Under the pieces are notes generated by a model. The model made no database searches, was not told where the DNA came from, and worked only from the letters and a program-made list of their open reading frames with translations. A stretch of 64,000 bases of DNA from Spirochaeta thermophila DSM 6578. Its GTDB lineage: Bacteria > Spirochaetota > Spirochaetia > Winmispirales > Winmispiraceae. Below, piece by piece: positions 1-64,000 of the stretch; position 1 is the stretch's first letter; every line of letters starts with the position of its first letter. The translations under genes were made by a program, and so were the position numbers. The DNA is taken from positions 1,054,001-1,118,000 of the forward strand of contig NC_017583.1 in NCBI RefSeq assembly GCF_000184345.1, given 5' to 3'.

Positions 1-2
1 GA

Positions 3-251
3 TGGGGACGACGTCTTTCGCGGAAGGGCGCCTGGATCCGACTCAAGAGGCTCGTCGCGGCCAGCGGGGTGGACGCAAAGCTCCACACGTTTCGACACAC
101 GTGCGCCACCCACCTGCTCCACGGAGGGGCGAATCTGAGGGAGGTGCAGGAGTTCCTTGGGCATGCCGATATCTCCACGACGCAGATCTACACCCATGTG
201 GACGCCCGTCGCCTCGCATCCTACCATCACATGTACCACCCAAGGGGGTAG
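3..251 (+). CDS. xerD: XerD tyrosine recombinase, C-terminal part (5' end outside window)
   Basis: This is the last 82 codons of a tyrosine site-specific recombinase; the N-terminus lies before the window. It carries the HxxR box (HTFRH), the histidine of LGHADISTT and the catalytic tyrosine in QIYTHV. The [12 protein letters not shown] wording is typical of XerD, which works with XerC to resolve chromosome dimers at dif. A separate XerC is encoded at 4151-5089, so both partners sit in one cluster. The stop is TAG at 249-251 and the next gene starts 3 nt later. The assignment to XerD rather than a generic integrase is inferred from motif similarity and the pairing with XerC. Confidence 0.88.
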
Positions 252-253
252 CC

Positions 254-967
254 ATGAGAGCTCGTGTCCTCCTCATTCTGGTGCCTCTGCTTCTCCTTGG
301 AGGGTGCAGGAAGGACGATACCGAGGCCATGCTCGAGCGACTCCTCGTCTTCGAGCCCGAACCTGAGCAGACGAAGCAGGACCCCGAACGTATCGCCGAG
401 CTGAAGGAGGGTATAGAGAAGTACAGGCAGGTGGTCCAGGAGAAGGTCCGTGCCGCAGGACAGCTCGGGGTCTACTACAAGCTCCTGGCCGAGGCCTACA
501 TGCAGCAGGGTATGTTCGGTCTCGCGCTCGAGGCCCTTGAAGAGGCGATCACCATCTATCCCGAGAATCCGGTATTGTTTCAGATGGCGGGAATCTGCGC
601 GGGCCGGATGGCGAAGGCCCAGATGGATCCCGTGGAGCGCGATCGGTATCTCCAACTCTCCGAGTCCTACTACCTCAGGGCCCTTGATCTCGACCCCAGG
701 CTCAAGGAGAGCCTCTACGGGATCGCCATCCTCTATGTCTTCGAGATGGGGCGGCCGGAGGATGCGATTCCACATCTCAGGAAGCTCGTGGAAATCGATC
801 CGGGCTGGATGGAGCCGTATTTCGTGCTCGCGAGGGCCTATGTGGAGGTGGGCAGGATAGAGGAGGCCAAGGAGGAGTACCGCTACGTGGTGGAACACGC
901 CCGGGATCGTGAGATCAAGACGAGGGCCCAGGAGCATATCCTCCAGCTCTCAGGAGGCACGGAGTGA
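254..967 (+). CDS. TPR-repeat lipoprotein
   Basis: A 237-residue protein starting at ATG 254. The N-terminus MRARVLLILVPLLLLGGC is a lipoprotein signal peptide with a lipobox ending in Cys18, so the mature protein should be lipid-anchored. The remainder is alpha-helical, with TPR-like units visible in AEAYMQQGMFGLALEALEEA, ESYYLRALDLDPRLKES and PYFVLARAYVEVGRIEEAKEEY. Such proteins usually scaffold envelope complexes; no specific partner is indicated. Its stop overlaps the GTG start of dprA, so the two are translationally coupled. The open frame extends upstream of 254, but that part overlaps xerD and lacks a signal sequence. Confidence 0.8.
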   Translation: MRARVLLILVPLLLLGGCRKDDTEAMLERLLVFEPEPEQTKQDPERIAELKEGIEKYRQVVQEKVRAAGQLGVYYKLLAEAYMQQGMFGLALEALEEAITIYPENPVLFQMAGICAGRMAKAQMDPVERDRYLQLSESYYLRALDLDPRLKESLYGIAILYVFEMGRPEDAIPHLRKLVEIDPGWMEPYFVLARAYVEVGRIEEAKEEYRYVVEHARDREIKTRAQEHILQLSGGTE

Positions 968-1986
968 AGGTGAATCCGCTCGCCCTTGCAGTGGACCTGC
1001 TCCCCGCTCTCTCGGGGAAGGAGAAGGAGAAGGTCTTCGCCTCGCTCTCCTCTGTGGAGGAGTTCGCCCGTCTCACTCAGGGCGAGATAGAGAGGATGAT
1101 CGGCAGGATCATCCCTCGGGCCCGTCTTTCTCCGGCGGAGGCCCTGAAGGCTGCAGAGAAGGAGGTGCGGCTCTGCGAGGCGAAGGGTATCTCCGTGTGT
1201 CGGAGGGGGGAGCGGCTCTATCCTCCCCTGCTTGGAGAGACTTTTGACCCTCCCTTCCTTCTTTACTATATTGGAAATCTGGAGCCAAAGGAACCCCGTT
1301 TCTTCGTCTCGGTGGTGGGTACACGGCATCCCACCCTCGAGGGAAGCCGGGCGGCCTATCTTCTCGGGTGTGACGCGGTCCAGGAAGGGGGTGTGGTGGT
1401 CTCGGGGCTCGCGAGAGGTATAGACGGTGCAGCCCACAAGGGGGCGGTGGATGCGGGAGGTCCCACGTGGGCGGTGCTCGGATCGGGCCTGTGCGAGCTG
1501 TACCCTCGGCATCACCGCCGCCTCGCCATCCGGATCGTAGAGGCGGGAGGAGCCCTGATCTCCGAGTATGCCCCCTCCGTACCGGCACGAAAGCACCACT
1601 TCCCGGAGCGGAACAGGATCATCGCGGGATGCACGAGGGGGACCGTGGTGGTGGAGGCACCGGCGCGTTCCGGCGCTCTCATCACCGCCCAGTACGCCCT
1701 GGACGAGGGGCGGGATGTCTTCGTCCACGGCGATCTCCTCTCCTCGCCTCAGGGAGAGGGGGTACGGGCCCTCGCCGACTCGGGGGCGAAGGCCGTAGGC
1801 GGGATTGCGGACATCCTGGAGGATTGGGGTATCCCTTCGCAGAGGGAGGCCCCGGCCGATGGGGGAGGGGGTTCCCGGACCGAGGACCGGGGACGCCCCG
1901 GAGAGACCGTGGCCCGCCTCATGGAGGCGGAACTCGAGGGACACATCCTTCGACACGGTGGATCGATCATAAAGAGGAAGCCATGA
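964..1986 (+). CDS. dprA: DNA processing protein DprA (Smf)
   Basis: A 340-residue DprA/Smf protein that binds incoming single-stranded DNA and loads RecA during transformation. The Rossmann-like core is recognisable from about residue 110 to 300: VVGTRHPT, VVSGLARGIDGAAHKGA, AVLGSGL, HHFPERNRIIAG and ARSGALITAQYALDEGRDVF. The C-terminal tail is short, ending in LEGHILRHGGSIIKRKP, suggesting a minimal winged-helix domain. The start is a GTG that overlaps the preceding stop; the stop overlaps topA. No other competence gene is in the window, so natural competence is not shown. Confidence 0.93.
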   Translation: MKVNPLALAVDLLPALSGKEKEKVFASLSSVEEFARLTQGEIERMIGRIIPRARLSPAEALKAAEKEVRLCEAKGISVCRRGERLYPPLLGETFDPPFLLYYIGNLEPKEPRFFVSVVGTRHPTLEGSRAAYLLGCDAVQEGGVVVSGLARGIDGAAHKGAVDAGGPTWAVLGSGLCELYPRHHRRLAIRIVEAGGALISEYAPSVPARKHHFPERNRIIAGCTRGTVVVEAPARSGALITAQYALDEGRDVFVHGDLLSSPQGEGVRALADSGAKAVGGIADILEDWGIPSQREAPADGGGGSRTEDRGRPGETVARLMEAELEGHILRHGGSIIKRKP

Positions 1987-4154
1987 AGAAAAAGCGTGAC
2001 ACGAACACCAATCCTTACACCCTCCTCGTGGTGGAGTCTCCTGCAAAGGCGAAGACGATAGAGAAGTATCTGGGGAAGGGATACAAGGTGGAGGCGTCCA
2101 AGGGACACCTCATAGACCTGCCGAAGTCACGGCTCGCGGTGGACATAGAGGGCTCGTTCGAACCGGATTACATCGTGGTGAGGGGCAAGGCTCCCATCCT
2201 GAAGGCCCTGCAGGAGAAGGCCAACGCCTCCTCCAAGGTCCTCCTCGCCTCGGATAACGACAGGGAAGGGGAGGCCATCGCCTATCACATCAGGGATGCC
2301 CTCCTCAAGAAGAATCCGGATCTCGAGATAGGGCGGATCGTGTTCAACGAGATCACCCCCCAGGCGATACGGGAGGCCGTGGAGCACCCCCGGTCCATCG
2401 ACATCCACAAGGTGGAAGCCCAGAAGGCGAGGCGGGTGCTCGACCGCCTGGTGGGATATCATCTCTCCCCCCTCCTCTGGAAGAAAGTGAAGAACGGCCT
2501 CTCCGCCGGGCGCGTCCAGTCGGTGGCCCTCAGGCTCATCTGTGAACGGGAGCGGGAGGTGGAATCCTTCGTCCCGGAGGAATACTGGACCATCGCTGCT
2601 CGCGCCGTGGTGGGGCGTTCCTCGCTCGACCTGGAGCTCGTGAGCTACAAAGGTGAGAAGCCCCAGATCAAGACGGAGGAGGAAGCCGGCAAGATCATTG
2701 CCCTCCTCCGGGAACACCCCTGCAGGGTGAAGTCTCTCAAGGAGACGTCCCGGCAGGTGCGGCCCAAACCTCCCTTCACCACCTCCCAGCTCCAACAGGT
2801 GGCGGCGAATCGCCTCGGTTTCAGCTCACAGAAGACCATGCAGATCGCCCAACGTCTCTACGAAGGTGTGGACCTCGGCGGCACCCGCATCGGTCTCATC
2901 ACCTACATGAGGACCGACTCCACGAGGGTGGCCGAATCGGCCCTCTCCATGGTGCGGAACTACATCCAGACCCATCATCCGGAGGCCCTTCCCGATGCCC
3001 CCGTGCGCTATGCCCGGGGCAAGGGCGCCCAGGATGCCCACGAAGCCATCAGACCCACCGTGGTGGACTACACGCCCGATCACGTGAAACAGCATCTCTC
3101 CCGGGACGAGTGGCGCCTCTATTCCATCATCTGGGAACGTTTCGTCGCGTCCCAGATGAAACCCATGGTCACGAAGACCGTCACTGTGGAGTGTGAGGTG
3201 GGGGAAGGAGTCCTCAGGGCGAGCGCCACACAGGTGGTGGAGCCGGGCTTCCTCTCCGTGCTTTCGGTCCTCAAACCGAAGGATACCAGCAAGAAGCTCC
3301 CTCCGCTCGAGGAGGGACAAGAGCTCACGATCGAGGAGTGGATCCCCTCGCAGCACTTCACCACCGGGCCGAGCAGGTACACCGACGCCACGATCGTGAA
3401 GGCCCTCGAGGAGCTGGGGATCGGCAGACCTTCCACCTACGCCCCCACCATCCAGGTGCTCTTCAACCGCTACTATGTGGTGAGGAAGGAGCGGCAGATT
3501 GTCCCCACCGAGCTGGGAAAGGTGGTGAACGACATCCTGGTGCAATCGTTCCCCGACATCTTGGACGTGGACTTCACCGCCCGGATGGAGGCCCAGCTCG
3601 ACGAGATCGAGGAGGGGAAGGTCGAGTGGGTGAGCATGATCCGGGAGTTCTTCGGGCCGTTCAGGGAGAAGGTGGACCATGTGATGGAACACCTCGAGTC
3701 GATCAAGGGCACGCTCGAGGAGGAGACCGGGGAGACCTGCGAGAAGTGTGGTCGTCCCATGGTGAAGAAGCTCGGTCGGTTCGGCTACTTCCTCGCCTGT
3801 TCCGGGTTCCCCGAGTGCAGGAACGCACGTCCCCTCCCCCTCGCCGACTGCCCCATGCCGGGGTGTGACGGGAAGATCGTGGAGCGGCGGGGAAGGCGGG
3901 GGAGACGGAGGGTCTTCTACGGATGTACGCGCTATCCCGAGTGTTCGTTCACCAGCCCCTATCCGCCCAGCGGGACCTCGTGTCCCATGTGCGGCTGGCC
4001 GCTCATGGAGAAGACCTCGAAGGAGGGGAGCGTGAAGCTTTGCGTGAATCCCTCGTGCAGCTATCTCCACGAACGGGAGGGGGAGGTGCCGGTGGTGATC
4101 GATGGAAGCGACACCTCCGAGCTGGAGATCTCCACCGTGGGGAGCGAGGAATGA
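1983..4154 (+). CDS. topA: DNA topoisomerase I
   Basis: A 723-residue type IA topoisomerase, which relaxes negative supercoils through a 5'-phosphotyrosine intermediate. The Toprim domain starts at LVVESPAKAKTIEKYLG near residue 13, with DNDREGEAIA further on. The motif SAGRVQSVALRLI and the active-site motif YMRTDST, with catalytic Tyr308, are intact. The C-terminus from about residue 580 carries three zinc ribbons (CEKCGRPM...CSGFPEC, CPMPGC...CTRYPEC, CPMCGWP...CVNPSC). ATG 1983 overlaps the dprA stop. The same dprA-topA-xerC-hslVU order is found in Bacillus subtilis. Confidence 0.97.
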   Translation: MKKKRDTNTNPYTLLVVESPAKAKTIEKYLGKGYKVEASKGHLIDLPKSRLAVDIEGSFEPDYIVVRGKAPILKALQEKANASSKVLLASDNDREGEAIAYHIRDALLKKNPDLEIGRIVFNEITPQAIREAVEHPRSIDIHKVEAQKARRVLDRLVGYHLSPLLWKKVKNGLSAGRVQSVALRLICEREREVESFVPEEYWTIAARAVVGRSSLDLELVSYKGEKPQIKTEEEAGKIIALLREHPCRVKSLKETSRQVRPKPPFTTSQLQQVAANRLGFSSQKTMQIAQRLYEGVDLGGTRIGLITYMRTDSTRVAESALSMVRNYIQTHHPEALPDAPVRYARGKGAQDAHEAIRPTVVDYTPDHVKQHLSRDEWRLYSIIWERFVASQMKPMVTKTVTVECEVGEGVLRASATQVVEPGFLSVLSVLKPKDTSKKLPPLEEGQELTIEEWIPSQHFTTGPSRYTDATIVKALEELGIGRPSTYAPTIQVLFNRYYVVRKERQIVPTELGKVVNDILVQSFPDILDVDFTARMEAQLDEIEEGKVEWVSMIREFFGPFREKVDHVMEHLESIKGTLEEETGETCEKCGRPMVKKLGRFGYFLACSGFPECRNARPLPLADCPMPGCDGKIVERRGRRGRRRVFYGCTRYPECSFTSPYPPSGTSCPMCGWPLMEKTSKEGSVKLCVNPSCSYLHEREGEVPVVIDGSDTSELEISTVGSEE

Positions 4155-5089
4155 CCATGGAGGGAGGATCCGTGAGCACACTCCACCAGGAGACACTCAT
4201 CGATCGGTTTCTCGCCCACCTCTCGCACATGAGGGGACTCTCGGAAGCCACCGTGAGATCGTACCGGAACGACCTGGTGAAGGTGGGGGCCTTCCTGGAG
4301 AAGCTGGGAACCGATCTGGTCTCCGCCACGCGCGAGGACATACGCCACTGCGTGGCGGAGTACACGCTCGCCCGCCAGGCCCCTTCCTCCATCAACCGCA
4401 TGCTCTCCTCGCTCCGCAGCTGGTACCGCTTCCTGAGGAGGGAAGGGGTGAGGATCGACTCGCCCATGGAGGGGATCTCCTCGGTGAAGGCAGGGAAGCG
4501 GCTTCCCTCGTTTCTCTTCGAGGACGAGGTGGATCGTCTCCTCGACATAGAGGGGAGCGACTTCGCGAGCCTCAGGGACAGGGCCCTCCTCGAGGTCCTC
4601 TATTCCACCGGGTGCCGGGTGCAGGAGCTGGTCTCGCTCACCATAAGTGGTGTGCAGGTCTCCCGGGGGTGGTGTGTGGTGAAGGGGAAGGGCGGCAAGG
4701 AACGGCTCCTCTTCCTCGGCTTGGGTGCGCGCAAGGCCCTCGCCGCCTATCTCCCCCTTCGGCAGGCCCTCCTCGAGCGGATGGGGAGACGTGAGGAGGG
4801 GGCGCTCTTCGTGAACCAGAAGGGGAGCCCGCTCACGACCAGGGGCGTGGCCTACATCATCGAACGGCGGGCCAGGGAGAAGGGACTGGAGAAGCGCATA
4901 AGCCCCCACGTCTTCAGGCACTCGTTCGCCACGCACGTCCTCTCGAGGGGGGCCGACCTCAGGGTGGTGCAGGAGATGTTGGGCCACGCGAGTCTCTCCA
5001 CCACCCAGGTGTACACGCACTTGAGCCTTCCCGCCCTCAAGCGGATGTACCGGAAGGCGCACCCTCATGCGGAAAGGAGCGATTCATGA
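4151..5089 (+). CDS. xerC: Tyrosine recombinase XerC
   Basis: A 312-residue tyrosine recombinase with a SAM-like N-terminal DNA-binding domain ([20 protein letters not shown]) and a full catalytic domain. Arg156 lies in STGCRVQEL, a lysine in KGKGGKER, the HxxR box is HVFRH, and the nucleophile Tyr288 is in TTQVYTHL. It should act with the XerD at the left edge. ATG 4151 overlaps the topA stop by four bases and is the most parsimonious start; ATG 4157 and GTG 4172 are alternatives. The position directly before hslV matches codV-clpQ in Bacillus, supporting XerC. Confidence 0.94.
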
Positions 5090-5622
5090 GCGAGGTGAAG
5101 AGCACCACGGTGATCGCGGTTCGAAGGAACGGCGTGGTGGCCATGGCGGGGGACGGCCAGGTGACCATGGGCACCACCATCATGAAGGGAAACGCTCGCA
5201 AGGTGAGGACCCTCTACGACGGGAGGGTCCTGGTGGGGTTCGCCGGTGCCACGGCCGACGCCTTCACCCTCTTCGAGCGGTTCGAGGGCAAGCTCAAGGA
5301 GTTCTCGGGGGACGTACTCCGGAGTGCGGTGGCCCTGGCCAAGGACTGGCGTACCGACAGGATGTTGAGGCGACTCGAGGCGTTGCTCCTCGTGGCCGAC
5401 AGGGAGCGGATGCTCCTCCTCTCGGGCACGGGAGACGTGGTGGAACCTGAAGACGGGGTCCTCGCGATAGGATCGGGAGGGCCGTATGCCCATGCCGCGG
5501 CGAAGGCCCTGCTCTCCCATACCGACCTCTCCGCCAGGCGGATCGCCGAGGAGTCCTTGCGGATAGCCGCATCCATCTGCATCTATACCAACGAACAGAT
5601 CATAGTGGAGGAGCTCTCATGA
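5086..5622 (+). CDS. hslV: ATP-dependent protease subunit HslV (ClpQ)
   Basis: A 178-residue proteasome-like peptidase subunit. After MSEVKS comes [10 protein letters not shown], so the propeptide is six residues and the nucleophilic threonine is Thr7. [20 protein letters not shown] and [19 protein letters not shown] are diagnostic for HslV. It forms double hexameric rings capped by the HslU ATPase encoded next. The ATG overlaps the xerC stop and is preceded by a good Shine-Dalgarno (GAAAGGAG). The stop overlaps hslU, giving coupled synthesis of both subunits. Confidence 0.97.
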
Positions 5623-6965
5623 GTGAAGGGGTGAAGCGGAAGCTGGAGGACCTCACGCCCAGGCAGATCGTGGAGGAACTCGACAAGTACATCGTGGGTC
5701 AGGGGCAGGCCAAGAAGGTGGTGGCCATCGCCCTCCGCAACCGGTGGCGCAGGCAGCAGCTTCCCCCCGAGCTGCGGGACGAGATCGCACCCAAGAACAT
5801 CATCATGATCGGTCCTACGGGCGTGGGGAAGACCGAGATTGCGCGGCGGATCTCCCGCCTCACCGGGGCACCCTTCCTCAAGGTGGAGGCCACGAAGTAC
5901 ACCGAGGTGGGGTACGTGGGTCGCGACGTGGAATCGATGATCAGGGACCTCATGAGCGTGGCGGTGGCCATGGTGAAATCGGAGATGCAGGCGGGAGTCC
6001 AGGAAGAGGCGGAACGGAGGGTGGAGGAACGTCTCCTCGACCTGCTCCTCCCCGGGAGCAGGACTGCCACCGGCGAGTCGGGTGTCTCGCCCGGCACGAG
6101 GGAACGGTTCAGGGAGATGCTGAAAAAAGGGGAGCTCGACGACCGTATGGTGGAGGTGAGCGTGCGGCGTCCGCTCATGCCCTCCATAGAGGTCTTCTCC
6201 GGTACGGGGTTCGAGGAGATAGGTATGAGTCTCGGCGGGCTCGCCAACCTCTTCGGAGGGGAGAAGAGGAAGAGGGTGAAGGTGCGACAGGCGAAGGAGT
6301 TGCTTCTCGCCGAGGAAATGGAGCGGCTCATCGACACCGATCAGGTGGCGGAGATCGCCAGACAGCGGGTGGAGCAGATGGGTATCGTCTTCATCGACGA
6401 GATCGACAAGATCGCGGTGAAGGAAGGCAAGACGGGTGGTGTGGATGTGTCCCGCGAGGGCGTCCAGCGGGATCTCCTCCCCATCATAGAGGGAGCCAAG
6501 GTGAATACGAGATACGGCATCGTGGATACCTCCCACATCCTTTTCATCGCGGCCGGGGCCTTCCACATGAGCAAACCGAGCGATCTTATCCCCGAACTCC
6601 AGGGCCGGTTTCCCCTTCGTGTGGAACTCGAGCCCCTGGCACGGGACGAGTTCTTCAAGATCCTCACCCAGCCCCAGAATGCCCTCATCAAACAGTACAC
6701 CGAACTCCTCAAGACCGAGGGGGTGGAGATCTCTTTCACCCAGGAGGCGCTCGAGGAGATCGCCCGGACCGCCGAGGAGGTGAACACACGTACCGAGAAC
6801 ATAGGAGCCCGCCGGCTGCATACCATCATGGAGGTGGTGCTGGAGGAGGTCTCGTTCGCAGGTCCCGAGATCCAGGGACAGAAGATCACCATCACCGCCG
6901 ACTATGTGAAAGAACGATTGGCGAAGGTGCTCGTCAATGAAGATATCACACGATACATCCTCTAG
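5619..6965 (+). CDS. hslU: HslU ATPase (ClpY) of the HslUV protease
   Basis: A 448-residue AAA+ unfoldase that feeds substrates to HslV. Walker A is GPTGVGKT at residues 65-72, Walker B is [10 protein letters not shown], and the sensor region runs through [25 protein letters not shown]. The variable I-domain lies between. The C-terminus ends DITRYIL, similar to the HslU tail that inserts into HslV. ATG 5619 overlaps the hslV stop. It is the last gene before an 82-nt gap that precedes the flagellar operon. Confidence 0.97.
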
Positions 6966-6980
6966 GCATGGAGAAATCCG

Positions 6981-7007
6981 TAATCTCCACGAGGAGGCGG
7001 CCGATAG
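6981..7007 (+). promoter_or_regulatory. Sigma-28-like promoter ahead of flgB
   Basis: TAAT (6981-6984), a 15-nt spacer and GCCGATAG (7000-7007) match the flagellar sigma-28 consensus (TAAA, N15, GCCGATAA) at 10 of 12 defined positions. The expected start is about 30 nt before flgB. No comparable sigma-70 signal was seen in this gap. Functionality is inferred. Confidence 0.6.
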
Positions 7008-7047
7008 GTAAAGAGAGGGAATCTCTCCAGTTCAGGGAGGCGCAGTG

Positions 7048-7464
7048 ATGTTTATCGGCAACACGTTCGGAAAGACGCTCGATATCCTCCATCGTGAGAT
7101 GGACGTGAACCTCATACGCCGGCAGATCATCGCGAACAATATCGCTAACGCCGACACCCCCAACTTCAAGCGGAGTGAGCTCAATTTCGAAAGCTCCCTC
7201 AAGAAGGCCCTCGAGTCTGAGAAGGTGAGGAAGCTGCCTGCCTTCATCACCGACCCCCGGCACATCCCTTTCAACAGACCGGTGGACTACCGCACGGTGC
7301 GGCCGAGGAAGATCCTCGATTTCTGGACGACCAGTAAGAACAACGGCAATAACGTGGACCTGGAGCAGGAGACCATGGACCTCCTCAACAACGAACTGCT
7401 CTACAATATGATGGTGCAGACGGTCTCCCACCAGTTCTCCCAGGTCCAGCTGGTGCTCAGGTGA
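7048..7464 (+). CDS. flgB: Flagellar basal-body rod protein FlgB
   Basis: A 138-residue proximal rod protein of the periplasmic flagellum. The N-terminal motif RRQIIANNIANADTPNFKRSELNFE is the conserved rod-protein signature, and the C-terminus has the matching coiled-coil helix (MDLLNNELLYNMMVQTVSHQF). ATG 7048 is chosen over the preceding GTG 7045 because GGGAGG ends 7 nt upstream of the ATG. It is the first gene of the long flagellar operon, downstream of the sigma-28-like promoter. Confidence 0.95.
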   Translation: MFIGNTFGKTLDILHREMDVNLIRRQIIANNIANADTPNFKRSELNFESSLKKALESEKVRKLPAFITDPRHIPFNRPVDYRTVRPRKILDFWTTSKNNGNNVDLEQETMDLLNNELLYNMMVQTVSHQFSQVQLVLR

Positions 7465-7475
7465 GGAGGTGAGGG

Positions 7476-7934
7476 ATGGGGCTCTTTACACCGATCAACA
7501 TAGCGGCCACGGGGCTCACGGCCCAGCGTCTCCGGATGGATGTGATCTCCAACAACATCGCGAACGCCACCACCACCCGCACCACCGAAGGGGGCCCCTT
7601 CAGACGGAGCAGAGTGGTCTTCAGACCACGGGTGGAGCAGCCCTACTGGCGGAGTCCGTTCCTCCCCAAGCCGCTCGACAACGGTCTCGGCAAGGGGGTG
7701 AGGGTGGTGAAGGTGGAGAAGGACTACGACGCGAAGACCAGACTCGTGTACGATCCCACCCATCCGGACGCCATCAAGTCGGGACCGCTCAAGGGCTATG
7801 TGGAGTATCCCAACGTGAACATCGTGAACGAGATGGTCGACCTCATCGATGCCTCGAGGGCGTACGAGGCGAACCTGGCCGTCGTGAACGGGTCGAAGAC
7901 CATGTTCCTGAAAGCCTTGGAGATAGGGAGGTGA
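7476..7934 (+). CDS. flgC: Flagellar basal-body rod protein FlgC
   Basis: A 152-residue rod protein. The N-terminal rod motif (INIAATGLTAQRLRMDVISNNIANATTTRT) and the C-terminal helix ending NEMVDLIDASRAYEANLAVVNGSKTMFLKALEIGR are complete and typical of FlgC. It is exported by the flagellar type III apparatus and polymerises with FlgB, FlgF and FlgG. A strong GAGGAGGTGAGGG Shine-Dalgarno region precedes ATG 7476, 11 nt after the flgB stop. Confidence 0.96.
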   Translation: MGLFTPINIAATGLTAQRLRMDVISNNIANATTTRTTEGGPFRRSRVVFRPRVEQPYWRSPFLPKPLDNGLGKGVRVVKVEKDYDAKTRLVYDPTHPDAIKSGPLKGYVEYPNVNIVNEMVDLIDASRAYEANLAVVNGSKTMFLKALEIGR

Positions 7935-7939
7935 GTTAG

Positions 7940-8266
7940 ATGCAGTTCCTGACAGAGACCGCGGCCGTAGGACACAAGATCACCCTTCAGAAGGCTGATC
8001 CACGCCACTTCCAGGGCCACAAGCCCGAGGAAAAGCCTGTGGATCCGGACGATTTCTCCCGACTCCTCTTCGAGGCGCTCGACGGAGTGAACAGCCTTCA
8101 ACAGAAGAGCGCACTCCTCAGCCAGCAGATGATCACGGATCCGGACTCCCTGGACCCGCACGACGTGACCATCGCCATGGCCAAGGCGAATCTCGCCCTC
8201 TCCATCACCAAGTCGGTGGTGGACAGGGCCGTACAAGCATACAGGGAGATCCTGTCGTTGCGCTGA
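7940..8266 (+). CDS. fliE: Flagellar hook-basal body protein FliE
   Basis: A 108-residue FliE, the adapter linking the MS-ring to the rod and the first substrate of flagellar export. Recognisable features are DFSRLLFEALDGVNSLQQKSALLSQQMITDPDSLDPHDVTIAMAKANLALSITKSVVDRAVQAYREI, the usual helical C-terminal half. The N-terminal 35 residues are variable, as in other FliE proteins. It starts 5 nt after flgC and is followed by a 33-nt gap with a GGGAGGGG ribosome-binding site for fliF. Confidence 0.95.
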   Translation: MQFLTETAAVGHKITLQKADPRHFQGHKPEEKPVDPDDFSRLLFEALDGVNSLQQKSALLSQQMITDPDSLDPHDVTIAMAKANLALSITKSVVDRAVQAYREILSLR

Positions 8267-8299
8267 CGCGGATAGGATCTACCGTACTGGGAGGGGAAC

Positions 8300-10009
8300 A
8301 TGAATGAGTGGCTCAAGAACGTTCTGGAGCGCGTGAAGAACGCGTGGGGTAAGTGGTCGCTCGTCCAGAAGATCATCTTCATATCGATCGTGGTGGTGCT
8401 CGTGGGAAGCCTCGTCTTCCTCGCGAGCCTGAGCGGTGCGCCCTCGATGGTTCCGCTCCTCAACAAGGCCATCACCGATCCACAGGTGCTCGAGGACATC
8501 ACCACCCGCCTGGAGGAGGAGAACGTCCCCTACCAGGTGACGGCGGACAACCGCATCCTGGTCTCGGACGAGAAGACCGCACGCAGGATGCGGGCCATCC
8601 TCGTGCGGGAGGACCTCGTTCCCCGGGGGACCGATCCCTGGGAGCTCTTCGACATCGAGCGGTGGACCATCACCGACTTCGAACGGAACGTGAACCTGCG
8701 TAGGGCCATCACCAGGACCGTCGAGGAACACCTCAAGGCCCTGGACGACATCGATGATGCGAGTGTCACCCTGGTGCTGCCCGAGAAGGCCCTCTTCGCC
8801 GAGGATCAGGAACCGCCGAGCGCCTCCATCATCATCGTGCCCAAGCCGGGATCGGACATCACCAGTAATCGAAAGAAGATAGAGGGGATCGTGAAGCTGG
8901 TTCAGTTCGCCGTGGAGGGCCTCGATCCCGACTACATCACGATCACCGATCAGCGGGGAGTGGTGCTCAACGACTTCGAAGGTATGGAGCAGTTCGATCG
9001 TCTCGAACTCGCCCGGAGGCAGCTCAAGACCAAACAGGAACTCGAGAACGAGTACAAGAAGCGGATCCTATCCGCCCTCGGTACGGTCTTCCGCTCGGAC
9101 AGGGTCGAGATCGTGAACCTGGACATCGAGCTCGACATGAGCGACGTGGAGGTGAAGACCGAGGAGCACTTCCCCATCACGATGAAACCGGACAACCCCA
9201 GGACGCCCTACGACGAGAGCGAGGTGGTGCCTTCCATCACCCTCTCCAAGGAGATCCAGGACGAGAAGTTCGAAGGCACGGGCTTCAACCCCGAAGGCCC
9301 TCCGGGACAGGAGGGGCAGACACCTCCCGCGTACAAGGATCTCGAAGGCCTGGTAGGAAAGTACTCCCGCAATTCGTTGATACAGAACGAGGTGGTGAAT
9401 ACGAGGAACATCACCGAGCGGAAGGACCCATGGGAGATCAAGCGCATCAGCGTGGCCGTCGCACTCGACGGGGTGTGGAAGTGGGAGTATAATGAGAAGG
9501 GGGAGGTGGTCTTCAATCCGGATGGTTCCATCAAGCGGACGTACCTCCCCGTCTCGGACGAGGACCTCAGGAAGGCTGAGGAGCTGATCAAAGGAGCGGT
9601 GGGCTACAAGAGGGAACGAGGAGACCTGATCACGGTGCAGCACATCCAGTTCGACAGGACGCTCCAGTTCGCCGAAGAGGATGCGGCCTTCCGGGCGAGA
9701 CGCCAGCTCGAGCGGACTGTCTTCTATTCCCTCCTGGGTGTGGCCGCTCTTCTCGTGGCGTTCATCATCTTCAGGCTCATCGCGAGGGAGATGGAGAGGC
9801 GGCGGCGTCTCAAGGAGGAGGAGCTCGCCCGTCAGCATCAGGCCATGAGGGAGGCCGCCTTGCGGAGCGCGGAGGAAGAGGCGGCGGCCGTGGAGATGTC
9901 GGTCGAGGAAAGGGCCAGGATGGAGCTCCAGGAGCAGGCCATCAACATGGCACGGGAGCATCCGGAAGAGGTGGCCCAGCTCATACGAACCTGGTTGATG
10001 GAGGAATGA
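8300..10009 (+). CDS. fliF: Flagellar MS-ring protein FliF
   Basis: A 569-residue FliF, which builds the inner-membrane MS-ring. The first transmembrane segment is near residues 25-48 (IIFISIVVVLVGSLVFLASL) and the second near 475-497 (VFYSLLGVAALLVAFIIFRLI). Between them lie the ring-building motifs, including LRRAITRTVEEHLKALDDIDDASVTLVLPE. The cytoplasmic C-terminus ends ARMELQEQAINMAREHPEEVAQLIRTWLMEE, the FliG-binding tail. The stop is 1 nt before the fliG start. Confidence 0.96.
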   Translation: MNEWLKNVLERVKNAWGKWSLVQKIIFISIVVVLVGSLVFLASLSGAPSMVPLLNKAITDPQVLEDITTRLEEENVPYQVTADNRILVSDEKTARRMRAILVREDLVPRGTDPWELFDIERWTITDFERNVNLRRAITRTVEEHLKALDDIDDASVTLVLPEKALFAEDQEPPSASIIIVPKPGSDITSNRKKIEGIVKLVQFAVEGLDPDYITITDQRGVVLNDFEGMEQFDRLELARRQLKTKQELENEYKKRILSALGTVFRSDRVEIVNLDIELDMSDVEVKTEEHFPITMKPDNPRTPYDESEVVPSITLSKEIQDEKFEGTGFNPEGPPGQEGQTPPAYKDLEGLVGKYSRNSLIQNEVVNTRNITERKDPWEIKRISVAVALDGVWKWEYNEKGEVVFNPDGSIKRTYLPVSDEDLRKAEELIKGAVGYKRERGDLITVQHIQFDRTLQFAEEDAAFRARRQLERTVFYSLLGVAALLVAFIIFRLIAREMERRRRLKEEELARQHQAMREAALRSAEEEAAAVEMSVEERARMELQEQAINMAREHPEEVAQLIRTWLMEE

Positions 10010-10010
10010 C

Positions 10011-11072
10011 ATGGGCAAGACCAAGACCGCAGCGCCCGCTTCCGGGCATCAGGTGAAGAAGCCGGGGGTGAAGAGAGAGCTCACCGGCCGGCAGAAAGCG
10101 GCCATCCTCCTGGTGACGCTGGGTTCGGAGCTCTCGGCGGAGATCTTCAAACACCTCAAGGAGGACGAGATAGAGAGCCTCACCTTCGAGATCGCCCGTC
10201 TCGAGACGATCGATTCGGAGGAGCGGGACAAGGTCCTCATGGAGTTCCAGGAACTCATGATGGCCCAGGAGTTCATCATCACCGGCGGGGTCGACTACGC
10301 CCGCGAACTCCTCGAGAAGGCCCTCGGTACCCAGAAGGCGGTGGACATCATCAACCGGCTCACGAGCAGTCTCCAGGTGCGGCCCTTCGACTTCGTGCGG
10401 CGTACCGATCCCACACAGCTCCTCAACTTCATCCAGCAGGAGCACCCGCAGACCATCGCCCTCATCCTCTCCTACCTGGATCCCCAGAAAGCCTCGGTGA
10501 TCCTCGCGAGCCTCGACCACGACATCCAGGCCGAGGTGGCGAAACGGATCGCCACCATGGACCGCACCTCACCCGAGGTCTTGCGCGAGGTGGAGCGGGT
10601 GCTCGAGAAGAAGCTTTCCACCTTGGCCTCCGAGGATTACACCATGGCCGGAGGGGTGGACGCCATCGTGGAGATCCTCAACATGGTGGATCGTTCCACC
10701 GAGAAGTCCATCATCGAGTCGCTCGAGGAGGAGGATCCTGAGCTCGCCGAGGAGATCAAGAAGAAGATGTTCGTCTTCGAGGACATCGTGCTCCTGGACG
10801 ACAGGGCGATCCAGAAGGTGCTCCGCGAGGTGGACACGCAGGAGCTCGCCAAGGCCCTCAAGGCCGTGGATGCCGAGGTGCAGGACAAGATCTTCCGCAA
10901 CATGTCCAAGCGTGCGGCGACCCTCCTCAAGGAGGACATGGAGTACATGGGGCCGATCCGTATGAGGGACGTCGAGGAGGCCCAGCAGAAGATCGTCTCC
11001 ATCATCAGGAAACTCGAGGAGCAGGGCGAGATCGTCATCGCGCGCGGCGGTGAGGATGAGATCGTGGTATAG
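10011..11072 (+). CDS. fliG: Flagellar motor switch protein FliG
   Basis: A 353-residue rotor protein that contacts FliF, FliM and the MotA stator. N-terminal (LTGRQKAAILLVTLGSELSAEIFKHLKEDEIESL), middle (QEHPQTIALILSYLDPQKASVILASL) and C-terminal (EIKKKMFVFEDIVLLDDRAIQKVLREVDTQELAKALK) domains are all present. The charged helix with KRAATLLKEDMEYMGPIRMRDVEEAQQKIV is the torque-generating part. Spirochaetes often have a second FliG elsewhere; this operon copy resembles the canonical motor form. Confidence 0.97.
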   Translation: MGKTKTAAPASGHQVKKPGVKRELTGRQKAAILLVTLGSELSAEIFKHLKEDEIESLTFEIARLETIDSEERDKVLMEFQELMMAQEFIITGGVDYARELLEKALGTQKAVDIINRLTSSLQVRPFDFVRRTDPTQLLNFIQQEHPQTIALILSYLDPQKASVILASLDHDIQAEVAKRIATMDRTSPEVLREVERVLEKKLSTLASEDYTMAGGVDAIVEILNMVDRSTEKSIIESLEEEDPELAEEIKKKMFVFEDIVLLDDRAIQKVLREVDTQELAKALKAVDAEVQDKIFRNMSKRAATLLKEDMEYMGPIRMRDVEEAQQKIVSIIRKLEEQGEIVIARGGEDEIVV

Positions 11073-11098
11073 GCCCCTAGACGAGGGAGGACAGACCG

Positions 11099-12079
11099 GT
11101 GGCCAAGTATATCTTCAAGGCAGGGGAGATCACCCCCCTCTCCACGAGGATCGTGCTCCCCTCACCCGAACCGGTACGGCGGGGGACACCTCCTCCGAAA
11201 CACGCACAGAGAGAGGAGGAGCCGCGTCTCCTTGAGACGGTGGAAGAGATGGAGACGGTGGAGGCGGAGGGAGAGGTGGTCGAGAAGGTGGATCTCGAAC
11301 ACCTGCACCGCCAAGAGGAGGAACTCCGGAAGCAGTGGGAGAAGGAGCGGGAGGCCATCATCTCGGGGGCCAAGGTCGAGGCCGACCGCATCATCAAGGA
11401 GGCGGAACAGGTCGCCTTCGAGGAGGTGAAGAAGCGAAACGAGGAGGCTGCCCGGCTCAAGGAAGAGGCCTCGAAGGAGGCCGAGCGTATCGTGACCGAG
11501 GCGCAGAAGCGGGTGGAGGACCTGGTTGCAGAGGCCCGGAAGAAGGCCGAGGAGATCGAGCAGGCCGCCTACGACAAGGGGTATGCCGAGGGAAGAGAGG
11601 AGGGGTTCCGCAGAGGTAAGGACGAGGTGGATCGTCTCATAGACAGGCTTCATCTGATGATTTCCAAGGTGATCGAGGCGAGGCAACGGGTTCTCGCGGA
11701 GTCCGAGGCCCAGATCGTCCAGCTCGTGCTTCTCATCGCCCAGAAGGTGGTGAAGGTGCTCTCGGAGCACCAGAAGAACATCGTGATCAACAACGTGGTC
11801 CAGGCCCTCCGCAAGCTCAAGTCCAAGACCGACGTGATCATCCGTGTGAACCTCGAGGACCTCGAGGTCACCTCGGCGCATCTCAAGGAGATCATAGAGA
11901 AGATAGAGCACGTGGGCAACGTGACGGTGATGGAAGACCATACGGTGGACAGGGGCGGATGTATCGTCGAGACCGACTTCGGACAGATAGATGCGAGAAT
12001 CTCCACTCAACTCAAGCAGATAGAGGAGAAGATCCTGGAGACCGTTCCCATCGTCGAGAGGGAACGAATACAGGAGTAG
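11099..12079 (+). CDS. fliH: Flagellar assembly protein FliH
   Basis: A 326-residue FliH, the regulator and stator of the FliI export ATPase. The N-terminus MAKYIFKAGEI is typical of spirochaete FliH. A long Glu/Lys/Ala-rich coiled coil occupies about residues 50-160, and the conserved C-terminal domain follows (KVVKVLSEHQKNIVINNVVQALRKLKSKTDVIIRVNLEDLE, then VDRGGCIVETDFGQIDARISTQLKQIE). The start is GTG 11099, with GAGGGAGG upstream. The protein is longer than enterobacterial FliH because of the coiled coil. Confidence 0.93.
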   Translation: MAKYIFKAGEITPLSTRIVLPSPEPVRRGTPPPKHAQREEEPRLLETVEEMETVEAEGEVVEKVDLEHLHRQEEELRKQWEKEREAIISGAKVEADRIIKEAEQVAFEEVKKRNEEAARLKEEASKEAERIVTEAQKRVEDLVAEARKKAEEIEQAAYDKGYAEGREEGFRRGKDEVDRLIDRLHLMISKVIEARQRVLAESEAQIVQLVLLIAQKVVKVLSEHQKNIVINNVVQALRKLKSKTDVIIRVNLEDLEVTSAHLKEIIEKIEHVGNVTVMEDHTVDRGGCIVETDFGQIDARISTQLKQIEEKILETVPIVERERIQE

Positions 12080-12082
12080 TCC

Positions 12083-13429
12083 ATGTTCGGAAAGTATCTG
12101 GCCCTGGTGGAAAAGACCGAGACGGTGAAATGCAGGGGGAGGGTGAAGGCCGTACAGGGTATGAGGATCGAGGGGCAGGGCCCCCTCGCAGTGGTGGGTG
12201 AACTCTGCCGCATCCATCCCCCGGACGATCCTGATGCCGGGATATGGGCCGAGGTGATAGGTCTCAAGGGATCGACCGTCTATCTCATGGGATACCAAGA
12301 CCCTGAGGGGATCCAGGTGGGGGATGTGATAGAGGCGATGGGTGAGCCCCTCTCCATACGGGTCTCCGAAGGTCTTCTCGGCAGGGTACTCGATGCCCGC
12401 GGCATGCCCATAGACGACAAGGGGCCCCTCCCTCCAGGGATACGGTATCCGGTGCAGGGGGGACCTCCGCACGTACTCAAGCGCAGACGCATAGAAGAGC
12501 AGATCGCCACGGGGATCAGGGCTCTCGACGGCCTCCTCCCCATAGGCAAGGGACAGCGTGTGGGTGTCTTTTCAGGGAGCGGGGTGGGAAAGTCGACCCT
12601 TCTGGGGATGGTCGCCCGCAACACCAACGCGGACGTGAACGTGATCGCCCTCATCGGCGAGCGGGGGAGGGAAGTCGCGGAGTTCATAGAGCACGATCTG
12701 GGAGAGGAGGGGCTGAAGCGCTCGGTCGTAGTGGTGTCCACTTCCGACACCCCTGCGGTGGCGCGCTATCGAGGGGCGTTCGTGGCGGTCGCCATAGCCG
12801 AGTACTTCCGGGATCAGGGGAAGGACGTCATGCTCCTCTTCGACTCCGTCACCCGGTTCGCGAGGGCCCTCAGGGAGATAGGGCTCGCCCTGGGGGAGTC
12901 TCCTGCGACGAGGGGCTATCCCCCTTCGGTCTTTTCCACCCTCCCCAAGCTTCTCGAGCGATGTGGAACATCGGAGAAAGGGACCATCACCGGGTTCTTC
13001 TCGGTCCTCGTGGAGGGGGACGACATGGACGAGCCCGTGTCCGATGCCGTGCGTGGTATCCTCGACGGCCATGTGGTGCTCTCGAGGAGACTCGCCCAGC
13101 GGCAGCACTATCCTGCGATCGACGTCCTCTCATCGGTCTCGCGACTGGCTCCCAAGATCACCACCCCTCCTGTGAGGGAGGCGGCGAGAAGAGTCCTGAG
13201 GTGGCTCGCCGCCTATCAGGAGACCGAGGACCTCATCAACGTGGGAGCCTACGCGAGGGGGAGCAACCCGGAGGTGGACAAGGCCATAGAGAAGTTGCCT
13301 GATATCAACGCCTTCCTGAGGCAGGAGATCGAGGAGCGGGCCCCTCTCGCCGAGACGATTCACCGCCTGTTTGGGCTTGCGGAGATGGAGACCACGGAGG
13401 AGGAATCCGGCGACGATGAGACGGTTTAA
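12083..13429 (+). CDS. fliI: Flagellum-specific ATP synthase FliI
   Basis: A 448-residue F1-beta-like ATPase that energises early steps of flagellar protein export. Walker A is GSGVGKST near residues 164-171, preceded by GLLPIGKGQRVGVF. Walker B is DVMLLFDSVTRFARALREIGLALGE, and DGHVVLSRRLAQRQHYPAIDVLSSVSRL follows. All catalytic parts are intact. ATG 12083 is 3 nt after the fliH stop. The 3' end overlaps fliJ by 14 nt. Confidence 0.97.
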   Translation: MFGKYLALVEKTETVKCRGRVKAVQGMRIEGQGPLAVVGELCRIHPPDDPDAGIWAEVIGLKGSTVYLMGYQDPEGIQVGDVIEAMGEPLSIRVSEGLLGRVLDARGMPIDDKGPLPPGIRYPVQGGPPHVLKRRRIEEQIATGIRALDGLLPIGKGQRVGVFSGSGVGKSTLLGMVARNTNADVNVIALIGERGREVAEFIEHDLGEEGLKRSVVVVSTSDTPAVARYRGAFVAVAIAEYFRDQGKDVMLLFDSVTRFARALREIGLALGESPATRGYPPSVFSTLPKLLERCGTSEKGTITGFFSVLVEGDDMDEPVSDAVRGILDGHVVLSRRLAQRQHYPAIDVLSSVSRLAPKITTPPVREAARRVLRWLAAYQETEDLINVGAYARGSNPEVDKAIEKLPDINAFLRQEIEERAPLAETIHRLFGLAEMETTEEESGDDETV

Positions 13430-13874
13430 GTTCCCTTTCGCCCGCATGCTCAGGTTGAGGGAACATGTGGAAGAGCAGAAGAAGGAAGCGCTCGGGAAGG
13501 TGGTACAGGAACGACAGGAGGTGGACCAGGCGATCCGACACGTGGTGGCTGAGTCGGTCAGGGCCCTCCGCCAGGGGAGGGAGGGAGGGACCTTCGATCT
13601 GTGGACGATGCAGGCAGCCGCCCTCTACCGGGAGAGGCTCGAGAGAGAGCGGGACGAGCTTCTCGCGAGGAGAGGTCGCCTGGAGGACGAGGAAGCCCGG
13701 GCCCGTGAAGAATTCCTCAAGGCTCGGGCCGAGACGCAGGTGTTCGAGCGTCTGAGGGACCGCTGTTTCCAGGCGTACCGGAAGGAGTGGATGAAAGAGG
13801 ACCAGAAGGCCGTTGACGAAGCGGCAGGGATACAGTATGCCGCCACGCATGTGAGGGAGGATCACGATGCCTGA
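13416..13874 (+). CDS. fliJ: Flagellar export chaperone FliJ (FlbA in Borrelia nomenclature)
   Basis: A 152-residue, almost entirely helical coiled-coil protein. The N-terminus MRRFKFPFARMLRLREHVEEQKKEALGKVVQERQ matches the FliJ pattern, in which a basic start leads into a long antiparallel coiled coil. It should escort substrates and couple FliI to FlhA. ATG 13416 lies inside the end of fliI in another frame; it is preferred because it gives the typical FliJ N-terminus. It ends 8 nt inside the next gene. Confidence 0.85.
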   Translation: MRRFKFPFARMLRLREHVEEQKKEALGKVVQERQEVDQAIRHVVAESVRALRQGREGGTFDLWTMQAAALYRERLERERDELLARRGRLEDEEARAREEFLKARAETQVFERLRDRCFQAYRKEWMKEDQKAVDEAAGIQYAATHVREDHDA

Positions 13875-14490
13875 AAACTATACCCGTGTGGGGCCGGGTC
13901 TCCGTATCTTCGCCCTCGTCTTTCTCATCGTGTTGCTCCTCCTGGGAGGAGGGCTCTGGCTCACGTATCTCGGGGTGATAGACGTGAGGGAGCAACTCTC
14001 CCCGTTGCTCGATCTCATCGGGGTGAAACGCCCCCAGCCCGCCGCGGCCCTTCCGGGCATCACCCTCCTGGAGAGCGCCCGGATCGAGAAGGAACGGGAG
14101 GCCCTCAAACTCAGAGAGGCCGAGCTGGAAGAGTGGGAACGGCGTCTTGGAGAGCGGGAAGCGGAACTCGAGAGCATGTGGGAGGAGCTCCAGGAGAAGC
14201 AGAAGGCGTTGGAGGAACAACAAAAATCGTTCAATGAACAGATGAAACAATACGAAAATAAAAGGGCCATCGTACGGCAGACGGCCCAGTACCTCATCAA
14301 CATGCCGCCCGACCGCGCCGTGGAGATTCTTCTGAATATGGAGGACGATCAGGATGTCATCGATATCCTCTGGATGGTTGACGAAATCGCAGCGGAGACG
14401 GGAGAGGATTCGATCGTACCGTACTGGCTTTCTCTCATGCCGGCGGATCGTGCGGCCAGGCTTCAGCGCAAGATGGTGCGGAGGCCCTAG
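13867..14490 (+). CDS. flbB: FlbB, periplasmic-flagellar collar protein
   Basis: A 207-residue membrane protein with one N-terminal transmembrane segment (IFALVFLIVLLLLGGGLWLTYLGVI, residues 14-38), a long Glu-rich coiled coil (about 70-140) and a C-terminal MgtE-N-like helical domain (YLINMPPDRAVEILLNMEDDQDVIDILWMVDEI). Gene position between fliJ and fliK and domain layout match FlbB of Borrelia, a base protein of the spirochaete motor collar. YlxF/MotE in other bacteria has the same position and fold. The assignment rests on context and architecture. Confidence 0.83.
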   Translation: MPENYTRVGPGLRIFALVFLIVLLLLGGGLWLTYLGVIDVREQLSPLLDLIGVKRPQPAAALPGITLLESARIEKEREALKLREAELEEWERRLGEREAELESMWEELQEKQKALEEQQKSFNEQMKQYENKRAIVRQTAQYLINMPPDRAVEILLNMEDDQDVIDILWMVDEIAAETGEDSIVPYWLSLMPADRAARLQRKMVRRP

Positions 14491-15822
14491 ATGAAGGCCT
14501 TGATCCTCTCCGAGGTCGACCTCTCCCCTCAGCCCTCCTCCCAGCAGACCAGGACTCCCGGAGGGCCGCGTTCGGATACCTTCGCCCGTATCCTGGAGGA
14601 GCACCTTGAGAGGGGGGAAGAGGGGGTGCGGGAGAGCCGGCCGACGGCCTCTTCCGAAGAGGGGGGGGGCGATGAGGTGGATGAGAAATCTCCCTCTGCC
14701 GGGGAGATGAAAGCCCGAAGACCGAGGAAGGGAGAGGACCGGGTCCGGAGTGAGGGGAGGGAGGAGCGGATGGGGGAGGATGTCCCGGTGGGCAAGAAAG
14801 GGGAGAAGCCCCCTATACGCAAGGATGCGGCGAAAAACCGTGAAGTACCGATGGATCCTCGTTCCACGAAAGGGGAGAAGCCGAAGCAACCCGTGTCCCT
14901 TCGTCACAGCGCACTCCTTAAGGATGCCCCCGCTCCAGAGCGAGGTGATGAGAGCCGCAGCGGAGACAAGGGGCGCACGGAGAACACGAAGTCACCGCAT
15001 GCCGATCGGGTCGCCTCCTCGTTCGTCTCCGTTGGACCAGCATTCGCGGACTCCTCCTCGGACAAGGCGTTGCCCCGATCGAAGGAAGGGGAAGACGTCC
15101 GTACCAAAGGGGCCGCCCCTGTGAAGGAGCCTCGGAGCATCAAGCCGATAGTCATAGAGGTGATCCGGGAACGAAGCGTGGCGGGGAAGGCCGAGGGGGA
15201 ACCTTCCTCGAAAGCGCCTTCGAAGGCTGCACAGGAGGACCTCCGTGCCCTTTCCCGCGAACATCTCCCCTCGGGGGAGGACCCCATCCTCGATCCCCTT
15301 GTGTTCAGGGGTAAGGAGGGGGATTTCCAGCAGATCCGGACGCCCCAGAACCCCTCACCTTCCGATCTCTCGATCGTTCAGAGACAACTTCTTTCTTCGC
15401 TCAGGGAGGCCGGAAACGACGAGATCGTGCGCCAGGCGAGGCTCGTCCTTCGTGATCAGGAGAAGGGAGACATCCATCTGGTACTCCGACCGCCGAGCCT
15501 CGGACGCGTGCGTATTCACGTGGAAGTCACGGAGGGGAGGCTTTCGGGGAGGATCCTGGTGGAGAACATGGTGGTGAAGGAGGCCTTTCAGCAGAACCTC
15601 AACGACCTCCTTCAGCACTTCAAGTCCCAAGGCTTCCAGGTGGGGCAGTTTCTCGTGGACGTGGAGGGAGGGAACGGTTCCTTCTCCCCGCAGCGTGACC
15701 CGTCTTCCGAGGAGCCGGAAGCCGGGCCCATGAGGGTGGTCGTTCCTCACGGAGTGCTTGAGCATGCGGTACCTGCTGCCGATGAGGTATATGAGACGAC
15801 GACGATCAACCTTACCGTGTAG
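14491..15822 (+). CDS. fliK: Flagellar hook-length control protein FliK (FlbC)
   Basis: A 443-residue protein with a long, low-complexity, charged N-terminal part rich in Gly, Glu, Lys, Arg and Ser (about residues 1-290) and a conserved C-terminal Flg_hook domain (about 315-395). The domain shows DIHLVLRPPSLGRVRIHVEVTEGRLSGRILVENMVVKEAFQQNLNDLLQHFKSQGF. This is the FliK ruler and substrate-switch layout; in Borrelia the gene at this place is called flbC. It follows flbB without a gap. The N-terminal half is compositionally unlike its neighbours, as expected for a disordered ruler. Confidence 0.88.
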   Translation: MKALILSEVDLSPQPSSQQTRTPGGPRSDTFARILEEHLERGEEGVRESRPTASSEEGGGDEVDEKSPSAGEMKARRPRKGEDRVRSEGREERMGEDVPVGKKGEKPPIRKDAAKNREVPMDPRSTKGEKPKQPVSLRHSALLKDAPAPERGDESRSGDKGRTENTKSPHADRVASSFVSVGPAFADSSSDKALPRSKEGEDVRTKGAAPVKEPRSIKPIVIEVIRERSVAGKAEGEPSSKAPSKAAQEDLRALSREHLPSGEDPILDPLVFRGKEGDFQQIRTPQNPSPSDLSIVQRQLLSSLREAGNDEIVRQARLVLRDQEKGDIHLVLRPPSLGRVRIHVEVTEGRLSGRILVENMVVKEAFQQNLNDLLQHFKSQGFQVGQFLVDVEGGNGSFSPQRDPSSEEPEAGPMRVVVPHGVLEHAVPAADEVYETTTINLTV

Positions 15823-15831
15823 GAGACAGGT

Positions 15832-16269
15832 ATGGATATCTCCCTTGTGATGAACGATGTGGAGAAGGCCAAGGTGGCCGCCCAGGTGGACGCCCTCAAC
15901 AAGTCTCTCGCCGAGGGCAGGCAGGTGAAGCAGGAGCTCGGGAAGGACGATTTTCTCAAGCTGCTCGTTGCACAACTTACCCACCAGGACCCCACCCAGC
16001 CTCTCGAGGACAAGGAGTTCATCGCCCAGATGGCCCAGTTCTCCACACTGGAGCAGATGACCAATATGAGCCAGGAGTTCTCGAAACTCGCACTGAGGCT
16101 CCAGAGTTCCCAGGCATTTTCTCTCCTGGGGAAGACGGTGGTGATCAAGAACGGGGACGAGGAGATCTCCGGTGTGGTCGAGGAGGTGAGGGGGAGGGAG
16201 TTCCCACAGCTCCTGGTGAACGGGAGATATTTCGACATGAATCAGATAGAAAGCGTGAGGATGGAGTAG
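15832..16269 (+). CDS. flgD: Flagellar hook assembly cap protein FlgD
   Basis: A 145-residue FlgD that caps the growing hook. The conserved N-terminal export and capping segment is clear: LGKDDFLKLLVAQLTHQDPTQPLEDKEFIAQMAQFSTLEQMTNMSQEF. The C-terminal part (FSLLGKTVVIKNGDEEISGVVEEVRG) is short, so the FlnA-like and tudor-like domains of long FlgD proteins are mostly absent, as in other spirochaetes. It ends 10 nt before flgE, with a GGAGGT ribosome-binding site between. Confidence 0.94.
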   Translation: MDISLVMNDVEKAKVAAQVDALNKSLAEGRQVKQELGKDDFLKLLVAQLTHQDPTQPLEDKEFIAQMAQFSTLEQMTNMSQEFSKLALRLQSSQAFSLLGKTVVIKNGDEEISGVVEEVRGREFPQLLVNGRYFDMNQIESVRME

Positions 16270-16279
16270 GAGGTAGACC

Positions 16280-17668
16280 ATGATGCGATCCCTGTATGCC
16301 GGTGTGTCCGGACTTCAGAACCATCAGATCAGGATGGACGTGATCGGTAACAACATCTCGAACGTGAATACCACGGGATTCAAGAAGGGGAGGGTCAACT
16401 TCCACGACATGATCTCCCAGACTCTCTCCGGTGCAGCCCGCCCCACCGAGGAGGTGGGTGGGGTGAACCCCAAACAGGTGGGGCTCGGCATGACCATCGC
16501 GAGCATCGACACCATCCACACCCAGGGCTCCCTCCAGACCACCGGCGTGATGACCGATGTGGCCGTCCAGGGTGAGGGCTTCTTCATCCTTCGAAAGGGT
16601 GACCGCAGTTTCTACACCAGGGCGGGGGTCTTCGGCCTCGACGAAGAGGGATACTTGGTGAATCCCGCCAACGGGCTGCGCGTGCAGGGATGGAGGGCCG
16701 AGACCGTGAACGGACAGACATTCATCAATACCACCGGATCCCTCCAGGACCTCATCATCCCGGTGGGGAGCAAGGACCCCGCGTCCGCCACTACGGAGGT
16801 CTTCCTCGCCTGTAACCTCGACAAGCGGCTCCCCGAGATTCCTCCCGGCGCCGGTCCCGAGACGGTGCGTGAAGGCACCTGGGTGGCCACCTACGACATC
16901 TATGACAGTTTCGGTAATCCGCATACCCTCAGGATCGAGTTCACCAAGGTGGTGGGTGAACCCAACCGGTGGCGTGCGACGGTCACGGTGGATCCCGATG
17001 CAGAGACGCCCACGAACACCCTGGTGGACGTGGGTGAGACCAACAATGCCACCAATACCTTCATCATCCAGTTCGACAATCTTGGGACGATTCAGTCCGT
17101 GGAGGACGAGGCGGGAGACGTCCTCGATGCAGGGGCTCTCCAGGTGCAGGTGGGGTTCGATGTGCCCGAGGCCACGATCCCGCCGGGTGAGGCGGCCGTA
17201 CGGCAGACCTTCAACCTCAATCTCGGTCAGGTGGGGAGCGTGGTGGACGCCGTGACCCAGTTCGCGGAACGCAGCTCCACCAAGGTCTTCCGGCAGAACG
17301 GCTACACCATGGGGTATCTGGAAGGGTTCAAGATCGATCAGAATGGGGTCATCACCGGGGTCTACTCCAACGGCAACAACCGTCCGCTGGGTCAGATCGC
17401 GCTTGCCACGTTCGTGAACCCGGGCGGTCTCGAGAAGGAGGGTGAGACCATGTTCCGGGTCTCCCTGAACTCCGGGGATCCCAACGTGGGACCGCCGAAC
17501 TTTGCCGGAAAGGGTAAGCTCATCGCAGGGGCACTCGAGATGAGCAATGTGGACCTCGCCGAGGCCTTCACCGATATGATCGTGACGCAGAGGGGGTTCC
17601 AGGCCAATTCCCGAACCATTACCACGTCCGATCAGATGCTCCAGGAGCTGCTGACGCTCAAACGATAG
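16280..17668 (+). CDS. flgE: Flagellar hook protein FlgE with putative lysinoalanine cross-link residues
   Basis: A 462-residue hook protein. The N-terminal rod/hook motif ([32 protein letters not shown]) and C-terminal helix ([41 protein letters not shown]) are complete. Counting from ATG 16280, Lys165 (codon 16772-16774), Cys178 (codon 16811-16813) and Asn179 coincide with the residues that form self-catalysed inter-subunit lysinoalanine links in Treponema denticola FlgE. Cys178 is the only cysteine in the protein. A second ATG at 16283 would shift the numbering by one. Cross-linking here is inferred. Confidence 0.97.
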
Positions 17669-17688
17669 AGGCGTAGAATAGGAGGGGT

Positions 17689-17886
17689 ATGATCAAGGTC
17701 ACGAAGCTCGATGGCACGGTCTTCTACGTGAATCCTCACCACATCGAATACATCGAGCTCAATCCCGACACCACCCTCATCATGCTCTCGGGCAAGCGTC
17801 TGGTGGTCCGTGAGGACTACCAGACGATTTTCGATAGGATCATCGAATATCGAAGGAAGATCGGCCTGTTCTTCAACGAGGAGTGA
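17689..17886 (+). CDS. flbD: Flagellar protein FlbD
   Basis: A 65-residue small protein of the FlbD family (MIKVTKLDGTVFYVNPHHIEYIELNPDTTLIMLSGKRLVVREDYQTIFDRIIEYRRKIGLF). It is a conserved companion of flgE and motA in spirochaetes and of the fla/che operon in Gram-positive bacteria; its biochemical role is not settled. A GGAGGGGT Shine-Dalgarno precedes ATG 17689. It ends 3 nt before motA. Confidence 0.9.
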   Translation: MIKVTKLDGTVFYVNPHHIEYIELNPDTTLIMLSGKRLVVREDYQTIFDRIIEYRRKIGLFFNEE

Positions 17887-17889
17887 CGA

Positions 17890-18678
17890 ATGGATCTGGG
17901 TACGATACTTGGCGTCGTCGTGGGACTCGGACTCGTGGTCTTCGGTATTGTGGTGGCGGGGGTGCCACTCGGTGTGTACATGGACATCGCCTCGGTCCTC
18001 ATCGTGTTCGGCGGTTCGTTCGGAGCGATGCTCGTGGGAAACCCGCTCGCGCGGATACTGGGGATCATGCAGTACGTGTCACATGCCCTCAACGTCCCCA
18101 ACTGGCAGGAGGGGAGGGTGATCAACGACCTGGTGGCCTATGCCGAGCGGGCGAGACGGGAGGGACTCCTCGCCCTCGAAGACAACCTCGACGAGATCGA
18201 GGATGAGTTCATGCGGAAAGGGCTCCAGCTGGTGGTGGACGGGATCGATCCCGAGATCATAAAAACCGTGCTCTACACCGAGCTCAACGAAATGCAGTCC
18301 CGGCACGAGGTGGGGGCCAAGGTCTTCGACGACTGGTCCAAGATCGCGCCCGCCTTCGGGATGATAGGGACCCTCATCGGTCTCATCGCGATGCTCAAGA
18401 ACCTTGCAGGCGGGGATACCTCTGCGATCGGGCAGGGAATGGCCACCGCCCTCATCACCACGCTCTACGGCTCGCTCTTCGCGAACCTCTTCCTCATCCC
18501 TCTCAAGAACAAGCTCATGGACAGGGACCGGGACGAGACCCTGGTGAGGGAGATCATGATAGAGGGGATCCTCTCCATCCAGGCTGGAGACAATCCGAGG
18601 GTCCTCCTTGAGAAACTCCTCTCGTTCCTCCCGCCGAAGGAACGAGAGGCGGTCCGCCAGGAGGTGGGGAGGGACTAA
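17890..18678 (+). CDS. motA: Flagellar stator protein MotA
   Basis: A 262-residue proton- or sodium-channel stator subunit with four predicted transmembrane segments: two near the N-terminus (GTILGVVVGLGLVVFGIVVAG and IASVLIVFGGSFGAMLVGN) and two central (IAPAFGMIGTLIGLIAMLKNL and GMATALITTLYGSLFANLFLIPL). The cytoplasmic loop between the pairs (YAERARREGLLALEDNLDEIEDEFMRKGLQLVVDG) carries the charged FliG-interacting region. It is followed after 1 nt by motB. The coupling ion cannot be read from sequence alone. Confidence 0.96.
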   Translation: MDLGTILGVVVGLGLVVFGIVVAGVPLGVYMDIASVLIVFGGSFGAMLVGNPLARILGIMQYVSHALNVPNWQEGRVINDLVAYAERARREGLLALEDNLDEIEDEFMRKGLQLVVDGIDPEIIKTVLYTELNEMQSRHEVGAKVFDDWSKIAPAFGMIGTLIGLIAMLKNLAGGDTSAIGQGMATALITTLYGSLFANLFLIPLKNKLMDRDRDETLVREIMIEGILSIQAGDNPRVLLEKLLSFLPPKEREAVRQEVGRD

Positions 18679-18679
18679 G

Positions 18680-19411
18680 GTGGCGAAGGAGATGCAGAAA
18701 AAGAAGAAGTGTGACGAGGGGGCTCCCGACTACATGCTCACCTACGGTGACATGGTGACCCTTCTCCTCACCTTCTTCGTCATGATGTTCACCACTGCGA
18801 CGATCGACGGGTATCAGCTCAGACTCATCCTCTCCGCGTTCCCCGGGCTCGGGAGCCGGGAGGGAGGGAACACCCTCTCGGTGGGCCGTCTTGCCGAGCT
18901 CGGCAACACCGTGATGAGCCTTCCCTCCATGGAACGTGGGCGGGCCCTTGACCAGGCGAGGAAGAAGGCCATCTCGGCCTTCCAGCCCGAGATACGGGCC
19001 AAGACCGTGCGGGTGAAGCAGGATGAGCGGGGGCTTGTGATCACCCTGGCGGCCGACGCCTTCTTCAGGAGTGCGAGTGCCGAGCTCAACATAGAGGCCG
19101 CCCGGGAGACCCTCATAAAACTCTCCAATCTCCTCACCTCCCCGGAGCTGGAGGGGAGGAAGATCCGCATAGAGGGCCACACGGACGATGTGCCCACCGA
19201 TCCCGCGGGGCCGTGGCCCAGCAACTGGGAACTCTCCTCGGCGAGAGCCATCAACGTACTCCACTTTCTCTCCGACTACGGGGTGGACGAGAATCACTTC
19301 CAGGTGATGGGGCTCGCCGACACCGTACCCCTCGCAGACAACTCCACTCCCGAGGGGAGGGCCTACAACCGGAGGATCGACATAGTCATACTCTCGGAGG
19401 GACATCTGTAG
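18680..19411 (+). CDS. motB: Flagellar stator protein MotB
   Basis: A 243-residue MotB starting at GTG 18680. A basic N-terminus (MAKEMQKKKKCDEGAPDYMLT) precedes a single transmembrane helix in which Asp24 of YGDMVTLLLTFFVMMFT is the ion-binding residue. The plug region and an OmpA-like peptidoglycan-binding domain follow (KIRIEGHTDDVPTD...NWELSSARAINVLHFLSDYGV, about residues 155-235). It forms the stator with MotA. The gene is followed by a 54-nt AT-rich gap that contains a candidate promoter. Confidence 0.96.
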   Translation: MAKEMQKKKKCDEGAPDYMLTYGDMVTLLLTFFVMMFTTATIDGYQLRLILSAFPGLGSREGGNTLSVGRLAELGNTVMSLPSMERGRALDQARKKAISAFQPEIRAKTVRVKQDERGLVITLAADAFFRSASAELNIEAARETLIKLSNLLTSPELEGRKIRIEGHTDDVPTDPAGPWPSNWELSSARAINVLHFLSDYGVDENHFQVMGLADTVPLADNSTPEGRAYNRRIDIVILSEGHL

Positions 19412-19417
19412 AAAACC

Positions 19418-19446
19418 TTTTCAATTCTCTGATTTTCTGGTAGAAT
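19418..19446 (+). promoter_or_regulatory. Candidate sigma-70 promoter before fliL
   Basis: TTTTCA (19418-19423), 17 nt, TAGAAT (19441-19446), in one of the few AT-rich gaps of the flagellar operon. The -10 box lies in the 11-mer CTGGTAGAATT, which recurs before fliM. It would allow fliL and downstream genes to be made apart from the flgB promoter. Confidence 0.45.
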
Positions 19447-19465
19447 TTGAAGATAGGAGGGGAAG

Positions 19466-20008
19466 GTGAGCGACATCTTCGACGATGAAACGCAGGAACC
19501 CGGAGCCGTAGAGGCGGAATCGAAACAGGTGGGGTTCCTTCCCAGTATCGTGATCCAGATCCTCAAGTACGTGGCACTCGGGCTGCTCGCCACGGTCTTC
19601 GTGGTCACGGTGGTCATCATCACCTTGCGGGTCCTGAACGTCTCGAGCCAGTCGCAGAATCCTCCCGAGATTTCGCCCGAGTACCAGGCCGCCCCTCCCG
19701 TGCTCGCGTGGTACGAGATAGGAGAGATACGGGCTCGGACTTCGGACGAGGCCCAGTACACCCTGCTCGCGGTCGTCTACCTGGGCTACAAGGTGAACGA
19801 CAAGGCCCTTCAGACCGAACTCAACGAGCGGAGACCTTATCTGCGTGACCTCATCCGGAGGTTTTTCTCCTCCAAGCGGGCTGAGGAACTGCGCCCCCAG
19901 TACGAGGAGATGATAAAGGAAGAGCTCAAGGCCAAGATAAACGATGTCCTCACGAGTGGTATGGTGCAGGATATTGTATTCGATACCTTTACTCTGGTAG
20001 AATTCTAG
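19466..20008 (+). CDS. fliL: Flagellar basal-body associated protein FliL
   Basis: A 180-residue single-pass membrane protein. A transmembrane segment lies at about residues 26-52 (IVIQILKYVALGLLATVFVVTVVIITL). The periplasmic domain shows a FliL-like pattern ending RFFSSKRAEELRPQYEEMIKEELKAKINDVLTSGMVQDIVFDTFTLVEF. FliL supports stator function and, in spirochaetes, filament orientation. The start is GTG 19466 with AGGAGGGG upstream. Position between motB and fliM supports the call. Confidence 0.92.
   Translation: MSDIFDDETQEPGAVEAESKQVGFLPSIVIQILKYVALGLLATVFVVTVVIITLRVLNVSSQSQNPPEISPEYQAAPPVLAWYEIGEIRARTSDEAQYTLLAVVYLGYKVNDKALQTELNERRPYLRDLIRRFFSSKRAEELRPQYEEMIKEELKAKINDVLTSGMVQDIVFDTFTLVEF
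19974..20003 (+). promoter_or_regulatory. Candidate promoter at the fliL/fliM junction
   Basis: TTGTAT (19974-19979), 18 nt, TAGAAT (19998-20003), ending just before the fliL stop. The sequence CTGGTAGAATT at 19994-20004 repeats the one at 19436-19446. The -35 is weak, so this is tentative. Confidence 0.3.
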
Positions 20009-20036
20009 AAGGGATGACGGGAGGAGGGGAACGTAC

Positions 20037-21062
20037 ATGACCGAGGTCCTTTCGCAGGAAGAAATAGATCAGCTTCTCTCGGCGATCTCTGCTGGGGAGA
20101 TAGAAACGGAGGAAGTCCAGCGGATTCCCGAGCAGAGAAAGATAAAGATCTATGACTTCAAGCGGCCCGACAAGTTCTCGAAGGAGCAGATTCGTACCAT
20201 CTCGATCATGCACGAGACCTTCGCCCGTCTCACGACCACCTCTCTGAGCGCCCAGTTGCGAAGCCTCGTCCAGGTCCACGTGGCCTCGGTCGATCAGCTC
20301 ACCTATGAGGAGTTCATACGTTCCATCCCCAATCCCACCACGATAGGCATCATCAACATGGATCCCCTCAAGGGTTCCGCGATCCTCGAGATAGACCCCA
20401 CCATCACCTATTCCATCATAGACAGGCTTTTCGGGGGACCGGGGGACGGCTCGGTGGTCCCCCGGGATCGGGACCTTTCCGACATAGAGACCACGGTGAT
20501 GGAGGGGATCATGGTCCGCATCCTGGGGAACATGCGGGAGGCCTGGAGTCAGGTGATAGATCTGAGACCCAGACTCGGCCAGATCGATACCAACCCCCAG
20601 TTTGCCCAGATCGTTCCCCCCACGGAGATGGTGGTCCTGGTCACCCTCGAGACGAAGGTGGGGGACGTGGAGGGGATGATGAACTTCTGCATCCCCTACC
20701 TCACGATCGAGCCCATCATCTCCAAACTCTCGGCACAGTACTGGTATTCCTCGGTGAGAAAGGGCGGCACCACCGAGAACCTCGCGATCCTCAAGGAACG
20801 TATCTCCAGCGTCGAGGTGAACCTCGTGGTGGAGGTGGGTTCCATGAACCTGAAGATGCGGGACATCCTCAGCATTCAGAAGGGGGATGTCATCATGCTT
20901 CCCACGAGGGTGAAGGAGCCGCTCGTCCTCAAGATTGAGAACCGTCCCAAGTTCTACTGCAGGCCGGGGCGTGTCGGGAAAAAACTTGCAGTCCAGCTCG
21001 TGGAGAAGATCGAAGAGTCCCAGGAAGTCGAGGAGCTGACTGCGGAAGGAGAGGAACTATGA
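20037..21062 (+). CDS. fliM: Flagellar motor switch protein FliM
   Basis: A 341-residue C-ring protein. The N-terminal peptide LSQEEIDQLLSAI is the CheY-P binding motif. The CheC-like middle domain (SIMHETFARLTTTSLSAQLRSLVQVHVASVDQLTYEEFIRSIPNPTTIGI...) carries the FliG-binding region, and the C-terminal SpoA domain (VEVNLVVEVGSMNLKMRDILSIQKGDVIMLPTRVKEPLVL) binds FliN. ATG 20037 follows GGAGGGG. The stop overlaps the next gene by four bases, giving coupled synthesis of two C-ring proteins. Confidence 0.97.
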   Translation: MTEVLSQEEIDQLLSAISAGEIETEEVQRIPEQRKIKIYDFKRPDKFSKEQIRTISIMHETFARLTTTSLSAQLRSLVQVHVASVDQLTYEEFIRSIPNPTTIGIINMDPLKGSAILEIDPTITYSIIDRLFGGPGDGSVVPRDRDLSDIETTVMEGIMVRILGNMREAWSQVIDLRPRLGQIDTNPQFAQIVPPTEMVVLVTLETKVGDVEGMMNFCIPYLTIEPIISKLSAQYWYSSVRKGGTTENLAILKERISSVEVNLVVEVGSMNLKMRDILSIQKGDVIMLPTRVKEPLVLKIENRPKFYCRPGRVGKKLAVQLVEKIEESQEVEELTAEGEEL

Positions 21063-22111
21063 GTGATGGTTCCCTTACACAGGAAGAGATCGATGCCCTT
21101 CTCCAGGGAAGCGTGAACTTCTCGACGCCCGAGGGGGGGCCTGCCCCTTCGTTGTCCCCCGAGGAACTCCGGAAGTTCAGGGCGCTCCTGCAGAACACCG
21201 TGGCCTCGCAGGCGGCCAATCTCTCCATGCTCACGGGGAAACAGGTGGAGGTCCAGCCTCCGGAGGTGAAGGCGGTCCAGGCGGAGACCTTCATACGAGG
21301 GCTCCCGGAGCAGGTGGTGAAGGTGGACATACCGTTCACCGAGGGTACGAGAGCTGCTCACGGGTATGTGCTCGACAGGGAGGTGTCCACCCTCATCGCC
21401 GGCCTGCTCATGGGACAGGAGAACGTGGAGCTCACCGAGGCCGCCGTCTCCGCCCTTCAGGAGGGGCTTTCCCAGATGAACGGGCCAGTGGTCACCTCGC
21501 TGGGTGACGTGTCGGGGATGACCATCCTGACCGCCCCTGCGCAGGGAGCCGAATTTTCCAGGGATCAGTTGAATCTCGACGTCCCGGAGGTCGTAACGGC
21601 GGAGTATCCGGTGGTCATCGACGGGGTTGGGCACAAGGTGATCGAATTCTTCGACGTCCCATTCGTGCGATCTCTGGTGAATCCCTCTCGACCTTCTCCC
21701 TCTCAACCTGCAAACCAGGCTTCTACTTCTGCACAGGGGGCTACCATGGCGCAGTCACAGGGACAACCAACGGTCTGGGGGCCGGGAGCTCCTCAGGTCC
21801 AGCAGGTGCAGTTTCCCTCGTTTCCGGAGGGGGCCCTTGGTCCCGAACAGCAGGCGAACATCTCGCTCCTCATGGATGTATACATGGAGCTCACGGTGGA
21901 GCTCGGGAGGACCAAGAAGATGGTGAAGGAAATCCTCGCCATGGGCGAGGGGACGATCATCGAGCTCGACAAACTGGCCGGTGAGCCGGTTGACATACTC
22001 GTGAATCACAAGCTCATTGCACGTGGTGAAGTGGTGGTCATAGACGAGAACTTCGGTGTGCGGGTCACGGAGATCATATCACCGCTGGAGCGTCTCAATG
22101 AGCTGACGTAG
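21059..22111 (+). CDS. fliN: Flagellar motor switch protein FliN/FliY
   Basis: A 350-residue switch protein, much longer than the roughly 140-residue FliN of enterobacteria. It has an N-terminal CheY-binding-like peptide (SLTQEEIDALLQGS), a divergent CheC/FliY-like middle region (about 35-200), a Pro/Ser/Gln-rich linker (about 205-255) and the FliN SpoA domain (LLMDVYMELTVELGRTKKMVKEILAMGEGTIIELDKLAGEPVDILVNHKLIARGEVVVIDENFGVRV). The layout resembles FliY of Gram-positives. No CheC phosphatase motif could be confirmed by eye, so fliN is used as the symbol. Confidence 0.92.
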   Translation: MSDGSLTQEEIDALLQGSVNFSTPEGGPAPSLSPEELRKFRALLQNTVASQAANLSMLTGKQVEVQPPEVKAVQAETFIRGLPEQVVKVDIPFTEGTRAAHGYVLDREVSTLIAGLLMGQENVELTEAAVSALQEGLSQMNGPVVTSLGDVSGMTILTAPAQGAEFSRDQLNLDVPEVVTAEYPVVIDGVGHKVIEFFDVPFVRSLVNPSRPSPSQPANQASTSAQGATMAQSQGQPTVWGPGAPQVQQVQFPSFPEGALGPEQQANISLLMDVYMELTVELGRTKKMVKEILAMGEGTIIELDKLAGEPVDILVNHKLIARGEVVVIDENFGVRVTEIISPLERLNELT

Positions 22112-22144
22112 CGACTACTTCATACTGGGAGGGGAACAGAACAG

Positions 22145-22783
22145 ATGAAGTCTCATCCGATCCATGTGAAGCGACTGATAGGTGGTATAGTAGCAACGCT
22201 GATCTTCACTACGACCTTTCTCCCTGCACAGGAGACGACCACTCCTCCCCCGGCCCCCCAGGAGGTTTCCGAATCGGAACTCGTCTTTCCCTCTGAGGCG
22301 CCCGAGGTGGGAGAGACCGGGGGTGGCGCACCTTCTCCTCAACCTGTGGTGGGCTTCACCCTCTGGGATGGCGTCCGGATGCTCCTTCTGCTCGGGGTGG
22401 TGCTCGCAGCCATATACGCGGTGTTCTACTTCCTTCGGAAGATGAGTGTCGCCCGCGGGAGCGGGGAGGATCTCATCAGAGTGGTGGACACCAGGGTCCT
22501 CCAGGGGACCCGTGCGGTTCATGTGATCGGGGTGGGGAACAGCTATTTCCTCGTGGGGTCGAGTGAGAACGGTGTGACGCTCATCGCCCGAATCGAGGAG
22601 AAGGAGACCCTCGACCGGATAGAGCTCATCGCCTCCAGGCAGGAGACGGGGCGAGGAGGGCGTTTCTCCGATTTCCTCGACCGTCTCTTCCCGCCGAAGC
22701 ATCCTGCATCTTCGGAGGAGGGGCCGGCTCCCCGGGCGATGACCTTTCTCGAGAAACAGAGAGAGAGGTTGAAACGGCTGTGA
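22145..22783 (+). CDS. fliO: Flagellar biosynthesis protein FliO (FliZ in spirochaete/Bacillus usage)
   Basis: A 212-residue protein with an N-terminal signal-like segment (about residues 10-30), a short periplasmic Pro-rich part, one transmembrane helix (about 78-100, GVRMLLLLGVVLAAIYAVFYFLRK) and a cytoplasmic domain with LIRVVDTRVLQGTRAVHVIGVGNSYFLVGSSENGVTLIARI, the FliO family core. FliO helps assemble the FliP export gate. ATG 22145 has GGGAGGGG upstream. The stop overlaps the fliP GTG start. Confidence 0.88.
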   Translation: MKSHPIHVKRLIGGIVATLIFTTTFLPAQETTTPPPAPQEVSESELVFPSEAPEVGETGGGAPSPQPVVGFTLWDGVRMLLLLGVVLAAIYAVFYFLRKMSVARGSGEDLIRVVDTRVLQGTRAVHVIGVGNSYFLVGSSENGVTLIARIEEKETLDRIELIASRQETGRGGRFSDFLDRLFPPKHPASSEEGPAPRAMTFLEKQRERLKRL

Positions 22784-23556
22784 AACGGATAGGGTTCCTC
22801 GTCGTGTTCATGCTCGTCCTTCCGGGTCCGCTCGGGCTCGTGGCGCAATTGGGTCCTGAAGAGGACCAAGCACTCAATATCCCCTTCGTCGATCTCACCA
22901 TCCGCGAGCCTCAGAGCGATCAGGAGGTGGCGCTCTCCATCCAGCTCCTCCTCCTGCTTACGATACTCACCCTTGCCCCGTCCATCCTCGTCCTTACCAC
23001 CTCGTTCTTGAGGATCGCCCTGGTGTTGGACTTCATCCGAAGGGCCCTCGGTCTGCAGCAGGTGCCGCCCACACAGGTGCTCATGGGGATCTCCCTCTTT
23101 CTCACACTGTTCGTGATGTGGCCCACGTTCCAGGAGGTGTACGACGATTCCTTCGTCCCTCTCTCGAGGGGAGAGATAGATGTAGAGGAGGCCTACGGCA
23201 GGGCGGTCGGCCCTTTGAGGATTTTCATGTACCGGCAGATGCAGAACAACGTGGAGCCCATACGACTCTTCATGCGGATGAGCGGTCTTCCCAGGCCCGA
23301 TACCCTGGCGGATGTGCCCACCCACATCCTCATCCCTGCCTTCATCCTCCATGAGCTGACCGTGGCCTTCAAGATAGGGATCATACTCTATATCCCCTTT
23401 ATCATCATCGACATGGTGGTCGCTTCGACCCTCATGTCGATGGGGATGATCATGCTCCCGCCGGTGATGATCTCCTTCCCGTTCAAGCTGCTCCTCTTCG
23501 TACTCGTGGACGGGTGGACGCTCATCACACAGCAGTTGCTCGGAAGTTTCGTCTGA
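22780..23556 (+). CDS. fliP: Flagellar export gate protein FliP
   Basis: A 258-residue polytopic protein of the flagellar type III export gate. It starts with a cleavable-looking signal peptide (GFLVVFMLVLPGPLGLVAQ). The diagnostic FliP stretches are present: LTILTLAPSILVLTTSFLRIALVLDFIRRALGLQQ and the C-terminal IDMVVASTLMSMGMIMLPPVMISFPFKLLLFVLVDGWTL. The start is GTG 22780, overlapping fliO. fliQ follows after 11 nt. Confidence 0.97.
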   Translation: MKRIGFLVVFMLVLPGPLGLVAQLGPEEDQALNIPFVDLTIREPQSDQEVALSIQLLLLLTILTLAPSILVLTTSFLRIALVLDFIRRALGLQQVPPTQVLMGISLFLTLFVMWPTFQEVYDDSFVPLSRGEIDVEEAYGRAVGPLRIFMYRQMQNNVEPIRLFMRMSGLPRPDTLADVPTHILIPAFILHELTVAFKIGIILYIPFIIIDMVVASTLMSMGMIMLPPVMISFPFKLLLFVLVDGWTLITQQLLGSFV

Positions 23557-23567
23557 GGAGGTGAGAG

Positions 23568-23837
23568 ATGGGACTGGGAGAGGCGATCTATTTGCTCAGG
23601 AGCGGGATCTACGAACTCATCGTGATAGCGGCGCCCCTCCTCCTGGTGGGTATGCTGGTGGGCCTCATCGTGTCGATCTTCCAGGCCACCACCTCCATCC
23701 AGGAGCAGACCCTCACCTTCGTCCCCAAGATCCTCGCCATACTCCTGGTGCTCCTCCTGCTCGGCCCGTGGATGCTCTCTTCTCTCTCCCAGTTCACGGT
23801 CCATCTCTTCCAGATGATCCCGGAGATGGGAGGATAG
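23568..23837 (+). CDS. fliQ: Flagellar export gate protein FliQ
   Basis: An 89-residue protein with two transmembrane hairpin helices (GIYELIVIAAPLLLVGMLVGLIVSIFQATTSIQEQTLTFVPKILAILLVLLLLGPWML), the standard FliQ form. It packs around the FliP-FliR core of the export gate. A near-perfect GAGGAGGTGAG Shine-Dalgarno precedes ATG 23568. Confidence 0.97.
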   Translation: MGLGEAIYLLRSGIYELIVIAAPLLLVGMLVGLIVSIFQATTSIQEQTLTFVPKILAILLVLLLLGPWMLSSLSQFTVHLFQMIPEMGG

Positions 23838-23849
23838 AGGAGGTGACGG

Positions 23850-24632
23850 GTGTTCACTGATCTTGTCGTCCGTGCCGAGGTCTTTCTCCTGGTGTTCGCA
23901 CGGGTGTTCACTCTTCTTGCGATCAGTCCTCTTTTCTCCTCCTCGGGTATTCCCGGTATTGCCCGGGTGGGACTCGCCTTTTTTACGAGTGCTGCGGTCT
24001 TCCCCTGGGCCTCGTCTCTCTACACCATACCGGAGACCGGTTTGGGATATGCGTTTCTCCTTCTGGGTGAGGTGCTCGTGGGACTCATCACCGGCTTTTT
24101 CGTACTGCTCTACTTTTCGCTCTTCCAGATCGCGGGTGAATTCTTCGGTTTCCAGATGGGCTTCAACGCCGCCTCGGTCTACGACCCTCTCTCCCAGGAG
24201 GAGCTCCCCCTCATGGGGCAGGTCATGAGCAACGTGGCGGTGCTCGTGTTCCTCGTGACCGGCGGGTTCCTCAAGTTCTTCCTCTCGGGAGTCTACTATT
24301 CGATCAAGGCCTTCCGATCCGCGGACATCCTCGTCTACAGGGAGGATCTTTTCGATGTCTTCCTTCATGGGCTTGCGGGTATCTTCCAGTACGCATTCGT
24401 CCTTGCCCTTCCGCTCATCTCGGTGCTCCTTCTCGTCTCCGTGAGCATGGGCCTGCTCGGAAAGGCCGCCCCCCAGATGAATCTCCTGCTCATGGGATTT
24501 CCCATCTCCATCGGGGTGGGGTTCATCCTCCTCCTGGTGGTCCTGCCTTTCGTGGCGGAGATGATGAGCAGGATATTCGACTACATGTTCTATGCCCTGG
24601 TGGAACTTTTCTCGCCGGGAGGTGGTTCATGA
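23850..24632 (+). CDS. fliR: Flagellar export gate protein FliR
   Basis: A 260-residue polytopic membrane protein of the export gate, with the FliR hallmarks VFARVFTLLAISPLFSSSGIPGIARVGLAFF, LGEVLVGLITGFFVLLYFSLFQIAGEFFGFQMGFNAASVYDP and QMNLLLMGFPISIGVGFILLLVVLP. Start GTG 23850 is preceded by AGGAGGTGA. The stop overlaps the flhB start by four bases; FliR and FlhB function together and are fused in some bacteria. Confidence 0.96.
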   Translation: MFTDLVVRAEVFLLVFARVFTLLAISPLFSSSGIPGIARVGLAFFTSAAVFPWASSLYTIPETGLGYAFLLLGEVLVGLITGFFVLLYFSLFQIAGEFFGFQMGFNAASVYDPLSQEELPLMGQVMSNVAVLVFLVTGGFLKFFLSGVYYSIKAFRSADILVYREDLFDVFLHGLAGIFQYAFVLALPLISVLLLVSVSMGLLGKAAPQMNLLLMGFPISIGVGFILLLVVLPFVAEMMSRIFDYMFYALVELFSPGGGS

Positions 24633-25792
24633 TGAGGCAGACCGCCCTCGAGGCGATGTGGCAAGAGGATGCCGCTTCCATCTCCCGTTTCGTACACGTG
24701 CACCTCCAATGGTTCGCGGCGGAGGACGAGGGGCGAACCGAGGAACCCACCGAGCACAAGATCCGCAAGGCACGCGAAGAGGGGAAGGTGGCCAAGACAC
24801 CCGAGCTCCCCTCCACCTTGGTGATGCTCTTCACCCTCATCACACTGGCCCTCCTCTCTTCCTACCTGTTCTCCACTATGGTCTCGATGTTCCAGACCTT
24901 CTTCTCGAGCATCTCTTCTCCGGAGCCCACCCATACCGGCAGGTTCTTCGTCCTGTTCCTCCAGTTTTTCCTCAAACTCACGCTTCCCTTCTTCGTGGTC
25001 GCCCTGTTTGCCGGAGTGGCGGGAAACGTGCTCCAGGTCGGATTCCTCTTCACGGTGAAACCCATCACCCCCGATCTCCAGCGCATCGTTCCCAACTTCT
25101 CCCGGTTCGCCAAGAGAGTGCTCTTCTCGACGGAAGCCCTCTTCAACCTGGGTAAGACGATCCTCAAGGTGGCCGCGATAGGGTTCCTCGCCTATCTCAA
25201 TATCCGGATGGAGCTTCCACGGCTCGTGAACCTCCTCCGTGTTCCGCTCCTCCAGGGGATCAGGTTCCTGGGTGCGCTCGTGTTCCGGATCCTCTTCGAG
25301 GCCACGGTGGTCTTCCTCGCCATCTCGATCGTGGACTACCTCTTCCAGAGACGGCAACACCTCGAGTCCCTCAAGATGTCCCGGGAGGAATTGAAGGAGG
25401 AACGGAAGATGTACGAAGGGGATCCCCTCGTGAAGAGCCGTCTCCGACAGAGGATGAGGGAGATCCTCACCAGGAACATGATCCGCCGGGTGCCGGAGGC
25501 CGATGTGGTCATCACCAACCCCACCCACTACGCCGTGGCGCTCGAGTACGAACGGGCGAGGATGGAGGCGCCCACGGTGGTGGCCAAAGGAGCGGACGAA
25601 CTCGCCCTCCGGATGCGGGCCATCGCGAGGGAACACGGAGTCCCTCTGGTCGAGAACAGACCCCTCGCGCGGGCCCTCTACCAGGACGTGGAGGTGGGTG
25701 ATACCATCCCGGAACAGTACTACGCCGTGGTGGCGACCATTCTCGCGAAGGTGTACGCCGTGGATGCCCGCCGGCGGGAGAAGGTGATGTAA
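24629..25792 (+). CDS. flhB: Flagellar export substrate-specificity switch FlhB
   Basis: A 387-residue FlhB. After an N-terminal extension of about 38 residues comes LQWFAAEDEGRTEEPTEHKIRKAREEGKVAKTPEL, the usual FlhB beginning, then four transmembrane helices and the cytoplasmic domain. The autocleavage site NPTH is intact in VVITNPTHYAVALEYER near residues 293-300. It switches export from hook to filament subunits. The ATG overlaps the fliR stop. Confidence 0.96.
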   Translation: MMRQTALEAMWQEDAASISRFVHVHLQWFAAEDEGRTEEPTEHKIRKAREEGKVAKTPELPSTLVMLFTLITLALLSSYLFSTMVSMFQTFFSSISSPEPTHTGRFFVLFLQFFLKLTLPFFVVALFAGVAGNVLQVGFLFTVKPITPDLQRIVPNFSRFAKRVLFSTEALFNLGKTILKVAAIGFLAYLNIRMELPRLVNLLRVPLLQGIRFLGALVFRILFEATVVFLAISIVDYLFQRRQHLESLKMSREELKEERKMYEGDPLVKSRLRQRMREILTRNMIRRVPEADVVITNPTHYAVALEYERARMEAPTVVAKGADELALRMRAIAREHGVPLVENRPLARALYQDVEVGDTIPEQYYAVVATILAKVYAVDARRREKVM

Positions 25793-25804
25793 AGGGAGGC
25801 TGCT

Positions 25805-27889
25805 ATGGCCGATGTCCAGCAGATGCTCAGAAACGTGTTCATCACCCAACGATCCGATGTGCTCGTAGCCATCGGGGTCATCGTGGTGGTGATGATGCTC
25901 GTCATTCCCATGCCCGCCGTCCTCCTCGACACCCTGATGGCCCTCAACCTGGTCATAAGCCTCCTCACCATCCTCATCGTCCTCTCCGTGAGGCGAGCCC
26001 TCGAGTTCTCGGTGTTTCCCACCCTCCTCCTCGTGTTGACCGTGTTCGGACTGGCCCTCAACGTCTCTTCCACCAGGCTCATACTCACCCAGGGGAGCGG
26101 GTTCCAGGGACGGCTCATCCGGGCGTTCAGCACCTTCGTGGTCGGATCCGCGGGGGCCGAAGGTCTCGTGGTGGGGTTCATCATCTTCATCATCATCATC
26201 GCCGTACAGTTCATCGTCATCACCAAGGGGGCCACGCGGGTGGCGGAAGTGGCGGCCAGGTTCACCCTCGACGCCCTCCCCGGGAAGCAGATGGCCATAG
26301 AGGCCGAGTACAACTCGGGGGCGATCACGGAGGAGGAGGCGGCCCGGAAGAAGGCGGAGCTCCAGAGGGAGGCCGACTTCTACGGGGCCATGGACGGTGC
26401 CTCCAAGTTTGTGTCCGGGAACGTGAAGGTGGGACTCCTCATCACCTTCATCAACGTCCTCGGAGGGATGATCGTGGGGATGGCCATTCACGGGGAACCG
26501 CTCGACGTGGCCCTCCGCACCTACATCTCGCTCACGATAGGTGACGGCCTGGTCTCCCAGTTTCCGGCCCTCCTGGTCTCAACCGCCACGGGCCTCATCG
26601 TGACCCGGGCCATCTCCGATGGGACCTTCGGCCAGGATGTCTCCTCCCAGTTCTCCCAGGAGGGGAGGATCTACTGGATGGCCGCGGGATTCCTCGTCTT
26701 CCTCTCGCTCCTGCCCGGTTTCCCCTGGTACGTGCTCGTCCCCATGGCGGGCCTGCTCGCCTTCGTGGGCTTCAGGCTCGCACAACGCCCTGTGAGGGAG
26801 GCCGAAGCGGCCGCTGCCGAGGCGGCGGCCGCCCGTCCCGTCCCTCAGCAGCCCGAGATATCCCCGGTGGTGCCCCTCGACCCCATCGCCCTTGAGATAG
26901 GCTACGCCCTCATTCCCCTGGTGGACCGTGAGCAGGGGGCGGAGCTCCTGGAGCGTATCACCCGCATCAGAAAGGAGACGGCCCTCGAGTTGGGGATCGT
27001 GATCCCGAGGATACGCATCGTCGACAACATGCGGCTCGAACCTTCCGAGTACTGCGTGAAGATCAAAGGGGTGGAAGTAGGCCGGGGAAGGATCAAGATG
27101 GGGGCCTACCTGTGTATCAATCCCGGGGGAGTGACCGAGGAGATTCCCGGAGAGGAGACCCGGGATCCCGCCTTCGGGCTTCCGGCCAGGTGGATAAAGG
27201 AAGAGGACCGCGACAGGGCCGAACGGGCTGGTTACACGGTGGTGGATCCTCCCTCCATCATCGCCACGCACCTCACCGAGATCATCAAACAGCACGCGGC
27301 CGAGCTCCTCGGACGCCAGGAGGTCCAGTCGATGCTCAACGCCCTCAGGGAGGACTACCCCGCGGTGGTGGATGACGTCCAGGAGGTGCTCACTCTCGGT
27401 GAGATCCAGAAGGTGCTCCAGGGCCTCCTCAGAGAGCAGGTCTCCATCCGGAACCTCGTGAGCATTCTGGAGACGATCGCCGACTACGCCCGCATGACGA
27501 AGGATGTCACCTTCCTCATAGAGAAGGCCCGACAGGCGATTGCCAGACAGATCTGCGCACAATATACTGACGAGCACCGTGTGTTGCGGGTCCTCACCCT
27601 GGATCCCGCGCTCGAACAGATGATCATCGATGCAAGGGTGGAGACCGCAGGGGGGATCGTGGCCGCCCTCGAACCCGGGGTCTATCGAAAGTGGATCAAT
27701 GCGGTCATGAACGCAGTGCGGCAGGTCCAGGAGCAGGGATACCTTCCCATCGTCCTCTGTCAGGAGGCCGCGAGGCCCCTGGTGAAGCAGAGCACCCTCC
27801 GGGACGTCCCCGATCTGGTGGTGCTCTCGGTCCCGGAGATCCCTTCGGAGGTGAGGGTGGAGGCACTGGGTGAGATCAGGATCGATTGA
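25805..27889 (+). CDS. flhA: Flagellar export protein FlhA
   Basis: A 694-residue FlhA, the large ring-forming component of the export gate. Eight transmembrane segments occupy about residues 15-330. The conserved FHIPEP-type loop includes RFTLDALPGKQMAIEAEYNSGAITEEEAARKKAELQREADFYGAMDGASKFV. The cytoplasmic domain (about 370-694) includes LLGRQEVQSMLNALREDYPAVVDDV and binds chaperones and FlhB. AGGGAGG precedes ATG 25805. Confidence 0.97.
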   Translation: MADVQQMLRNVFITQRSDVLVAIGVIVVVMMLVIPMPAVLLDTLMALNLVISLLTILIVLSVRRALEFSVFPTLLLVLTVFGLALNVSSTRLILTQGSGFQGRLIRAFSTFVVGSAGAEGLVVGFIIFIIIIAVQFIVITKGATRVAEVAARFTLDALPGKQMAIEAEYNSGAITEEEAARKKAELQREADFYGAMDGASKFVSGNVKVGLLITFINVLGGMIVGMAIHGEPLDVALRTYISLTIGDGLVSQFPALLVSTATGLIVTRAISDGTFGQDVSSQFSQEGRIYWMAAGFLVFLSLLPGFPWYVLVPMAGLLAFVGFRLAQRPVREAEAAAAEAAAARPVPQQPEISPVVPLDPIALEIGYALIPLVDREQGAELLERITRIRKETALELGIVIPRIRIVDNMRLEPSEYCVKIKGVEVGRGRIKMGAYLCINPGGVTEEIPGEETRDPAFGLPARWIKEEDRDRAERAGYTVVDPPSIIATHLTEIIKQHAAELLGRQEVQSMLNALREDYPAVVDDVQEVLTLGEIQKVLQGLLREQVSIRNLVSILETIADYARMTKDVTFLIEKARQAIARQICAQYTDEHRVLRVLTLDPALEQMIIDARVETAGGIVAALEPGVYRKWINAVMNAVRQVQEQGYLPIVLCQEAARPLVKQSTLRDVPDLVVLSVPEIPSEVRVEALGEIRID

Positions 27890-27905
27890 GGAGGCGGATA
27901 TTCCT

Positions 27906-29063
27906 ATGGAATTTTTCACCGAGCAGGCGCCCACCCGAGCGGAGGCGCTCCAGAAAATCAGGACCAAGTACGGGGACAGGGTGAGAATCCTCTCTCAGCG
28001 CACCGTACGCCTTGGGGGCTTTCTCGGACTCTTTCCCCGGGAAGGGGTGGAGATCACCGGCTACGTGGTCCCTGAGGGAGTACGTACCCCCTCGTCACCG
28101 AGGCGTTCCTTCGACGAGGAGCGGAGGCGAATCCTGGAGCTCGCGAAGTCTGAGCAGTCTCCCCGTGACCAGATCCTCGAGAAGGTGCTCTCGGAGCTCG
28201 CCCAGATCAAGGAGAACATCCAGAGGGGGACGGTACGAGAGGATGAGAAGGAACATGAACACATCAGACGTCTTCGGGCCATGCTCGAGGAAGCGGAATT
28301 CACCGATCGCTACATCGAGAAGACCATCCGACGGATCAGGGACGAACTCACCCTCCAGCAGATCGAGGATTTCGCCCTCCTCCAGAAACTCGTCGTTCAG
28401 TGGGTAAGGGAATCGATACGGATCTACCCGCTCAAATTCACCAGGAGACCTGAGATCTTCATCCTGGTGGGCCCCACGGGGGTGGGGAAGACCACCACCA
28501 TCGCGAAACTGGCGGCCATGTACGGCTTGGGGCTCGAGGACAACATCCGCTACGACGTGCGGATCATCACCATCGACAACTATCGGATCGCCGCCCGCCA
28601 ACAGATAGAGACCTATGCCAACATCATGGGCATCCCCGTCGCCTGTGTGGAAAGCTACGAAGAACTCGAACGCCAGGTGAGGCTCTTCCAGGATGTGGAC
28701 ATCATCTTCGTGGACACCATAGGAAAGAGCCCCCGTGATTACCGGAAACTCGCCGACATGAAGGACATGCTCGAGGCCTGCGGCAGCCGTGCCCAGACAC
28801 ATTTGGCCTTGAGTGCCACCACGAAAACAGCCGATATATATACCGTCCTGCAGCAGTTTGAGCCGTTCAACTACACGTCGGTGGTGCTCACCAAGCTCGA
28901 TGAGACCACCACGGTGGGGAACATCATCAGCGTGCTGGAGGAGAAGGGAAAACCCATATCCTTCATCACAAACGGACAGGCGGTTCCCCACGACATCGCG
29001 GCGGCGACACCGGCCAAACTTCTGGCTGCAGTACGCGGCTTCATACTGGAAGATATGGAGTAG
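27906..29063 (+). CDS. flhF: Flagellar SRP-like GTPase FlhF
   Basis: A 385-residue GTPase of the SRP/FtsY/FlhF family that sets the site and number of flagella. The B domain is N-terminal (MEFFTEQAPTRAEALQKIRTKYGDRVRILSQRTVRLGGFLGLF), followed by a charged linker and an NG domain with P-loop GPTGVGKTT near residue 190, DVDIIFVDTIGKSPRDYRKL and VLTKLDETTTVGNIIS. ATG 27906 is chosen because GGAGG lies about 10 nt upstream and it gives the family N-terminus. flhG follows after 3 nt. Confidence 0.95.
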   Translation: MEFFTEQAPTRAEALQKIRTKYGDRVRILSQRTVRLGGFLGLFPREGVEITGYVVPEGVRTPSSPRRSFDEERRRILELAKSEQSPRDQILEKVLSELAQIKENIQRGTVREDEKEHEHIRRLRAMLEEAEFTDRYIEKTIRRIRDELTLQQIEDFALLQKLVVQWVRESIRIYPLKFTRRPEIFILVGPTGVGKTTTIAKLAAMYGLGLEDNIRYDVRIITIDNYRIAARQQIETYANIMGIPVACVESYEELERQVRLFQDVDIIFVDTIGKSPRDYRKLADMKDMLEACGSRAQTHLALSATTKTADIYTVLQQFEPFNYTSVVLTKLDETTTVGNIISVLEEKGKPISFITNGQAVPHDIAAATPAKLLAAVRGFILEDME

Positions 29064-29066
29064 ATC

Positions 29067-29930
29067 ATGGCAGACCAGGCCGAATCTCTACGGGAGTTGA
29101 TGCGAGGTCGGATGGTCCCTCTCTCGCAGAGTCGTACACGGATCATCGCCGTGACCAGCGGTAAGGGAGGGGTGGGGAAGACCAACGTCGCCACCAATCT
29201 CGCCATCGCCTATGCCCAGCTGGGGAAGAAAGTGGTACTCATGGATGCCGATCTGGGCCTGGCGAACGTGAACGTGGTGCTCGGCATCATCCCCAAGTAC
29301 AACCTCTATCACCTCATAAGACGGCAGAAGACCCTGGAGGAGATCATCGTCGATACGCCGTACGGTATCAAGATCATCGCAGGGGCATCGGGATTCGCGA
29401 AGATCGCGAACCTCTCGGACGACGAGCGTGAGCATTTCATCGAAGAACTGGTGGGACTCTCCTTCGCCGATGTCATCATCATCGATACCAGCGCGGGGGT
29501 GACCCAGAACGTGATATCCTTCGTGGCGGCTGCCGACGATGTGGTCGTGGTGACCACCCCCGAGCCCACCGCAATCACCGACGCCTACGGGATCATCAAG
29601 ATCATCGCGACCGAGATAGAGAACATCAACATGGGACTGAAGCTCGTGGTGAATCGGGTGAAGAGTGTGGCAGAGGGACGACGGGTGGCGGAGCGGGTCA
29701 CCACCATCGCGGGACAGTTCCTCAACGTGAAGATCGACTATCTCGGATTCGTGTACGAAGACGGTTCGGTACAGGATGCGGTGCTGAAACAACGCCCCTT
29801 CATCGTCCTCGATCCCAGGGGGAAGGCCTCCATATGTGTCAAACACCTCGTGAGCAGACTGGAGAAGGTGGAATACCGTGAGGGGAAAGGACTCGGAGGC
29901 TTTTTGCGGAATCTCCTCGGCAGGGGGTGA
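29067..29930 (+). CDS. flhG: Flagellar number regulator FlhG (FleN/YlxH), MinD-type ATPase
   Basis: A 287-residue ParA/MinD ATPase that counteracts FlhF. The deviant Walker A GKGGVGKT is at residues 32-39, then VVLMDADLGLANVNVVLGI and DVIIIDTSAGVTQNVISFVAAADDVVVVTTPEPTAITDAYG. The N-terminus (QAESLRELMRGR) resembles the FlhF-activating helix. The last residues GLGGFLRNLLGRG may form a membrane-targeting amphipathic helix. It closes the core flagellar operon; a 58-nt gap follows. Confidence 0.95.
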   Translation: MADQAESLRELMRGRMVPLSQSRTRIIAVTSGKGGVGKTNVATNLAIAYAQLGKKVVLMDADLGLANVNVVLGIIPKYNLYHLIRRQKTLEEIIVDTPYGIKIIAGASGFAKIANLSDDEREHFIEELVGLSFADVIIIDTSAGVTQNVISFVAAADDVVVVTTPEPTAITDAYGIIKIIATEIENINMGLKLVVNRVKSVAEGRRVAERVTTIAGQFLNVKIDYLGFVYEDGSVQDAVLKQRPFIVLDPRGKASICVKHLVSRLEKVEYREGKGLGGFLRNLLGRG

Positions 29931-29941
29931 GGGGGCTTTGC

Positions 29942-29970
29942 TTGACGGAGGCACCGTTTTCGTCTAACCT
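29942..29970 (+). promoter_or_regulatory. Sigma-70 promoter for the fliA group
   Basis: TTGACG (29942-29947), a 17-nt spacer and TAACCT (29965-29970) lie in the gap after flhG. ACCGTT (29953-29958) and AACGGT (29974-29979) form an inverted repeat across the -10 box that might be an operator. The promoter would make the acidic membrane protein, FliA and downstream proteins. Confidence 0.5.
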
Positions 29971-29988
29971 GGTAACGGTTGGATTTAT

Positions 29989-30645
29989 ATGAAGATAACG
30001 TATGCCCTGGCGGGAGGAGGGAGTGTGGCGGCCTTGTCCCTCCTCATAGGACTCTTCTCCGGTAATCCTCTCGGGGTGGCGATGCTCCGGGCGCTGGGAA
30101 GTGGAGTCCTTTTCGGCGGGGTGCTGTACGTCGTCTGGGAGGTGGTGCGGCGGTTCCTCCCGGAGTTGGTTCAGGGGGAGGAGCCCGCCCCTTCGCCGCT
30201 CCCTGAGGAATCGGAGGAGGAACAGGACCACGTGGTCGATATCGTGCTCGAGGACGAAGCCTCCCCGTCCCCACGGACGGTTTCCGGGGAACAGATGGGG
30301 AGCGGAAGGGAGTATGATACCGAAGAATCGGTCCGATCCTTCGGGGAGAGGGGTGGAGAGGGGGAAAGCCAGGAGCACGGGGAAGGGATGTCGGACGCCT
30401 CCACCCTCGATTCGGATCGGGAGGATGGGGGACTCGACGAGTTCCCCGAGATCGATGATCTGGAAGAGGATTTCTTCGAAGAAGTGTCCGCCGAGGAGGA
30501 GGGCCCGGAGGAGGATGGTACGGATCCGCTGTCATTCGAGTCTTCTCAGTCGATCTCGGGGGGCGGAGGAGGCATGGGGGATCAGGATCCACAAGTCATC
30601 GCTCAGGCGATACGCACCCTATTGAAAAAAGATGAGAAAGGGTAA
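29989..30645 (+). CDS. Membrane protein with long acidic tail, between flhG and fliA
   Basis: A 218-residue protein of unrecognised family. Two N-terminal hydrophobic segments (about residues 5-25 and 30-53) are followed by about 150 residues dominated by Glu, Asp, Ser and Pro, with runs such as EESEEEQDHVVDIVLEDE and DDLEEDFFEEVSAEEEGPEEDG. The C-terminus (DPQVIAQAIRTLLKKDEKG) looks helical. Position directly before the sigma-28 gene suggests a spirochaete flagellar or regulatory accessory role; this is inference. No clear Shine-Dalgarno precedes the ATG. Confidence 0.75.
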   Translation: MKITYALAGGGSVAALSLLIGLFSGNPLGVAMLRALGSGVLFGGVLYVVWEVVRRFLPELVQGEEPAPSPLPEESEEEQDHVVDIVLEDEASPSPRTVSGEQMGSGREYDTEESVRSFGERGGEGESQEHGEGMSDASTLDSDREDGGLDEFPEIDDLEEDFFEEVSAEEEGPEEDGTDPLSFESSQSISGGGGGMGDQDPQVIAQAIRTLLKKDEKG

Positions 30646-30651
30646 TGGTTC

Positions 30652-31440
30652 ATGGATGAACGCAGCCTGGCGCAGAGGACAGAAGACGAGCTCTGGAAGG
30701 AATATCAGAAGACAAGGGATCCCCAGATCCGTGAGTACTTCATCAAACAGTACGCCCCACTCGTGAAATACGTTGCGGGAAAGATCGCGGTGGGGCTTCC
30801 CAGCAGCGTGGAGTTCGACGATTTGATCGGCTTCGGAACGTTCGGACTCCTCGATGCGATCGAGAAATTCGACCCCGAAAAGCATGTGAAGTTCAAGACC
30901 TATGCGGTCACCAGGATAAGAGGCGCCATCTACGACGAACTCCGTGCAATGGACTGGGTCCCTCGTTCGGTACGGCAGAAGAGCAAGGAGATAGAGGACG
31001 CCCTCCACAGGCTCGAGAGTTCCCTGGGGAGGGCCGCCACCGACGAGGAACTCGCCCGGGAGATGAATATGAGCTCGCGTGAGCTCCAGAAGACACTCCA
31101 GAAGATCAGTTCCACTTCCATCCTCTCCCTGCAGGAACTCTGGTACACAGGAGACGAGAACGATCGGGTGGCCATTGCGGATATGCTCGAAGCCCCCCAG
31201 GCCTATGATCCGGCCGCCCGCGTGGAGCGCGAGGAGATAAAGCGGGTGGTGGCGGAAGCCATAAAAGAGCTTCCTGAAAAGGAAAAGAAGGTCCTCGTGC
31301 TCTATTACTACGAAGATTTGACTTTGAAGGAAATCGGGGCTATCCTTAATGTGACGGAGTCCAGAGTGTCTCAGCTCCATACCAAGGCGATCAGCCGGCT
31401 CAGGGTGAAGCTGAGGAACATACGTAAAGGTATCTTCTAG
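30652..31440 (+). CDS. fliA: RNA polymerase sigma factor FliA/WhiG (sigma-28)
   Basis: A 262-residue group 3 sigma factor. Region 2 includes REYFIKQYAPLVKYVAGKIAVGLPSSVEFDDLIGFGTFGLLDAIEKFDPEKHVKFKTYAVTRIRGAIYDELRAMDWVPRSVRQK; region 4 includes ELPEKEKKVLVLYYYEDLTLKEIGAILNVTESRVSQLHTKAISRLR. These are hallmarks of the flagellar sigma-28 family. It should recognise TAAA-N15-GCCGATAA promoters, and a site of this type lies before flgB at 6981-7007. It follows the acidic protein after 6 nt. Confidence 0.96.
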   Translation: MDERSLAQRTEDELWKEYQKTRDPQIREYFIKQYAPLVKYVAGKIAVGLPSSVEFDDLIGFGTFGLLDAIEKFDPEKHVKFKTYAVTRIRGAIYDELRAMDWVPRSVRQKSKEIEDALHRLESSLGRAATDEELAREMNMSSRELQKTLQKISSTSILSLQELWYTGDENDRVAIADMLEAPQAYDPAARVEREEIKRVVAEAIKELPEKEKKVLVLYYYEDLTLKEIGAILNVTESRVSQLHTKAISRLRVKLRNIRKGIF

Positions 31441-31448
31441 GGGGACCG

Positions 31449-33392
31449 GTGATTTCCCTTGATCAACTCCGTGATTACATGAAGACACAACTGGAAGAGG
31501 ACAAGAGGAGGAAACTCGTCCAGGTCACGGGCCAGACATTGGAGGAGGCACTCCAGGAGGCGGCGATAGAACTCGGTTGCAGGATAAAGGATCTGGAATA
31601 TGAGGTCATAGAGAAAGGATCGTCCGGTTTCCTGGGTATGGGGAAGAAGTCATGGCTCGTCGTGGCCTCCCTGGCGGTACAGAAGGTGAAGGAAGAGGTG
31701 CGTGAAGAGGAAGCCGGACTGGGCATCGAAGAGATGGCTCCGGTTCCCAAGGATCGGGATGGACAGGCCTTCGTGAGACTCTCCCCCGACGGTGTGTATC
31801 TCTGTGTGATCCCTCCCGAGGGGAAGGGAAAACCGGTCACGGAACGGGCGGCGCTCGAGGCGATCGCCCGGAGGACGGACGCCTCCGTAGACGTGAACCT
31901 CGTGAGCAAGGTGGTACGGAAGGCCGACGGGCAGTTCGTGAGGATCGCTCCTCACAGCTACAATCCCGCACACGATGCGGTTCTCAGTGTGAACATAACC
32001 GATGGGGAGATGAGGGCCTATCTCCTCGCTCAGCCCCCTCGGGAGGGCGGTACCGATCCCACCGCGGAGATGATCCGGGATTTCCTCAAGATGAACGGAG
32101 TGGAATACGGTCTCAAGGAGGATGTGATAGAGGAGTTCGAGAGGAATCCGCGCTATGGACAGGAGATACTGATCGCGGAGGGGACGCCGCCGCGGCATGG
32201 CGAGGATGCAAAGATCGTGTACAACTTCGAGACCAACCCCTCTCGGATCCGTCTCAAGGAGCGCGACGGACGGGTCGACTACAAGGACCTCAACCTCGTC
32301 CAGAACGTAGTGGCGGGTCAGGTGCTCGCGAAGAAGATCCCTCCCGGGAAGGGCGTGCCCGGCAAGACGGTCACGGGGAAACTCCTCCCCGCACGCGATG
32401 GGAAGGATCTGCCCATCCCCGTGGGCAAGAATGTGAAACTCTCCGAGGATGGGATGGTGGCGGTGGCCGAGATCAACGGCCAGGTGATGATCACGGGCGG
32501 AAAGATCACCGTGGAACCGGTGTACACCGTGGAAGGGGATGTGAGCCTGAAGACCGGGAACATCCTCTTCCTCGGTACGGTGATCGTGAAGGGGAATGTC
32601 GAGGACGGATTCTCGGTGAAGGCGAGCGGCAATATCGAGGTGAAAGGGAGCGTGGGAAAGTGCGAGCTGGATGCAGAGGGTGATATCGTGGTCCACCAGG
32701 GGATCGCCGGAAAGTCGGCCGCTCTCATCAGGGCCGGGAAGAACGTGGTCTCCCGTTTCATCGAGAACGCGCGGGTGGAGGCGGGGGAATTCGTGCTCGT
32801 CTCGGATGGGATCATAAACTGTACGGTCTCGGCGAACAAGAAGATCATCTGCCATGGTCGTCGGGCGAGTATAGTAGGAGGAAAGCTCATCGCCACGGAA
32901 GAGATCGTGGCGAAGAACCTCGGCTCGGTGGGCGGCATAGAGACGATCCTCGAGGTGGGATACGATCCCAGGGCGAAGGAAAAGGAGGAGCATCTCTCCC
33001 AGGAACTCGAGAAACTGCAGGATGAGCTCAAGGAGATCATGCTGAACCTCGGAACGCTCGAGAACCAGCGTAAGACCCAGAAGCTTTCCGAGGAGAGACT
33101 CAAGGTGTACAAAGAGCTCCTCCTCCGTCGGAGGGAGCTCTCCCTCAAGGTGGAGAACCTGCAGAAGGAGATAGAGGATACCCGCGCCTATCTGTCTCAG
33201 CTCAAGACCAAGGGGAGGATCTCGGCTTCGGGGACCGTGTTTCCGGGCGTCAAGATCGTCATCAGGGATGCGGTGCTCCAGGTGAAGAACGAGTTCAAGG
33301 CGGTCACGTTCATCTCGGAGGCCAATATGGTGAAGGTGACGAAGTACGAGGAACCGGAGGATCTCGACAAACTGGATCTCCTCGAGAGGTAG
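31449..33392 (+). CDS. FapA (DUF342) protein with N-terminal Jag_N domain
   Basis: A 647-residue cytoplasmic protein starting at GTG 31449. Residues about 15-75 resemble a Jag_N domain (VQVTGQTLEEALQEAAIELGCRIKDLEYEVIEKGSSGFLGMGKKSW). The central part (about 175-490) is the FapA/DUF342 beta-helical polymerisation domain, with GKGVPGKTVTGKLLPARDGKD and glycine-spaced strands such as GTVIVKGNVEDGFSVKASGNIEVKGSVG. A coiled coil (about 520-585) and a short beta tail follow. FapA-type proteins form polymers; in Vibrio one inhibits a sensor kinase. Function in this operon is unknown. Confidence 0.85.
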   Translation: MISLDQLRDYMKTQLEEDKRRKLVQVTGQTLEEALQEAAIELGCRIKDLEYEVIEKGSSGFLGMGKKSWLVVASLAVQKVKEEVREEEAGLGIEEMAPVPKDRDGQAFVRLSPDGVYLCVIPPEGKGKPVTERAALEAIARRTDASVDVNLVSKVVRKADGQFVRIAPHSYNPAHDAVLSVNITDGEMRAYLLAQPPREGGTDPTAEMIRDFLKMNGVEYGLKEDVIEEFERNPRYGQEILIAEGTPPRHGEDAKIVYNFETNPSRIRLKERDGRVDYKDLNLVQNVVAGQVLAKKIPPGKGVPGKTVTGKLLPARDGKDLPIPVGKNVKLSEDGMVAVAEINGQVMITGGKITVEPVYTVEGDVSLKTGNILFLGTVIVKGNVEDGFSVKASGNIEVKGSVGKCELDAEGDIVVHQGIAGKSAALIRAGKNVVSRFIENARVEAGEFVLVSDGIINCTVSANKKIICHGRRASIVGGKLIATEEIVAKNLGSVGGIETILEVGYDPRAKEKEEHLSQELEKLQDELKEIMLNLGTLENQRKTQKLSEERLKVYKELLLRRRELSLKVENLQKEIEDTRAYLSQLKTKGRISASGTVFPGVKIVIRDAVLQVKNEFKAVTFISEANMVKVTKYEEPEDLDKLDLLER

Positions 33393-33395
33393 GGT

Positions 33396-33728
33396 ATGGC
33401 CCTCCATCCCATCGACCTGCAGACGATGTTCACGAGGCTCCACGAGGTTGGACGGGAGCAGGGGGGTGTGCGTGAGATACCGGTGCATCATCAGACCGTG
33501 CAGGGTGAGGAGCTGGTGAAGCGGGCGCAGCAGGAAAGCCGATCGGTGAATGAGACGCGCCAGGTGGGGGAAGGGGTGGAGAAAGTGAAGGAGGAGAAAG
33601 GCCGCGAACAGGGGCAGGGCAAGGGGCGGTCGAAGGAGGAGCGGGAAGCGTCCCGTAGAGCGACCTCTTCCTCACCCGAAGTCGTGGAAGACCCCGACAT
33701 CGGACGCCACGTGGATCTCCTGGGGTAA
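33396..33728 (+). CDS. Small charged protein of unknown function
   Basis: A 110-residue soluble protein with no recognised family. The N-terminus MALHPIDLQTMFTRLHEVGREQ is helical, the middle (about 45-95) is rich in Lys, Glu, Arg, Gln and Ser and probably disordered, and the C-terminus ends VEDPDIGRHVDLLG. It begins 3 nt after the FapA gene and is followed by another small protein after 8 nt, so it is part of the fliA transcription unit. Coding bias matches its neighbours. Confidence 0.65.
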   Translation: MALHPIDLQTMFTRLHEVGREQGGVREIPVHHQTVQGEELVKRAQQESRSVNETRQVGEGVEKVKEEKGREQGQGKGRSKEEREASRRATSSSPEVVEDPDIGRHVDLLG

Positions 33729-33736
33729 GGTGACAT

Positions 33737-34360
33737 ATGGAGTGGTTGTGGTTTCTTGGTGGACTCATCGGCGGGACCCTGTGGTCGGTCTTCCTCATAA
33801 ACCGGAAGATCGAACAGAAAGTGGAGACGCTCGAGTTCATGAACAGGGTGCGACGGGAGCTCGAGGAGATCCTGGCAAGCTGTAACGAGACGACCGACAG
33901 GAATGTCTCGATCCTCGAGCACAGGATCTCGGGCCTCAGGAAACTCGTGGACCGTGCCGACAAGCGTATCCAGGTCCTTCAGGATCTGCTACGGCGGTCA
34001 GAGGATCTCGCGCCCCGCGCCGTGCCTGAAAGCGGAGAGGCGGGGGAACCCAGGGACAGGACCACTCCTCCAGAGACAGAGAGATCCTCGGGGGAGGTGG
34101 ATGCAGCCGGTACCACACGCTCATCCGATACCCCGAATGAACCCGTCGTGGTACAGGGAGATATCCCTTCTCCTCGGGAGCCGAACTCCGTGCGGGATCC
34201 GCAGAGCCAGAAGGGGCTCTCTCCTCTTTCGGAGACGGTCCTCTCCCTCTACAGGAATGGTCATCCTCCTGAGCGTATCGCCCGTGAGCTCGGACTCACG
34301 GTGGGGGAGGTGGATCTCATCATATCCCTCGAGAAGACCGTGTTCCTCAAGGATCGCTAG
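33737..34360 (+). CDS. Single-pass membrane protein with C-terminal HTH-like segment
   Basis: A 207-residue protein. A short transmembrane helix at the N-terminus (WLWFLGGLIGGTLWSVFLI, residues 3-21) leads into a coiled coil (about 23-95), a Pro/Ser/Thr-rich linker and a C-terminal helix-turn-helix-like segment (LSETVLSLYRNGHPPERIARELGLTVGEVDLIISLEK) resembling those of small uncharacterised membrane proteins linked to flagellar operons. It ends the flagellar transcription unit; its TAG stop overlaps the stop of the convergent tonB gene within CTAG at 34357-34360. Confidence 0.72.
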   Translation: MEWLWFLGGLIGGTLWSVFLINRKIEQKVETLEFMNRVRRELEEILASCNETTDRNVSILEHRISGLRKLVDRADKRIQVLQDLLRRSEDLAPRAVPESGEAGEPRDRTTPPETERSSGEVDAAGTTRSSDTPNEPVVVQGDIPSPREPNSVRDPQSQKGLSPLSETVLSLYRNGHPPERIARELGLTVGEVDLIISLEKTVFLKDR

Positions 34361-35223
34361 AAGCGGTAGGTGAACGACCCTTTGATGGGTCTGTCGGTGT
34401 TGTTGAAGAAGGTGGCACGGGAAAAACCGTAGAGGACCGCTTCATCGATGTCGGAGTAGCCCGAGGAACTCACGAGGGTCACTGAGAGGAGGGTGCTCCC
34501 CCTGGTATGGGAATCCACCGAGAATTGGATGGTCACGGGGCGAAGACCCGGTCTGTGTCTGTATTCGGCGTGACCGATGTCGTAACCGGCCCGCTTGAGC
34601 GCATCCCATAGGTCAGGGCGGTCATCGAGAGGAGGTTGCTCGACGAGAGAGAAGGCCCCACCGGCCTCTTGGTAGTAGCGCAGAAAGAGGGCTTTCGAGC
34701 GAAGGTCCTTCACCATGTTCTCACCCACGAAACGGGGGAGTTGTGAGGGGAGCGGCATGTAGAGATAGATCGGCACGTAGATGCTCCTCCCCACTTTCCC
34801 TGCTGCTTCGGAGAAGCCGAGTGTATAGGTGTTCCCCTCTTCCCTCCCGGTGATCACCGCCGGCGTGGGAGACGGGGGGGTGCTCGGAGTCGTGGTAGCG
34901 GCGGGTCGGGTGGTGGGAGGAACGGGAGGTGTGGCGGGGGCGGAGGTGGGGGTCGCTGCTGGCGGTTGGGTGGGGAGTGGTGTGGGGGCGGGGGATGGTG
35001 GTGGAGGTGTCTCGAGGGGACGGGGTGTGGATGCGGGGCTCTCTTGCTGCCCCCTCGTGGTGAGGTGTACCTTCACAGGTCCCGCCACGTCGGAGAGTTC
35101 CTCGAGCCTCAGGAGTCCGGTTATCCAAAACCCAATCAGGACCAGGAGATAGATCGCCACCGTGAGTGCGAGGGAAAGCGCGGCTCTCTTCCTGTCTTCG
35201 CGGAGTCTGAGATCGGTCCTCAT
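34357..35223 (-). CDS. tonB: TonB-like energy transducer
   Basis: A 288-residue protein read on the minus strand. One N-terminal transmembrane helix (ALSLALTVAIYLLVLIGFWIT, about 15-35), a long Pro/Thr/Ala-rich periplasm-spanning linker (about 60-125) and a C-terminal domain ending SSGYSDIDEAVLYGFSRATFFNNTDRPIKGSFTYRF form the TonB layout. The C-terminal domain is longer than usual and diverges before that segment. It lies 4 nt after exbD, so it forms an exbB-exbD-tonB operon. It should energise outer-membrane receptors; none is encoded nearby. Confidence 0.85.
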   Translation of the reverse strand: MRTDLRLREDRKRAALSLALTVAIYLLVLIGFWITGLLRLEELSDVAGPVKVHLTTRGQQESPASTPRPLETPPPPSPAPTPLPTQPPAATPTSAPATPPVPPTTRPAATTTPSTPPSPTPAVITGREEGNTYTLGFSEAAGKVGRSIYVPIYLYMPLPSQLPRFVGENMVKDLRSKALFLRYYQEAGGAFSLVEQPPLDDRPDLWDALKRAGYDIGHAEYRHRPGLRPVTIQFSVDSHTRGSTLLSVTLVSSSGYSDIDEAVLYGFSRATFFNNTDRPIKGSFTYRF

Positions 35224-35227
35224 CGCC

Positions 35228-35635
35228 TTATCGTTTCATCCTGGTACGGAGACCCACGTCCTGAAACCCCTGCCGCCGGAGACCGTCGAGGAGCGATATC
35301 ACGAGCTGGTACTGGGCCTCCTTGTCGGCTTCCAGGATCACCTGGATCTCGGCATCCTGATGTTCGTCCTTCCAGGATGCGAGGAGCTTCTCCACGCCTT
35401 CAAGTGTGGTCCTCACCTCGTTCACGTAGATCTCGTCCTCCGCGATGGCGGTGATCACGAGCTCCTGTACGGTGAGTGGTTCGGCTGTCCCGGCAGTGGG
35501 GAGTTCGAGGGAGATCCCGGGAGTGGTCTTGAAGACACTGGAGACCATGAAGAAGATGACGAGCTGGAAGACTACGTCGATGAGTGGAGTGAGATCTACG
35601 TTCACCTGCGGGCTGAGCCGACGTTCCAGTCTCAT
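35228..35635 (-). CDS. exbD: Biopolymer transport protein ExbD
   Basis: A 135-residue ExbD/TolR protein. The N-terminal helix NVDLTPLIDVVFQLVIFFMVSSVFK contains the essential membrane aspartate (LIDVVFQL). The periplasmic domain ends with EADKEAQYQLVISLLDGLRRQGFQDVGLRTRMKR. It works with ExbB to power TonB. The ATG at 35633-35635 overlaps the exbB stop, which supports the three-gene operon. Confidence 0.93.
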   Translation of the reverse strand: MRLERRLSPQVNVDLTPLIDVVFQLVIFFMVSSVFKTTPGISLELPTAGTAEPLTVQELVITAIAEDEIYVNEVRTTLEGVEKLLASWKDEHQDAEIQVILEADKEAQYQLVISLLDGLRRQGFQDVGLRTRMKR

Positions 35636-36258
35636 GACGCCCCCTGCCGCTTCTTGCTCGCGTTGATCATGAGGATGAGGGAGTTGACCTGGTTTTCCAT
35701 CTTGATGAGCAGGAGATTGACCTTGGTCACCAGGTAGTTGTAGAAGATGACCGCGGGGACTGCCACCAGGATACCTGCCACCGTGGTGATGAGGGCCTCC
35801 GAGATACCCGTCGCCAGTATGCCCGGGTCGGTGACGGCGCCGAACTGACCGAGCACGCCGAAGGTCTTCATGGTACCGGTCACCGTACCCAGAAGGCCGA
35901 GGAGCGGTGCGATGTGGGCGATGGTCCCGAGGCCCGACAGGTTCTTCTCGAGGCGCGGAACCTCCTGGTTCGCCGCGTCCTTGATCACCTCCCGTTGGAT
36001 GTGCTCGGGATGGTCCCTGTGCTCGATCCCCACCTTGATGAGTACGCTGAGGGGGGAATAGTTGGTGTCACAGATGTAGAGCGCCTCATCGAAGTGTCCC
36101 TTTTCCAGGGAGGATTTTATCCTGCGGAAGAGCTTTTCCTCGTCTACCCGGATCTTCCTGAAGTAGAGGATCCGTTCTATCACGATGGCGGTGCCGATGA
36201 AGGCGAGAAGGATGATGGCCCACAGGACAGGCCCTCCCTTGATCAGTACATTGAGCAT
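35632..36258 (-). CDS. exbB: Biopolymer transport protein ExbB (MotA/TolQ/ExbB family)
   Basis: A 208-residue proton-channel protein with three transmembrane segments: an N-terminal one (GGPVLWAIILLAFIGTAIVIERILYF) and two in the C-terminal half (GLGTIAHIAPLLGLLGTVTGTMKTF and ALITTVAGILVAVPAVIFYNYLV). The MotA/TolQ signature is clear. ATG 36258 is chosen because AAAGGGGG lies just upstream; the frame stays open 11 codons further but without such a site. A promoter is visible at 36292-36320. Confidence 0.93.
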   Translation of the reverse strand: MLNVLIKGGPVLWAIILLAFIGTAIVIERILYFRKIRVDEEKLFRRIKSSLEKGHFDEALYICDTNYSPLSVLIKVGIEHRDHPEHIQREVIKDAANQEVPRLEKNLSGLGTIAHIAPLLGLLGTVTGTMKTFGVLGQFGAVTDPGILATGISEALITTVAGILVAVPAVIFYNYLVTKVNLLLIKMENQVNSLILMINASKKRQGAS

Positions 36259-36291
36259 CGGTCCCCCTTTCCCATACGATTTTTGAGACAA

Positions 36292-36320
36292 AGTATATCG
36301 CGGAGAGGACTATATGTCCA
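36292..36320 (-). promoter_or_regulatory. Sigma-70 promoter for exbB-exbD-tonB
   Basis: On the minus strand TGGACA (36315-36320), a 17-nt spacer and TATACT (36292-36297) each match consensus at five of six positions. The -35 lies in the last codons of the upstream P-loop gene, so the exb operon can be expressed independently of cimA. Confidence 0.65.
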
Positions 36321-37473
36321 TTGTCTCGCAAAAGAGGTCCCAGAAGAAGTATTCTTCGAAGAGCTCCTGGATCTTCGTCACCTTTCCGATGTCCTGGATC
36401 TGGAGCTTCGGGTTCTCGTACACGTCCTCTATCTTCTCCCGCACGGTGGCGGTGTCTAACGGCACGTAGATGGCGGGGATGTGTTCCTGCTCCAGGGTGA
36501 GGACGGTCCTGTCCTCCAGAGGTGTGGTGTCCCCGCAGGTGAGGATGAATCCTCCGATCGGTTTTCCCGCCTTTTGGTGTGCCTCCACGATGAGGGCCAC
36601 CCTGTCCGGGGAACCTGCGCCGATGAGATAGAGCGCCCGGTCCGAGAGGTAGTGGTCCGGGTGGAGGTGGTCCTTGTCCTGGGTGATGATGATGATCTTC
36701 CCGCACGGCCTGTGCCACTCCTCCCGGTTCACGTCGCCTATGGCGAGGGTACCGGGGAAGATGGTGCTGAGAAGGTGCATGGTGGGTTTGGAGAGGTCTT
36801 CCACCATGGGGAGGAATCCGAGGATCCGGATGGGCGGGGTGAAGAAGGGGAACCGCTCCTGGAGGAGTTCCTCCGTGATGTAGTGGCGCACTTGATCGAT
36901 CTTCGAGGGGATGAGCTTGTTGAAGACCACTCCCCTCACATTGACGCCCTGACACATGAAGTAGTGGAGGTCGACTTCGAGCATGTCGAGAGCCTTCCCG
37001 ATACCTCCCCCCGAGAGGAAGACGACCTCCGCGCTCAGGATCTCAGCCACGCGGGCGTTGGACAGGCCGACGATGCCCCCCACGCCGGGATGACCGGTTC
37101 CCTCCGCCACGATGATCTTCTTGTGGGAGAGGGCTTCCAGGGAGTCCAGGACTTTCCTGGTGAGTTTTTCCTCTTCTGCCTTCCTGTTGGGAGAATCGAG
37201 AAATTCCTTGGTGAACCCGCTTCCGAGTCTGACCGGGGAGACCACGCGCGGATCGAGGTCAGGGATCCCGCTGAATTCCTGGAGGATACGGGCGTCCTTG
37301 TCGATCATCGTCCCGTCCTCCAAGGGGACGAGCTCCTGTCCCACCGGCTTCATGTAGCCGAGCTCTTCGGGGGGGCATTTCTTCTGGAGGAGACCGATGA
37401 GCCCGAGCGCGGTGATCGTCTTGCCCGCGTGCTGTCTGAATCCGGTGATGTAGATGACTTTGGGTCTCTTCAT
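36310..37473 (-). CDS. BioD-like P-loop protein with DRTGG-type domain, coupled to cimA
   Basis: A 387-residue protein. The N-terminal AAA_26/dethiobiotin-synthetase-like domain has P-loop GFRQHAGKT at residues 11-19 and YMKPVGQELV, VAEGTGHPGVGGIVGLSNARVAEIL and GVNVRGVVFNKL. The C-terminal third (IIIITQDKDHLHPDHYLSDRALYLIGAGSPDRVALIVEAHQKAGKPIGGFILTCG) resembles the DRTGG domain. The arrangement matches the regulatory N-terminal part of long phosphotransacetylases, without the Pta domain. Its ATG overlaps the cimA stop, so it is translated with citramalate synthase. Substrate unknown. Confidence 0.8.
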   Translation of the reverse strand: MKRPKVIYITGFRQHAGKTITALGLIGLLQKKCPPEELGYMKPVGQELVPLEDGTMIDKDARILQEFSGIPDLDPRVVSPVRLGSGFTKEFLDSPNRKAEEEKLTRKVLDSLEALSHKKIIVAEGTGHPGVGGIVGLSNARVAEILSAEVVFLSGGGIGKALDMLEVDLHYFMCQGVNVRGVVFNKLIPSKIDQVRHYITEELLQERFPFFTPPIRILGFLPMVEDLSKPTMHLLSTIFPGTLAIGDVNREEWHRPCGKIIIITQDKDHLHPDHYLSDRALYLIGAGSPDRVALIVEAHQKAGKPIGGFILTCGDTTPLEDRTVLTLEQEHIPAIYVPLDTATVREKIEDVYENPKLQIQDIGKVTKIQELFEEYFFWDLFCETMDI

Positions 37474-39068
37474 TGCGTATTCCTTTGACTGAGGACGAAG
37501 ATGTTGTAGTAGTAGTCGTAGCTGTCCACCAGGGCCTGCCACGAGGCCTCGATGATGTTCTCATGGACGCCCACCGTGTCCCAGGTATGGCCGTTGTGGT
37601 TACGGGAGGAGATGAAGACCCGTACCCTGGCACCGGTGGCCCTCTCCGGGTTGAGGACGCGTACGCGGTAGTCGGTGAGGGAGATCTCCTCGATGAAGGG
37701 GTAGTAGGGAAGGAGGGCGTCCCTGAGTGCGGCGTCCAGGGCCTCCACCGGTCCCACCTTCACCGCAGCCCCCATCACTTCGTTGTCCTCGGCACAGAGG
37801 AAGAGCTTTCCCACGGTCTTGGAGTCGGCGGAGCCGGCCTTGAATGATTCGAGGTGATAGTTGTCGAACTCGAAGAGCGGCTTGTAGAGCCCCAATGTCT
37901 TCAGTATGAGGATCTCGAAAGATGCCTCCGCCGCCTCGTACTCGTAGCCTTCGGCCTCTTTTTCCTTGAGGAGTCGGGTGAGTTGTTCCACCTCGGGGGA
38001 GTCCTTCGTGAAGGAACCGTAACGGGAGAGTTTCTTGAGTATGGTGGATTTGCCCGCGAGCTCCGAGATGAGGATGCGTCGTTCGTTCCCCACGAGCGAG
38101 GCGTCCATGTGCTCCATGAGGTGCTCGGCCTTGAGGAGGACATCCACGTGCTGGCCGGCCTTGTGGCTGAAGGCCGCTTCTCCCACATAGGGCTGCCTCT
38201 TGTCGGGGATGATGTTCGCCTTCTCCGCTACGAACCTCGAGACCGCAGTGAGCTTGGTGAGGTGCGGCCCTGCGGTGATGGGATACCCCATCTTGTAGTG
38301 CAGGGTGGGCATGATGCTGCAGAGATTGGCATTGCCGCACCGTTCACCCCAGCCGTTTATGGTTCCCTGTACGTGGATGGCCCCTGAGAGAATGCCCATG
38401 AGGGAATTGGCCACGGCGTTCCCCGTATCGTTGTGGAAGTGGACCCCGAGCGGGGCGAGTTCCTTCTGGGGGAGGGCCCCCATGATCTCCGCGACCTCGT
38501 GGGGGAGGGTGCCGCCGTTGGTGTCGCAGACCACGAGACACTCGGCCCCGGCCTCGGTCCCTGCTCTGAGGACCTTAAGGGCGTAGTCGGGGTCGGCCTT
38601 GTACCCGTCGAAGAAGTGTTCGAGGTCGAAGAACACGATCCTCCCTTTGGAGCGCAGGTAGGAGATGGAGTCGTAGATCATCTCGAGGTTCTCCTCGAGG
38701 GATGTCTTGAGCACCTTGGTCACGTGTTCCGTCCACGCCTTACCCACCACGATGACGGCTTCGGTCTCCGCCTCCAGGAGGGCCTCGATGTGAGGGTCTC
38801 CTTCCGCCTTCCGGCCCGGCTTTCTGGTGGACCCGAAGGCCACGATCTTTGCGTGATCGAAGTGTTCATCTCGTGCCCTCCTGAAGAACTCCGCCTCCTT
38901 CTCGTTGGAGAGGGGGAACCCCCCTTCCACGTAATCGACCCCCAGTTCGTCGAGTTTGTGGGCGATCTGGATCTTGTCCTCGACAGTGTAGGTTATCTCG
39001 ATCCCCTGCATGCCGTCCCGGAGGGTGGTGTCGTAGATCACGACGAAGGGTTTCTGCTCATGGGTCAT
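37470..39068 (-). CDS. cimA: (R)-citramalate synthase
   Basis: A 532-residue enzyme of the DRE-TIM metallolyase family that condenses pyruvate and acetyl-CoA to (R)-citramalate, the threonine-independent route to isoleucine. The catalytic domain begins VVIYDTTLRDGMQGIEITYTVEDKIQIAHKLDELGVDYVEGGFP; metal ligands lie in GVHFHNDTGNAVANSLMGILSGAIHVQGTINGWGERCGNANLCS. The C-terminal LeuA-like dimer domain spans about 395-520. A GGAGGAG Shine-Dalgarno precedes ATG 39068. Upstream is a complete Ile-codon attenuator, direct support for a role in isoleucine synthesis rather than 2-isopropylmalate formation. Confidence 0.93.
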   Translation of the reverse strand: MTHEQKPFVVIYDTTLRDGMQGIEITYTVEDKIQIAHKLDELGVDYVEGGFPLSNEKEAEFFRRARDEHFDHAKIVAFGSTRKPGRKAEGDPHIEALLEAETEAVIVVGKAWTEHVTKVLKTSLEENLEMIYDSISYLRSKGRIVFFDLEHFFDGYKADPDYALKVLRAGTEAGAECLVVCDTNGGTLPHEVAEIMGALPQKELAPLGVHFHNDTGNAVANSLMGILSGAIHVQGTINGWGERCGNANLCSIMPTLHYKMGYPITAGPHLTKLTAVSRFVAEKANIIPDKRQPYVGEAAFSHKAGQHVDVLLKAEHLMEHMDASLVGNERRILISELAGKSTILKKLSRYGSFTKDSPEVEQLTRLLKEKEAEGYEYEAAEASFEILILKTLGLYKPLFEFDNYHLESFKAGSADSKTVGKLFLCAEDNEVMGAAVKVGPVEALDAALRDALLPYYPFIEEISLTDYRVRVLNPERATGARVRVFISSRNHNGHTWDTVGVHENIIEASWQALVDSYDYYYNIFVLSQRNTQ

Positions 39069-40512
39069 GGTTCACTCCTCCATAAAAAATGAGCCGTCCC
39101 CTCGACCCGAGAGGACGGCTGGCTGTGCACCCAGAGGCATCACCACCCGCCCTCAGGGCGAGCTGATAATGAGGATGATGATGCCGGTGGATGCATTTCT
39201 CCACATCATTGTAGTTCTTGTAGAGTAGGATGGAGAAAAAGTCAAGGGTGGCGTGAGGCGCGGCACTGTCAAGGAGGAGTGTTGAAATTGAGCTGGAGCC
39301 CGTAGGGGTGCGTCTCCCCACCTCTTGTATCACCTGCATGCCCACCACGTAGAGGCCTACCACCTCATCCGCATGGGCACGACTCATATACCCAGGATAC
39401 CTCCGCAGAAAGCTTCTCATGTGCCGAAACATGTTCTCCGCAAGGTTGCTCGTCCTCACCTTCTCCTTCCACTCATAGGGTAACTCCAGATAGGAGAAAA
39501 GCCGGTCCTTCCGCCACAGGAGGGAGGCCGTCATCCGGGGAGCCTTCGCCGCCCACTTCTTCACGAATGCCTCCAACGCACGTGCTGCGTCCTCCTTCCC
39601 TCCTGCCTCAAAGAGCTTCCAGTACTCCGCTCGAAAAGCTCGCCTCTCCTTCTGGAGGTCTGCGTTCTTCCCCTTCCGTTCCCCCATGTCCTGCAGGAGC
39701 TTCTGCTCAAGCGTACCCTGCAGGTGCCACAGACACACCTGCTTCTTCGCCTCAGGATACACCGTCTCCACCGCCTGCCGGATCCCCTCAGCCTCATCGG
39801 CCACCACCAGCTCCACCTCATGAAGCCCTCGCTCATAGAGCCTGGTAAGGAGTCGCTCGTAGCTCGCCTGGTCCTCCTGCTCCGCAACGACCCAGTCGAG
39901 GAGCTCATGAGATCCGTCCTCCTTCACCCCCACGGCACTCAGGACAACCAGCTTCTTCTGACCCCTCCCACGCCTCTTTGCCCACACTCCATCCAGCACA
40001 AGGGCCTTCACTCCTCTAAGGGACCTCCTCCGCCACTGCTCCTTCTCCTCACGAAGACGCTTTATGAGCCGCAGGAGTGTCTGCGGGTGAGCCTCGCCTA
40101 TCCCCAGCTCCCGTAACAGGATGGCATATCTCCGCGCGCTCATCCCTCCCACATACCCGAGAAGGAGCTGCTCGGCGAGGGCCACGAGCCTCTGCTCATA
40201 GGCGACCAGCTTCACCTCCTTCCCCCCGCCGGTGCGGATGCGGGGCACGCGTACATCCTCGATCGGCCCCCAGGGGGTCTGCACGGTCTTCCATTTCCTG
40301 TAGCCGTACCGGTAGTACGGTGCCTTCTCAGCCTCCCCTCGTGCATATCGTGGTCGTCCTACTGCCTCCTCTCTCAGCGTCTCAAGGAGGTGTTCCAGGT
40401 ACGTCTTGTAGGTGTGGCGCACCTCCTCCCGTAGCTGGTCTTCCACTTGTTTCATCAGATCAGAGAGGGTATACTGTGTCTCAATCAGTGTGCGTGTGTT
40501 ACCACGCTTCAT
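39058..40512 (-). CDS. IS256-family transposase, reading through its own element end
   Basis: A 484-codon frame whose first 405 or so residues are an IS256-type (Transposase_mut) DDE transposase: YYRYGYRKWKTVQTPWGPIEDVRVPRIRTGGG, LVLDGVWAKRRGRGQKKLVVLSAVGV (first Asp), VVADEAEGIRQAVETVYPEAKKQVCLWHLQGT (second Asp) and SNLAENMFRHMRSFLRRYPGY (Glu). A strong AAGGAGGAG precedes the ATG. No stop occurs inside the element: the frame crosses the left inverted repeat, the cimA promoter and leader, and ends in the cimA 5' end. The last 66 residues are therefore chromosomal read-through, not transposase. Catalytic residues look intact. Confidence 0.85.
   Translation of the reverse strand: MKRGNTRTLIETQYTLSDLMKQVEDQLREEVRHTYKTYLEHLLETLREEAVGRPRYARGEAEKAPYYRYGYRKWKTVQTPWGPIEDVRVPRIRTGGGKEVKLVAYEQRLVALAEQLLLGYVGGMSARRYAILLRELGIGEAHPQTLLRLIKRLREEKEQWRRRSLRGVKALVLDGVWAKRRGRGQKKLVVLSAVGVKEDGSHELLDWVVAEQEDQASYERLLTRLYERGLHEVELVVADEAEGIRQAVETVYPEAKKQVCLWHLQGTLEQKLLQDMGERKGKNADLQKERRAFRAEYWKLFEAGGKEDAARALEAFVKKWAAKAPRMTASLLWRKDRLFSYLELPYEWKEKVRTSNLAENMFRHMRSFLRRYPGYMSRAHADEVVGLYVVGMQVIQEVGRRTPTGSSSISTLLLDSAAPHATLDFFSILLYKNYNDVEKCIHRHHHPHYQLALRAGGDASGCTASRPLGSRGRLIFYGGVNHDP
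39083..39120 (-). terminator. Intrinsic terminator of the cimA attenuator
   Basis: On the minus strand positions 39120 to 39092 fold into a 13-bp stem (one G-U pair) with a 3-nt loop; the arms begin AGCCGTCCTCTCG and end CGAGGGGACGGCT. A CAT and six T residues follow (39089-39084). It ends about 15 nt before the cimA start, between the leader peptide and the cimA ribosome-binding site, so it should control read-through into cimA. Confidence 0.9.
39111..39185 (-). promoter_or_regulatory. Alternative RNA stems of the cimA attenuator
   Basis: Three competing pairings are visible on the minus-strand transcript. GGCATCA (39185-39179, over the first Ile codons) can pair with TGATGCC (39142-39136). 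CGCCC and GGGCG flank the leader stop codon as a small hairpin (39160-39148). GAGGGCGG (39154-39147) can pair with CCGTCCTC (39118-39111), which is the 5' arm of the terminator. The last pairing is a natural antiterminator, available when a ribosome stalls on the Ile codons. Confidence 0.8.
39153..39209 (-). CDS. cimA leader peptide (Ile/Leu attenuator peptide)
   Basis: An 18-codon reading frame, MMWRNASTGIIILIISSP, upstream of cimA and in a different frame from the transposase that reads across it. Six consecutive codons are Ile-Ile-Ile-Leu-Ile-Ile (39182-39165), the pattern of ilv-type leader peptides. The TGA stop (39155-39153) sits in the loop of a GC hairpin. ATG 39206 is an alternative start. 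There is no Shine-Dalgarno; the -10 box ends 7 nt before the ATG, so the mRNA is probably leaderless. Ribosome stalling when charged tRNA-Ile is scarce would favour the antiterminator. Confidence 0.85.
   Translation of the reverse strand: MMWRNASTGIIILIISSP
39217..39245 (-). promoter_or_regulatory. Promoter of the cimA leader
   Basis: On the minus strand TTGACT (39245-39240), a 17-nt spacer and TACAAG (39222-39217). The predicted start falls at about 39210, one base from the leader ATG. The left end of the IS256-type element lies only 13 bp upstream of the -35 box. Confidence 0.7.
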
Positions 40513-40604
40513 GGGGTATCTCCTCCTTGAAAAAAGGATTAGTGTGGTGGGAGATACCCCTTATCTTTTTTCCCCGCCTTTTTCAACACTCGATGTTACA
40601 GTCC
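39259..40604 (-). mobile_element. IS256-family insertion sequence
   Basis: About 1346 bp. Imperfect terminal inverted repeats share ACTGT and GAGTGTTGAAA with a 1-nt spacing difference (39265-39287 and the complement near 40580-40602). CGTGAGG occurs on both sides (39252-39258 and 40605-40611), a candidate 7-bp target duplication; IS256 elements usually make 8-9 bp, so the exact ends are uncertain by a few bases. It carries one transposase gene, oriented toward cimA. Confidence 0.75.
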
Positions 40605-40611
40605 CGTGAGG

Positions 40612-40970
40612 AGGGATGTTGAGGTTCTCTGGATGGGTAGGGGGTTGTCTTCCACGCGTCGAAGGTACCGTGTGATAGCCGATGTGGAGGGGGCTTCGGT
40701 CTCGACTGGAGGGGAGGGTGAAGCTATAGCTTGAGGATGCTGAGCCTCTGGAGGCAAGGATAAGGGGGAGGTGGTGTTCGGTATCCTCAGGTTGGTCTCG
40801 GTGGGGCTCTCACATATGGTAGCTTCGTATGTTCCGGGAGAGAGGGAGTGGAGCCTGGTGTGAGGTGAAGCGACGTGACGGGTATGCATGTTTTTTCATA
40901 GCGGGAGGGGAAAAATTTGACAGGACCAGGGTGAGGGAGCTAGAATGTGGAAAGAGGTCATAACGTGTAC
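40612..40970. other. Intergenic segment between the two insertion sequences
   Basis: About 360 bp without a convincing gene. A 97-codon minus-strand frame (40596-40889) is Pro/Ser/Thr-rich, has no ribosome-binding site, and takes its stop from the IS256 end; it is not called. A forward promoter is present at 40917-40946. Otherwise nothing recognisable is seen. Confidence 0.6.
40917..40946 (+). promoter_or_regulatory. Strong forward sigma-70 promoter, now separated from its target
   Basis: TTGACA (40917-40922, perfect), 18 nt, TAGAAT (40941-40946, five of six). It points toward tRNA-Val, but the second insertion sequence starts 24 bp downstream. Before that insertion it would have lain about 80 bp upstream of the tRNA promoter. 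Confidence 0.6.
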
Positions 40971-41017
40971 TGCGCCCATTAAGTCAAGACAAAAAGGGTA
41001 GGAGCCTTTTGCGCTGT
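40965..41017 (+). repeat. Left terminal inverted repeat of the second insertion sequence
   Basis: A 53-bp segment matching the reverse complement of 42762-42814 at 51 of 53 positions. The outer 6 bp (GTGTAC) appear to be target sequence, so the element proper begins at TGCGCCC (40971). Confidence 0.88.
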
Positions 41018-42808
41018 ACTGCTTTTTTTAGTAAGCCAACGGGAATCCTGGGCAACAACGCGCTGTAATGCCTGCTTAGGGTGTCAACGTTACCGTATTC
41101 TCATCCGGAATAGTACTCAGAACGGTACACTATGCACGATGGTTTGCTCGCGTTCACTCCACCACGGCGGTTCTGTATCCGAACTGGACACACCTTCCCT
41201 CAGGATTCCTCAAGGGAACGTGGATACGGGGGATCGGTTTCGGTAAGACCGCTCGTTAGGCCGCAGGCCTGACCAGGGAGCGCATCTGGTTCGGCTGGTT
41301 CTCTCGCACTCGTCCCAGGGCAAGGGCACTCATGACAGAAAACACCAGCGTGAGGTGAACCGACAGTTTCTCCTGCCCCCGGATCGTGTGGAGTTCCAGG
41401 CTAAAGCTTCGATCCAGCCGGCTGTGGATCCGCTCCAAGGCCGTTCGCTTGGCATACTCCCGCTTCCACCGATACGAAGATCGGGCGAGAGGCGTGAAGA
41501 CTCTGCGGTCCGTGGAGAGGGGGATCCGAATACAGGAGGCCAAGGGACAGGAGGCTTTGCCTGCACACTCATACCCATAGTGCACCGCAGGACAGCCGTA
41601 CTTCAACGTGCCCCGCTTCTCTTCAAATCCCCGGTAGGCCATCTCCCGCTGCGTCCCCGTGGCCATACAGACACAACTCACCGTCCCTTGGTAGTCATAC
41701 ACCACATTTCTTGTCCCCGGGACCAGCCTGGTCTGTTCTCCATCTTTCCACAGGTTGCGAATATCGATGACCGGTTTGATCCGGTGCTCGTGCCACAACA
41801 GATCTATCAACGTGCCATCATCATAGCCCCGGTGGCCGTGAACACTTCCGCCGCCTTGAGTATATGCGGCCTATGGCGATCCAGGGACCGAATCAGCTTT
41901 CGCATCACCGGCACCTCGTGCTTTGAGGCCCGACTCACCGTAAAGGCCACCGGCAGTTCATACGCTGTATCCGCAAGGAGGTGCACCGTAAACCCGAACC
42001 ATTTCTTTACCGACTTCTGTACCTCCCCCCGTTCATTCTGATACACATACTCATGACACCCCCAGTCCGCATCGTGCTCCCCTCGCCGGTCTCCGGCACC
42101 CTTCCCCCTTCGACGGGCAACGCTTGCTATCCCCTTCCCATCGGCTCCCAGCCGCCGCCCAAATCCAGGCAGCTCCCGGTAGCACTGATCCACCAGGCTG
42201 GTAAACACCCTTACCAGTGCTTCCCGGATACTCCGCTTCCTCAAGGTGGAAAGAAACCGGCTGTACGCGCTGGCACTGGGTACCGCATCGCTTCCCCGGG
42301 TAGGATCACATCCACACAGGTCCCTCAGTTGCCCGTTCCGCAAGAGCTCCCGGCGTAGCTGCTCGATGCTCGGGTGCTGAAACACTATCCCCGCAACGAG
42401 CGAGTTCCACATCGCCCGTACCGGATATTCATTCCGGCCTCTCCCCCGCCTCTGTTCCAGCTGCTGCATCAGTTCCTCATCCGGCAGGTTCTCCAACACC
42501 AGCCGAAGCCGATGTAAATCCCCCAATGCTTCTACATCGTGCCAGCAAAAAAGTGATTTCTGTGCTATACTTGCCATGGGCCCCTCCGTCGGTTTTCTGC
42601 TACCATGATTCTATCATGGAAAAACCCGGGGGCCCTCTTTTTTGGGGTCAATTTTTCAACTCCGACCTCGTTTTCCCCTTCTATCGCACCGTTGGACCGC
42701 TTTTTTGGGGTAAAATAAATCCCCACCCGCTTGTAATGTCTTTACCTATCGTTGCGTGAAAACAGCGCAAAAGGCTTCTACCCTTTTTGTCTTGACGTAA
42801 TGGGCGCA
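40971..42808 (-). mobile_element. IS1182/IS5-superfamily insertion sequence with frameshifted transposase
   Basis: About 1838 bp, bounded by TGCGCCC and GGGCGCA within near-perfect 47-bp inverted ends. Both flanks carry GTAC, and the reconstructed empty site is the palindrome GTGTACAC, consistent with a 4-bp duplication at a palindromic target. The transposase is broken by one frameshift. Some 240 bp between the left repeat and the transposase 3' end (41018-41255) hold no recognisable feature. Confidence 0.82.
41256..42577 (-). pseudogene. DDE transposase (DUF772/IS1182-like), one frameshift
   Basis: Two overlapping minus-strand frames (41807-42577 and 41256-41810) together make one transposase of about 440 residues. 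The first has an N-terminal DUF772-like domain (NEYPVRAMWNSLVAGIVFQHPSIEQLRRELLRNGQLRDLCG) and the first Asp in RLGADGKGI. It breaks at KAAEVFTA; the other frame continues RGYDDGTLIDLLWHEH. One missing base near 41830-41834 removes the expected Asp of the ADRGYDD motif, probably the second catalytic residue. The element is likely inactive unless translation slips there; no classic slippery heptamer was seen. Confidence 0.83.
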
Positions 42809-42814
42809 GTACAC
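42762..42814 (-). repeat. Right terminal inverted repeat of the second insertion sequence
   Basis: Inverted copy of 40965-41017 with two mismatches over 53 bp. It ends GTACAC, the outer part being the target half-site. Confidence 0.88.
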
Positions 42815-42835
42815 AGAGCCGCAGAGCCGATCGTG

Positions 42836-42864
42836 TTGACATATGGTTTTGTTCATACTACTAT
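42836..42864 (+). promoter_or_regulatory. Promoter of tRNA-Val
   Basis: TTGACA (42836-42841), 17 nt, TACTAT (42859-42864). The predicted start near 42871 leaves an 18-nt 5' leader containing GACG/CGTC half-sites before the mature tRNA. Confidence 0.75.
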
Positions 42865-42888
42865 CGGCCTTGACGTCGATACGTCCAT

Positions 42889-42960
42889 GGGCGATTAGCT
42901 CAGTGGGAGAGCGCCTGCCTTACAAGCAGGATGTCAGTGGTTCAAATCCACTATCGCCCA
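42889..42960 (+). tRNA. tRNA-Val, anticodon TAC
   Basis: 72 nt, no encoded CCA. Acceptor stem GGGCGAT pairs with ATCGCCC, discriminator A. D-stem GCTC/GAGC, anticodon stem CCTGC/GCAGG with loop CTTACAA (anticodon TAC, reading GTA and, by wobble, other Val codons), and TPsiC arm AGTGG-TTCAAAT-CCACT. All stems pair fully. Promoter upstream and terminator directly downstream. Confidence 0.97.
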
Positions 42961-42961
42961 T

Positions 42962-42982
42962 CCCCCCGTGAGGGGGATTTTT
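42962..42982 (+). terminator. Intrinsic terminator after tRNA-Val
   Basis: CCCCC-GTGA-GGGGG followed by A and five T residues, starting two bases after the mature tRNA end. It separates the tRNA from the enzyme gene that starts at 43004. Confidence 0.85.
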
Positions 42983-43003
42983 CATGTGACAAGGGGGCCT
43001 CCC

Positions 43004-43726
43004 ATGAAGAAGGTCGTGCTACCCGTTGCGGGGACGAATGAGACCTACACCCTCCGTCCCTCCAAGATCATTGCCCTGGGACTCAACTACAGGGAGCATA
43101 TTGCAGAGAATATCACCGCTGAGATAGTGAAATCACAGGATCTGCCGGAGGAGCCCATCCTCTTCAACAAGACCCCTAATGTGCTTGTCGGACCCGAGGA
43201 TGCGATCGTACTCCCTGCGATGGCGAGCCGCTATGCGACCCCAGACGATCCTGAGCGCACCGACTACGAGGCCGAGCTCGCGGTGATCATCGGCAGGGAG
43301 TGCAGGAACATCCCTCCTGAGGAGGCCACAGAGGTGATCTTCGGCTACACGTGTTTCAACGACGTGAGCCAACGGAACATCCAGAAGCGGGACAAGTCCG
43401 GCTGGTGGCGTGGCAAGTCTTTCGACACCTTCGGCCCCATCGGCCCCGTGATCGTGCCCGTTCGGGAGATCCCGGATCCCCACGCCCTTCGGATTCAGTG
43501 TCGTCTCAACGGTAAGGTGGTCCAAGACGGGTCCACGGGAGACATGATCTTCAGGATCCCTGAGATCATCTCCTTCATTTCCCGTCATATGACCCTGGAG
43601 GAAGGGGACATCATCGCCACCGGCACCCCGCAGGGGGTGGGTCCCCTCCATCCAGGGGATGTGGTGGAAGTGGAGATAGAGGGAATCGGCGTACTCCGCA
43701 ACCCTGTGGTGGCGGAAACGTCCTGA
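43004..43726 (+). CDS. Fumarylacetoacetate hydrolase (FAH) family protein
   Basis: A 240-residue FAH-fold enzyme. KIIALGLNYREH, PILFNKTPNVLVGPEDAIVLP, DYEAELAVIIGRECRNIPPEEA, GYTCFNDVSQRNIQK and KSFDTFGPIGPVIV are the family's metal- and substrate-site motifs. Members act as acylpyruvate hydrolases, oxaloacetate decarboxylases or hydroxymuconate isomerases, so the substrate cannot be assigned. ATG 43004 is chosen because AAGGGGG lies just upstream; the frame is open 12 codons further, but that part overlaps the tRNA terminator. Confidence 0.9.
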   Translation: MKKVVLPVAGTNETYTLRPSKIIALGLNYREHIAENITAEIVKSQDLPEEPILFNKTPNVLVGPEDAIVLPAMASRYATPDDPERTDYEAELAVIIGRECRNIPPEEATEVIFGYTCFNDVSQRNIQKRDKSGWWRGKSFDTFGPIGPVIVPVREIPDPHALRIQCRLNGKVVQDGSTGDMIFRIPEIISFISRHMTLEEGDIIATGTPQGVGPLHPGDVVEVEIEGIGVLRNPVVAETS

Positions 43727-43747
43727 GTGTATCCGCGTTGCGGATAC

Positions 43748-43781
43748 GGCGGTCGCAGCAACCCGCCTCACCAAAACAAGG
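43748..43781 (+). promoter_or_regulatory. PreQ1-I (type II) riboswitch
   Basis: Stem P1 is GGCGG/CCGCC (43748-43752 with 43763-43767), enclosing the conserved loop TCGCAGCAAC, followed by the A-rich pseudoknot tail TCACCAAAACAAGG. This matches the structurally solved Thermoanaerobacter preQ1 riboswitch nearly base for base in loop and tail. The tail contains the AAGGAG Shine-Dalgarno of the next gene, so it should act on translation. An 8-bp hairpin (GTATCCGC/GCGGATAC, 43729-43747) abuts its 5' side. Confidence 0.93.
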
Positions 43782-43789
43782 AGCCTTCC

Positions 43790-44476
43790 ATGACAAACGA
43801 ACTCCTCTGGTGTGCAATGCTCGTTTTCACCTTTGTGTTCGTCATTCTCCTCTACCGGACGATGGGGAAGGCCGGGCTCTTCCTATGGATTCCGGTGAGC
43901 GTGATCATCGCAAACATCCAGGTGGTGAAGACGATCACGCTCTTCGGGCTTACCGCCACCCTCGGCAACATCGTGTATGCCTCCACCTTCCTCGTCACCG
44001 ATATTCTCTCCGAGATTTACGGTACACGGGAGGCGCGGAAGGCGGTGGTGATGGGCTTCGTGAGCCTGCTTGGTATGATCGTGCTCACCCAGTTCGCCCT
44101 TTGGTTCGTGCCCGGGCCGGACGATTTTTCGCAGGAACACTTGGAGGCGATCTTCTCCCTCATGCCGAGGATCGTCCTTGCGAGCCTGGTGGCCTACCTC
44201 GTTTCCCAGTTCCACGACGTGTGGGCCTTTCACTTCTGGAAGGAGCGGTTCCCTTCCTGGCTCTGGTTCAGGAACAACGCGAGCACCATGGTGAGTCAGC
44301 TCCTCGACAGCGCGATCTTCTCGTTCCTCGCCTTTGCAGGGGTGTACCCGCTTGGGGTGGTGGTGGAGATAGCCGTCACCACGTATCTGTTCAAGTGGAT
44401 CGTGGCTGCCCTCGACACGCCTTTCCTCTATCTTGCCGTCTGGCTCAAGCGACGAGATCTCGTCCCCGAGGAGTAG
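43790..44476 (+). CDS. yhhQ: Queuosine precursor transporter (YhhQ/QPTR family)
   Basis: A 228-residue integral membrane protein with about six helices. Family features are ITLFGLTATLGNIVYASTFLVTDILSEIYGTREARKAVVMGF, FRNNASTMVSQLLDSAIFSFLAFAGVYPLG and VAALDTPFLYLAVWLKRR. It imports preQ0/preQ1 for queuosine tRNA modification. ATG 43790 follows AAGGAG, which is part of the preQ1 riboswitch, confirming substrate class and feedback control. The convergent downstream gene ends 18 nt away; GGAGTAGT/ACTACTCC arms span both stops but no U-tract follows. Confidence 0.95.
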   Translation: MTNELLWCAMLVFTFVFVILLYRTMGKAGLFLWIPVSVIIANIQVVKTITLFGLTATLGNIVYASTFLVTDILSEIYGTREARKAVVMGFVSLLGMIVLTQFALWFVPGPDDFSQEHLEAIFSLMPRIVLASLVAYLVSQFHDVWAFHFWKERFPSWLWFRNNASTMVSQLLDSAIFSFLAFAGVYPLGVVVEIAVTTYLFKWIVAALDTPFLYLAVWLKRRDLVPEE

Positions 44477-44494
44477 TGCTCGGTCTCTAGGATA

Positions 44495-45271
44495 CTACTC
44501 CTTCCACGGGAAGAACATGCCTTTGAGGGTCCGTTTGCCGACCCGTTCCCTCTCCTCAATGAGGAGGGTCTCCCATGGGATCTTCTTTCGGTCAGCATCG
44601 GGGTGCGCCTCGAGATACTCGTACTTGTACATACGGAGCTTGAGAGCATCCTGGAGCCATACCATGAGGCCGGCAGGTCCCGGGACGAGGAGGGCGGTGA
44701 AGATGGAGATAAAGAGGATCACCGGGGTCGAGAGGATCAAGACGATGCTCAGGCCCGGATTGTCCAAGGCGAGGAGAAAGGACTTCTTGAGGACTTTCCT
44801 CACCTTCGGTTCTATCTGACAGAGGAGGGGATAGAACCACACGCTCATGAGGGACCACCCGATGAGGGCCCACAGGAGGATCACCATGCCGATGAATCCT
44901 ATGGCGCCTCCCCATGATGCGTAGAAGGGAAAGAAGAATAAGGGGATGAGCACTGCGAGGGCGGTGAGGCCGCCGAAGACGAGGGACCCCTTCCAGGTGT
45001 GCGTGAGGTAGGAGAGGAGGTCGTCGAACGAGGGGGTGCGGTAGAAGGCGATTTCCTTCGCGGCCATGGCGAGCATGCCCAGATAGAGGAAGGTGATGAC
45101 GAGCCCTACCACCACCACGGCGGTGACCACCGGAAGGCCGAGCGGGCTTACCCATTCGGGAACCACGGTCGGGATGGCGAAGGAGAGCAGGAAACCCAGG
45201 TTGAGCACCACCACGGTGATGAGATGATCCCACGTGTCGAAGAATGCCTTTTTGATGAGAAAACCGATCAT
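44495..45271 (-). CDS. Polytopic membrane protein, unknown function
   Basis: A 258-residue protein with about six transmembrane helices (for example HLITVVVLNLGFLLSFAIPTVV, VVTAVVVVGLVITFLYLGMLA and LVFGGLTALAVLIPLFFFPFY). Topology and size are reminiscent of DUF624/YesL-type proteins, but the match is weak. The cytoplasmic C-terminus is charged (AHPDADRKKIPWETLLIEERERVGKRTLKGMFFPWKE). ATG 45271 has no Shine-Dalgarno; a promoter whose -10 ends 6 nt before it suggests a leaderless mRNA. The upstream gene's end lies inside this promoter. Confidence 0.75.
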   Translation of the reverse strand: MIGFLIKKAFFDTWDHLITVVVLNLGFLLSFAIPTVVPEWVSPLGLPVVTAVVVVGLVITFLYLGMLAMAAKEIAFYRTPSFDDLLSYLTHTWKGSLVFGGLTALAVLIPLFFFPFYASWGGAIGFIGMVILLWALIGWSLMSVWFYPLLCQIEPKVRKVLKKSFLLALDNPGLSIVLILSTPVILFISIFTALLVPGPAGLMVWLQDALKLRMYKYEYLEAHPDADRKKIPWETLLIEERERVGKRTLKGMFFPWKE

Positions 45272-45277
45272 GGTCTT

Positions 45278-45306
45278 ACTATAGAGGGTAGGGCTCACCG
45301 GGGCAA
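45278..45306 (-). promoter_or_regulatory. Promoter giving a probably leaderless mRNA
   Basis: Minus strand TTGCCC (45306-45301), 17 nt, TATAGT (45283-45278). Six bases separate the -10 box from ATG 45271, so transcription should begin at or next to the start codon. Confidence 0.6.
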
Positions 45307-46809
45307 GAGGTCGAAGAGGGCGAGCGGCGGGTGTTTGAGGGAGCTCTCCTCCCATGTATAGAGGAGGAGTCTCCCCGTCCTGTAGTATATCTCCTGGCGG
45401 AAGACGTCCTGGATGAACCTGAAGGCGGGGGGAAGGACGAACTCCGTGACCACGTGACCGAGTCTCCTAAGCCCTTGTATGCCTTGCCGCAGGATGCCCA
45501 CCTTTCGGAGGAGACCGAACTGTCTGAGGTTGCCGGTGACCACGTCCATGGCGGTCTTCACCGGGGGACGTTGTATGGTCTCCTGGACACCCACGATGAA
45601 TTCCACCGTGATGCTTCCTGAGAGGAATTTCCCGCCGGGGATGCCGTAGAGGAGACTCAGGAGGAGCACGGAGAGGGCGTGTGCTCCTGTGAGCAGGTGG
45701 CCGATCCTGATGTGGAAGAGGGGTTCCACTCCGCTGGGGGCGTAGAGGGATCCCGTCCGGGAGTAGATGAGGAGGAGTTCGTCGAGATAGGAGCGGCTCT
45801 CCTGCGGGGGGATGATCATCTCTTGATAGGCCTTGCCCGCGGAGTGGAGGAGGGACTGCAGGGTGGTGGAGAGGTGTTGAAAGAACGAAGGAGCTTCCCT
45901 GTGGGTGAACACGGGGTCCTCGGGGAGTCCTATCTCCTTGAGTGTGCGCTGGTAGGTCTCGAGAGCCTCCGGAAAGATGGGGGTGGTTTCCGATTTCCAG
46001 AAGGTGGCGAGTCGCTCCTCTATGCGCCTCGCCTGTTCGCGTAGGGTCTGGGGAGAGAGCTTCTCTATCCGATCGGATATGAGGGGGTTCTTCCGACCGT
46101 AGAGGAAGAGGCCGTAGTAGGAGATCTGGTAGAGGAGGGAGGCGTAGAAGAGCCGGTACATTCCCTCGATGAGGAGACTCGAGACGGTCGAGCGTATGCT
46201 GTAGAGGAGGATCGCCGGTAGTCCTATCACCGGAAAGGCGAGGAGGAGAAAGGTGAGTGCGATGATCTTTCCGAGGATGCGGCTCCTCCAGAGTATCCTG
46301 ATCGGTTTCCACTTCATGAGGGCGGAGTAGAAGGCCTGGACGTGACGGGTGCGGTAGAACCAGATGAGCCTGATCCTCTTGATGGTGGAGAACCACAGGG
46401 TCTTCCTGCTCCTGAGGATGAGGTCGTCGAGGGCGAGGTAGGTGCATTCGAGGAGTCTCCTGATGGAGAAGGAGTAGCGGAGGGTCCGGGGAGTTCGTGA
46501 CCGTTCGATGTCGGGGTGGTAGTGCGTTTCGATGGTGAGGAGAAGTTCCTTGATGTCCTGCAGGAGGTTGAACGGAAGGAGGGAGTAGGTCTTTATTCTC
46601 TCTCGGATGTACTGTTCCATCTTATGAAGGAGGATCCGGTCTTCCTCGTTCCATCCCGTCTCCAGTCGGGACTCCGCCAGGGGAAAGAACTTCCTCCTCG
46701 CCCTCAGGAGGACCACGGTGCTCACCAGGAACCGCATGAGGAGGGGGATGAGGAGGAGCGGAAGGGCGATGAGGAAGGAGTAGAGGAAGATCGTGATGAA
46801 CGACTCCAT
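45295..46809 (-). CDS. Large membrane protein, unknown function
   Basis: A 504-residue protein of unrecognised family. It begins with a transmembrane helix (ITIFLYSFLIALPLLLIPLLMRFLVSTVVLL), has a central hydrophobic region (about 178-235: GKIIALTFLLLAFPVIGLPAILLYSI) and a third hydrophobic stretch near 375-395 (HALSVLLLSLLYGI). The stretches between are basic or helical and probably cytoplasmic. ATG 46809 has no Shine-Dalgarno (it follows TCCCCC), and the promoter lies directly upstream, as for the next minus-strand gene. The two may act together. Confidence 0.72.
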   Translation of the reverse strand: MESFITIFLYSFLIALPLLLIPLLMRFLVSTVVLLRARRKFFPLAESRLETGWNEEDRILLHKMEQYIRERIKTYSLLPFNLLQDIKELLLTIETHYHPDIERSRTPRTLRYSFSIRRLLECTYLALDDLILRSRKTLWFSTIKRIRLIWFYRTRHVQAFYSALMKWKPIRILWRSRILGKIIALTFLLLAFPVIGLPAILLYSIRSTVSSLLIEGMYRLFYASLLYQISYYGLFLYGRKNPLISDRIEKLSPQTLREQARRIEERLATFWKSETTPIFPEALETYQRTLKEIGLPEDPVFTHREAPSFFQHLSTTLQSLLHSAGKAYQEMIIPPQESRSYLDELLLIYSRTGSLYAPSGVEPLFHIRIGHLLTGAHALSVLLLSLLYGIPGGKFLSGSITVEFIVGVQETIQRPPVKTAMDVVTGNLRQFGLLRKVGILRQGIQGLRRLGHVVTEFVLPPAFRFIQDVFRQEIYYRTGRLLLYTWEESSLKHPPLALFDLLPR

Positions 46810-46815
46810 GGGGGA

Positions 46816-46844
46816 AGCCTAGGGAAAAGGTGAAGGTTCTTCAA
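46816..46844 (-). promoter_or_regulatory. Weak promoter at leaderless spacing
   Basis: Minus strand TTGAAG (46844-46839), 17 nt, TAGGCT (46821-46816), 6 nt before ATG 46809. The -10 matches consensus at only three positions; geometry and lack of a ribosome-binding site support it. Confidence 0.4.
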
Positions 46845-46902
46845 GACTTGCACAGCCGAGCGTTTTACAGTAATGTGGAATGTGAGAGCAGGAATGTCAG
46901 GT

Positions 46903-47832
46903 ATGAGAGTGGCGGTGTTCTTTCACCCGGGGGACGAGGAGATTGCCACGAAGGTGCTCAGGGTGATGAAGGATCTGGGCATCTCGGGAGCGGCTTACAG
47001 GATCCATCCTTGGTGGAAGGATGATGCGGCGGACAGGCTCCTCGGCGTGCTCAATGCGAGTACGCACATCCTTCTGGTCGTCCCCCCCTCCATAGACGAG
47101 CGGAGTGGCGATCTCTCCTGGTTGTTCTTCCTCGCCGGTTTCTGCGTGGCCAAGACCCGATACGTCTACTATCTCGTGCTCGAAGGGAGGGTGCACGTCC
47201 CTCCTTTTCTCCGGAGCATCGAGGGGATCACCTCGTTGGAGGGGGTACGCTCGGCGTTCCTTCGTGGGAAAGAGGAGTGGTTGGCCGAACAGGAACAGGA
47301 GAAGGCGAGGCTTTTCCTCAAGGAGCAGGACATTCCCCTCTCCGCGGAAGGGTTCATGGAGTGCGTGAAGAAGGAGAGGATCGAGGCATTGGAGAAGTTC
47401 TTCCTCCTGGGGTTCTCTCCCGATACGTGCGACAGAAAGGGGGTCCCGGCCCTCTGTCATGCAGTGAGGGTGCGATCGCTCGAGATGGTGAACCTGCTCC
47501 TCGCTCACGGGGCCGATGTGAATGCGGTCTCCGGCGACAGGGGGAACACCGCGATCATGGATGCGGCCGCGGACGGCAACAGGGAGATCGTGGTGCGTCT
47601 CCTCCAGGAGGACCCGGACCTCGACGTGCAGAGCAAGAACGGGCAGACGGCGCTCATCCTTGCCATCGGTCAGGGGGCCCTCGATATCGCCGAGCTGCTG
47701 GTGGACCGGGGCGCGGATGTCACGCTGAGGGATTCGCTCGGGATGACTGCCCGCAGGTATGCAGAGCTCTTCCGCTATCACGATCTCGCACGGAAGATCA
47801 AGGAGAGGGAATATGACTTCCAGAAGGCGTGA
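46903..47832 (+). CDS. TIR-like domain plus ankyrin-repeat protein
   Basis: A 309-residue soluble protein. Residues 1-125 have a flavodoxin/TIR-like pattern: MRVAVFFHPGDEEIATKVLRVMKDLGI, then STHILLVVPPSIDERSGDLSWLFFLAGFCVA as in TIR domains. The glutamate expected after the tryptophan in NAD-cleaving TIRs is not evident. Residues about 149-285 contain four ankyrin repeats (for example RSLEMVNLLLAHGADVNAVSGDRGNTAIMDAAADGN). ATG 46903 is preferred because AGGA lies 9 nt upstream; ATG 46873 and 46894 are alternatives. The 3' end overlaps the next gene by 20 nt. Confidence 0.7.
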   Translation: MRVAVFFHPGDEEIATKVLRVMKDLGISGAAYRIHPWWKDDAADRLLGVLNASTHILLVVPPSIDERSGDLSWLFFLAGFCVAKTRYVYYLVLEGRVHVPPFLRSIEGITSLEGVRSAFLRGKEEWLAEQEQEKARLFLKEQDIPLSAEGFMECVKKERIEALEKFFLLGFSPDTCDRKGVPALCHAVRVRSLEMVNLLLAHGADVNAVSGDRGNTAIMDAAADGNREIVVRLLQEDPDLDVQSKNGQTALILAIGQGALDIAELLVDRGADVTLRDSLGMTARRYAELFRYHDLARKIKEREYDFQKA

Positions 47833-48595
47833 CGTATCCCCTATCTTCCATCTCCTCATGAAAGACGGCTCGAGCCGGTTCCTCCATCCGTTCAATCGGC
47901 CTGAGGATGTCTTCCTCCTCGAGACGGTCGAGGTGGAGGGCTTCCTCGGGAACGAGCCGGACGTCTCGGCGCTCACGGCTTTCAGGAACCACCTCTACGG
48001 GCTCGTCGATGATGGGGTGAAGGAGTGGGTGCAGGAGAACCGTTTCGTGGTACGTTTTCTCCTCTCGGCTCTCGTGTTCCTTGTGAGCTACTTCGTCCTT
48101 GCCTTTGCCATCAGGGATCCGCTCCCGGTGGTGGACGAGGCGGTGGTTGCGTTCGGACTTTCGGTGGCGACGTTCGTGTTTCTGCTGAGAAGGGAGTTGA
48201 GGTCGTTCGAGGTGCTCGAGCGGAAGGCGCGGCTCAGGAAAAAGGTGGACGGGATCCGGTTCCAGGAGCATCCTTTCCTCAGGAAGGTGGAGTCGGCGCT
48301 CTGGCGGCTCGAGGAGGAGGGGCCCGATGCCCTGGAGGAGGCGAGTCTCCTTCTCAGGGATCGGTCGGACACGGAAGATCGGCTTCTCTCGGATCTGAAC
48401 GCGTTCCTCCGTGGGAGGTTTGCCTCGTTCTCGTGGAAGCTGGTGCGCAGGAGTCTCCGTTCGTATCTGGCGGGGGGAGGGGGCCTGTCACGCAGGGTGC
48501 GGAAGGTCCTTCAGAGCAAGGACGGGCCTTTCTTCCTCCTCCACGTGGCGATCGAGGAGCCGGGCGGAGTGAGGGGAGGTGTGAACGGGCGTTAG
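47813..48595 (+). CDS. Two-helix membrane protein coupled to the TIR-like/ankyrin gene
   Basis: A 260-residue protein of unrecognised family. A soluble N-terminus of about 75 residues precedes two transmembrane helices (about 79-100, VVRFLLSALVFLVSYFVLAFAI, and 108-127, EAVVAFGLSVATFVFLL), then about 130 mostly basic, helical cytoplasmic residues. ATG 47813 lies inside the end of the ankyrin gene, so the two are translated together. Its TAG stop overlaps the stop of the convergent UPF0164 gene at TTAG. Confidence 0.72.
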   Translation: MTSRRRDVSPIFHLLMKDGSSRFLHPFNRPEDVFLLETVEVEGFLGNEPDVSALTAFRNHLYGLVDDGVKEWVQENRFVVRFLLSALVFLVSYFVLAFAIRDPLPVVDEAVVAFGLSVATFVFLLRRELRSFEVLERKARLRKKVDGIRFQEHPFLRKVESALWRLEEEGPDALEEASLLLRDRSDTEDRLLSDLNAFLRGRFASFSWKLVRRSLRSYLAGGGGLSRRVRKVLQSKDGPFFLLHVAIEEPGGVRGGVNGR

Positions 48596-49842
48596 CCTTC
48601 GATCTGCTGAAGTTCGAGCATACGTTTCTGGAGCTCGCGGCTCTCTTCGGCGAGGAGGAGGGTCTTTCGTGCCGGGGTGAAGTCGGGGTCGAGGGCGAGG
48701 GCCTTCTCGCAGAGGGCTATGGTGGTCTCGAGGTCGCCCCGGGCGTAGGCTTCGAGGGCTTGGAGATAGTAGCGGTCGACTTCGGCCTGGAGTGCGGCCC
48801 TCCCGTTGTCGCCGAGGTTGAGGGTGAGGTTCACGCTGAGCCTGTCGAGGGGGACGAACTGGGTGGTCATGTCCAGCACATAGGTGGTCTGGATGGAGAG
48901 GTCCTTCATGGTGAAGAGGGTGCCCATGGAGATGCGGGGATTGCCTCCTTTGAGAAGGAGGCCCGTCTGCATGGTGAGGAAGTCGGTGAGGGTGAGGGCC
49001 ACCCCGGTGGCGTAGAAGGGGGCCTCGGCGGGTACGTCGGGGATGAGGTTGAAGGGGAGGGTGAAGTCGAAGGCGATGGTGAGGGGTCGTATGGGTGAGT
49101 AGCCCAGTCCTGTGGTGAGAGCGGTGGGAAGGGGTTCCTTCGTGGGGGCGAGTATCTCGATCCCGAGGTTTTTGATCACGAGTCCGAAAGAGAGGTTCCT
49201 GTTTCGGGAGGAGTAGAACTTGAGGAAGTTGACCTTGGTGAGAATCCCTATGTCCGCCATGAAGGCGAGGGCCGACTGGTCGGCGTAGAAGACCGATGGG
49301 ATGGATCTGATGGCGATCTTGGGGGTGATGCCTGCTGCGATGCCGAAGAAATCATAGGAAGAGAAGAAGTTGTAGGCCACGTTGAAGCCGATCACGGTCT
49401 CGCTGTAGTATCCTGTGGCGAGGCGGTTGCCCCAGGCGTCGTACTGGGTGAAGGGGACGTAGAGGAACTTGCCTGCAGCGCCGATGCCGAGGTCGTCGAA
49501 GCGGATGGTGTAGACGACGCCTTCTATGTTCGTGTCGGCGATCCAGTCGTTGTGGTAGAGCGCGAGTTCGGTGAGAGGGAGCGCGGCGGAGGCGGCGGGG
49601 TTGGCGTCGATGAAGCTCGCGTGACGGGTGAGGGCGGTGTAGGCGGTACCCATGGCCTGGTATTCTCCGCCTATGGGGATGCTGAGCAAGGGGAATATGG
49701 TGAGCCCGGTGTTCGGATCGGAGAGGGAGGAGAGGGTTTCGGCGATGTTGCCGTAGGTGGTGGAGAATTCTTCCGGGAAAAGGGCCGTGGGCGTTGTGCC
49801 GATAAGGAGAAGGATGAGAGTATACAGGAGTGGGTGTTTCAT
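48592..49842 (-). CDS. UPF0164 family outer-membrane beta-barrel protein
   Basis: A 416-residue protein with a signal peptide (MKHPLLYTLILLLIGTTPTALF) and the UPF0164/FadL-like pattern known from Treponema: GEYQAMGTAYTALTRHASFIDANPAASAALPLTELALYHNDWIADTNIEGVVYT, alternating beta strands, and GLVIKNLGIE. The last 60 residues add a TPR-like periplasmic tail (LEAYARGDLETTIALCEKALALDPDFTPARKTLLLAEES). It is probably an outer-membrane channel for hydrophobic solutes. ATG 49842 is preferred over ATG 49863 because the signal peptide then starts normally; no Shine-Dalgarno is present. Confidence 0.85.
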   Translation of the reverse strand: MKHPLLYTLILLLIGTTPTALFPEEFSTTYGNIAETLSSLSDPNTGLTIFPLLSIPIGGEYQAMGTAYTALTRHASFIDANPAASAALPLTELALYHNDWIADTNIEGVVYTIRFDDLGIGAAGKFLYVPFTQYDAWGNRLATGYYSETVIGFNVAYNFFSSYDFFGIAAGITPKIAIRSIPSVFYADQSALAFMADIGILTKVNFLKFYSSRNRNLSFGLVIKNLGIEILAPTKEPLPTALTTGLGYSPIRPLTIAFDFTLPFNLIPDVPAEAPFYATGVALTLTDFLTMQTGLLLKGGNPRISMGTLFTMKDLSIQTTYVLDMTTQFVPLDRLSVNLTLNLGDNGRAALQAEVDRYYLQALEAYARGDLETTIALCEKALALDPDFTPARKTLLLAEESRELQKRMLELQQIEG

Positions 49843-49851
49843 TCCATATTC

Positions 49852-49880
49852 AATATACTTCATCGGGGGAGGTTCTTCCA
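49852..49880 (-). promoter_or_regulatory. Candidate promoter of the UPF0164 gene
   Basis: Minus strand TGGAAG (49880-49875, weak), 17 nt, TATATT (49857-49852), 9 nt before ATG 49842. It would give an mRNA with almost no 5' leader. A TATACT on the opposite strand (49907-49912) may serve the divergent gene, but no good -35 was found for it. Confidence 0.35.
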
Positions 49881-49934
49881 GTGCAGTGAGGATGTGGAAG
49901 GGGTGGTATACTTTGGCATGGTGAGGCAGGTCGC

Positions 49935-52877
49935 GTGAGGTACATGGGTGTGAGGCTGCTCCTGTGGTGTCTCCTCGTCTTCCTGGTGGGGGGGGTGGTG
50001 TATGCAGGTGGGCAGGGGGAGGATGAGCTCGAGATGGCCCGGCGTCTCATCGAGGAGAAGCGGTACAACAGGGCGATAGAGATCATCACCCAGGTAATGA
50101 GGGAGGATCCTGATCGGATGGAGGAGGCGGAGGCCCTTCTCGCACGGGTGCGGATGGTGCGGGGGGATTTCAACGCCCTGTATGCCGAGCTCATCGAGGT
50201 GCTCTATGTCCAGAGGGATGTCGAGCGGGCTCTCGAGATCATCGAAGAGCTCGAAGGAATGGACGAGGAACCGGATCCGGCGGTGAGGGAGTCGCTCGCG
50301 AGGGCCAAGGAGACGGCCCGGTTCGTGTACAATCAGGATCGGTTCAGGGGGATCATGGAGGAGGGGGCCCGGCTTCTCGATGCAGGGAGGTACGCCGAGG
50401 CGGTCCGGCTCTATCAGGAGGGGTTCGGGCTCTACCGGGAGGAGTTCTTCTCCTCGCAGTACGGGAATGTGATACTCGACGAGGTGGGCAGGGTGGTCTC
50501 GCGCCTGGAGGGGGTCGCAGGCGGGCTTTCCGAGGTGCTGGCCGATTTTGAGGATGCCTGGAAGGGGTATGCGGCTGTGGTCGAAGGGGGTGGGGTGGAT
50601 GAGGTGGTGGAGGGGTATGCGGCTCTCAGAGAGGCTGCGTTCCGGCTGGCTGCTGCGAGGAGGGAGGTTTTCCGCCTGGGGCGGGTGGTGGCGTGGGAGA
50701 ACCTTCGGGTGATGGAGAGTGCGGGACTGGAGCGGGAGGATTTCTTCCTGGGGTTCATGCAGCGGTTCGTCCTGGGACGGGTGCAGGTGCGGGAACGGGA
50801 GGGGGTGGTGGGGGCCCTGGAGCGGGCTCTGCTCGAGGGGCTCGGGGGGGTGTCGGCGGGGCTCGAGAGGAGACTCGAGGGTGTGGTGCAGGAAGGGTTC
50901 GGGGGGGCGGAGGTGTGGGAGGATGCGATGCGGCTCGCAGGGGTGATGGTGCGGCTGCAGGAGTGCTGGGGTGCCTCGGGGGTATGGGAGAGGGGGGGTA
51001 TGGGGGATTGGGAGCGGGAGATCGTGGGGCGTGGGGGGAGGACCGTGTTGGTGGGGAGGGCGTACGGGGCGGTGGCGGGGGCGATGGGGCGGTTGAGGGA
51101 GGTGCTGGGGGTGGGGGTGCTTGAGGGGGATGTGGATGTGCGGCTCGCGGCGGTGCGGGAGCGGGTGGCCGGGGTGTGGGGGGTGATGGGGGAGCTCGAG
51201 GAGATGGCGGGGGTGTTCGAGGGGCGGTTCGGGGCGTTCGGGGGACGGGATGCGGCACGGGTGGTGGAGGGTGCGGTGCGGTACCTCGAGGGGGTGGCGG
51301 GGGAGGAGGAGAGGCGGGCGGTGCGGGTGGTGGTGGAGGCCCTGGCGGGGGATGTGGGGAGGATGGAGGAGGGGGTGAGGGAGGTGGCGGCGATGGTGCA
51401 GGGCGTGCGGGAGTTGCTCGAGGGGAGGGAGGAGGAGGTGGAGGTGGGGGGTACGCTCCAGACCGTGCTCGCGAAGTATCCTCGAGAGGCCCTTGCCCTG
51501 GCGGAGGAGGCGGAGCAGGCGCTGCAGGGATACCTGTCGTTCCATGCATCCCGCAGCCGGGTGTACGCCGCTATGGAGGAGTACCTTCGTACCGATGAGG
51601 GGGTGGAGAGGCTCGTTGCGGGTTTCGACTCGAGCGCAGAGGAAGCGCGTGCTCTCCTCGAGACGCTCCAGGGACTCAAGGGACAGGCCCGTGAGCAGTC
51701 TCTCCTCGCGGAACGATACCGAAACGAGGGGCTGAAGAAACTACGGGACGCGGAGCGTGCAATCGATCGAGAGGCCTACGAGGAAGCCCGGACTCTCCTT
51801 TCCGAGGCCGGCGAACTCTTCGCCACATCCTTCTCGTATCAGGAAGATATGGAGCTGAGGAGGGAAGTGGATGCCAGGCTCATCGCCCTGTCGGAGCGTA
51901 TCGTGAGTGAGGAGAACCAGCGGATCATCCGTGAGGTACGATCCCTCATCACCCAGGGGAGGGAGCAGTACCTCCTGGGTAACTTCGAGGAGGCGGAGCG
52001 ACTCCTGCTTCGGGCTCAGGCCAGATGGCGGGTGACCCATACCGAGGACAACGAAGAGGTGGTCTACTGGCTCAAGTTCGTCCGGGCCGCCCTCGCCATC
52101 CAGCGGGGCAGGACCATCTCGGAGACCGACCCTCTCTACAGCGAGATCACCCAGCTTCTCAACCTCGCGCGTCAGGACTACCAGAGGGCCTCGACTCTTA
52201 TCGAGGGTGGGAGACGGGACGAGGGGATGGGACTCCTTGATCAGGCGGTGGAGAAGCTGCTCAGGGTGAGGATGGCCTTCCCCCTCAACAGGGATGCGAG
52301 CATACTCCTCCTGAGGATCGAACAGTTGAGAAATCCCGACAACTTCGATGCGCTTTTCAGGAGGCGTATCGACGAGTCGATTGCAAAGCTGAATACGGCG
52401 CCGCAGGAGGCCTACGTGGAGCTCCAGGACCTGGCTGCCATACGTCCCGACTTTCCGGGGCTCAAGGATGCGATCTATCGGGCCGAGATCACCCTGGGAG
52501 TACGGGTGCCTCCTCCGGATCCGAGAAATATCGCTCGAGCGAAGGAACTCTACGTACAGGCCCTCGATATTTTCAACCGGAACGATCGGGCGAACTTCCC
52601 TGTGGCCCTTGAGCAGCTCAACCAGGCGATCACCCTCGATCCTGACAATCAGGATGCCGTCGCCCTCAAGGACCGGATCCAGCTTGCCATGGGGGCTCAA
52701 ACTACGGTCACCCTCCCCAGTTACGCGCTCAGGCGCTACAAGGAGGCCGAACAGAAATATGTGGAGGGGAGATACTACGAGGCCCTGGCCATCGTCCAGG
52801 AACTTCTTGCCGATGAGAGGGCGAAAAGGTATCCTCCCCTCTTGGAGCTCAAACGGAGGATAGAATCCAGGCTATGA
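49935..52877 (+). CDS. Large periplasmic helical/TPR protein
   Basis: A 980-residue exported protein. The signal peptide (LLLWCLLVFLVGGVVYAGG) is followed by TPR-like repeats (ARRLIEEKRYNRAIEIITQVMREDP), a long helical central region (about 190-500) and further TPR-like repeats to the end (AKELYVQALDIFNRNDRANFPVALEQLNQAITLDPDNQDAVALKDRIQLAMG). Codons in about 50560-51470 use G almost exclusively over C, giving a Gly/Val/Arg/Glu/Ala-rich stretch unlike either flank. GTG 49935 is used; ATG 49944 is an alternative. The stop overlaps the next start, so it is made together with the SpoIIE-type receptor. Confidence 0.8.
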   Translation: MRYMGVRLLLWCLLVFLVGGVVYAGGQGEDELEMARRLIEEKRYNRAIEIITQVMREDPDRMEEAEALLARVRMVRGDFNALYAELIEVLYVQRDVERALEIIEELEGMDEEPDPAVRESLARAKETARFVYNQDRFRGIMEEGARLLDAGRYAEAVRLYQEGFGLYREEFFSSQYGNVILDEVGRVVSRLEGVAGGLSEVLADFEDAWKGYAAVVEGGGVDEVVEGYAALREAAFRLAAARREVFRLGRVVAWENLRVMESAGLEREDFFLGFMQRFVLGRVQVREREGVVGALERALLEGLGGVSAGLERRLEGVVQEGFGGAEVWEDAMRLAGVMVRLQECWGASGVWERGGMGDWEREIVGRGGRTVLVGRAYGAVAGAMGRLREVLGVGVLEGDVDVRLAAVRERVAGVWGVMGELEEMAGVFEGRFGAFGGRDAARVVEGAVRYLEGVAGEEERRAVRVVVEALAGDVGRMEEGVREVAAMVQGVRELLEGREEEVEVGGTLQTVLAKYPREALALAEEAEQALQGYLSFHASRSRVYAAMEEYLRTDEGVERLVAGFDSSAEEARALLETLQGLKGQAREQSLLAERYRNEGLKKLRDAERAIDREAYEEARTLLSEAGELFATSFSYQEDMELRREVDARLIALSERIVSEENQRIIREVRSLITQGREQYLLGNFEEAERLLLRAQARWRVTHTEDNEEVVYWLKFVRAALAIQRGRTISETDPLYSEITQLLNLARQDYQRASTLIEGGRRDEGMGLLDQAVEKLLRVRMAFPLNRDASILLLRIEQLRNPDNFDALFRRRIDESIAKLNTAPQEAYVELQDLAAIRPDFPGLKDAIYRAEITLGVRVPPPDPRNIARAKELYVQALDIFNRNDRANFPVALEQLNQAITLDPDNQDAVALKDRIQLAMGAQTTVTLPSYALRRYKEAEQKYVEGRYYEALAIVQELLADERAKRYPPLLELKRRIESRL

Positions 52878-55800
52878 GACGTCTCCTCCCGCTCTGCGTG
52901 TTGCCGGTGATCCTCTTCATTACCTGGAGTATGGGGGCTCAGGAGCTCTACTGGGAGGCTCCCCATCTCATGGGGAGAGAGGGTGCGCGTTTCATCCAGG
53001 GGGATACAGGTGGGGGCCTCGCGGTGATCGGATGGGAGGAGTTCTATCGGAGAGGGTCCTCCCGTGTGATAGGGGTGTTCGTGAGTGCATTTCGCGCAGG
53101 GGGGCAGTGGAGCGAGCCTTCCCTCGTCACGGAAATCCCTTTCGTGGGGGATGAGGCCGCCATCTATTCCCTCCTCGTGGATGGGCGGGGAAGGGTGTTC
53201 GTGGCCCTCACGTATGACGAACGGACCACACGCCTCTTCATCTCCGAGGACGGGGGTGCCTCGTTTTCTTCGTTCGACGTGGGGGCCGGTTTCGATGTCT
53301 CGGTGGGGCCGCGCCTCTTCGAGACCCAGGACGGAGGGTATCTCCTCTTCGTGAACCAGTCCATCGAGGACTCTCTCAGCCTGTTCTATGCCCGCTCGAG
53401 CGATGGGCGGACGTGGTCTTCCTTCACGAAGCTGGAGGAGAGAAGGGAGTTGGAGCTCAACTTTCTCCCCGCTCATGCCTCTTGGCGAGGGAAAGAGTAC
53501 GTGGTCTACCAGTCGTTCGGTCTCTCGGAGCGCGGGACCTACCAACTCTACTGCAAGGTGAGTACCGACGGAGGGAGGACATGGTCTCCTGCCGTTCCCC
53601 TCACCCATGGGGAAGATCCACAGGTGCCCGACGCCGCCTTCCAGGTCTTCGACAATCAGAGGCCTTTCCTCGCCGTGGTGGACGACAGGCTCTACCTGGT
53701 CTGGGAGCGCACCTACGCTCGCACCCCCACGCAGATCTACCTCCTTGAGCTCTCCTCCGATGGCACTCCCGCCGGTCCCATGGAACGGATTTCCTCGGGA
53801 GACTATGCCCACTATGCCCCTCGCATCTTCCCCTATGAAGGGAAGCCTTACGTCCTGTGGTTGGACACGGGCAAGGGGGAAGAGCACGTGAGGCTTGCCT
53901 ACAGGGTGGGCCTGGATTGGAGATCGAGTGATCTCTCTCCCCCAGGGGTGCGGGCCTTCTTCCCCTTTCCCCTCCTGATCGACGGTGACCTCTTCGTCTT
54001 CTGGGAGCAGCGTCAGGGTGCGCGCTCGCGCATCGCCTTCCTCGAGCCTGACAGGAGCGTCCCTTCGCCCAGGATAGAGGCCGAAGGGGTACGCGAGGGC
54101 GCCCGATCGCGGACGAAGAGAGTGCGTATCCGGTGGAGTGTTCCTTTCGATTCCTCTGGGATAGCCGGTTTCAGCTACGTATGGTCGCAGGATCCCTCGG
54201 CACCCGTGCCGCACAGGCTCATGGTCCTTGAGGACACCACGGAGGTCACGGTGGAGGCATCCGAAGACGGGCCGTGGTACTTCAGGATCATCGCCCAGGA
54301 CTACGCCGGTAACTGGTCGGAGCCTGCTACTTTTTCCTACGTGCTTGATACCTCGCCTCCAGGTAAGGTGGTCTTCGAGCCACTCCCCTACGACGAGGAG
54401 GGATTCCTGCCCTCCAATACGTTCAGCGTGAGTTGGACTCCCCCACCTGACGAGCCCGTGGCAGGTTATTCCTACCGGCTCGAGTACGTGCGTCCGAATC
54501 GACCTGACGAGCTGGTATCCTTCGGAGAGGGGGTGCAGCCGGGAGATGAGGAACCTGTCCGCTGGATGGAGCCCGAGCTTCCGGAAGGGTGGAGCCCTTC
54601 GCCCCCTCCCGCCTATGTGATGACCGAAAATCCTATCCTCTCTTTCCGCAATCTCGACAACGGCTTGTGGGCTTTGAGTGTACGGGCCATAGATACCGTG
54701 GGCAATGCAGGTCCTCCGCAGGTGGTCTTCTTTCGGCTCAACAAGTACGTGCCGGTCACCTACATCACCTATGTGGATGCGAGCAAGGACGATCTCGGGC
54801 GTGTGGCCCTCACCATACACGGCCGGGGATTCGCGGAGGGAGGGGAAGTACATACGATCTTTCTCGACGAGGATGGGAAGGAGCCCTACCATTACGTCTT
54901 TTCGCTGGAGAGGGGTGAGTTTACCGTGAGGTCGGACAGGGTGATCGCCGGCCCTGTGATCGATAACCCCGATGAAGGGCACTACTACGTGGGGGTCATC
55001 CACCCCACGCGTGGCCGTTCGATCACCCCTCGGCCTCTCATCGCTCTGGAGCCGGGCGGCACGGTGAAGATCGGGTACTTCGGTGACTACTCCCTGCCGG
55101 TGACCCTCCTCCCGGTTCCTCGCTACAGTATCTCCTCGGGCACTGTCGCGGTAGTCCTCGTGATGCTGGCCCTCCTCGTGGTGAGTGGGGTGGCGGTTTT
55201 CCAACTCGCAGGGGTGATGAGGGAGCAGTCCCTCCTCACCGCCCAGGCCCGTGCTCTCGTGAAGGGGATGCGGCTGCCGGGTCTGACGAAACAGGAGGTG
55301 GTGCGTATGCGACGAAGAGGAATGAGTCTCAGGGTGAAGTTCACCCTCCTTTTCACCGTACTCGTGATCACGGTGGTGCTCCTGGTGGCCATCCCGCTCG
55401 GGGCCTACATGATCTCCACACAGGAGCGCAGCCTCGCGCGCGCCCTGAAGGAACGCACGGAGGTGCTCCTGGAGAGCCTCGCCAGCGGAGCCCGCACCTA
55501 CCTTCCCTCGCAGAGCACCCTCGAATTGCTCCAGCTGCCTGCCCAGATCTCGGCCATGGAGGAGGCCCTCTCCGCCACCATCACGGGTTTCGCGGGTCTC
55601 GAACCCGACGCCCCTGAGATCGTATGGGCCTCCAACGATTCCCAGATCGCCTCCATGATCGATACCGCCGAGCTCGTGCCCGGAGAGTCGGTGATCACCG
55701 ACGATATCACGCCCTTGAGGATCGAGCTCGTCCGTACCCTGAACGAGCGGGCGCGTGAGGCCTTGGGTGATCTCCCCCGGCAGATCGACAGTCTTGGTCG

Positions 55801-57466
55801 TGAGGCCCTCGCCCTCGCCACGCGCACCGACGAAGCCTCGCGGGTGAGGCTCCAGGACCTCCAGGAGACCATCCGCACACTCGACGCCCGCATGCGTGCG
55901 GTGCTCCAGCAGGTGGGCAATGTGGTGGGGAGCGTCCCCACCTTCGACCCCGAAGACCTGGACTATGGTACCACCAGGTACACCTTCTTCAAGCCCGTGC
56001 TCTACAGGGTGCGGGGGGAGGACGCCTATGTCCGTGGGATGGTGCGGCTCACGATCTCCACCGAGAGGATCATCCAGGAGGTGGCCTCTTCCCGGGCCGC
56101 TCTCATCAGGATCACGGCCCTCATAACCGTGGCGGCGCTCCTCCTGGGCATAGGAGGGGCCCTCCTGCTCTCGGCCATCACCGTCAATCCCATCAAGAAG
56201 CTCGTCGCGGGGGTGGAGGTGATACGGGACACCGAGGACAAGGAGAAGCTCGCCGACCACGTGATAGAGGTGAAGTCGCGTGACGAGCTCGCCCTTCTCG
56301 CCGAGACCATCAACGAAATGACCCAGGGGCTCGTGAAGGCCGCGGCAGCCAACAAGGAGCTCATCGTGGGTAAGGAGGTCCAGAAGATGTTCATCCCCTT
56401 GAAGAAGGACGAGGCCGGGCGCAAGCTCACCACCGCCGAGGAGGAAGACGAACGCCTCTCCATCTTCGGGTACTACGAGGGTGCCAAAGGGGTCTCGGGG
56501 GACTACTTCTACTACCAGAAGGTGGACAGGGATCACTATGCATTCCTCAAGTGCGACGTGGCCGGCAAGGGCGTGCCGGCGGCCCTCATCATGGTGGAGG
56601 TTGCCACCATCTTCCTCAACTACTGCCAGAACCTCGACGTACGGAGAGATGGGGTGCACCTGGACAGGCTCCTCTCGGAGATCAACGATCTCATCGCAGG
56701 GAGAGAGTTCAAAGGTCGGTTCGCAGCCATGACCGTGGGGCTCTACAACGAGCGGACGGGGAGGTGCTTTGTCTCGAACGCGGGGGATACCCTTCTTCAC
56801 TACTTCAGTGCCGCCGAGAGGCGTCTCAAGGAGATACGGCTCCCCACCGCACCGGCGGCCGGGGTCTTCGACAGTTCCCTCGTGGAGATGCAAGGCGGGT
56901 TCAAGCAGATTTCGCTCCAGCTCTCGCCCGGCGACATCCTCATCCTCTTCACCGATGGACTCGAGGAGGCCCAACGGGTCCTCAAGAATCCTGACTTCAC
57001 ACCACATACCGTCACCCAAGAGGAAATCACCTCTGGTGAGGTGCCCTCACACCTGCGTCCCGGAGAGGAGACCGAAGAGTTCGGTCTCGAACGGATCCGA
57101 GCGGTGGTGGAGACGATTGCACGGAGGGGAACCTACCGCCTCATCCGGGTGCTCGATCCTGATCCCGTGGAGCTCGTCTTCGATTTCTCTTCCCTTTCCA
57201 GTACGGCAAGGGACATGGTGTTGGGACTCCTCGCCGTGGAGAAGATGTTTCGCATCTACCGCGATCCTTCGACCGGGCCTTCGGACGTGGTCGTAGTGGA
57301 TCGCGCTGTGGATGAGTGCCTCAAACGGACTTTCCTCCAGTACGGTCTCTACTTCACAGATTCCGAGCCTGATCCAGAGCGGCCGGAATACCTCCTCCAT
57401 AGGAATCTGAAGGAGGACGAGCAGTACGACGACCTCACCGTGATGGCCCTCCAGAGGAAGGGGTAG
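52874..57466 (+). CDS. Beta-propeller sensor / HAMP / SpoIIE (PP2C-type) phosphatase
   Basis: A 1530-residue membrane signalling protein. After a signal peptide, residues about 25-400 are sialidase/BNR-like propeller repeats (RLFISEDGGASFSSF, FYARSSDGRTWSSF, CKVSTDGGRTWSPAV), then Ig/FN3-like modules to about 740. Transmembrane helices lie near 752-780, 819-845 and 1076-1102. A HAMP domain follows (ITVNPIKKLVAGVEVIRDTEDKEKLADHV), then a SpoIIE phosphatase domain with metal-binding VSGDYFYY, KCDVAGKGVPAAL and LFTDGLEEA. An RsbU-type role in a partner-switching pathway is likely; no anti-sigma or antagonist gene is adjacent. The start overlaps the preceding stop. Confidence 0.88.
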   Translation: MRRLLPLCVLPVILFITWSMGAQELYWEAPHLMGREGARFIQGDTGGGLAVIGWEEFYRRGSSRVIGVFVSAFRAGGQWSEPSLVTEIPFVGDEAAIYSLLVDGRGRVFVALTYDERTTRLFISEDGGASFSSFDVGAGFDVSVGPRLFETQDGGYLLFVNQSIEDSLSLFYARSSDGRTWSSFTKLEERRELELNFLPAHASWRGKEYVVYQSFGLSERGTYQLYCKVSTDGGRTWSPAVPLTHGEDPQVPDAAFQVFDNQRPFLAVVDDRLYLVWERTYARTPTQIYLLELSSDGTPAGPMERISSGDYAHYAPRIFPYEGKPYVLWLDTGKGEEHVRLAYRVGLDWRSSDLSPPGVRAFFPFPLLIDGDLFVFWEQRQGARSRIAFLEPDRSVPSPRIEAEGVREGARSRTKRVRIRWSVPFDSSGIAGFSYVWSQDPSAPVPHRLMVLEDTTEVTVEASEDGPWYFRIIAQDYAGNWSEPATFSYVLDTSPPGKVVFEPLPYDEEGFLPSNTFSVSWTPPPDEPVAGYSYRLEYVRPNRPDELVSFGEGVQPGDEEPVRWMEPELPEGWSPSPPPAYVMTENPILSFRNLDNGLWALSVRAIDTVGNAGPPQVVFFRLNKYVPVTYITYVDASKDDLGRVALTIHGRGFAEGGEVHTIFLDEDGKEPYHYVFSLERGEFTVRSDRVIAGPVIDNPDEGHYYVGVIHPTRGRSITPRPLIALEPGGTVKIGYFGDYSLPVTLLPVPRYSISSGTVAVVLVMLALLVVSGVAVFQLAGVMREQSLLTAQARALVKGMRLPGLTKQEVVRMRRRGMSLRVKFTLLFTVLVITVVLLVAIPLGAYMISTQERSLARALKERTEVLLESLASGARTYLPSQSTLELLQLPAQISAMEEALSATITGFAGLEPDAPEIVWASNDSQIASMIDTAELVPGESVITDDITPLRIELVRTLNERAREALGDLPRQIDSLGREALALATRTDEASRVRLQDLQETIRTLDARMRAVLQQVGNVVGSVPTFDPEDLDYGTTRYTFFKPVLYRVRGEDAYVRGMVRLTISTERIIQEVASSRAALIRITALITVAALLLGIGGALLLSAITVNPIKKLVAGVEVIRDTEDKEKLADHVIEVKSRDELALLAETINEMTQGLVKAAAANKELIVGKEVQKMFIPLKKDEAGRKLTTAEEEDERLSIFGYYEGAKGVSGDYFYYQKVDRDHYAFLKCDVAGKGVPAALIMVEVATIFLNYCQNLDVRRDGVHLDRLLSEINDLIAGREFKGRFAAMTVGLYNERTGRCFVSNAGDTLLHYFSAAERRLKEIRLPTAPAAGVFDSSLVEMQGGFKQISLQLSPGDILILFTDGLEEAQRVLKNPDFTPHTVTQEEITSGEVPSHLRPGEETEEFGLERIRAVVETIARRGTYRLIRVLDPDPVELVFDFSSLSSTARDMVLGLLAVEKMFRIYRDPSTGPSDVVVVDRAVDECLKRTFLQYGLYFTDSEPDPERPEYLLHRNLKEDEQYDDLTVMALQRKG

Positions 57467-57515
57467 GCATGCGCGCGGGACTGTCTCCTGTTTCCGCTGA
57501 AAAACGGAGCCTTCC

Positions 57516-58481
57516 ATGCCGATAGGAAGAAGGATGAAGATACGCCACTACGTGCTCCTCTTCCTCTTCACCACCGTGCTCGCCGCCCTCAACTCGAGCG
57601 AGTTCAGGGATGAGGTGGTCCTCTACAACGCCTCCACCCAGCCGGCAGGCTTCCTTCTTGTGCACAACGAGGAGGAGATCGCCCGCCTCTCGGCCGCCTC
57701 GATCCCCGATCTCCTCTCCTTCCTCGAGGAGAGGGGGGACGAGATCGAGCTCCTCGCCCCAGGGGAATGGGTCGAGATGAGACAGGTGCCCGCCCTGGTC
57801 ACAGGGTACCTCATCGATCGTGAGACCTTCCAGGTGAGGTTGTTCCGCGCTCTCCTTCCGTCCACACCCGGTTGGTATCCCCTCAGCGAGGAAGTGCTCC
57901 TCAGTGAGGACGGTGCTCCCGTGGTTCTCCCCCTCTGGAGTGTGCCGGTGCCGTTCTCGCCGGTGTTCCTCGACGGCGCGATCCGGGACTGGAAGAGATA
58001 CCCGCCCTCTTGGGAGGCTCTTGACGACGGTCTCCCCCTGCGCGCCTTCAGGGGCACGGGTGAGAGGGAGGAGGAGATCCCCCTTGAGGACGCACGCTTT
58101 TGGAGGACTCGTGATCTCCTCCCCGAGCGGATCTGGCTGGCACGGAATCACACCCACTGGTACCTCGCGGTCTCAGGTCTCCCCGCCGAAGACGGACTCT
58201 CCCTTTTCGTCTATGCCTACGGTCGGGACGAAGTGCCGATCCGGGTGCTCGAGATTCCCCTCTCCGGCAGATCCTACGGATACCTCGCTTCCTGGGAGGG
58301 AGGAGCCGAACCTGCAGGGGTCTGGTGTGCAGGGCCTGAGGTGATCGAGGCGCGTTGGCCGGTGGACGAGGAGACGCCCCGGCGGTGGGAGATCACCACC
58401 TACTACCAGCAGGAGGCCTCCTACGAGGAGTTCCTCATCGCCGTGCTTGAGGCCGAAGACGTGGTGGAGCTTTCGCCGTGA
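57516..58481 (+). CDS. Secreted protein, unknown function
   Basis: A 321-residue protein with an N-terminal signal segment (MKIRHYVLLFLFTTVLAALNSS from internal Met7). The mature part is acidic and beta-rich, with many aromatic residues and no recognised motif. ATG 57516 has GGAG at a suitable distance; ATG 57534 would give a more compact signal peptide. The gene follows the SpoIIE protein after 49 nt and its stop overlaps the next gene, so it belongs to the same unit. Confidence 0.7.
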   Translation: MPIGRRMKIRHYVLLFLFTTVLAALNSSEFRDEVVLYNASTQPAGFLLVHNEEEIARLSAASIPDLLSFLEERGDEIELLAPGEWVEMRQVPALVTGYLIDRETFQVRLFRALLPSTPGWYPLSEEVLLSEDGAPVVLPLWSVPVPFSPVFLDGAIRDWKRYPPSWEALDDGLPLRAFRGTGEREEEIPLEDARFWRTRDLLPERIWLARNHTHWYLAVSGLPAEDGLSLFVYAYGRDEVPIRVLEIPLSGRSYGYLASWEGGAEPAGVWCAGPEVIEARWPVDEETPRRWEITTYYQQEASYEEFLIAVLEAEDVVELSP

Positions 58482-58813
58482 AGAGGAGCACGTTCTACTG
58501 TGAGTATTGTCACCAGCAGGTGAGCCCGCGGGACAGGATTTGCCCCCATTGCGGAAGGATCTTCACCGATGTGAGGTGCCCCGAGTGTGGGTACACCGGG
58601 GGGGTGAAGGAGTTCCTGAAGGGGTGTCCGAGTTGCGGCTACCTGGGTGAGGTGCACTACCCGCAGGAGAGACGGGAGGAACCGTCGGATGGAACCAGCT
58701 CCTTCGTGATGTTCGAGAAGAAGGACTCCCTTCCCGCTTCGCTCTTCTGGATCATCATGCTCCTCCTGGGTGCCACCTTTCTGGTGCTCATCTACTTCTA
58801 TCTCTCTCTCTAG
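58478..58813 (+). CDS. Double zinc-ribbon membrane protein
   Basis: A 111-residue protein with two zinc ribbons: CEYCHQQVSPRDRICPHCG (residues 8-26) and CPECGYTGGVKEFLKGCPSCG (34-54). One transmembrane helix lies near the C-terminus (ASLFWIIMLLLGATFLVLIYFYLSL). It is probably anchored with the ribbons in the cytoplasm. The GTG start overlaps the previous stop. No specific function is known. Confidence 0.8.
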   Translation: MKRSTFYCEYCHQQVSPRDRICPHCGRIFTDVRCPECGYTGGVKEFLKGCPSCGYLGEVHYPQERREEPSDGTSSFVMFEKKDSLPASLFWIIMLLLGATFLVLIYFYLSL

Positions 58814-58821
58814 GAGGTGTC

Positions 58822-59358
58822 ATGAGGGTGTACGGCCTCCTTGTGATGTTCTTGTCCCTCCTCTGGATCGTTCCCCAGGAGGCGCCGCCTCCCCAGCCCA
58901 TTCAGCGGGGGTTCCGTGGCATCCAACTGAGTGAGGCTGTGGAGGTGGTGAAGGAGAAGCTCAAACGTGATACCTTCTTTCTCTACAGAGAGGAGCTTGA
59001 TGTGAGTTTCAGCCCCGGTCGGGACGACATCATCATCCAGACGAGGGCCTGGAAGTATATCACGAACGCCCAGTTCCAGTTCTACAACGAGCGACTCTCG
59101 CTCATCGTGCTCCAGCTCGATACCACACAGCTCGACTACTTCGGTATGTACCGGAAGTTCGTGGAGAAATACGGCGACCCGGAAGAGTTCAGCCCCTCGC
59201 TCGCACGCTGGTCGGACGAGAAGACCATCCTCATCCTCGAGCGACCGCTCACCGTGAAATACATCGACCGGACCTCCCATGAGGATCTCACCCAAGGCAA
59301 GGCGGTACTTCAGAGCACGGAGGACATGGCCCGTGAAGCGTTCATGGATCTCTTTTAA
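58822..59358 (+). CDS. Exported protein, unknown function
   Basis: A 178-residue protein with a signal peptide (MRVYGLLVMFLSLLWIVPQ). The rest is mixed alpha/beta (GIQLSEAVEVVKEKLKRDTFF, NAQFQFYNERLSLIVLQLDTTQLDYFGMYRKFVEKYGDPEEF), resembling small periplasmic domains that use a YGDP-type turn, but no family is recognised. AGGAGGTG precedes ATG 58822. The 3' end overlaps the DUF192 gene by 26 nt. Confidence 0.75.
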   Translation: MRVYGLLVMFLSLLWIVPQEAPPPQPIQRGFRGIQLSEAVEVVKEKLKRDTFFLYREELDVSFSPGRDDIIIQTRAWKYITNAQFQFYNERLSLIVLQLDTTQLDYFGMYRKFVEKYGDPEEFSPSLARWSDEKTILILERPLTVKYIDRTSHEDLTQGKAVLQSTEDMAREAFMDLF

Positions 59359-59776
59359 GGCGGCCAGCCTGGTCCTCGCGCTCTCCGTCCTGTTCGGATG
59401 CGGTGGAGGGGAGATGGCACACATCAGGATCGACGGAATATCGCTCAAGGTGGAGGTTGCCGATACTCCGGCGGAACGGGAGCGGGGCCTCATGGGCCGC
59501 ATGACCCTCGCGCCCTATGACGGCATGCTCTTCGTGTTCCCCAGGGCGTACCGGGCGGCCTTCTGGATGAAGGATACCCCCCTCCCGCTCTCGGTGGCCT
59601 TCATCGACGAGGCGGGGGTGATCCGGGAGATCCACCACCTCGTGCCGTTTTCGACAGTGCCCGTTCAGGCCTCGGTCCCTGTACGGTACGCCCTCGAGGT
59701 GGAAGAGGGATTCTTCGATATGCACGGTATCAGGGCAGGAGACGTGGTCCATCTGCCTGAGCGGCTCAGGCAGTAG
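59333..59776 (+). CDS. DUF192 lipoprotein
   Basis: A 147-residue protein starting at GTG 59333, with GGAGG 9 nt upstream. The signal (VKRSWISFKAASLVLALSVLFGC) ends in a lipobox cysteine. The rest is a complete DUF192 domain: VEVADTPAERERGLMGRMTLAPYDGMLFVFPRAYRAAFWMKDTPLPLSVAFIDEAGVIREI and the matching C-terminal LEVEEGFFDMHGIRAGDVV. The family's biochemical role is unknown. The stop lies 3 nt from the stop of the convergent xseB. Confidence 0.88.
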   Translation: MKRSWISFKAASLVLALSVLFGCGGGEMAHIRIDGISLKVEVADTPAERERGLMGRMTLAPYDGMLFVFPRAYRAAFWMKDTPLPLSVAFIDEAGVIREIHHLVPFSTVPVQASVPVRYALEVEEGFFDMHGIRAGDVVHLPERLRQ

Positions 59777-59779
59777 CCG

Positions 59780-60031
59780 TCAGCCTTCGAAGTCGAAAAG
59801 ACCCATTTCGGGTTTTTTCCGCTCGGGTGCGCTCTCGGGATCCTCCGGATTGTTGAGGAGGATCTCGATCTTCCGTTCCACCGCGGCGAGTTCCTTCTCG
59901 AGCTGACGGGCGAGCGTGATCCCCTCCTCGAAGCAAGCGGTTGCCTCCTCGAGTGGGAGATCCCCCTCCTTGAGACGCTGGGCTATCTCTTCAAGGCGCG
60001 AGAGTCTGGTCTCAAAGTCCTTCTTAGGCAT
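59780..60031 (-). CDS. xseB: Exodeoxyribonuclease VII small subunit
   Basis: An 83-residue XseB with the typical two-helix pattern: FETRLSRLEEIAQRLKEGDLPLEEATACFEEGITLARQLEKELAAVERKIEIL. Several copies bind one XseA to form the single-strand exonuclease. ATG 60031 overlaps the xseA 3' end by 8 nt, so the subunits are coupled. The C-terminal tail (PEDPESAPERKKPEMGLFDFEG) is variable. Confidence 0.92.
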   Translation of the reverse strand: MPKKDFETRLSRLEEIAQRLKEGDLPLEEATACFEEGITLARQLEKELAAVERKIEILLNNPEDPESAPERKKPEMGLFDFEG

Positions 60032-61268
60032 CGTGCACCTCCGTTGTCGCTGACTCGTCTTCCGGCGGGGCCACCTGCGTGGTACGCGCTTCGAGTTCCC
60101 CCCGTGCGAGGGTGATGGAGAGCCTCTGCCCCTCGAAGGCGGCGCGGGTGTCCCGCAGGATGTCCCCCGTGGCAGCGTCCCGTACGATGGCATACCCTCG
60201 TGAGAGGACGGCCCGAGGAGAATGTGCCTGGGTGATCTCGCGTGCCATCTCGATACGGTGTCGCAGTTTGAGGAGATATTCCCGCATCGTACGAACGATG
60301 GACTGGTGTGCCTCGTCCCACCTTTGGAGATAGGGTGCCCGGTAGAGGGTGAAGAGACGGGCGAGCTGTTCCTCGCTCACCTTGCCGAGGCGGAATCTGA
60401 GGCGCTCGCAGAGACTCCGTATCTCTCGAACCATCGTGAGGTGGGCGTGGTGCACCCGCTGGAGCAGTTCCTCCCTGTGGGCGCTCACCATCTCCGCCGC
60501 AGCCGAAGGGGTGGGTGCGCGTAGGTCGGCCGCGAAGTCGCTCAGGGTGTAGTCGATCTCGTGTCCCACGGCTGAGATGACGGGGGTTTCGCACGCGGCG
60601 ATGGCCCTCACCACCACTTCCTCGGAGAAGGGGAGGAGGTCCTCGATGGAGCCTCCACCGCGGGCCACGATGATGACGTCCCCGAGCTTCCACGCGTCGG
60701 CCCTGCGGATCTGTTCGGCGATGATGGGAGCGGCGTTCTCTCCCTGTACAGGGGCGGGTACCACCACGATATCCACCCCTGCGTTGCGCCGTGTGAGCAC
60801 GTTGATGATGTCCCGTACGGCGGCGCCCGTGGGAGAGGTGACCACTGCGATGCGGGAAGGGAAGAGAGGAATGGGCCTCTTGCGTTCCTTGTCGAAGAGT
60901 CCCTCGGCCGCGAGCTTCTGTTTTCGCTTCTCGAGCATCTCGAGGAGAGCGCCCACGCCCACCTGCTCGAGTTCCTCGCACACGAGCTGGTAGGCGCCTC
61001 GCGCCTCGTACACGCTCAAGGCGCCCTTCGCCAGGACCATCATGCCGTCCTTGGGCTGGAACGAGAGGCGGCGATACCTGCTCTGGAACATTACCACGTT
61101 GAGTACGGCCCGTTCATCCTTCAAGCTGAAGTAGAGGTGCCCGGTGGACGAAGGCCGGCAGTTGGAGATCTCTCCCTGTACCGCCACGTAGGGAAAGGCA
61201 TCCTCGAGGTAGCCCTTGATGAGGGAAGTGATCTCTGAGACGGAAAAGACCTTCTGCGGTATGCTCAT
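60024..61268 (-). CDS. xseA: Exodeoxyribonuclease VII large subunit
   Basis: A 414-residue XseA. The N-terminal OB fold (FSVSEITSLIKGYLEDAFPYVAVQGEISNCRPSSTGHLYFSLKDERAVLNVVMF) and catalytic domain (RIAVVTSPTGAAVRDIINVLTRRN, VIIVARGGGSIEDLLPFSEEVVVRAIAACETPVISAVGHEIDYTLSDFAADLRAPTPSAAAEM) are intact; a coiled coil and C-terminal strand follow. It degrades single-stranded DNA from both ends. The ATG has no strong Shine-Dalgarno. Confidence 0.96.
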   Translation of the reverse strand: MSIPQKVFSVSEITSLIKGYLEDAFPYVAVQGEISNCRPSSTGHLYFSLKDERAVLNVVMFQSRYRRLSFQPKDGMMVLAKGALSVYEARGAYQLVCEELEQVGVGALLEMLEKRKQKLAAEGLFDKERKRPIPLFPSRIAVVTSPTGAAVRDIINVLTRRNAGVDIVVVPAPVQGENAAPIIAEQIRRADAWKLGDVIIVARGGGSIEDLLPFSEEVVVRAIAACETPVISAVGHEIDYTLSDFAADLRAPTPSAAAEMVSAHREELLQRVHHAHLTMVREIRSLCERLRFRLGKVSEEQLARLFTLYRAPYLQRWDEAHQSIVRTMREYLLKLRHRIEMAREITQAHSPRAVLSRGYAIVRDAATGDILRDTRAAFEGQRLSITLARGELEARTTQVAPPEDESATTEVHDA

Positions 61269-61321
61269 ACGTGCTGGACCAAGAGTACCTCATCTTCCCC
61301 CAACGGGGCAAGGGAGACCTC

Positions 61322-61350
61322 TTTACCCCCTGCGGGTTGGTGACGATAAT
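61322..61350 (+). promoter_or_regulatory. Promoter at leaderless spacing before the spiro-SPASM gene
   Basis: TTTACC (61322-61327), 17 nt, GATAAT (61345-61350), 7 nt before ATG 61358. No Shine-Dalgarno lies in between. Transcription should start at or beside the ATG. Confidence 0.6.
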
Positions 61351-61357
61351 GTGAACA

Positions 61358-62851
61358 ATGAAGTACGACGTGGTGCTCACCGGCCTGCAGTTCACCGAAT
61401 ACGCCCTTAAGCCCCTCGCCTCTGGGCCCTCAGCCTTTGCCCGCGCCCTCGACCTCGCCCGCCGCCTCTCCCCCCGCCTCCACCTCCTCCTCCCGCCCTC
61501 CCACCCCCCCCTCCCCGACGGTGCCCCCACCCCCCTCCTCGCCCCCCCCACCCAGCGCGGCCTCGCCGAAGCCCTCGCCACCCTCGCCGCGCACACCGAC
61601 GCCGAGGCCTTTCTCATCCTCCACGCCGACGCCCCCTTCACCCACCACGGCCTCGCCACCCGCCTCCTCGATCAGCACGAACGTTACTTTGCGGACTACA
61701 CCTTTGCCGAAGGCCACCCCGACGGGCTCGCGCCCGAGGTGGTCTCACGCCGTGCCCTCTCGGCGCTCACCCGGCTCGCAGGCGACGAACCTGTCACCCG
61801 CAAGGACCTCTTTCCGATCCTCCAGAAGGACATCAACGCCTTCGACATAGAGACCATCCTCTCGTCGCACGACGCCCGGCTCCTCCGCATCCCCCTCTTC
61901 GCCGACACCCGCCGCACCCACCTCCTCTGCGACCGGCTCGCCGCCCTTCCCCTCTGGGACAAGGACGCCGACGAGATCACCGCCTACCTCCTCTCCCACA
62001 AGGAGCTCCTCCGCACCCTCCCGGCCTACTACCAGGTGCAGATCGTGCGCGGTTGTCCCCAGTCCTGCGCCTACTGCCCCTATCCCCTCAAGGAGGACGT
62101 GCGTGCGGTGCGTGCCTTCATGGAGCCTGAGCGCTTCGCCGGCCTGGTGGACCGCATCGCCGCCTTCTCCGACGATGCGGTGATCGGCCTCTCCCTCTGG
62201 GGCGAACCCGGCCTTCACCCCGCCATCGCCGAACTCGCCGCCCATGTCCTCGCCCACCCGCGGCTCTCCCTCCTGCTCGAGACCTCCGGGATAGGCTGGG
62301 GCCCTGCGGCACTCGAACGCACCGCCTCCCTCGATACCACCGGCAGGCTCATGTGGATCGTCTCCCTCGATGCCGTAGAGCCCTCCCTCTATCGGACCCT
62401 CCGCGGCGACGGGCTCGAGGAGGCCCTCCGCACCGTCGAGACCCTCCACCGTATCGTCCCGGCCCACACCTATGTCCAGGCCGTACGCATGAAGGAGAAC
62501 GACGCCCACCTGCGCACCTTCTATCAGACCCTCACCGACCGCGGGTACAAGGTGATCTTCCAGCAGTACGACTCCTTCTGCGGTAGGCTCCCGGACCGCA
62601 TGGTGGTCGACATCTCGCCCCTCACCCGCATCCCCTGCTGGCACCTCGCCCGGGACATGGTGATCCTCTTCGACGGCACCGTGCCCCTCTGCCGTGAAGA
62701 CCTCGATGCGGCGCACGCCCTCGGCAACGTCTGGGAGGACGAGCTCGAGGAGCTATGGGAGCGGGGGAGGCCGTGGTACGAACGTCACGTACGGGAGGAG
62801 TATCCCGAGCTCTGCGCGAGGTGCACCGAGTACTTCAACTTCAACTTCTAG
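61358..62851 (+). CDS. Spiro-SPASM radical-SAM protein
   Basis: A 497-residue protein. The N-terminal half (about 1-210) has a nucleotidyltransferase-like outline and, in residues 25-110, an extremely C-rich coding strand with Ala/Pro/Leu-rich composition. The radical-SAM domain starts at QIVRGCPQSCAYCPYP (Cx3Cx2C, [4Fe-4S] ligands near residues 232-239). The C-terminal SPASM-like region has IPCWHLARDMVILFDGTVPLCREDLDAAHALGNVW and CARCTEYFNFNF. The layout matches the spirochaete-specific spiro-SPASM family, of unknown reaction. It probably forms an operon with the two genes that follow. Confidence 0.87.
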   Translation: MKYDVVLTGLQFTEYALKPLASGPSAFARALDLARRLSPRLHLLLPPSHPPLPDGAPTPLLAPPTQRGLAEALATLAAHTDAEAFLILHADAPFTHHGLATRLLDQHERYFADYTFAEGHPDGLAPEVVSRRALSALTRLAGDEPVTRKDLFPILQKDINAFDIETILSSHDARLLRIPLFADTRRTHLLCDRLAALPLWDKDADEITAYLLSHKELLRTLPAYYQVQIVRGCPQSCAYCPYPLKEDVRAVRAFMEPERFAGLVDRIAAFSDDAVIGLSLWGEPGLHPAIAELAAHVLAHPRLSLLLETSGIGWGPAALERTASLDTTGRLMWIVSLDAVEPSLYRTLRGDGLEEALRTVETLHRIVPAHTYVQAVRMKENDAHLRTFYQTLTDRGYKVIFQQYDSFCGRLPDRMVVDISPLTRIPCWHLARDMVILFDGTVPLCREDLDAAHALGNVWEDELEELWERGRPWYERHVREEYPELCARCTEYFNFNF

Positions 62852-62861
62852 AGGGATGCGC

Positions 62862-63779
62862 ATGACCGTACCGTACACCGTGGTAGGAGAAGGATCAGGC
62901 ACCGTCCCGAACCACTCGGGCCTCACCGTGGCCCTCATGGTGCGCGGGCTCCTCGCCTCGCGGGAGGACCTCGCCCGCACCGCCCGACGGGTGCAGCCGG
63001 CCCGCATCCTCTTCCTCGAGGAGCGGCCCGTGCACTACGATGTGGATGCCCTGGTGAGCACGTACCCAGAACTCCGTGTGCTCTACTTCAAGGAGCAGGT
63101 CTCCCGGGGGCAGATGGTGGAGGTGGCCCTCTCAGAGGCCGCCACCGATTACGTGCTCGTACTCGATGGGCCGGTGCACGATCTCAGGCTCCCCAGGCGC
63201 CTTCCCGTGCCTGAGGAGGATGTGGTGGTCTCGGTCCCGGCCTTACGGTTCGCAGGAGAGCCCCTCCCCTCGGTCTACGCCCCTGCCTTCTCCCGGCGGC
63301 TCCTCAAGGTGCTCCCCTTGGGCAGGCCTGCAGGGGGGACTCCCACCATCCTCATGCCCGGCTACACGGGGCTCTATCGTCGTGACTTGGTGGAAGCCGT
63401 GGGCGGGTTCGACCCCGAGATCCCACATCCCTACTGGCAGCGGCTCGAGTTCGCCTTCAGGTGTTTCCTCTTCGGCTACAGGCTCCTCTACTACCCACAC
63501 GTCGAGGTGGAGCTCTTTTCCCAGCCCGCACCGGAGGATCTCACGCCCGACAGTTCGTCTTTCAGGTTTTTCCTCAAGGTGCTCGCACCGAGGAGGAAGG
63601 AGGGGAGGATGCACCTCTCCCTGTGGAGGGCGCTCCACGCAGGGATCCGGGCAGGGGTGGGGTGGCAGCGGGCCGTGAGGGAGTTCCGGGATGTGCGAAG
63701 GTGGCTGGAGGAGACGGAGGGCCTCTTCCGACAGGACGCCGTCACCCTGGTGGCCTCCTGGGAGGTGGAGGAGGTATGA
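62862..63779 (+). CDS. Glycosyltransferase-like protein of the spiro-SPASM cluster
   Basis: A 305-residue protein with a GT-A/GT2-like pattern: GLTVALMVRGLLASREDLARTARRVQPARILFLEE, DYVLVLDGPVHDLRLP where a donor-binding acidic motif is expected, and MPGYTGLYRRDLVEAVGGFDPEIPHPYWQRLEFAFRCFLFGYRLLYYP, typical of GT2 acceptor-side segments. A DXD motif is not clear. ATG 62862 is used since GAGGG lies 6 nt upstream. The stop overlaps the next gene. Donor and acceptor are unknown. Confidence 0.72.
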   Translation: MTVPYTVVGEGSGTVPNHSGLTVALMVRGLLASREDLARTARRVQPARILFLEERPVHYDVDALVSTYPELRVLYFKEQVSRGQMVEVALSEAATDYVLVLDGPVHDLRLPRRLPVPEEDVVVSVPALRFAGEPLPSVYAPAFSRRLLKVLPLGRPAGGTPTILMPGYTGLYRRDLVEAVGGFDPEIPHPYWQRLEFAFRCFLFGYRLLYYPHVEVELFSQPAPEDLTPDSSSFRFFLKVLAPRRKEGRMHLSLWRALHAGIRAGVGWQRAVREFRDVRRWLEETEGLFRQDAVTLVASWEVEEV

Positions 63780-64000
63780 CGGGCATCTTCCTCCAGGCCA
63801 GGATCGACTCTTCGCGGCTTCCGGCCAAGGCCCTCCTCGCGCTGGGGGGGAGGACCCTCATCGAGCACGCCATGGTGCGGCTGAGGCGGGTGCCGGCCGA
63901 TGTGTACGTGCTGCTCACGGATGAGGCGAGCCTTCCTTTTCTCGCTCCCTATGCCCGGGCCCGTGGGTTCGCGGTCTTTGCAGGGCCGAGGGATGATGTG
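63776..64000 (+). CDS. Sugar cytidylyltransferase-like protein (3' end outside window)
   Basis: The first 75 residues of a nucleotidyltransferase: MTGIFLQARIDSSRLPAKAL begins with the NTP-binding motif of SpsF/KdsB-like cytidylyltransferases, and GGRTLIEHAMVRLRRV continues it. Such enzymes activate acidic sugars with CTP. The ATG overlaps the preceding stop and has GGAGGAGG upstream. The gene runs off the window end. Specificity cannot be judged from the fragment. Confidence 0.8.
   Translation, partial: MTGIFLQARIDSSRLPAKALLALGGRTLIEHAMVRLRRVPADVYVLLTDEASLPFLAPYARARGFAVFAGPRDDV

Follow-up and report, generated by a model that had tools for sequence, protein, structure and literature searches.

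Layout of the flgB-fliA region

The window analyzed here is a 64,000-nucleotide stretch (bases 1054001-1118000) of the complete 2.56-Mb genome of Spirochaeta thermophila DSM 6578. Within it, a flagellar superoperon starting with flgB follows a dprA-topA-xerC-hslV-hslU gene run on the same strand. The main features, in window coordinates, are as follows.

5619..6965, + strand: hslU (TIGR00390), last gene of the dprA-topA-xerC-hslV-hslU run
6981..7007, + strand: sigma-28-type promoter, TAATCTCCACGAGGAGGCGGCCGATAG, in the 82 nt that separate hslU from flgB
7048..7464, + strand: flgB (TIGR01396), first gene of the flagellar superoperon, with a ribosome site, AGGGAGG, at about 7034-7040
29942..29970, + strand: sigma-70-type promoter, TTGACG-N17-TAACCT, between flhG and the flgV-like gene
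29989..30645, + strand: flgV-like gene, designated by architecture and position, directly before fliA
30652..31440, + strand: fliA, sigma-28 (FliA/WhiG family; NF004935, E 1e-122; TIGR02479, E 2.6e-88; both above the family cut-offs)

As proposed in the initial annotation, a TAAT-N15-GCCGATAG box lies on the + strand at 6981-7007, before a gene that TIGR01396 identifies as flgB. It is composed of a -35 element, TAAT (6981-6984), a 15-nt spacer, and a -10 element, GCCGATAG (7000-7007). The match to TAAA-N15-GCCGATAA extends over 10 of 12 letters with a spacer of 15, and the site thus has the TAAA and GCCGATAA-like elements, spaced by 14 to 16 nt, of a FliA promoter. The hslU stop is at 6965, the box ends 40 nt upstream of the flgB ATG at 7048, and a transcript from this promoter is predicted to start at about 7013-7015. 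Two short inverted repeats frame the promoter: GGAGA-N9-TCTCC (6970-6988), which overlies the -35 element, and AGAGA-N5-TCTCT (7012-7026), which follows the -10 element. Both are present in the sister species (G006) and absent from the next genus.

The fliA gene was correctly placed about 24 kb downstream in the initial annotation; it lies 23.6 kb from flgB on the same strand, with closely packed flagellar genes (rod, MS-ring, export, hook, and motor genes) between them. A same-strand distance of 24 to 27 kb is also found in the sister species and in three further genomes (G130, G118, and G192), and fliA and flgB occur in one run of genes in several families. Judged from gene order, the region is of the fla/che type, with a sigma-28 gene downstream in the flgB gene run. 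The 24-kb stretch contains internal promoter-like sites and a strong 13-pair hairpin (17797-17826), which is followed by a tail containing T residues and lies within a 65-amino-acid open reading frame between flgE and motA. This hairpin is a possible attenuator within the superoperon, and a continuous flgB-to-fliA transcript is therefore putative. No terminator-like site was found between hslU and flgB, and the upstream run, whose gene order resembles that of Bacillus subtilis, may read through into flgB. A consensus scan of the + strand from 5500 to 7200, which can overlook such a site, returned no sigma-70-like promoter.

The second promoter, annotated as sigma-70-like at 29942-29970, gained support from comparison among genomes. 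A consensus sigma-70 scan of 29500-30800 missed it, as it matches at 8 of 12 letters and falls under the threshold, and it was recovered by cross-genus alignment. G130, a genus of the same family, retains both TTGACG and TAACCT, again 17 nt apart, although the flanking DNA has diverged. Another genus (G118) has TTGACG-17-TAATCT at that place, and a Treponemataceae genome (G208) has TTGACA-17-TATAAT at the equivalent place; the clarity of this promoter is uneven among the genomes examined. The gene that follows had no Pfam or NCBIfam family match. Its product starts with two membrane helices at the N terminus, the second of which carries an arginine, and also has an acidic polar tail and a conserved C-terminal peptide, VIAQAIRTLLKK; from the architecture published for FlgV and from its position, we refer to it as flgV-like.

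Conservation of the flgB box

Taken alone, the flgB site is weak evidence for a FliA promoter. An expectation of 0.01 occurrences per 64 kb applies to the exact TAAT/GCCGATAD pattern, but this pattern was composed only after the site had been seen. A tolerance of two mismatches to TAAA-N15-GCCGATAA gave 3 matches in the window versus 1.8 expected, which is within the reach of chance; single-site statistics were rejected as sufficient proof for this reason. Under a model built from other genera, the site scored 12.8 bits (P = 0.002) and, when both strands of the window were considered, only two other distinct places ranked above it. Without that model, the modest single-site numbers and the imperfect -35 element would suit a coincidental resemblance to a short consensus, or else a motif read by a factor other than FliA.

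Comparison with other spirochetes argues strongly against both of these readings. The training set consisted of 85 flgB upstream regions from other spirochete genera; Borrelia-like genomes were excluded along with the window's own genus. Unseeded expectation maximization (EM) from random starts recovered tTAAa-N15-tgCCGATaat in nearly all of these regions, with the core TAAA-N15-GCCGAT; in about one-third of them, it also picked up the conserved hslU end. A two-block EM, seeded with the consensus, reached a log-likelihood of 474, whereas the antisense strands gave 135 and none of 20 shuffled sets, run with the identical seed, exceeded 96. The sites of the window's own genus, held out of this model, gave P values of 0.002 (window site) and 0.005. 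Furthermore, when the fixed model was applied to 77 flgB upstream regions from another collection, 70 scored at least 8 bits, compared with 2 of 77 antisense controls and 8 inside flgB; as some of these genomes are related to training genomes, the sequences are fresh but the lineages are not fully independent. Likewise, CCGA was present in the 110-nt leader at 73 of 87 non-Borreliaceae junctions (14.7 expected). Overall, the comparison turns modest single-site evidence into strong evidence for a sigma-28-type promoter before flgB.

Among close relatives, the sister species carries TAAT-15-ACCGATAG at the orthologous place, and G130 has TCCGATAAGTAAAGA. The -35 element of G130 is TTAT and barely recognizable, so that the footprint shared by the two genera is confined to the -10 block. 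In Treponemataceae and others, the box is present before flgB while fliA resides at other loci, and dependence of the box on fliA linkage was rejected accordingly. A degraded box precedes flgB in one family (f41; loci L080 and L081); of the two genomes checked, one encodes FliA and the other, which is incomplete, yielded none.

Similar boxes also occur elsewhere in the S. thermophila genome. A search before flagellin genes, as suggested in the initial annotation, returned two genes with matching boxes, TAAA-15-TCCGACAA (14.9 bits) and TAAA-16-GTCGATAA (10.7 bits), against a 99th-percentile background of 8.7 bits for random 310-nt chunks. One of the three core-flagellin-like genes (L006) had no recognizable sigma-28 box. 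Chemoreceptor genes (20 receptor-domain matches, loci L008-L027) were essentially devoid of sigma-28 boxes, with one weak exception; the FliA regulon of this organism may therefore be small. The genome also contains flgM (40 bits). A weak sigma-28-like box, TAAA-N16 followed by a GACGATAC-like element, precedes this gene (L118, 1361-1390; genome position about 191660).

Absence of FliA and the box from Borreliaceae

FliA scored above the family cut-off in 0 of 12 Borreliaceae genomes searched, an assignment to family that here rests partly on the lack of FliA, and CCGA was found in the flgB leaders of 0 of 15 Borreliaceae loci, where a TATAAT-type sequence occurs instead. As other AT-rich lineages retain the motif (19 of 27 AT-rich non-Borreliaceae leaders contain CCGA versus 1.9 expected), base composition alone cannot explain its loss. 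The box is thus conserved where FliA is present and missing where FliA has been lost, although Borreliaceae are a single lineage and the joint loss therefore counts as one evolutionary event. The absence of the box fits the sigma-70 promoter published for the flgB operon of Borrelia burgdorferi (PMC11607428). That species shares the superoperon, which begins with flgB and carries flhF-flhG-flgV-fapA toward its end (PMC11607428), but differs from S. thermophila in lacking a sigma-28 gene and in having a sigma-70 promoter before flgB. With the recovery of the motif de novo, the held-out and antisense tests, the boxes before flagellin genes of the same genome, and the lack of the box in these genomes without fliA, a coincidental match or recognition by another factor is already disfavored and, in our view, very improbable.

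Proposed circuit and its precedents

The flgB site is probably a genuine FliA promoter through which FliA contributes to transcription of the superoperon, with the sigma-70-type promoter seeding FliA and positive feedback resulting. In such a circuit, the promoter at 29942-29970, before flgV-fliA, would supply the first FliA, probably together with read-through from hslVU. FliA would probably be restrained by FlgM; once released, it would direct RNA polymerase to start upstream of flgB, and the resulting transcript would run through the rod, MS-ring, export, hook, and motor genes to fliA itself. Transcription of fliA by FliA would close the positive feedback loop, which FlgM could gate. Sequence and comparison establish the two predicted promoters with their conservation, the gene order, and the presence of fliA and flgM; from these we infer use of the site by FliA, a single transcript reaching fliA, gating by FlgM, and net feedback. 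The positive feedback put forward in the initial annotation is, to this extent, well supported. The box is also compatible with early sigma-70-driven expression of basal-body genes via hslVU read-through.

The same features allow a second, rather unlikely reading, in which the site is a real FliA promoter that is too weak, or yields too short a transcript, to matter for fliA; hslVU read-through would then account for most basal-body expression and the sigma-70-type promoter for most fliA expression, and no meaningful feedback would arise. The lack of a detected terminator between hslU and flgB and the conserved sigma-70-type promoter directly before flgV-fliA are consistent with this view, as is the sigma-D promoter PD-3 of B. 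subtilis, a weak promoter that is redundant as long as SwrA is functional (PMC3874003). However, the box is kept phylum-wide with or without fliA linkage, which indicates selection for FliA input into flgB, and fliA and flgB share one gene run in several families. We therefore favor the FliA-driven loop.

In B. subtilis, sigma-A (PA) and sigma-D (PD-3) promoters precede flgB at the head of the operon encoding sigma-D, and in the absence of SwrA, deletion of PD-3 exposes a feedback loop (PMC3874003). Both organisms have a sigma-28-class promoter before flgB and a large operon that encodes sigma-28 toward its end. They differ in that the B. subtilis operon is headed by a sigma-A promoter and controlled by SwrA/DegU, whereas in S. 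thermophila the clear sigma-70-type promoter is internal, before flgV-fliA, with none recognized at the head, and fapA comes after fliA. Positive feedback has been proposed and partly demonstrated in B. subtilis (PMC3874003). A sigma-28-type promoter heading a sigma-28-encoding operon is thus not unprecedented. The "different flagellar hierarchy" initially suggested is only partly supported, given PD-3 (PMC3874003), the scope for early sigma-70-driven expression by read-through, and the presence of the box where fliA is unlinked. In Clostridioides difficile, sigD likewise lies toward the 3' end of its flgB operon, but the mapped flgB start is of the sigma-A type and a sigD mutant reduces flgB only slightly (PMC3865298). 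In Leptospira interrogans, the flgB start has been mapped 12 to 13 nt before the gene (PMC5243855).

A phylum-wide box would mean FliA feedback on basal-body genes in most spirochetes and would make the all-sigma-70 scheme of Borrelia a derived rewiring that accompanied fliA loss. More tentatively, and with somewhat less than an even chance of being correct, the ancestral spirochete circuit may have been "inside out," with the housekeeping promoter internal, before flgV-fliA, and the operon head chiefly sigma-28 driven, a circuit that Borreliaceae would later have dismantled. If so, early and late flagellar genes would be coactivated instead of following a strict sequence; in the Borreliaceae line, fliA would have been lost and the box exchanged for a sigma-70 promoter.

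A recent review assigns spirochete sigma-28 to late flagellar genes (PMC12655853). The promoter of Treponema denticola flaB2 (-35 TTAA, -10 CCGATAA, start determined by RACE [PMC9481697]) is also a spirochete sigma-28 promoter but controls a flagellin, a late gene, and not a rod operon. No earlier report of a sigma-28 box before a spirochete flgB was found in the open-access literature. As the regulatory type is already known from PD-3, its phylum-wide breadth is the part that looks new. Limberger et al. (1996) reportedly described a sigma-28-like promoter before tap1-flgE in the Treponema fla operon, which would be a further precedent.
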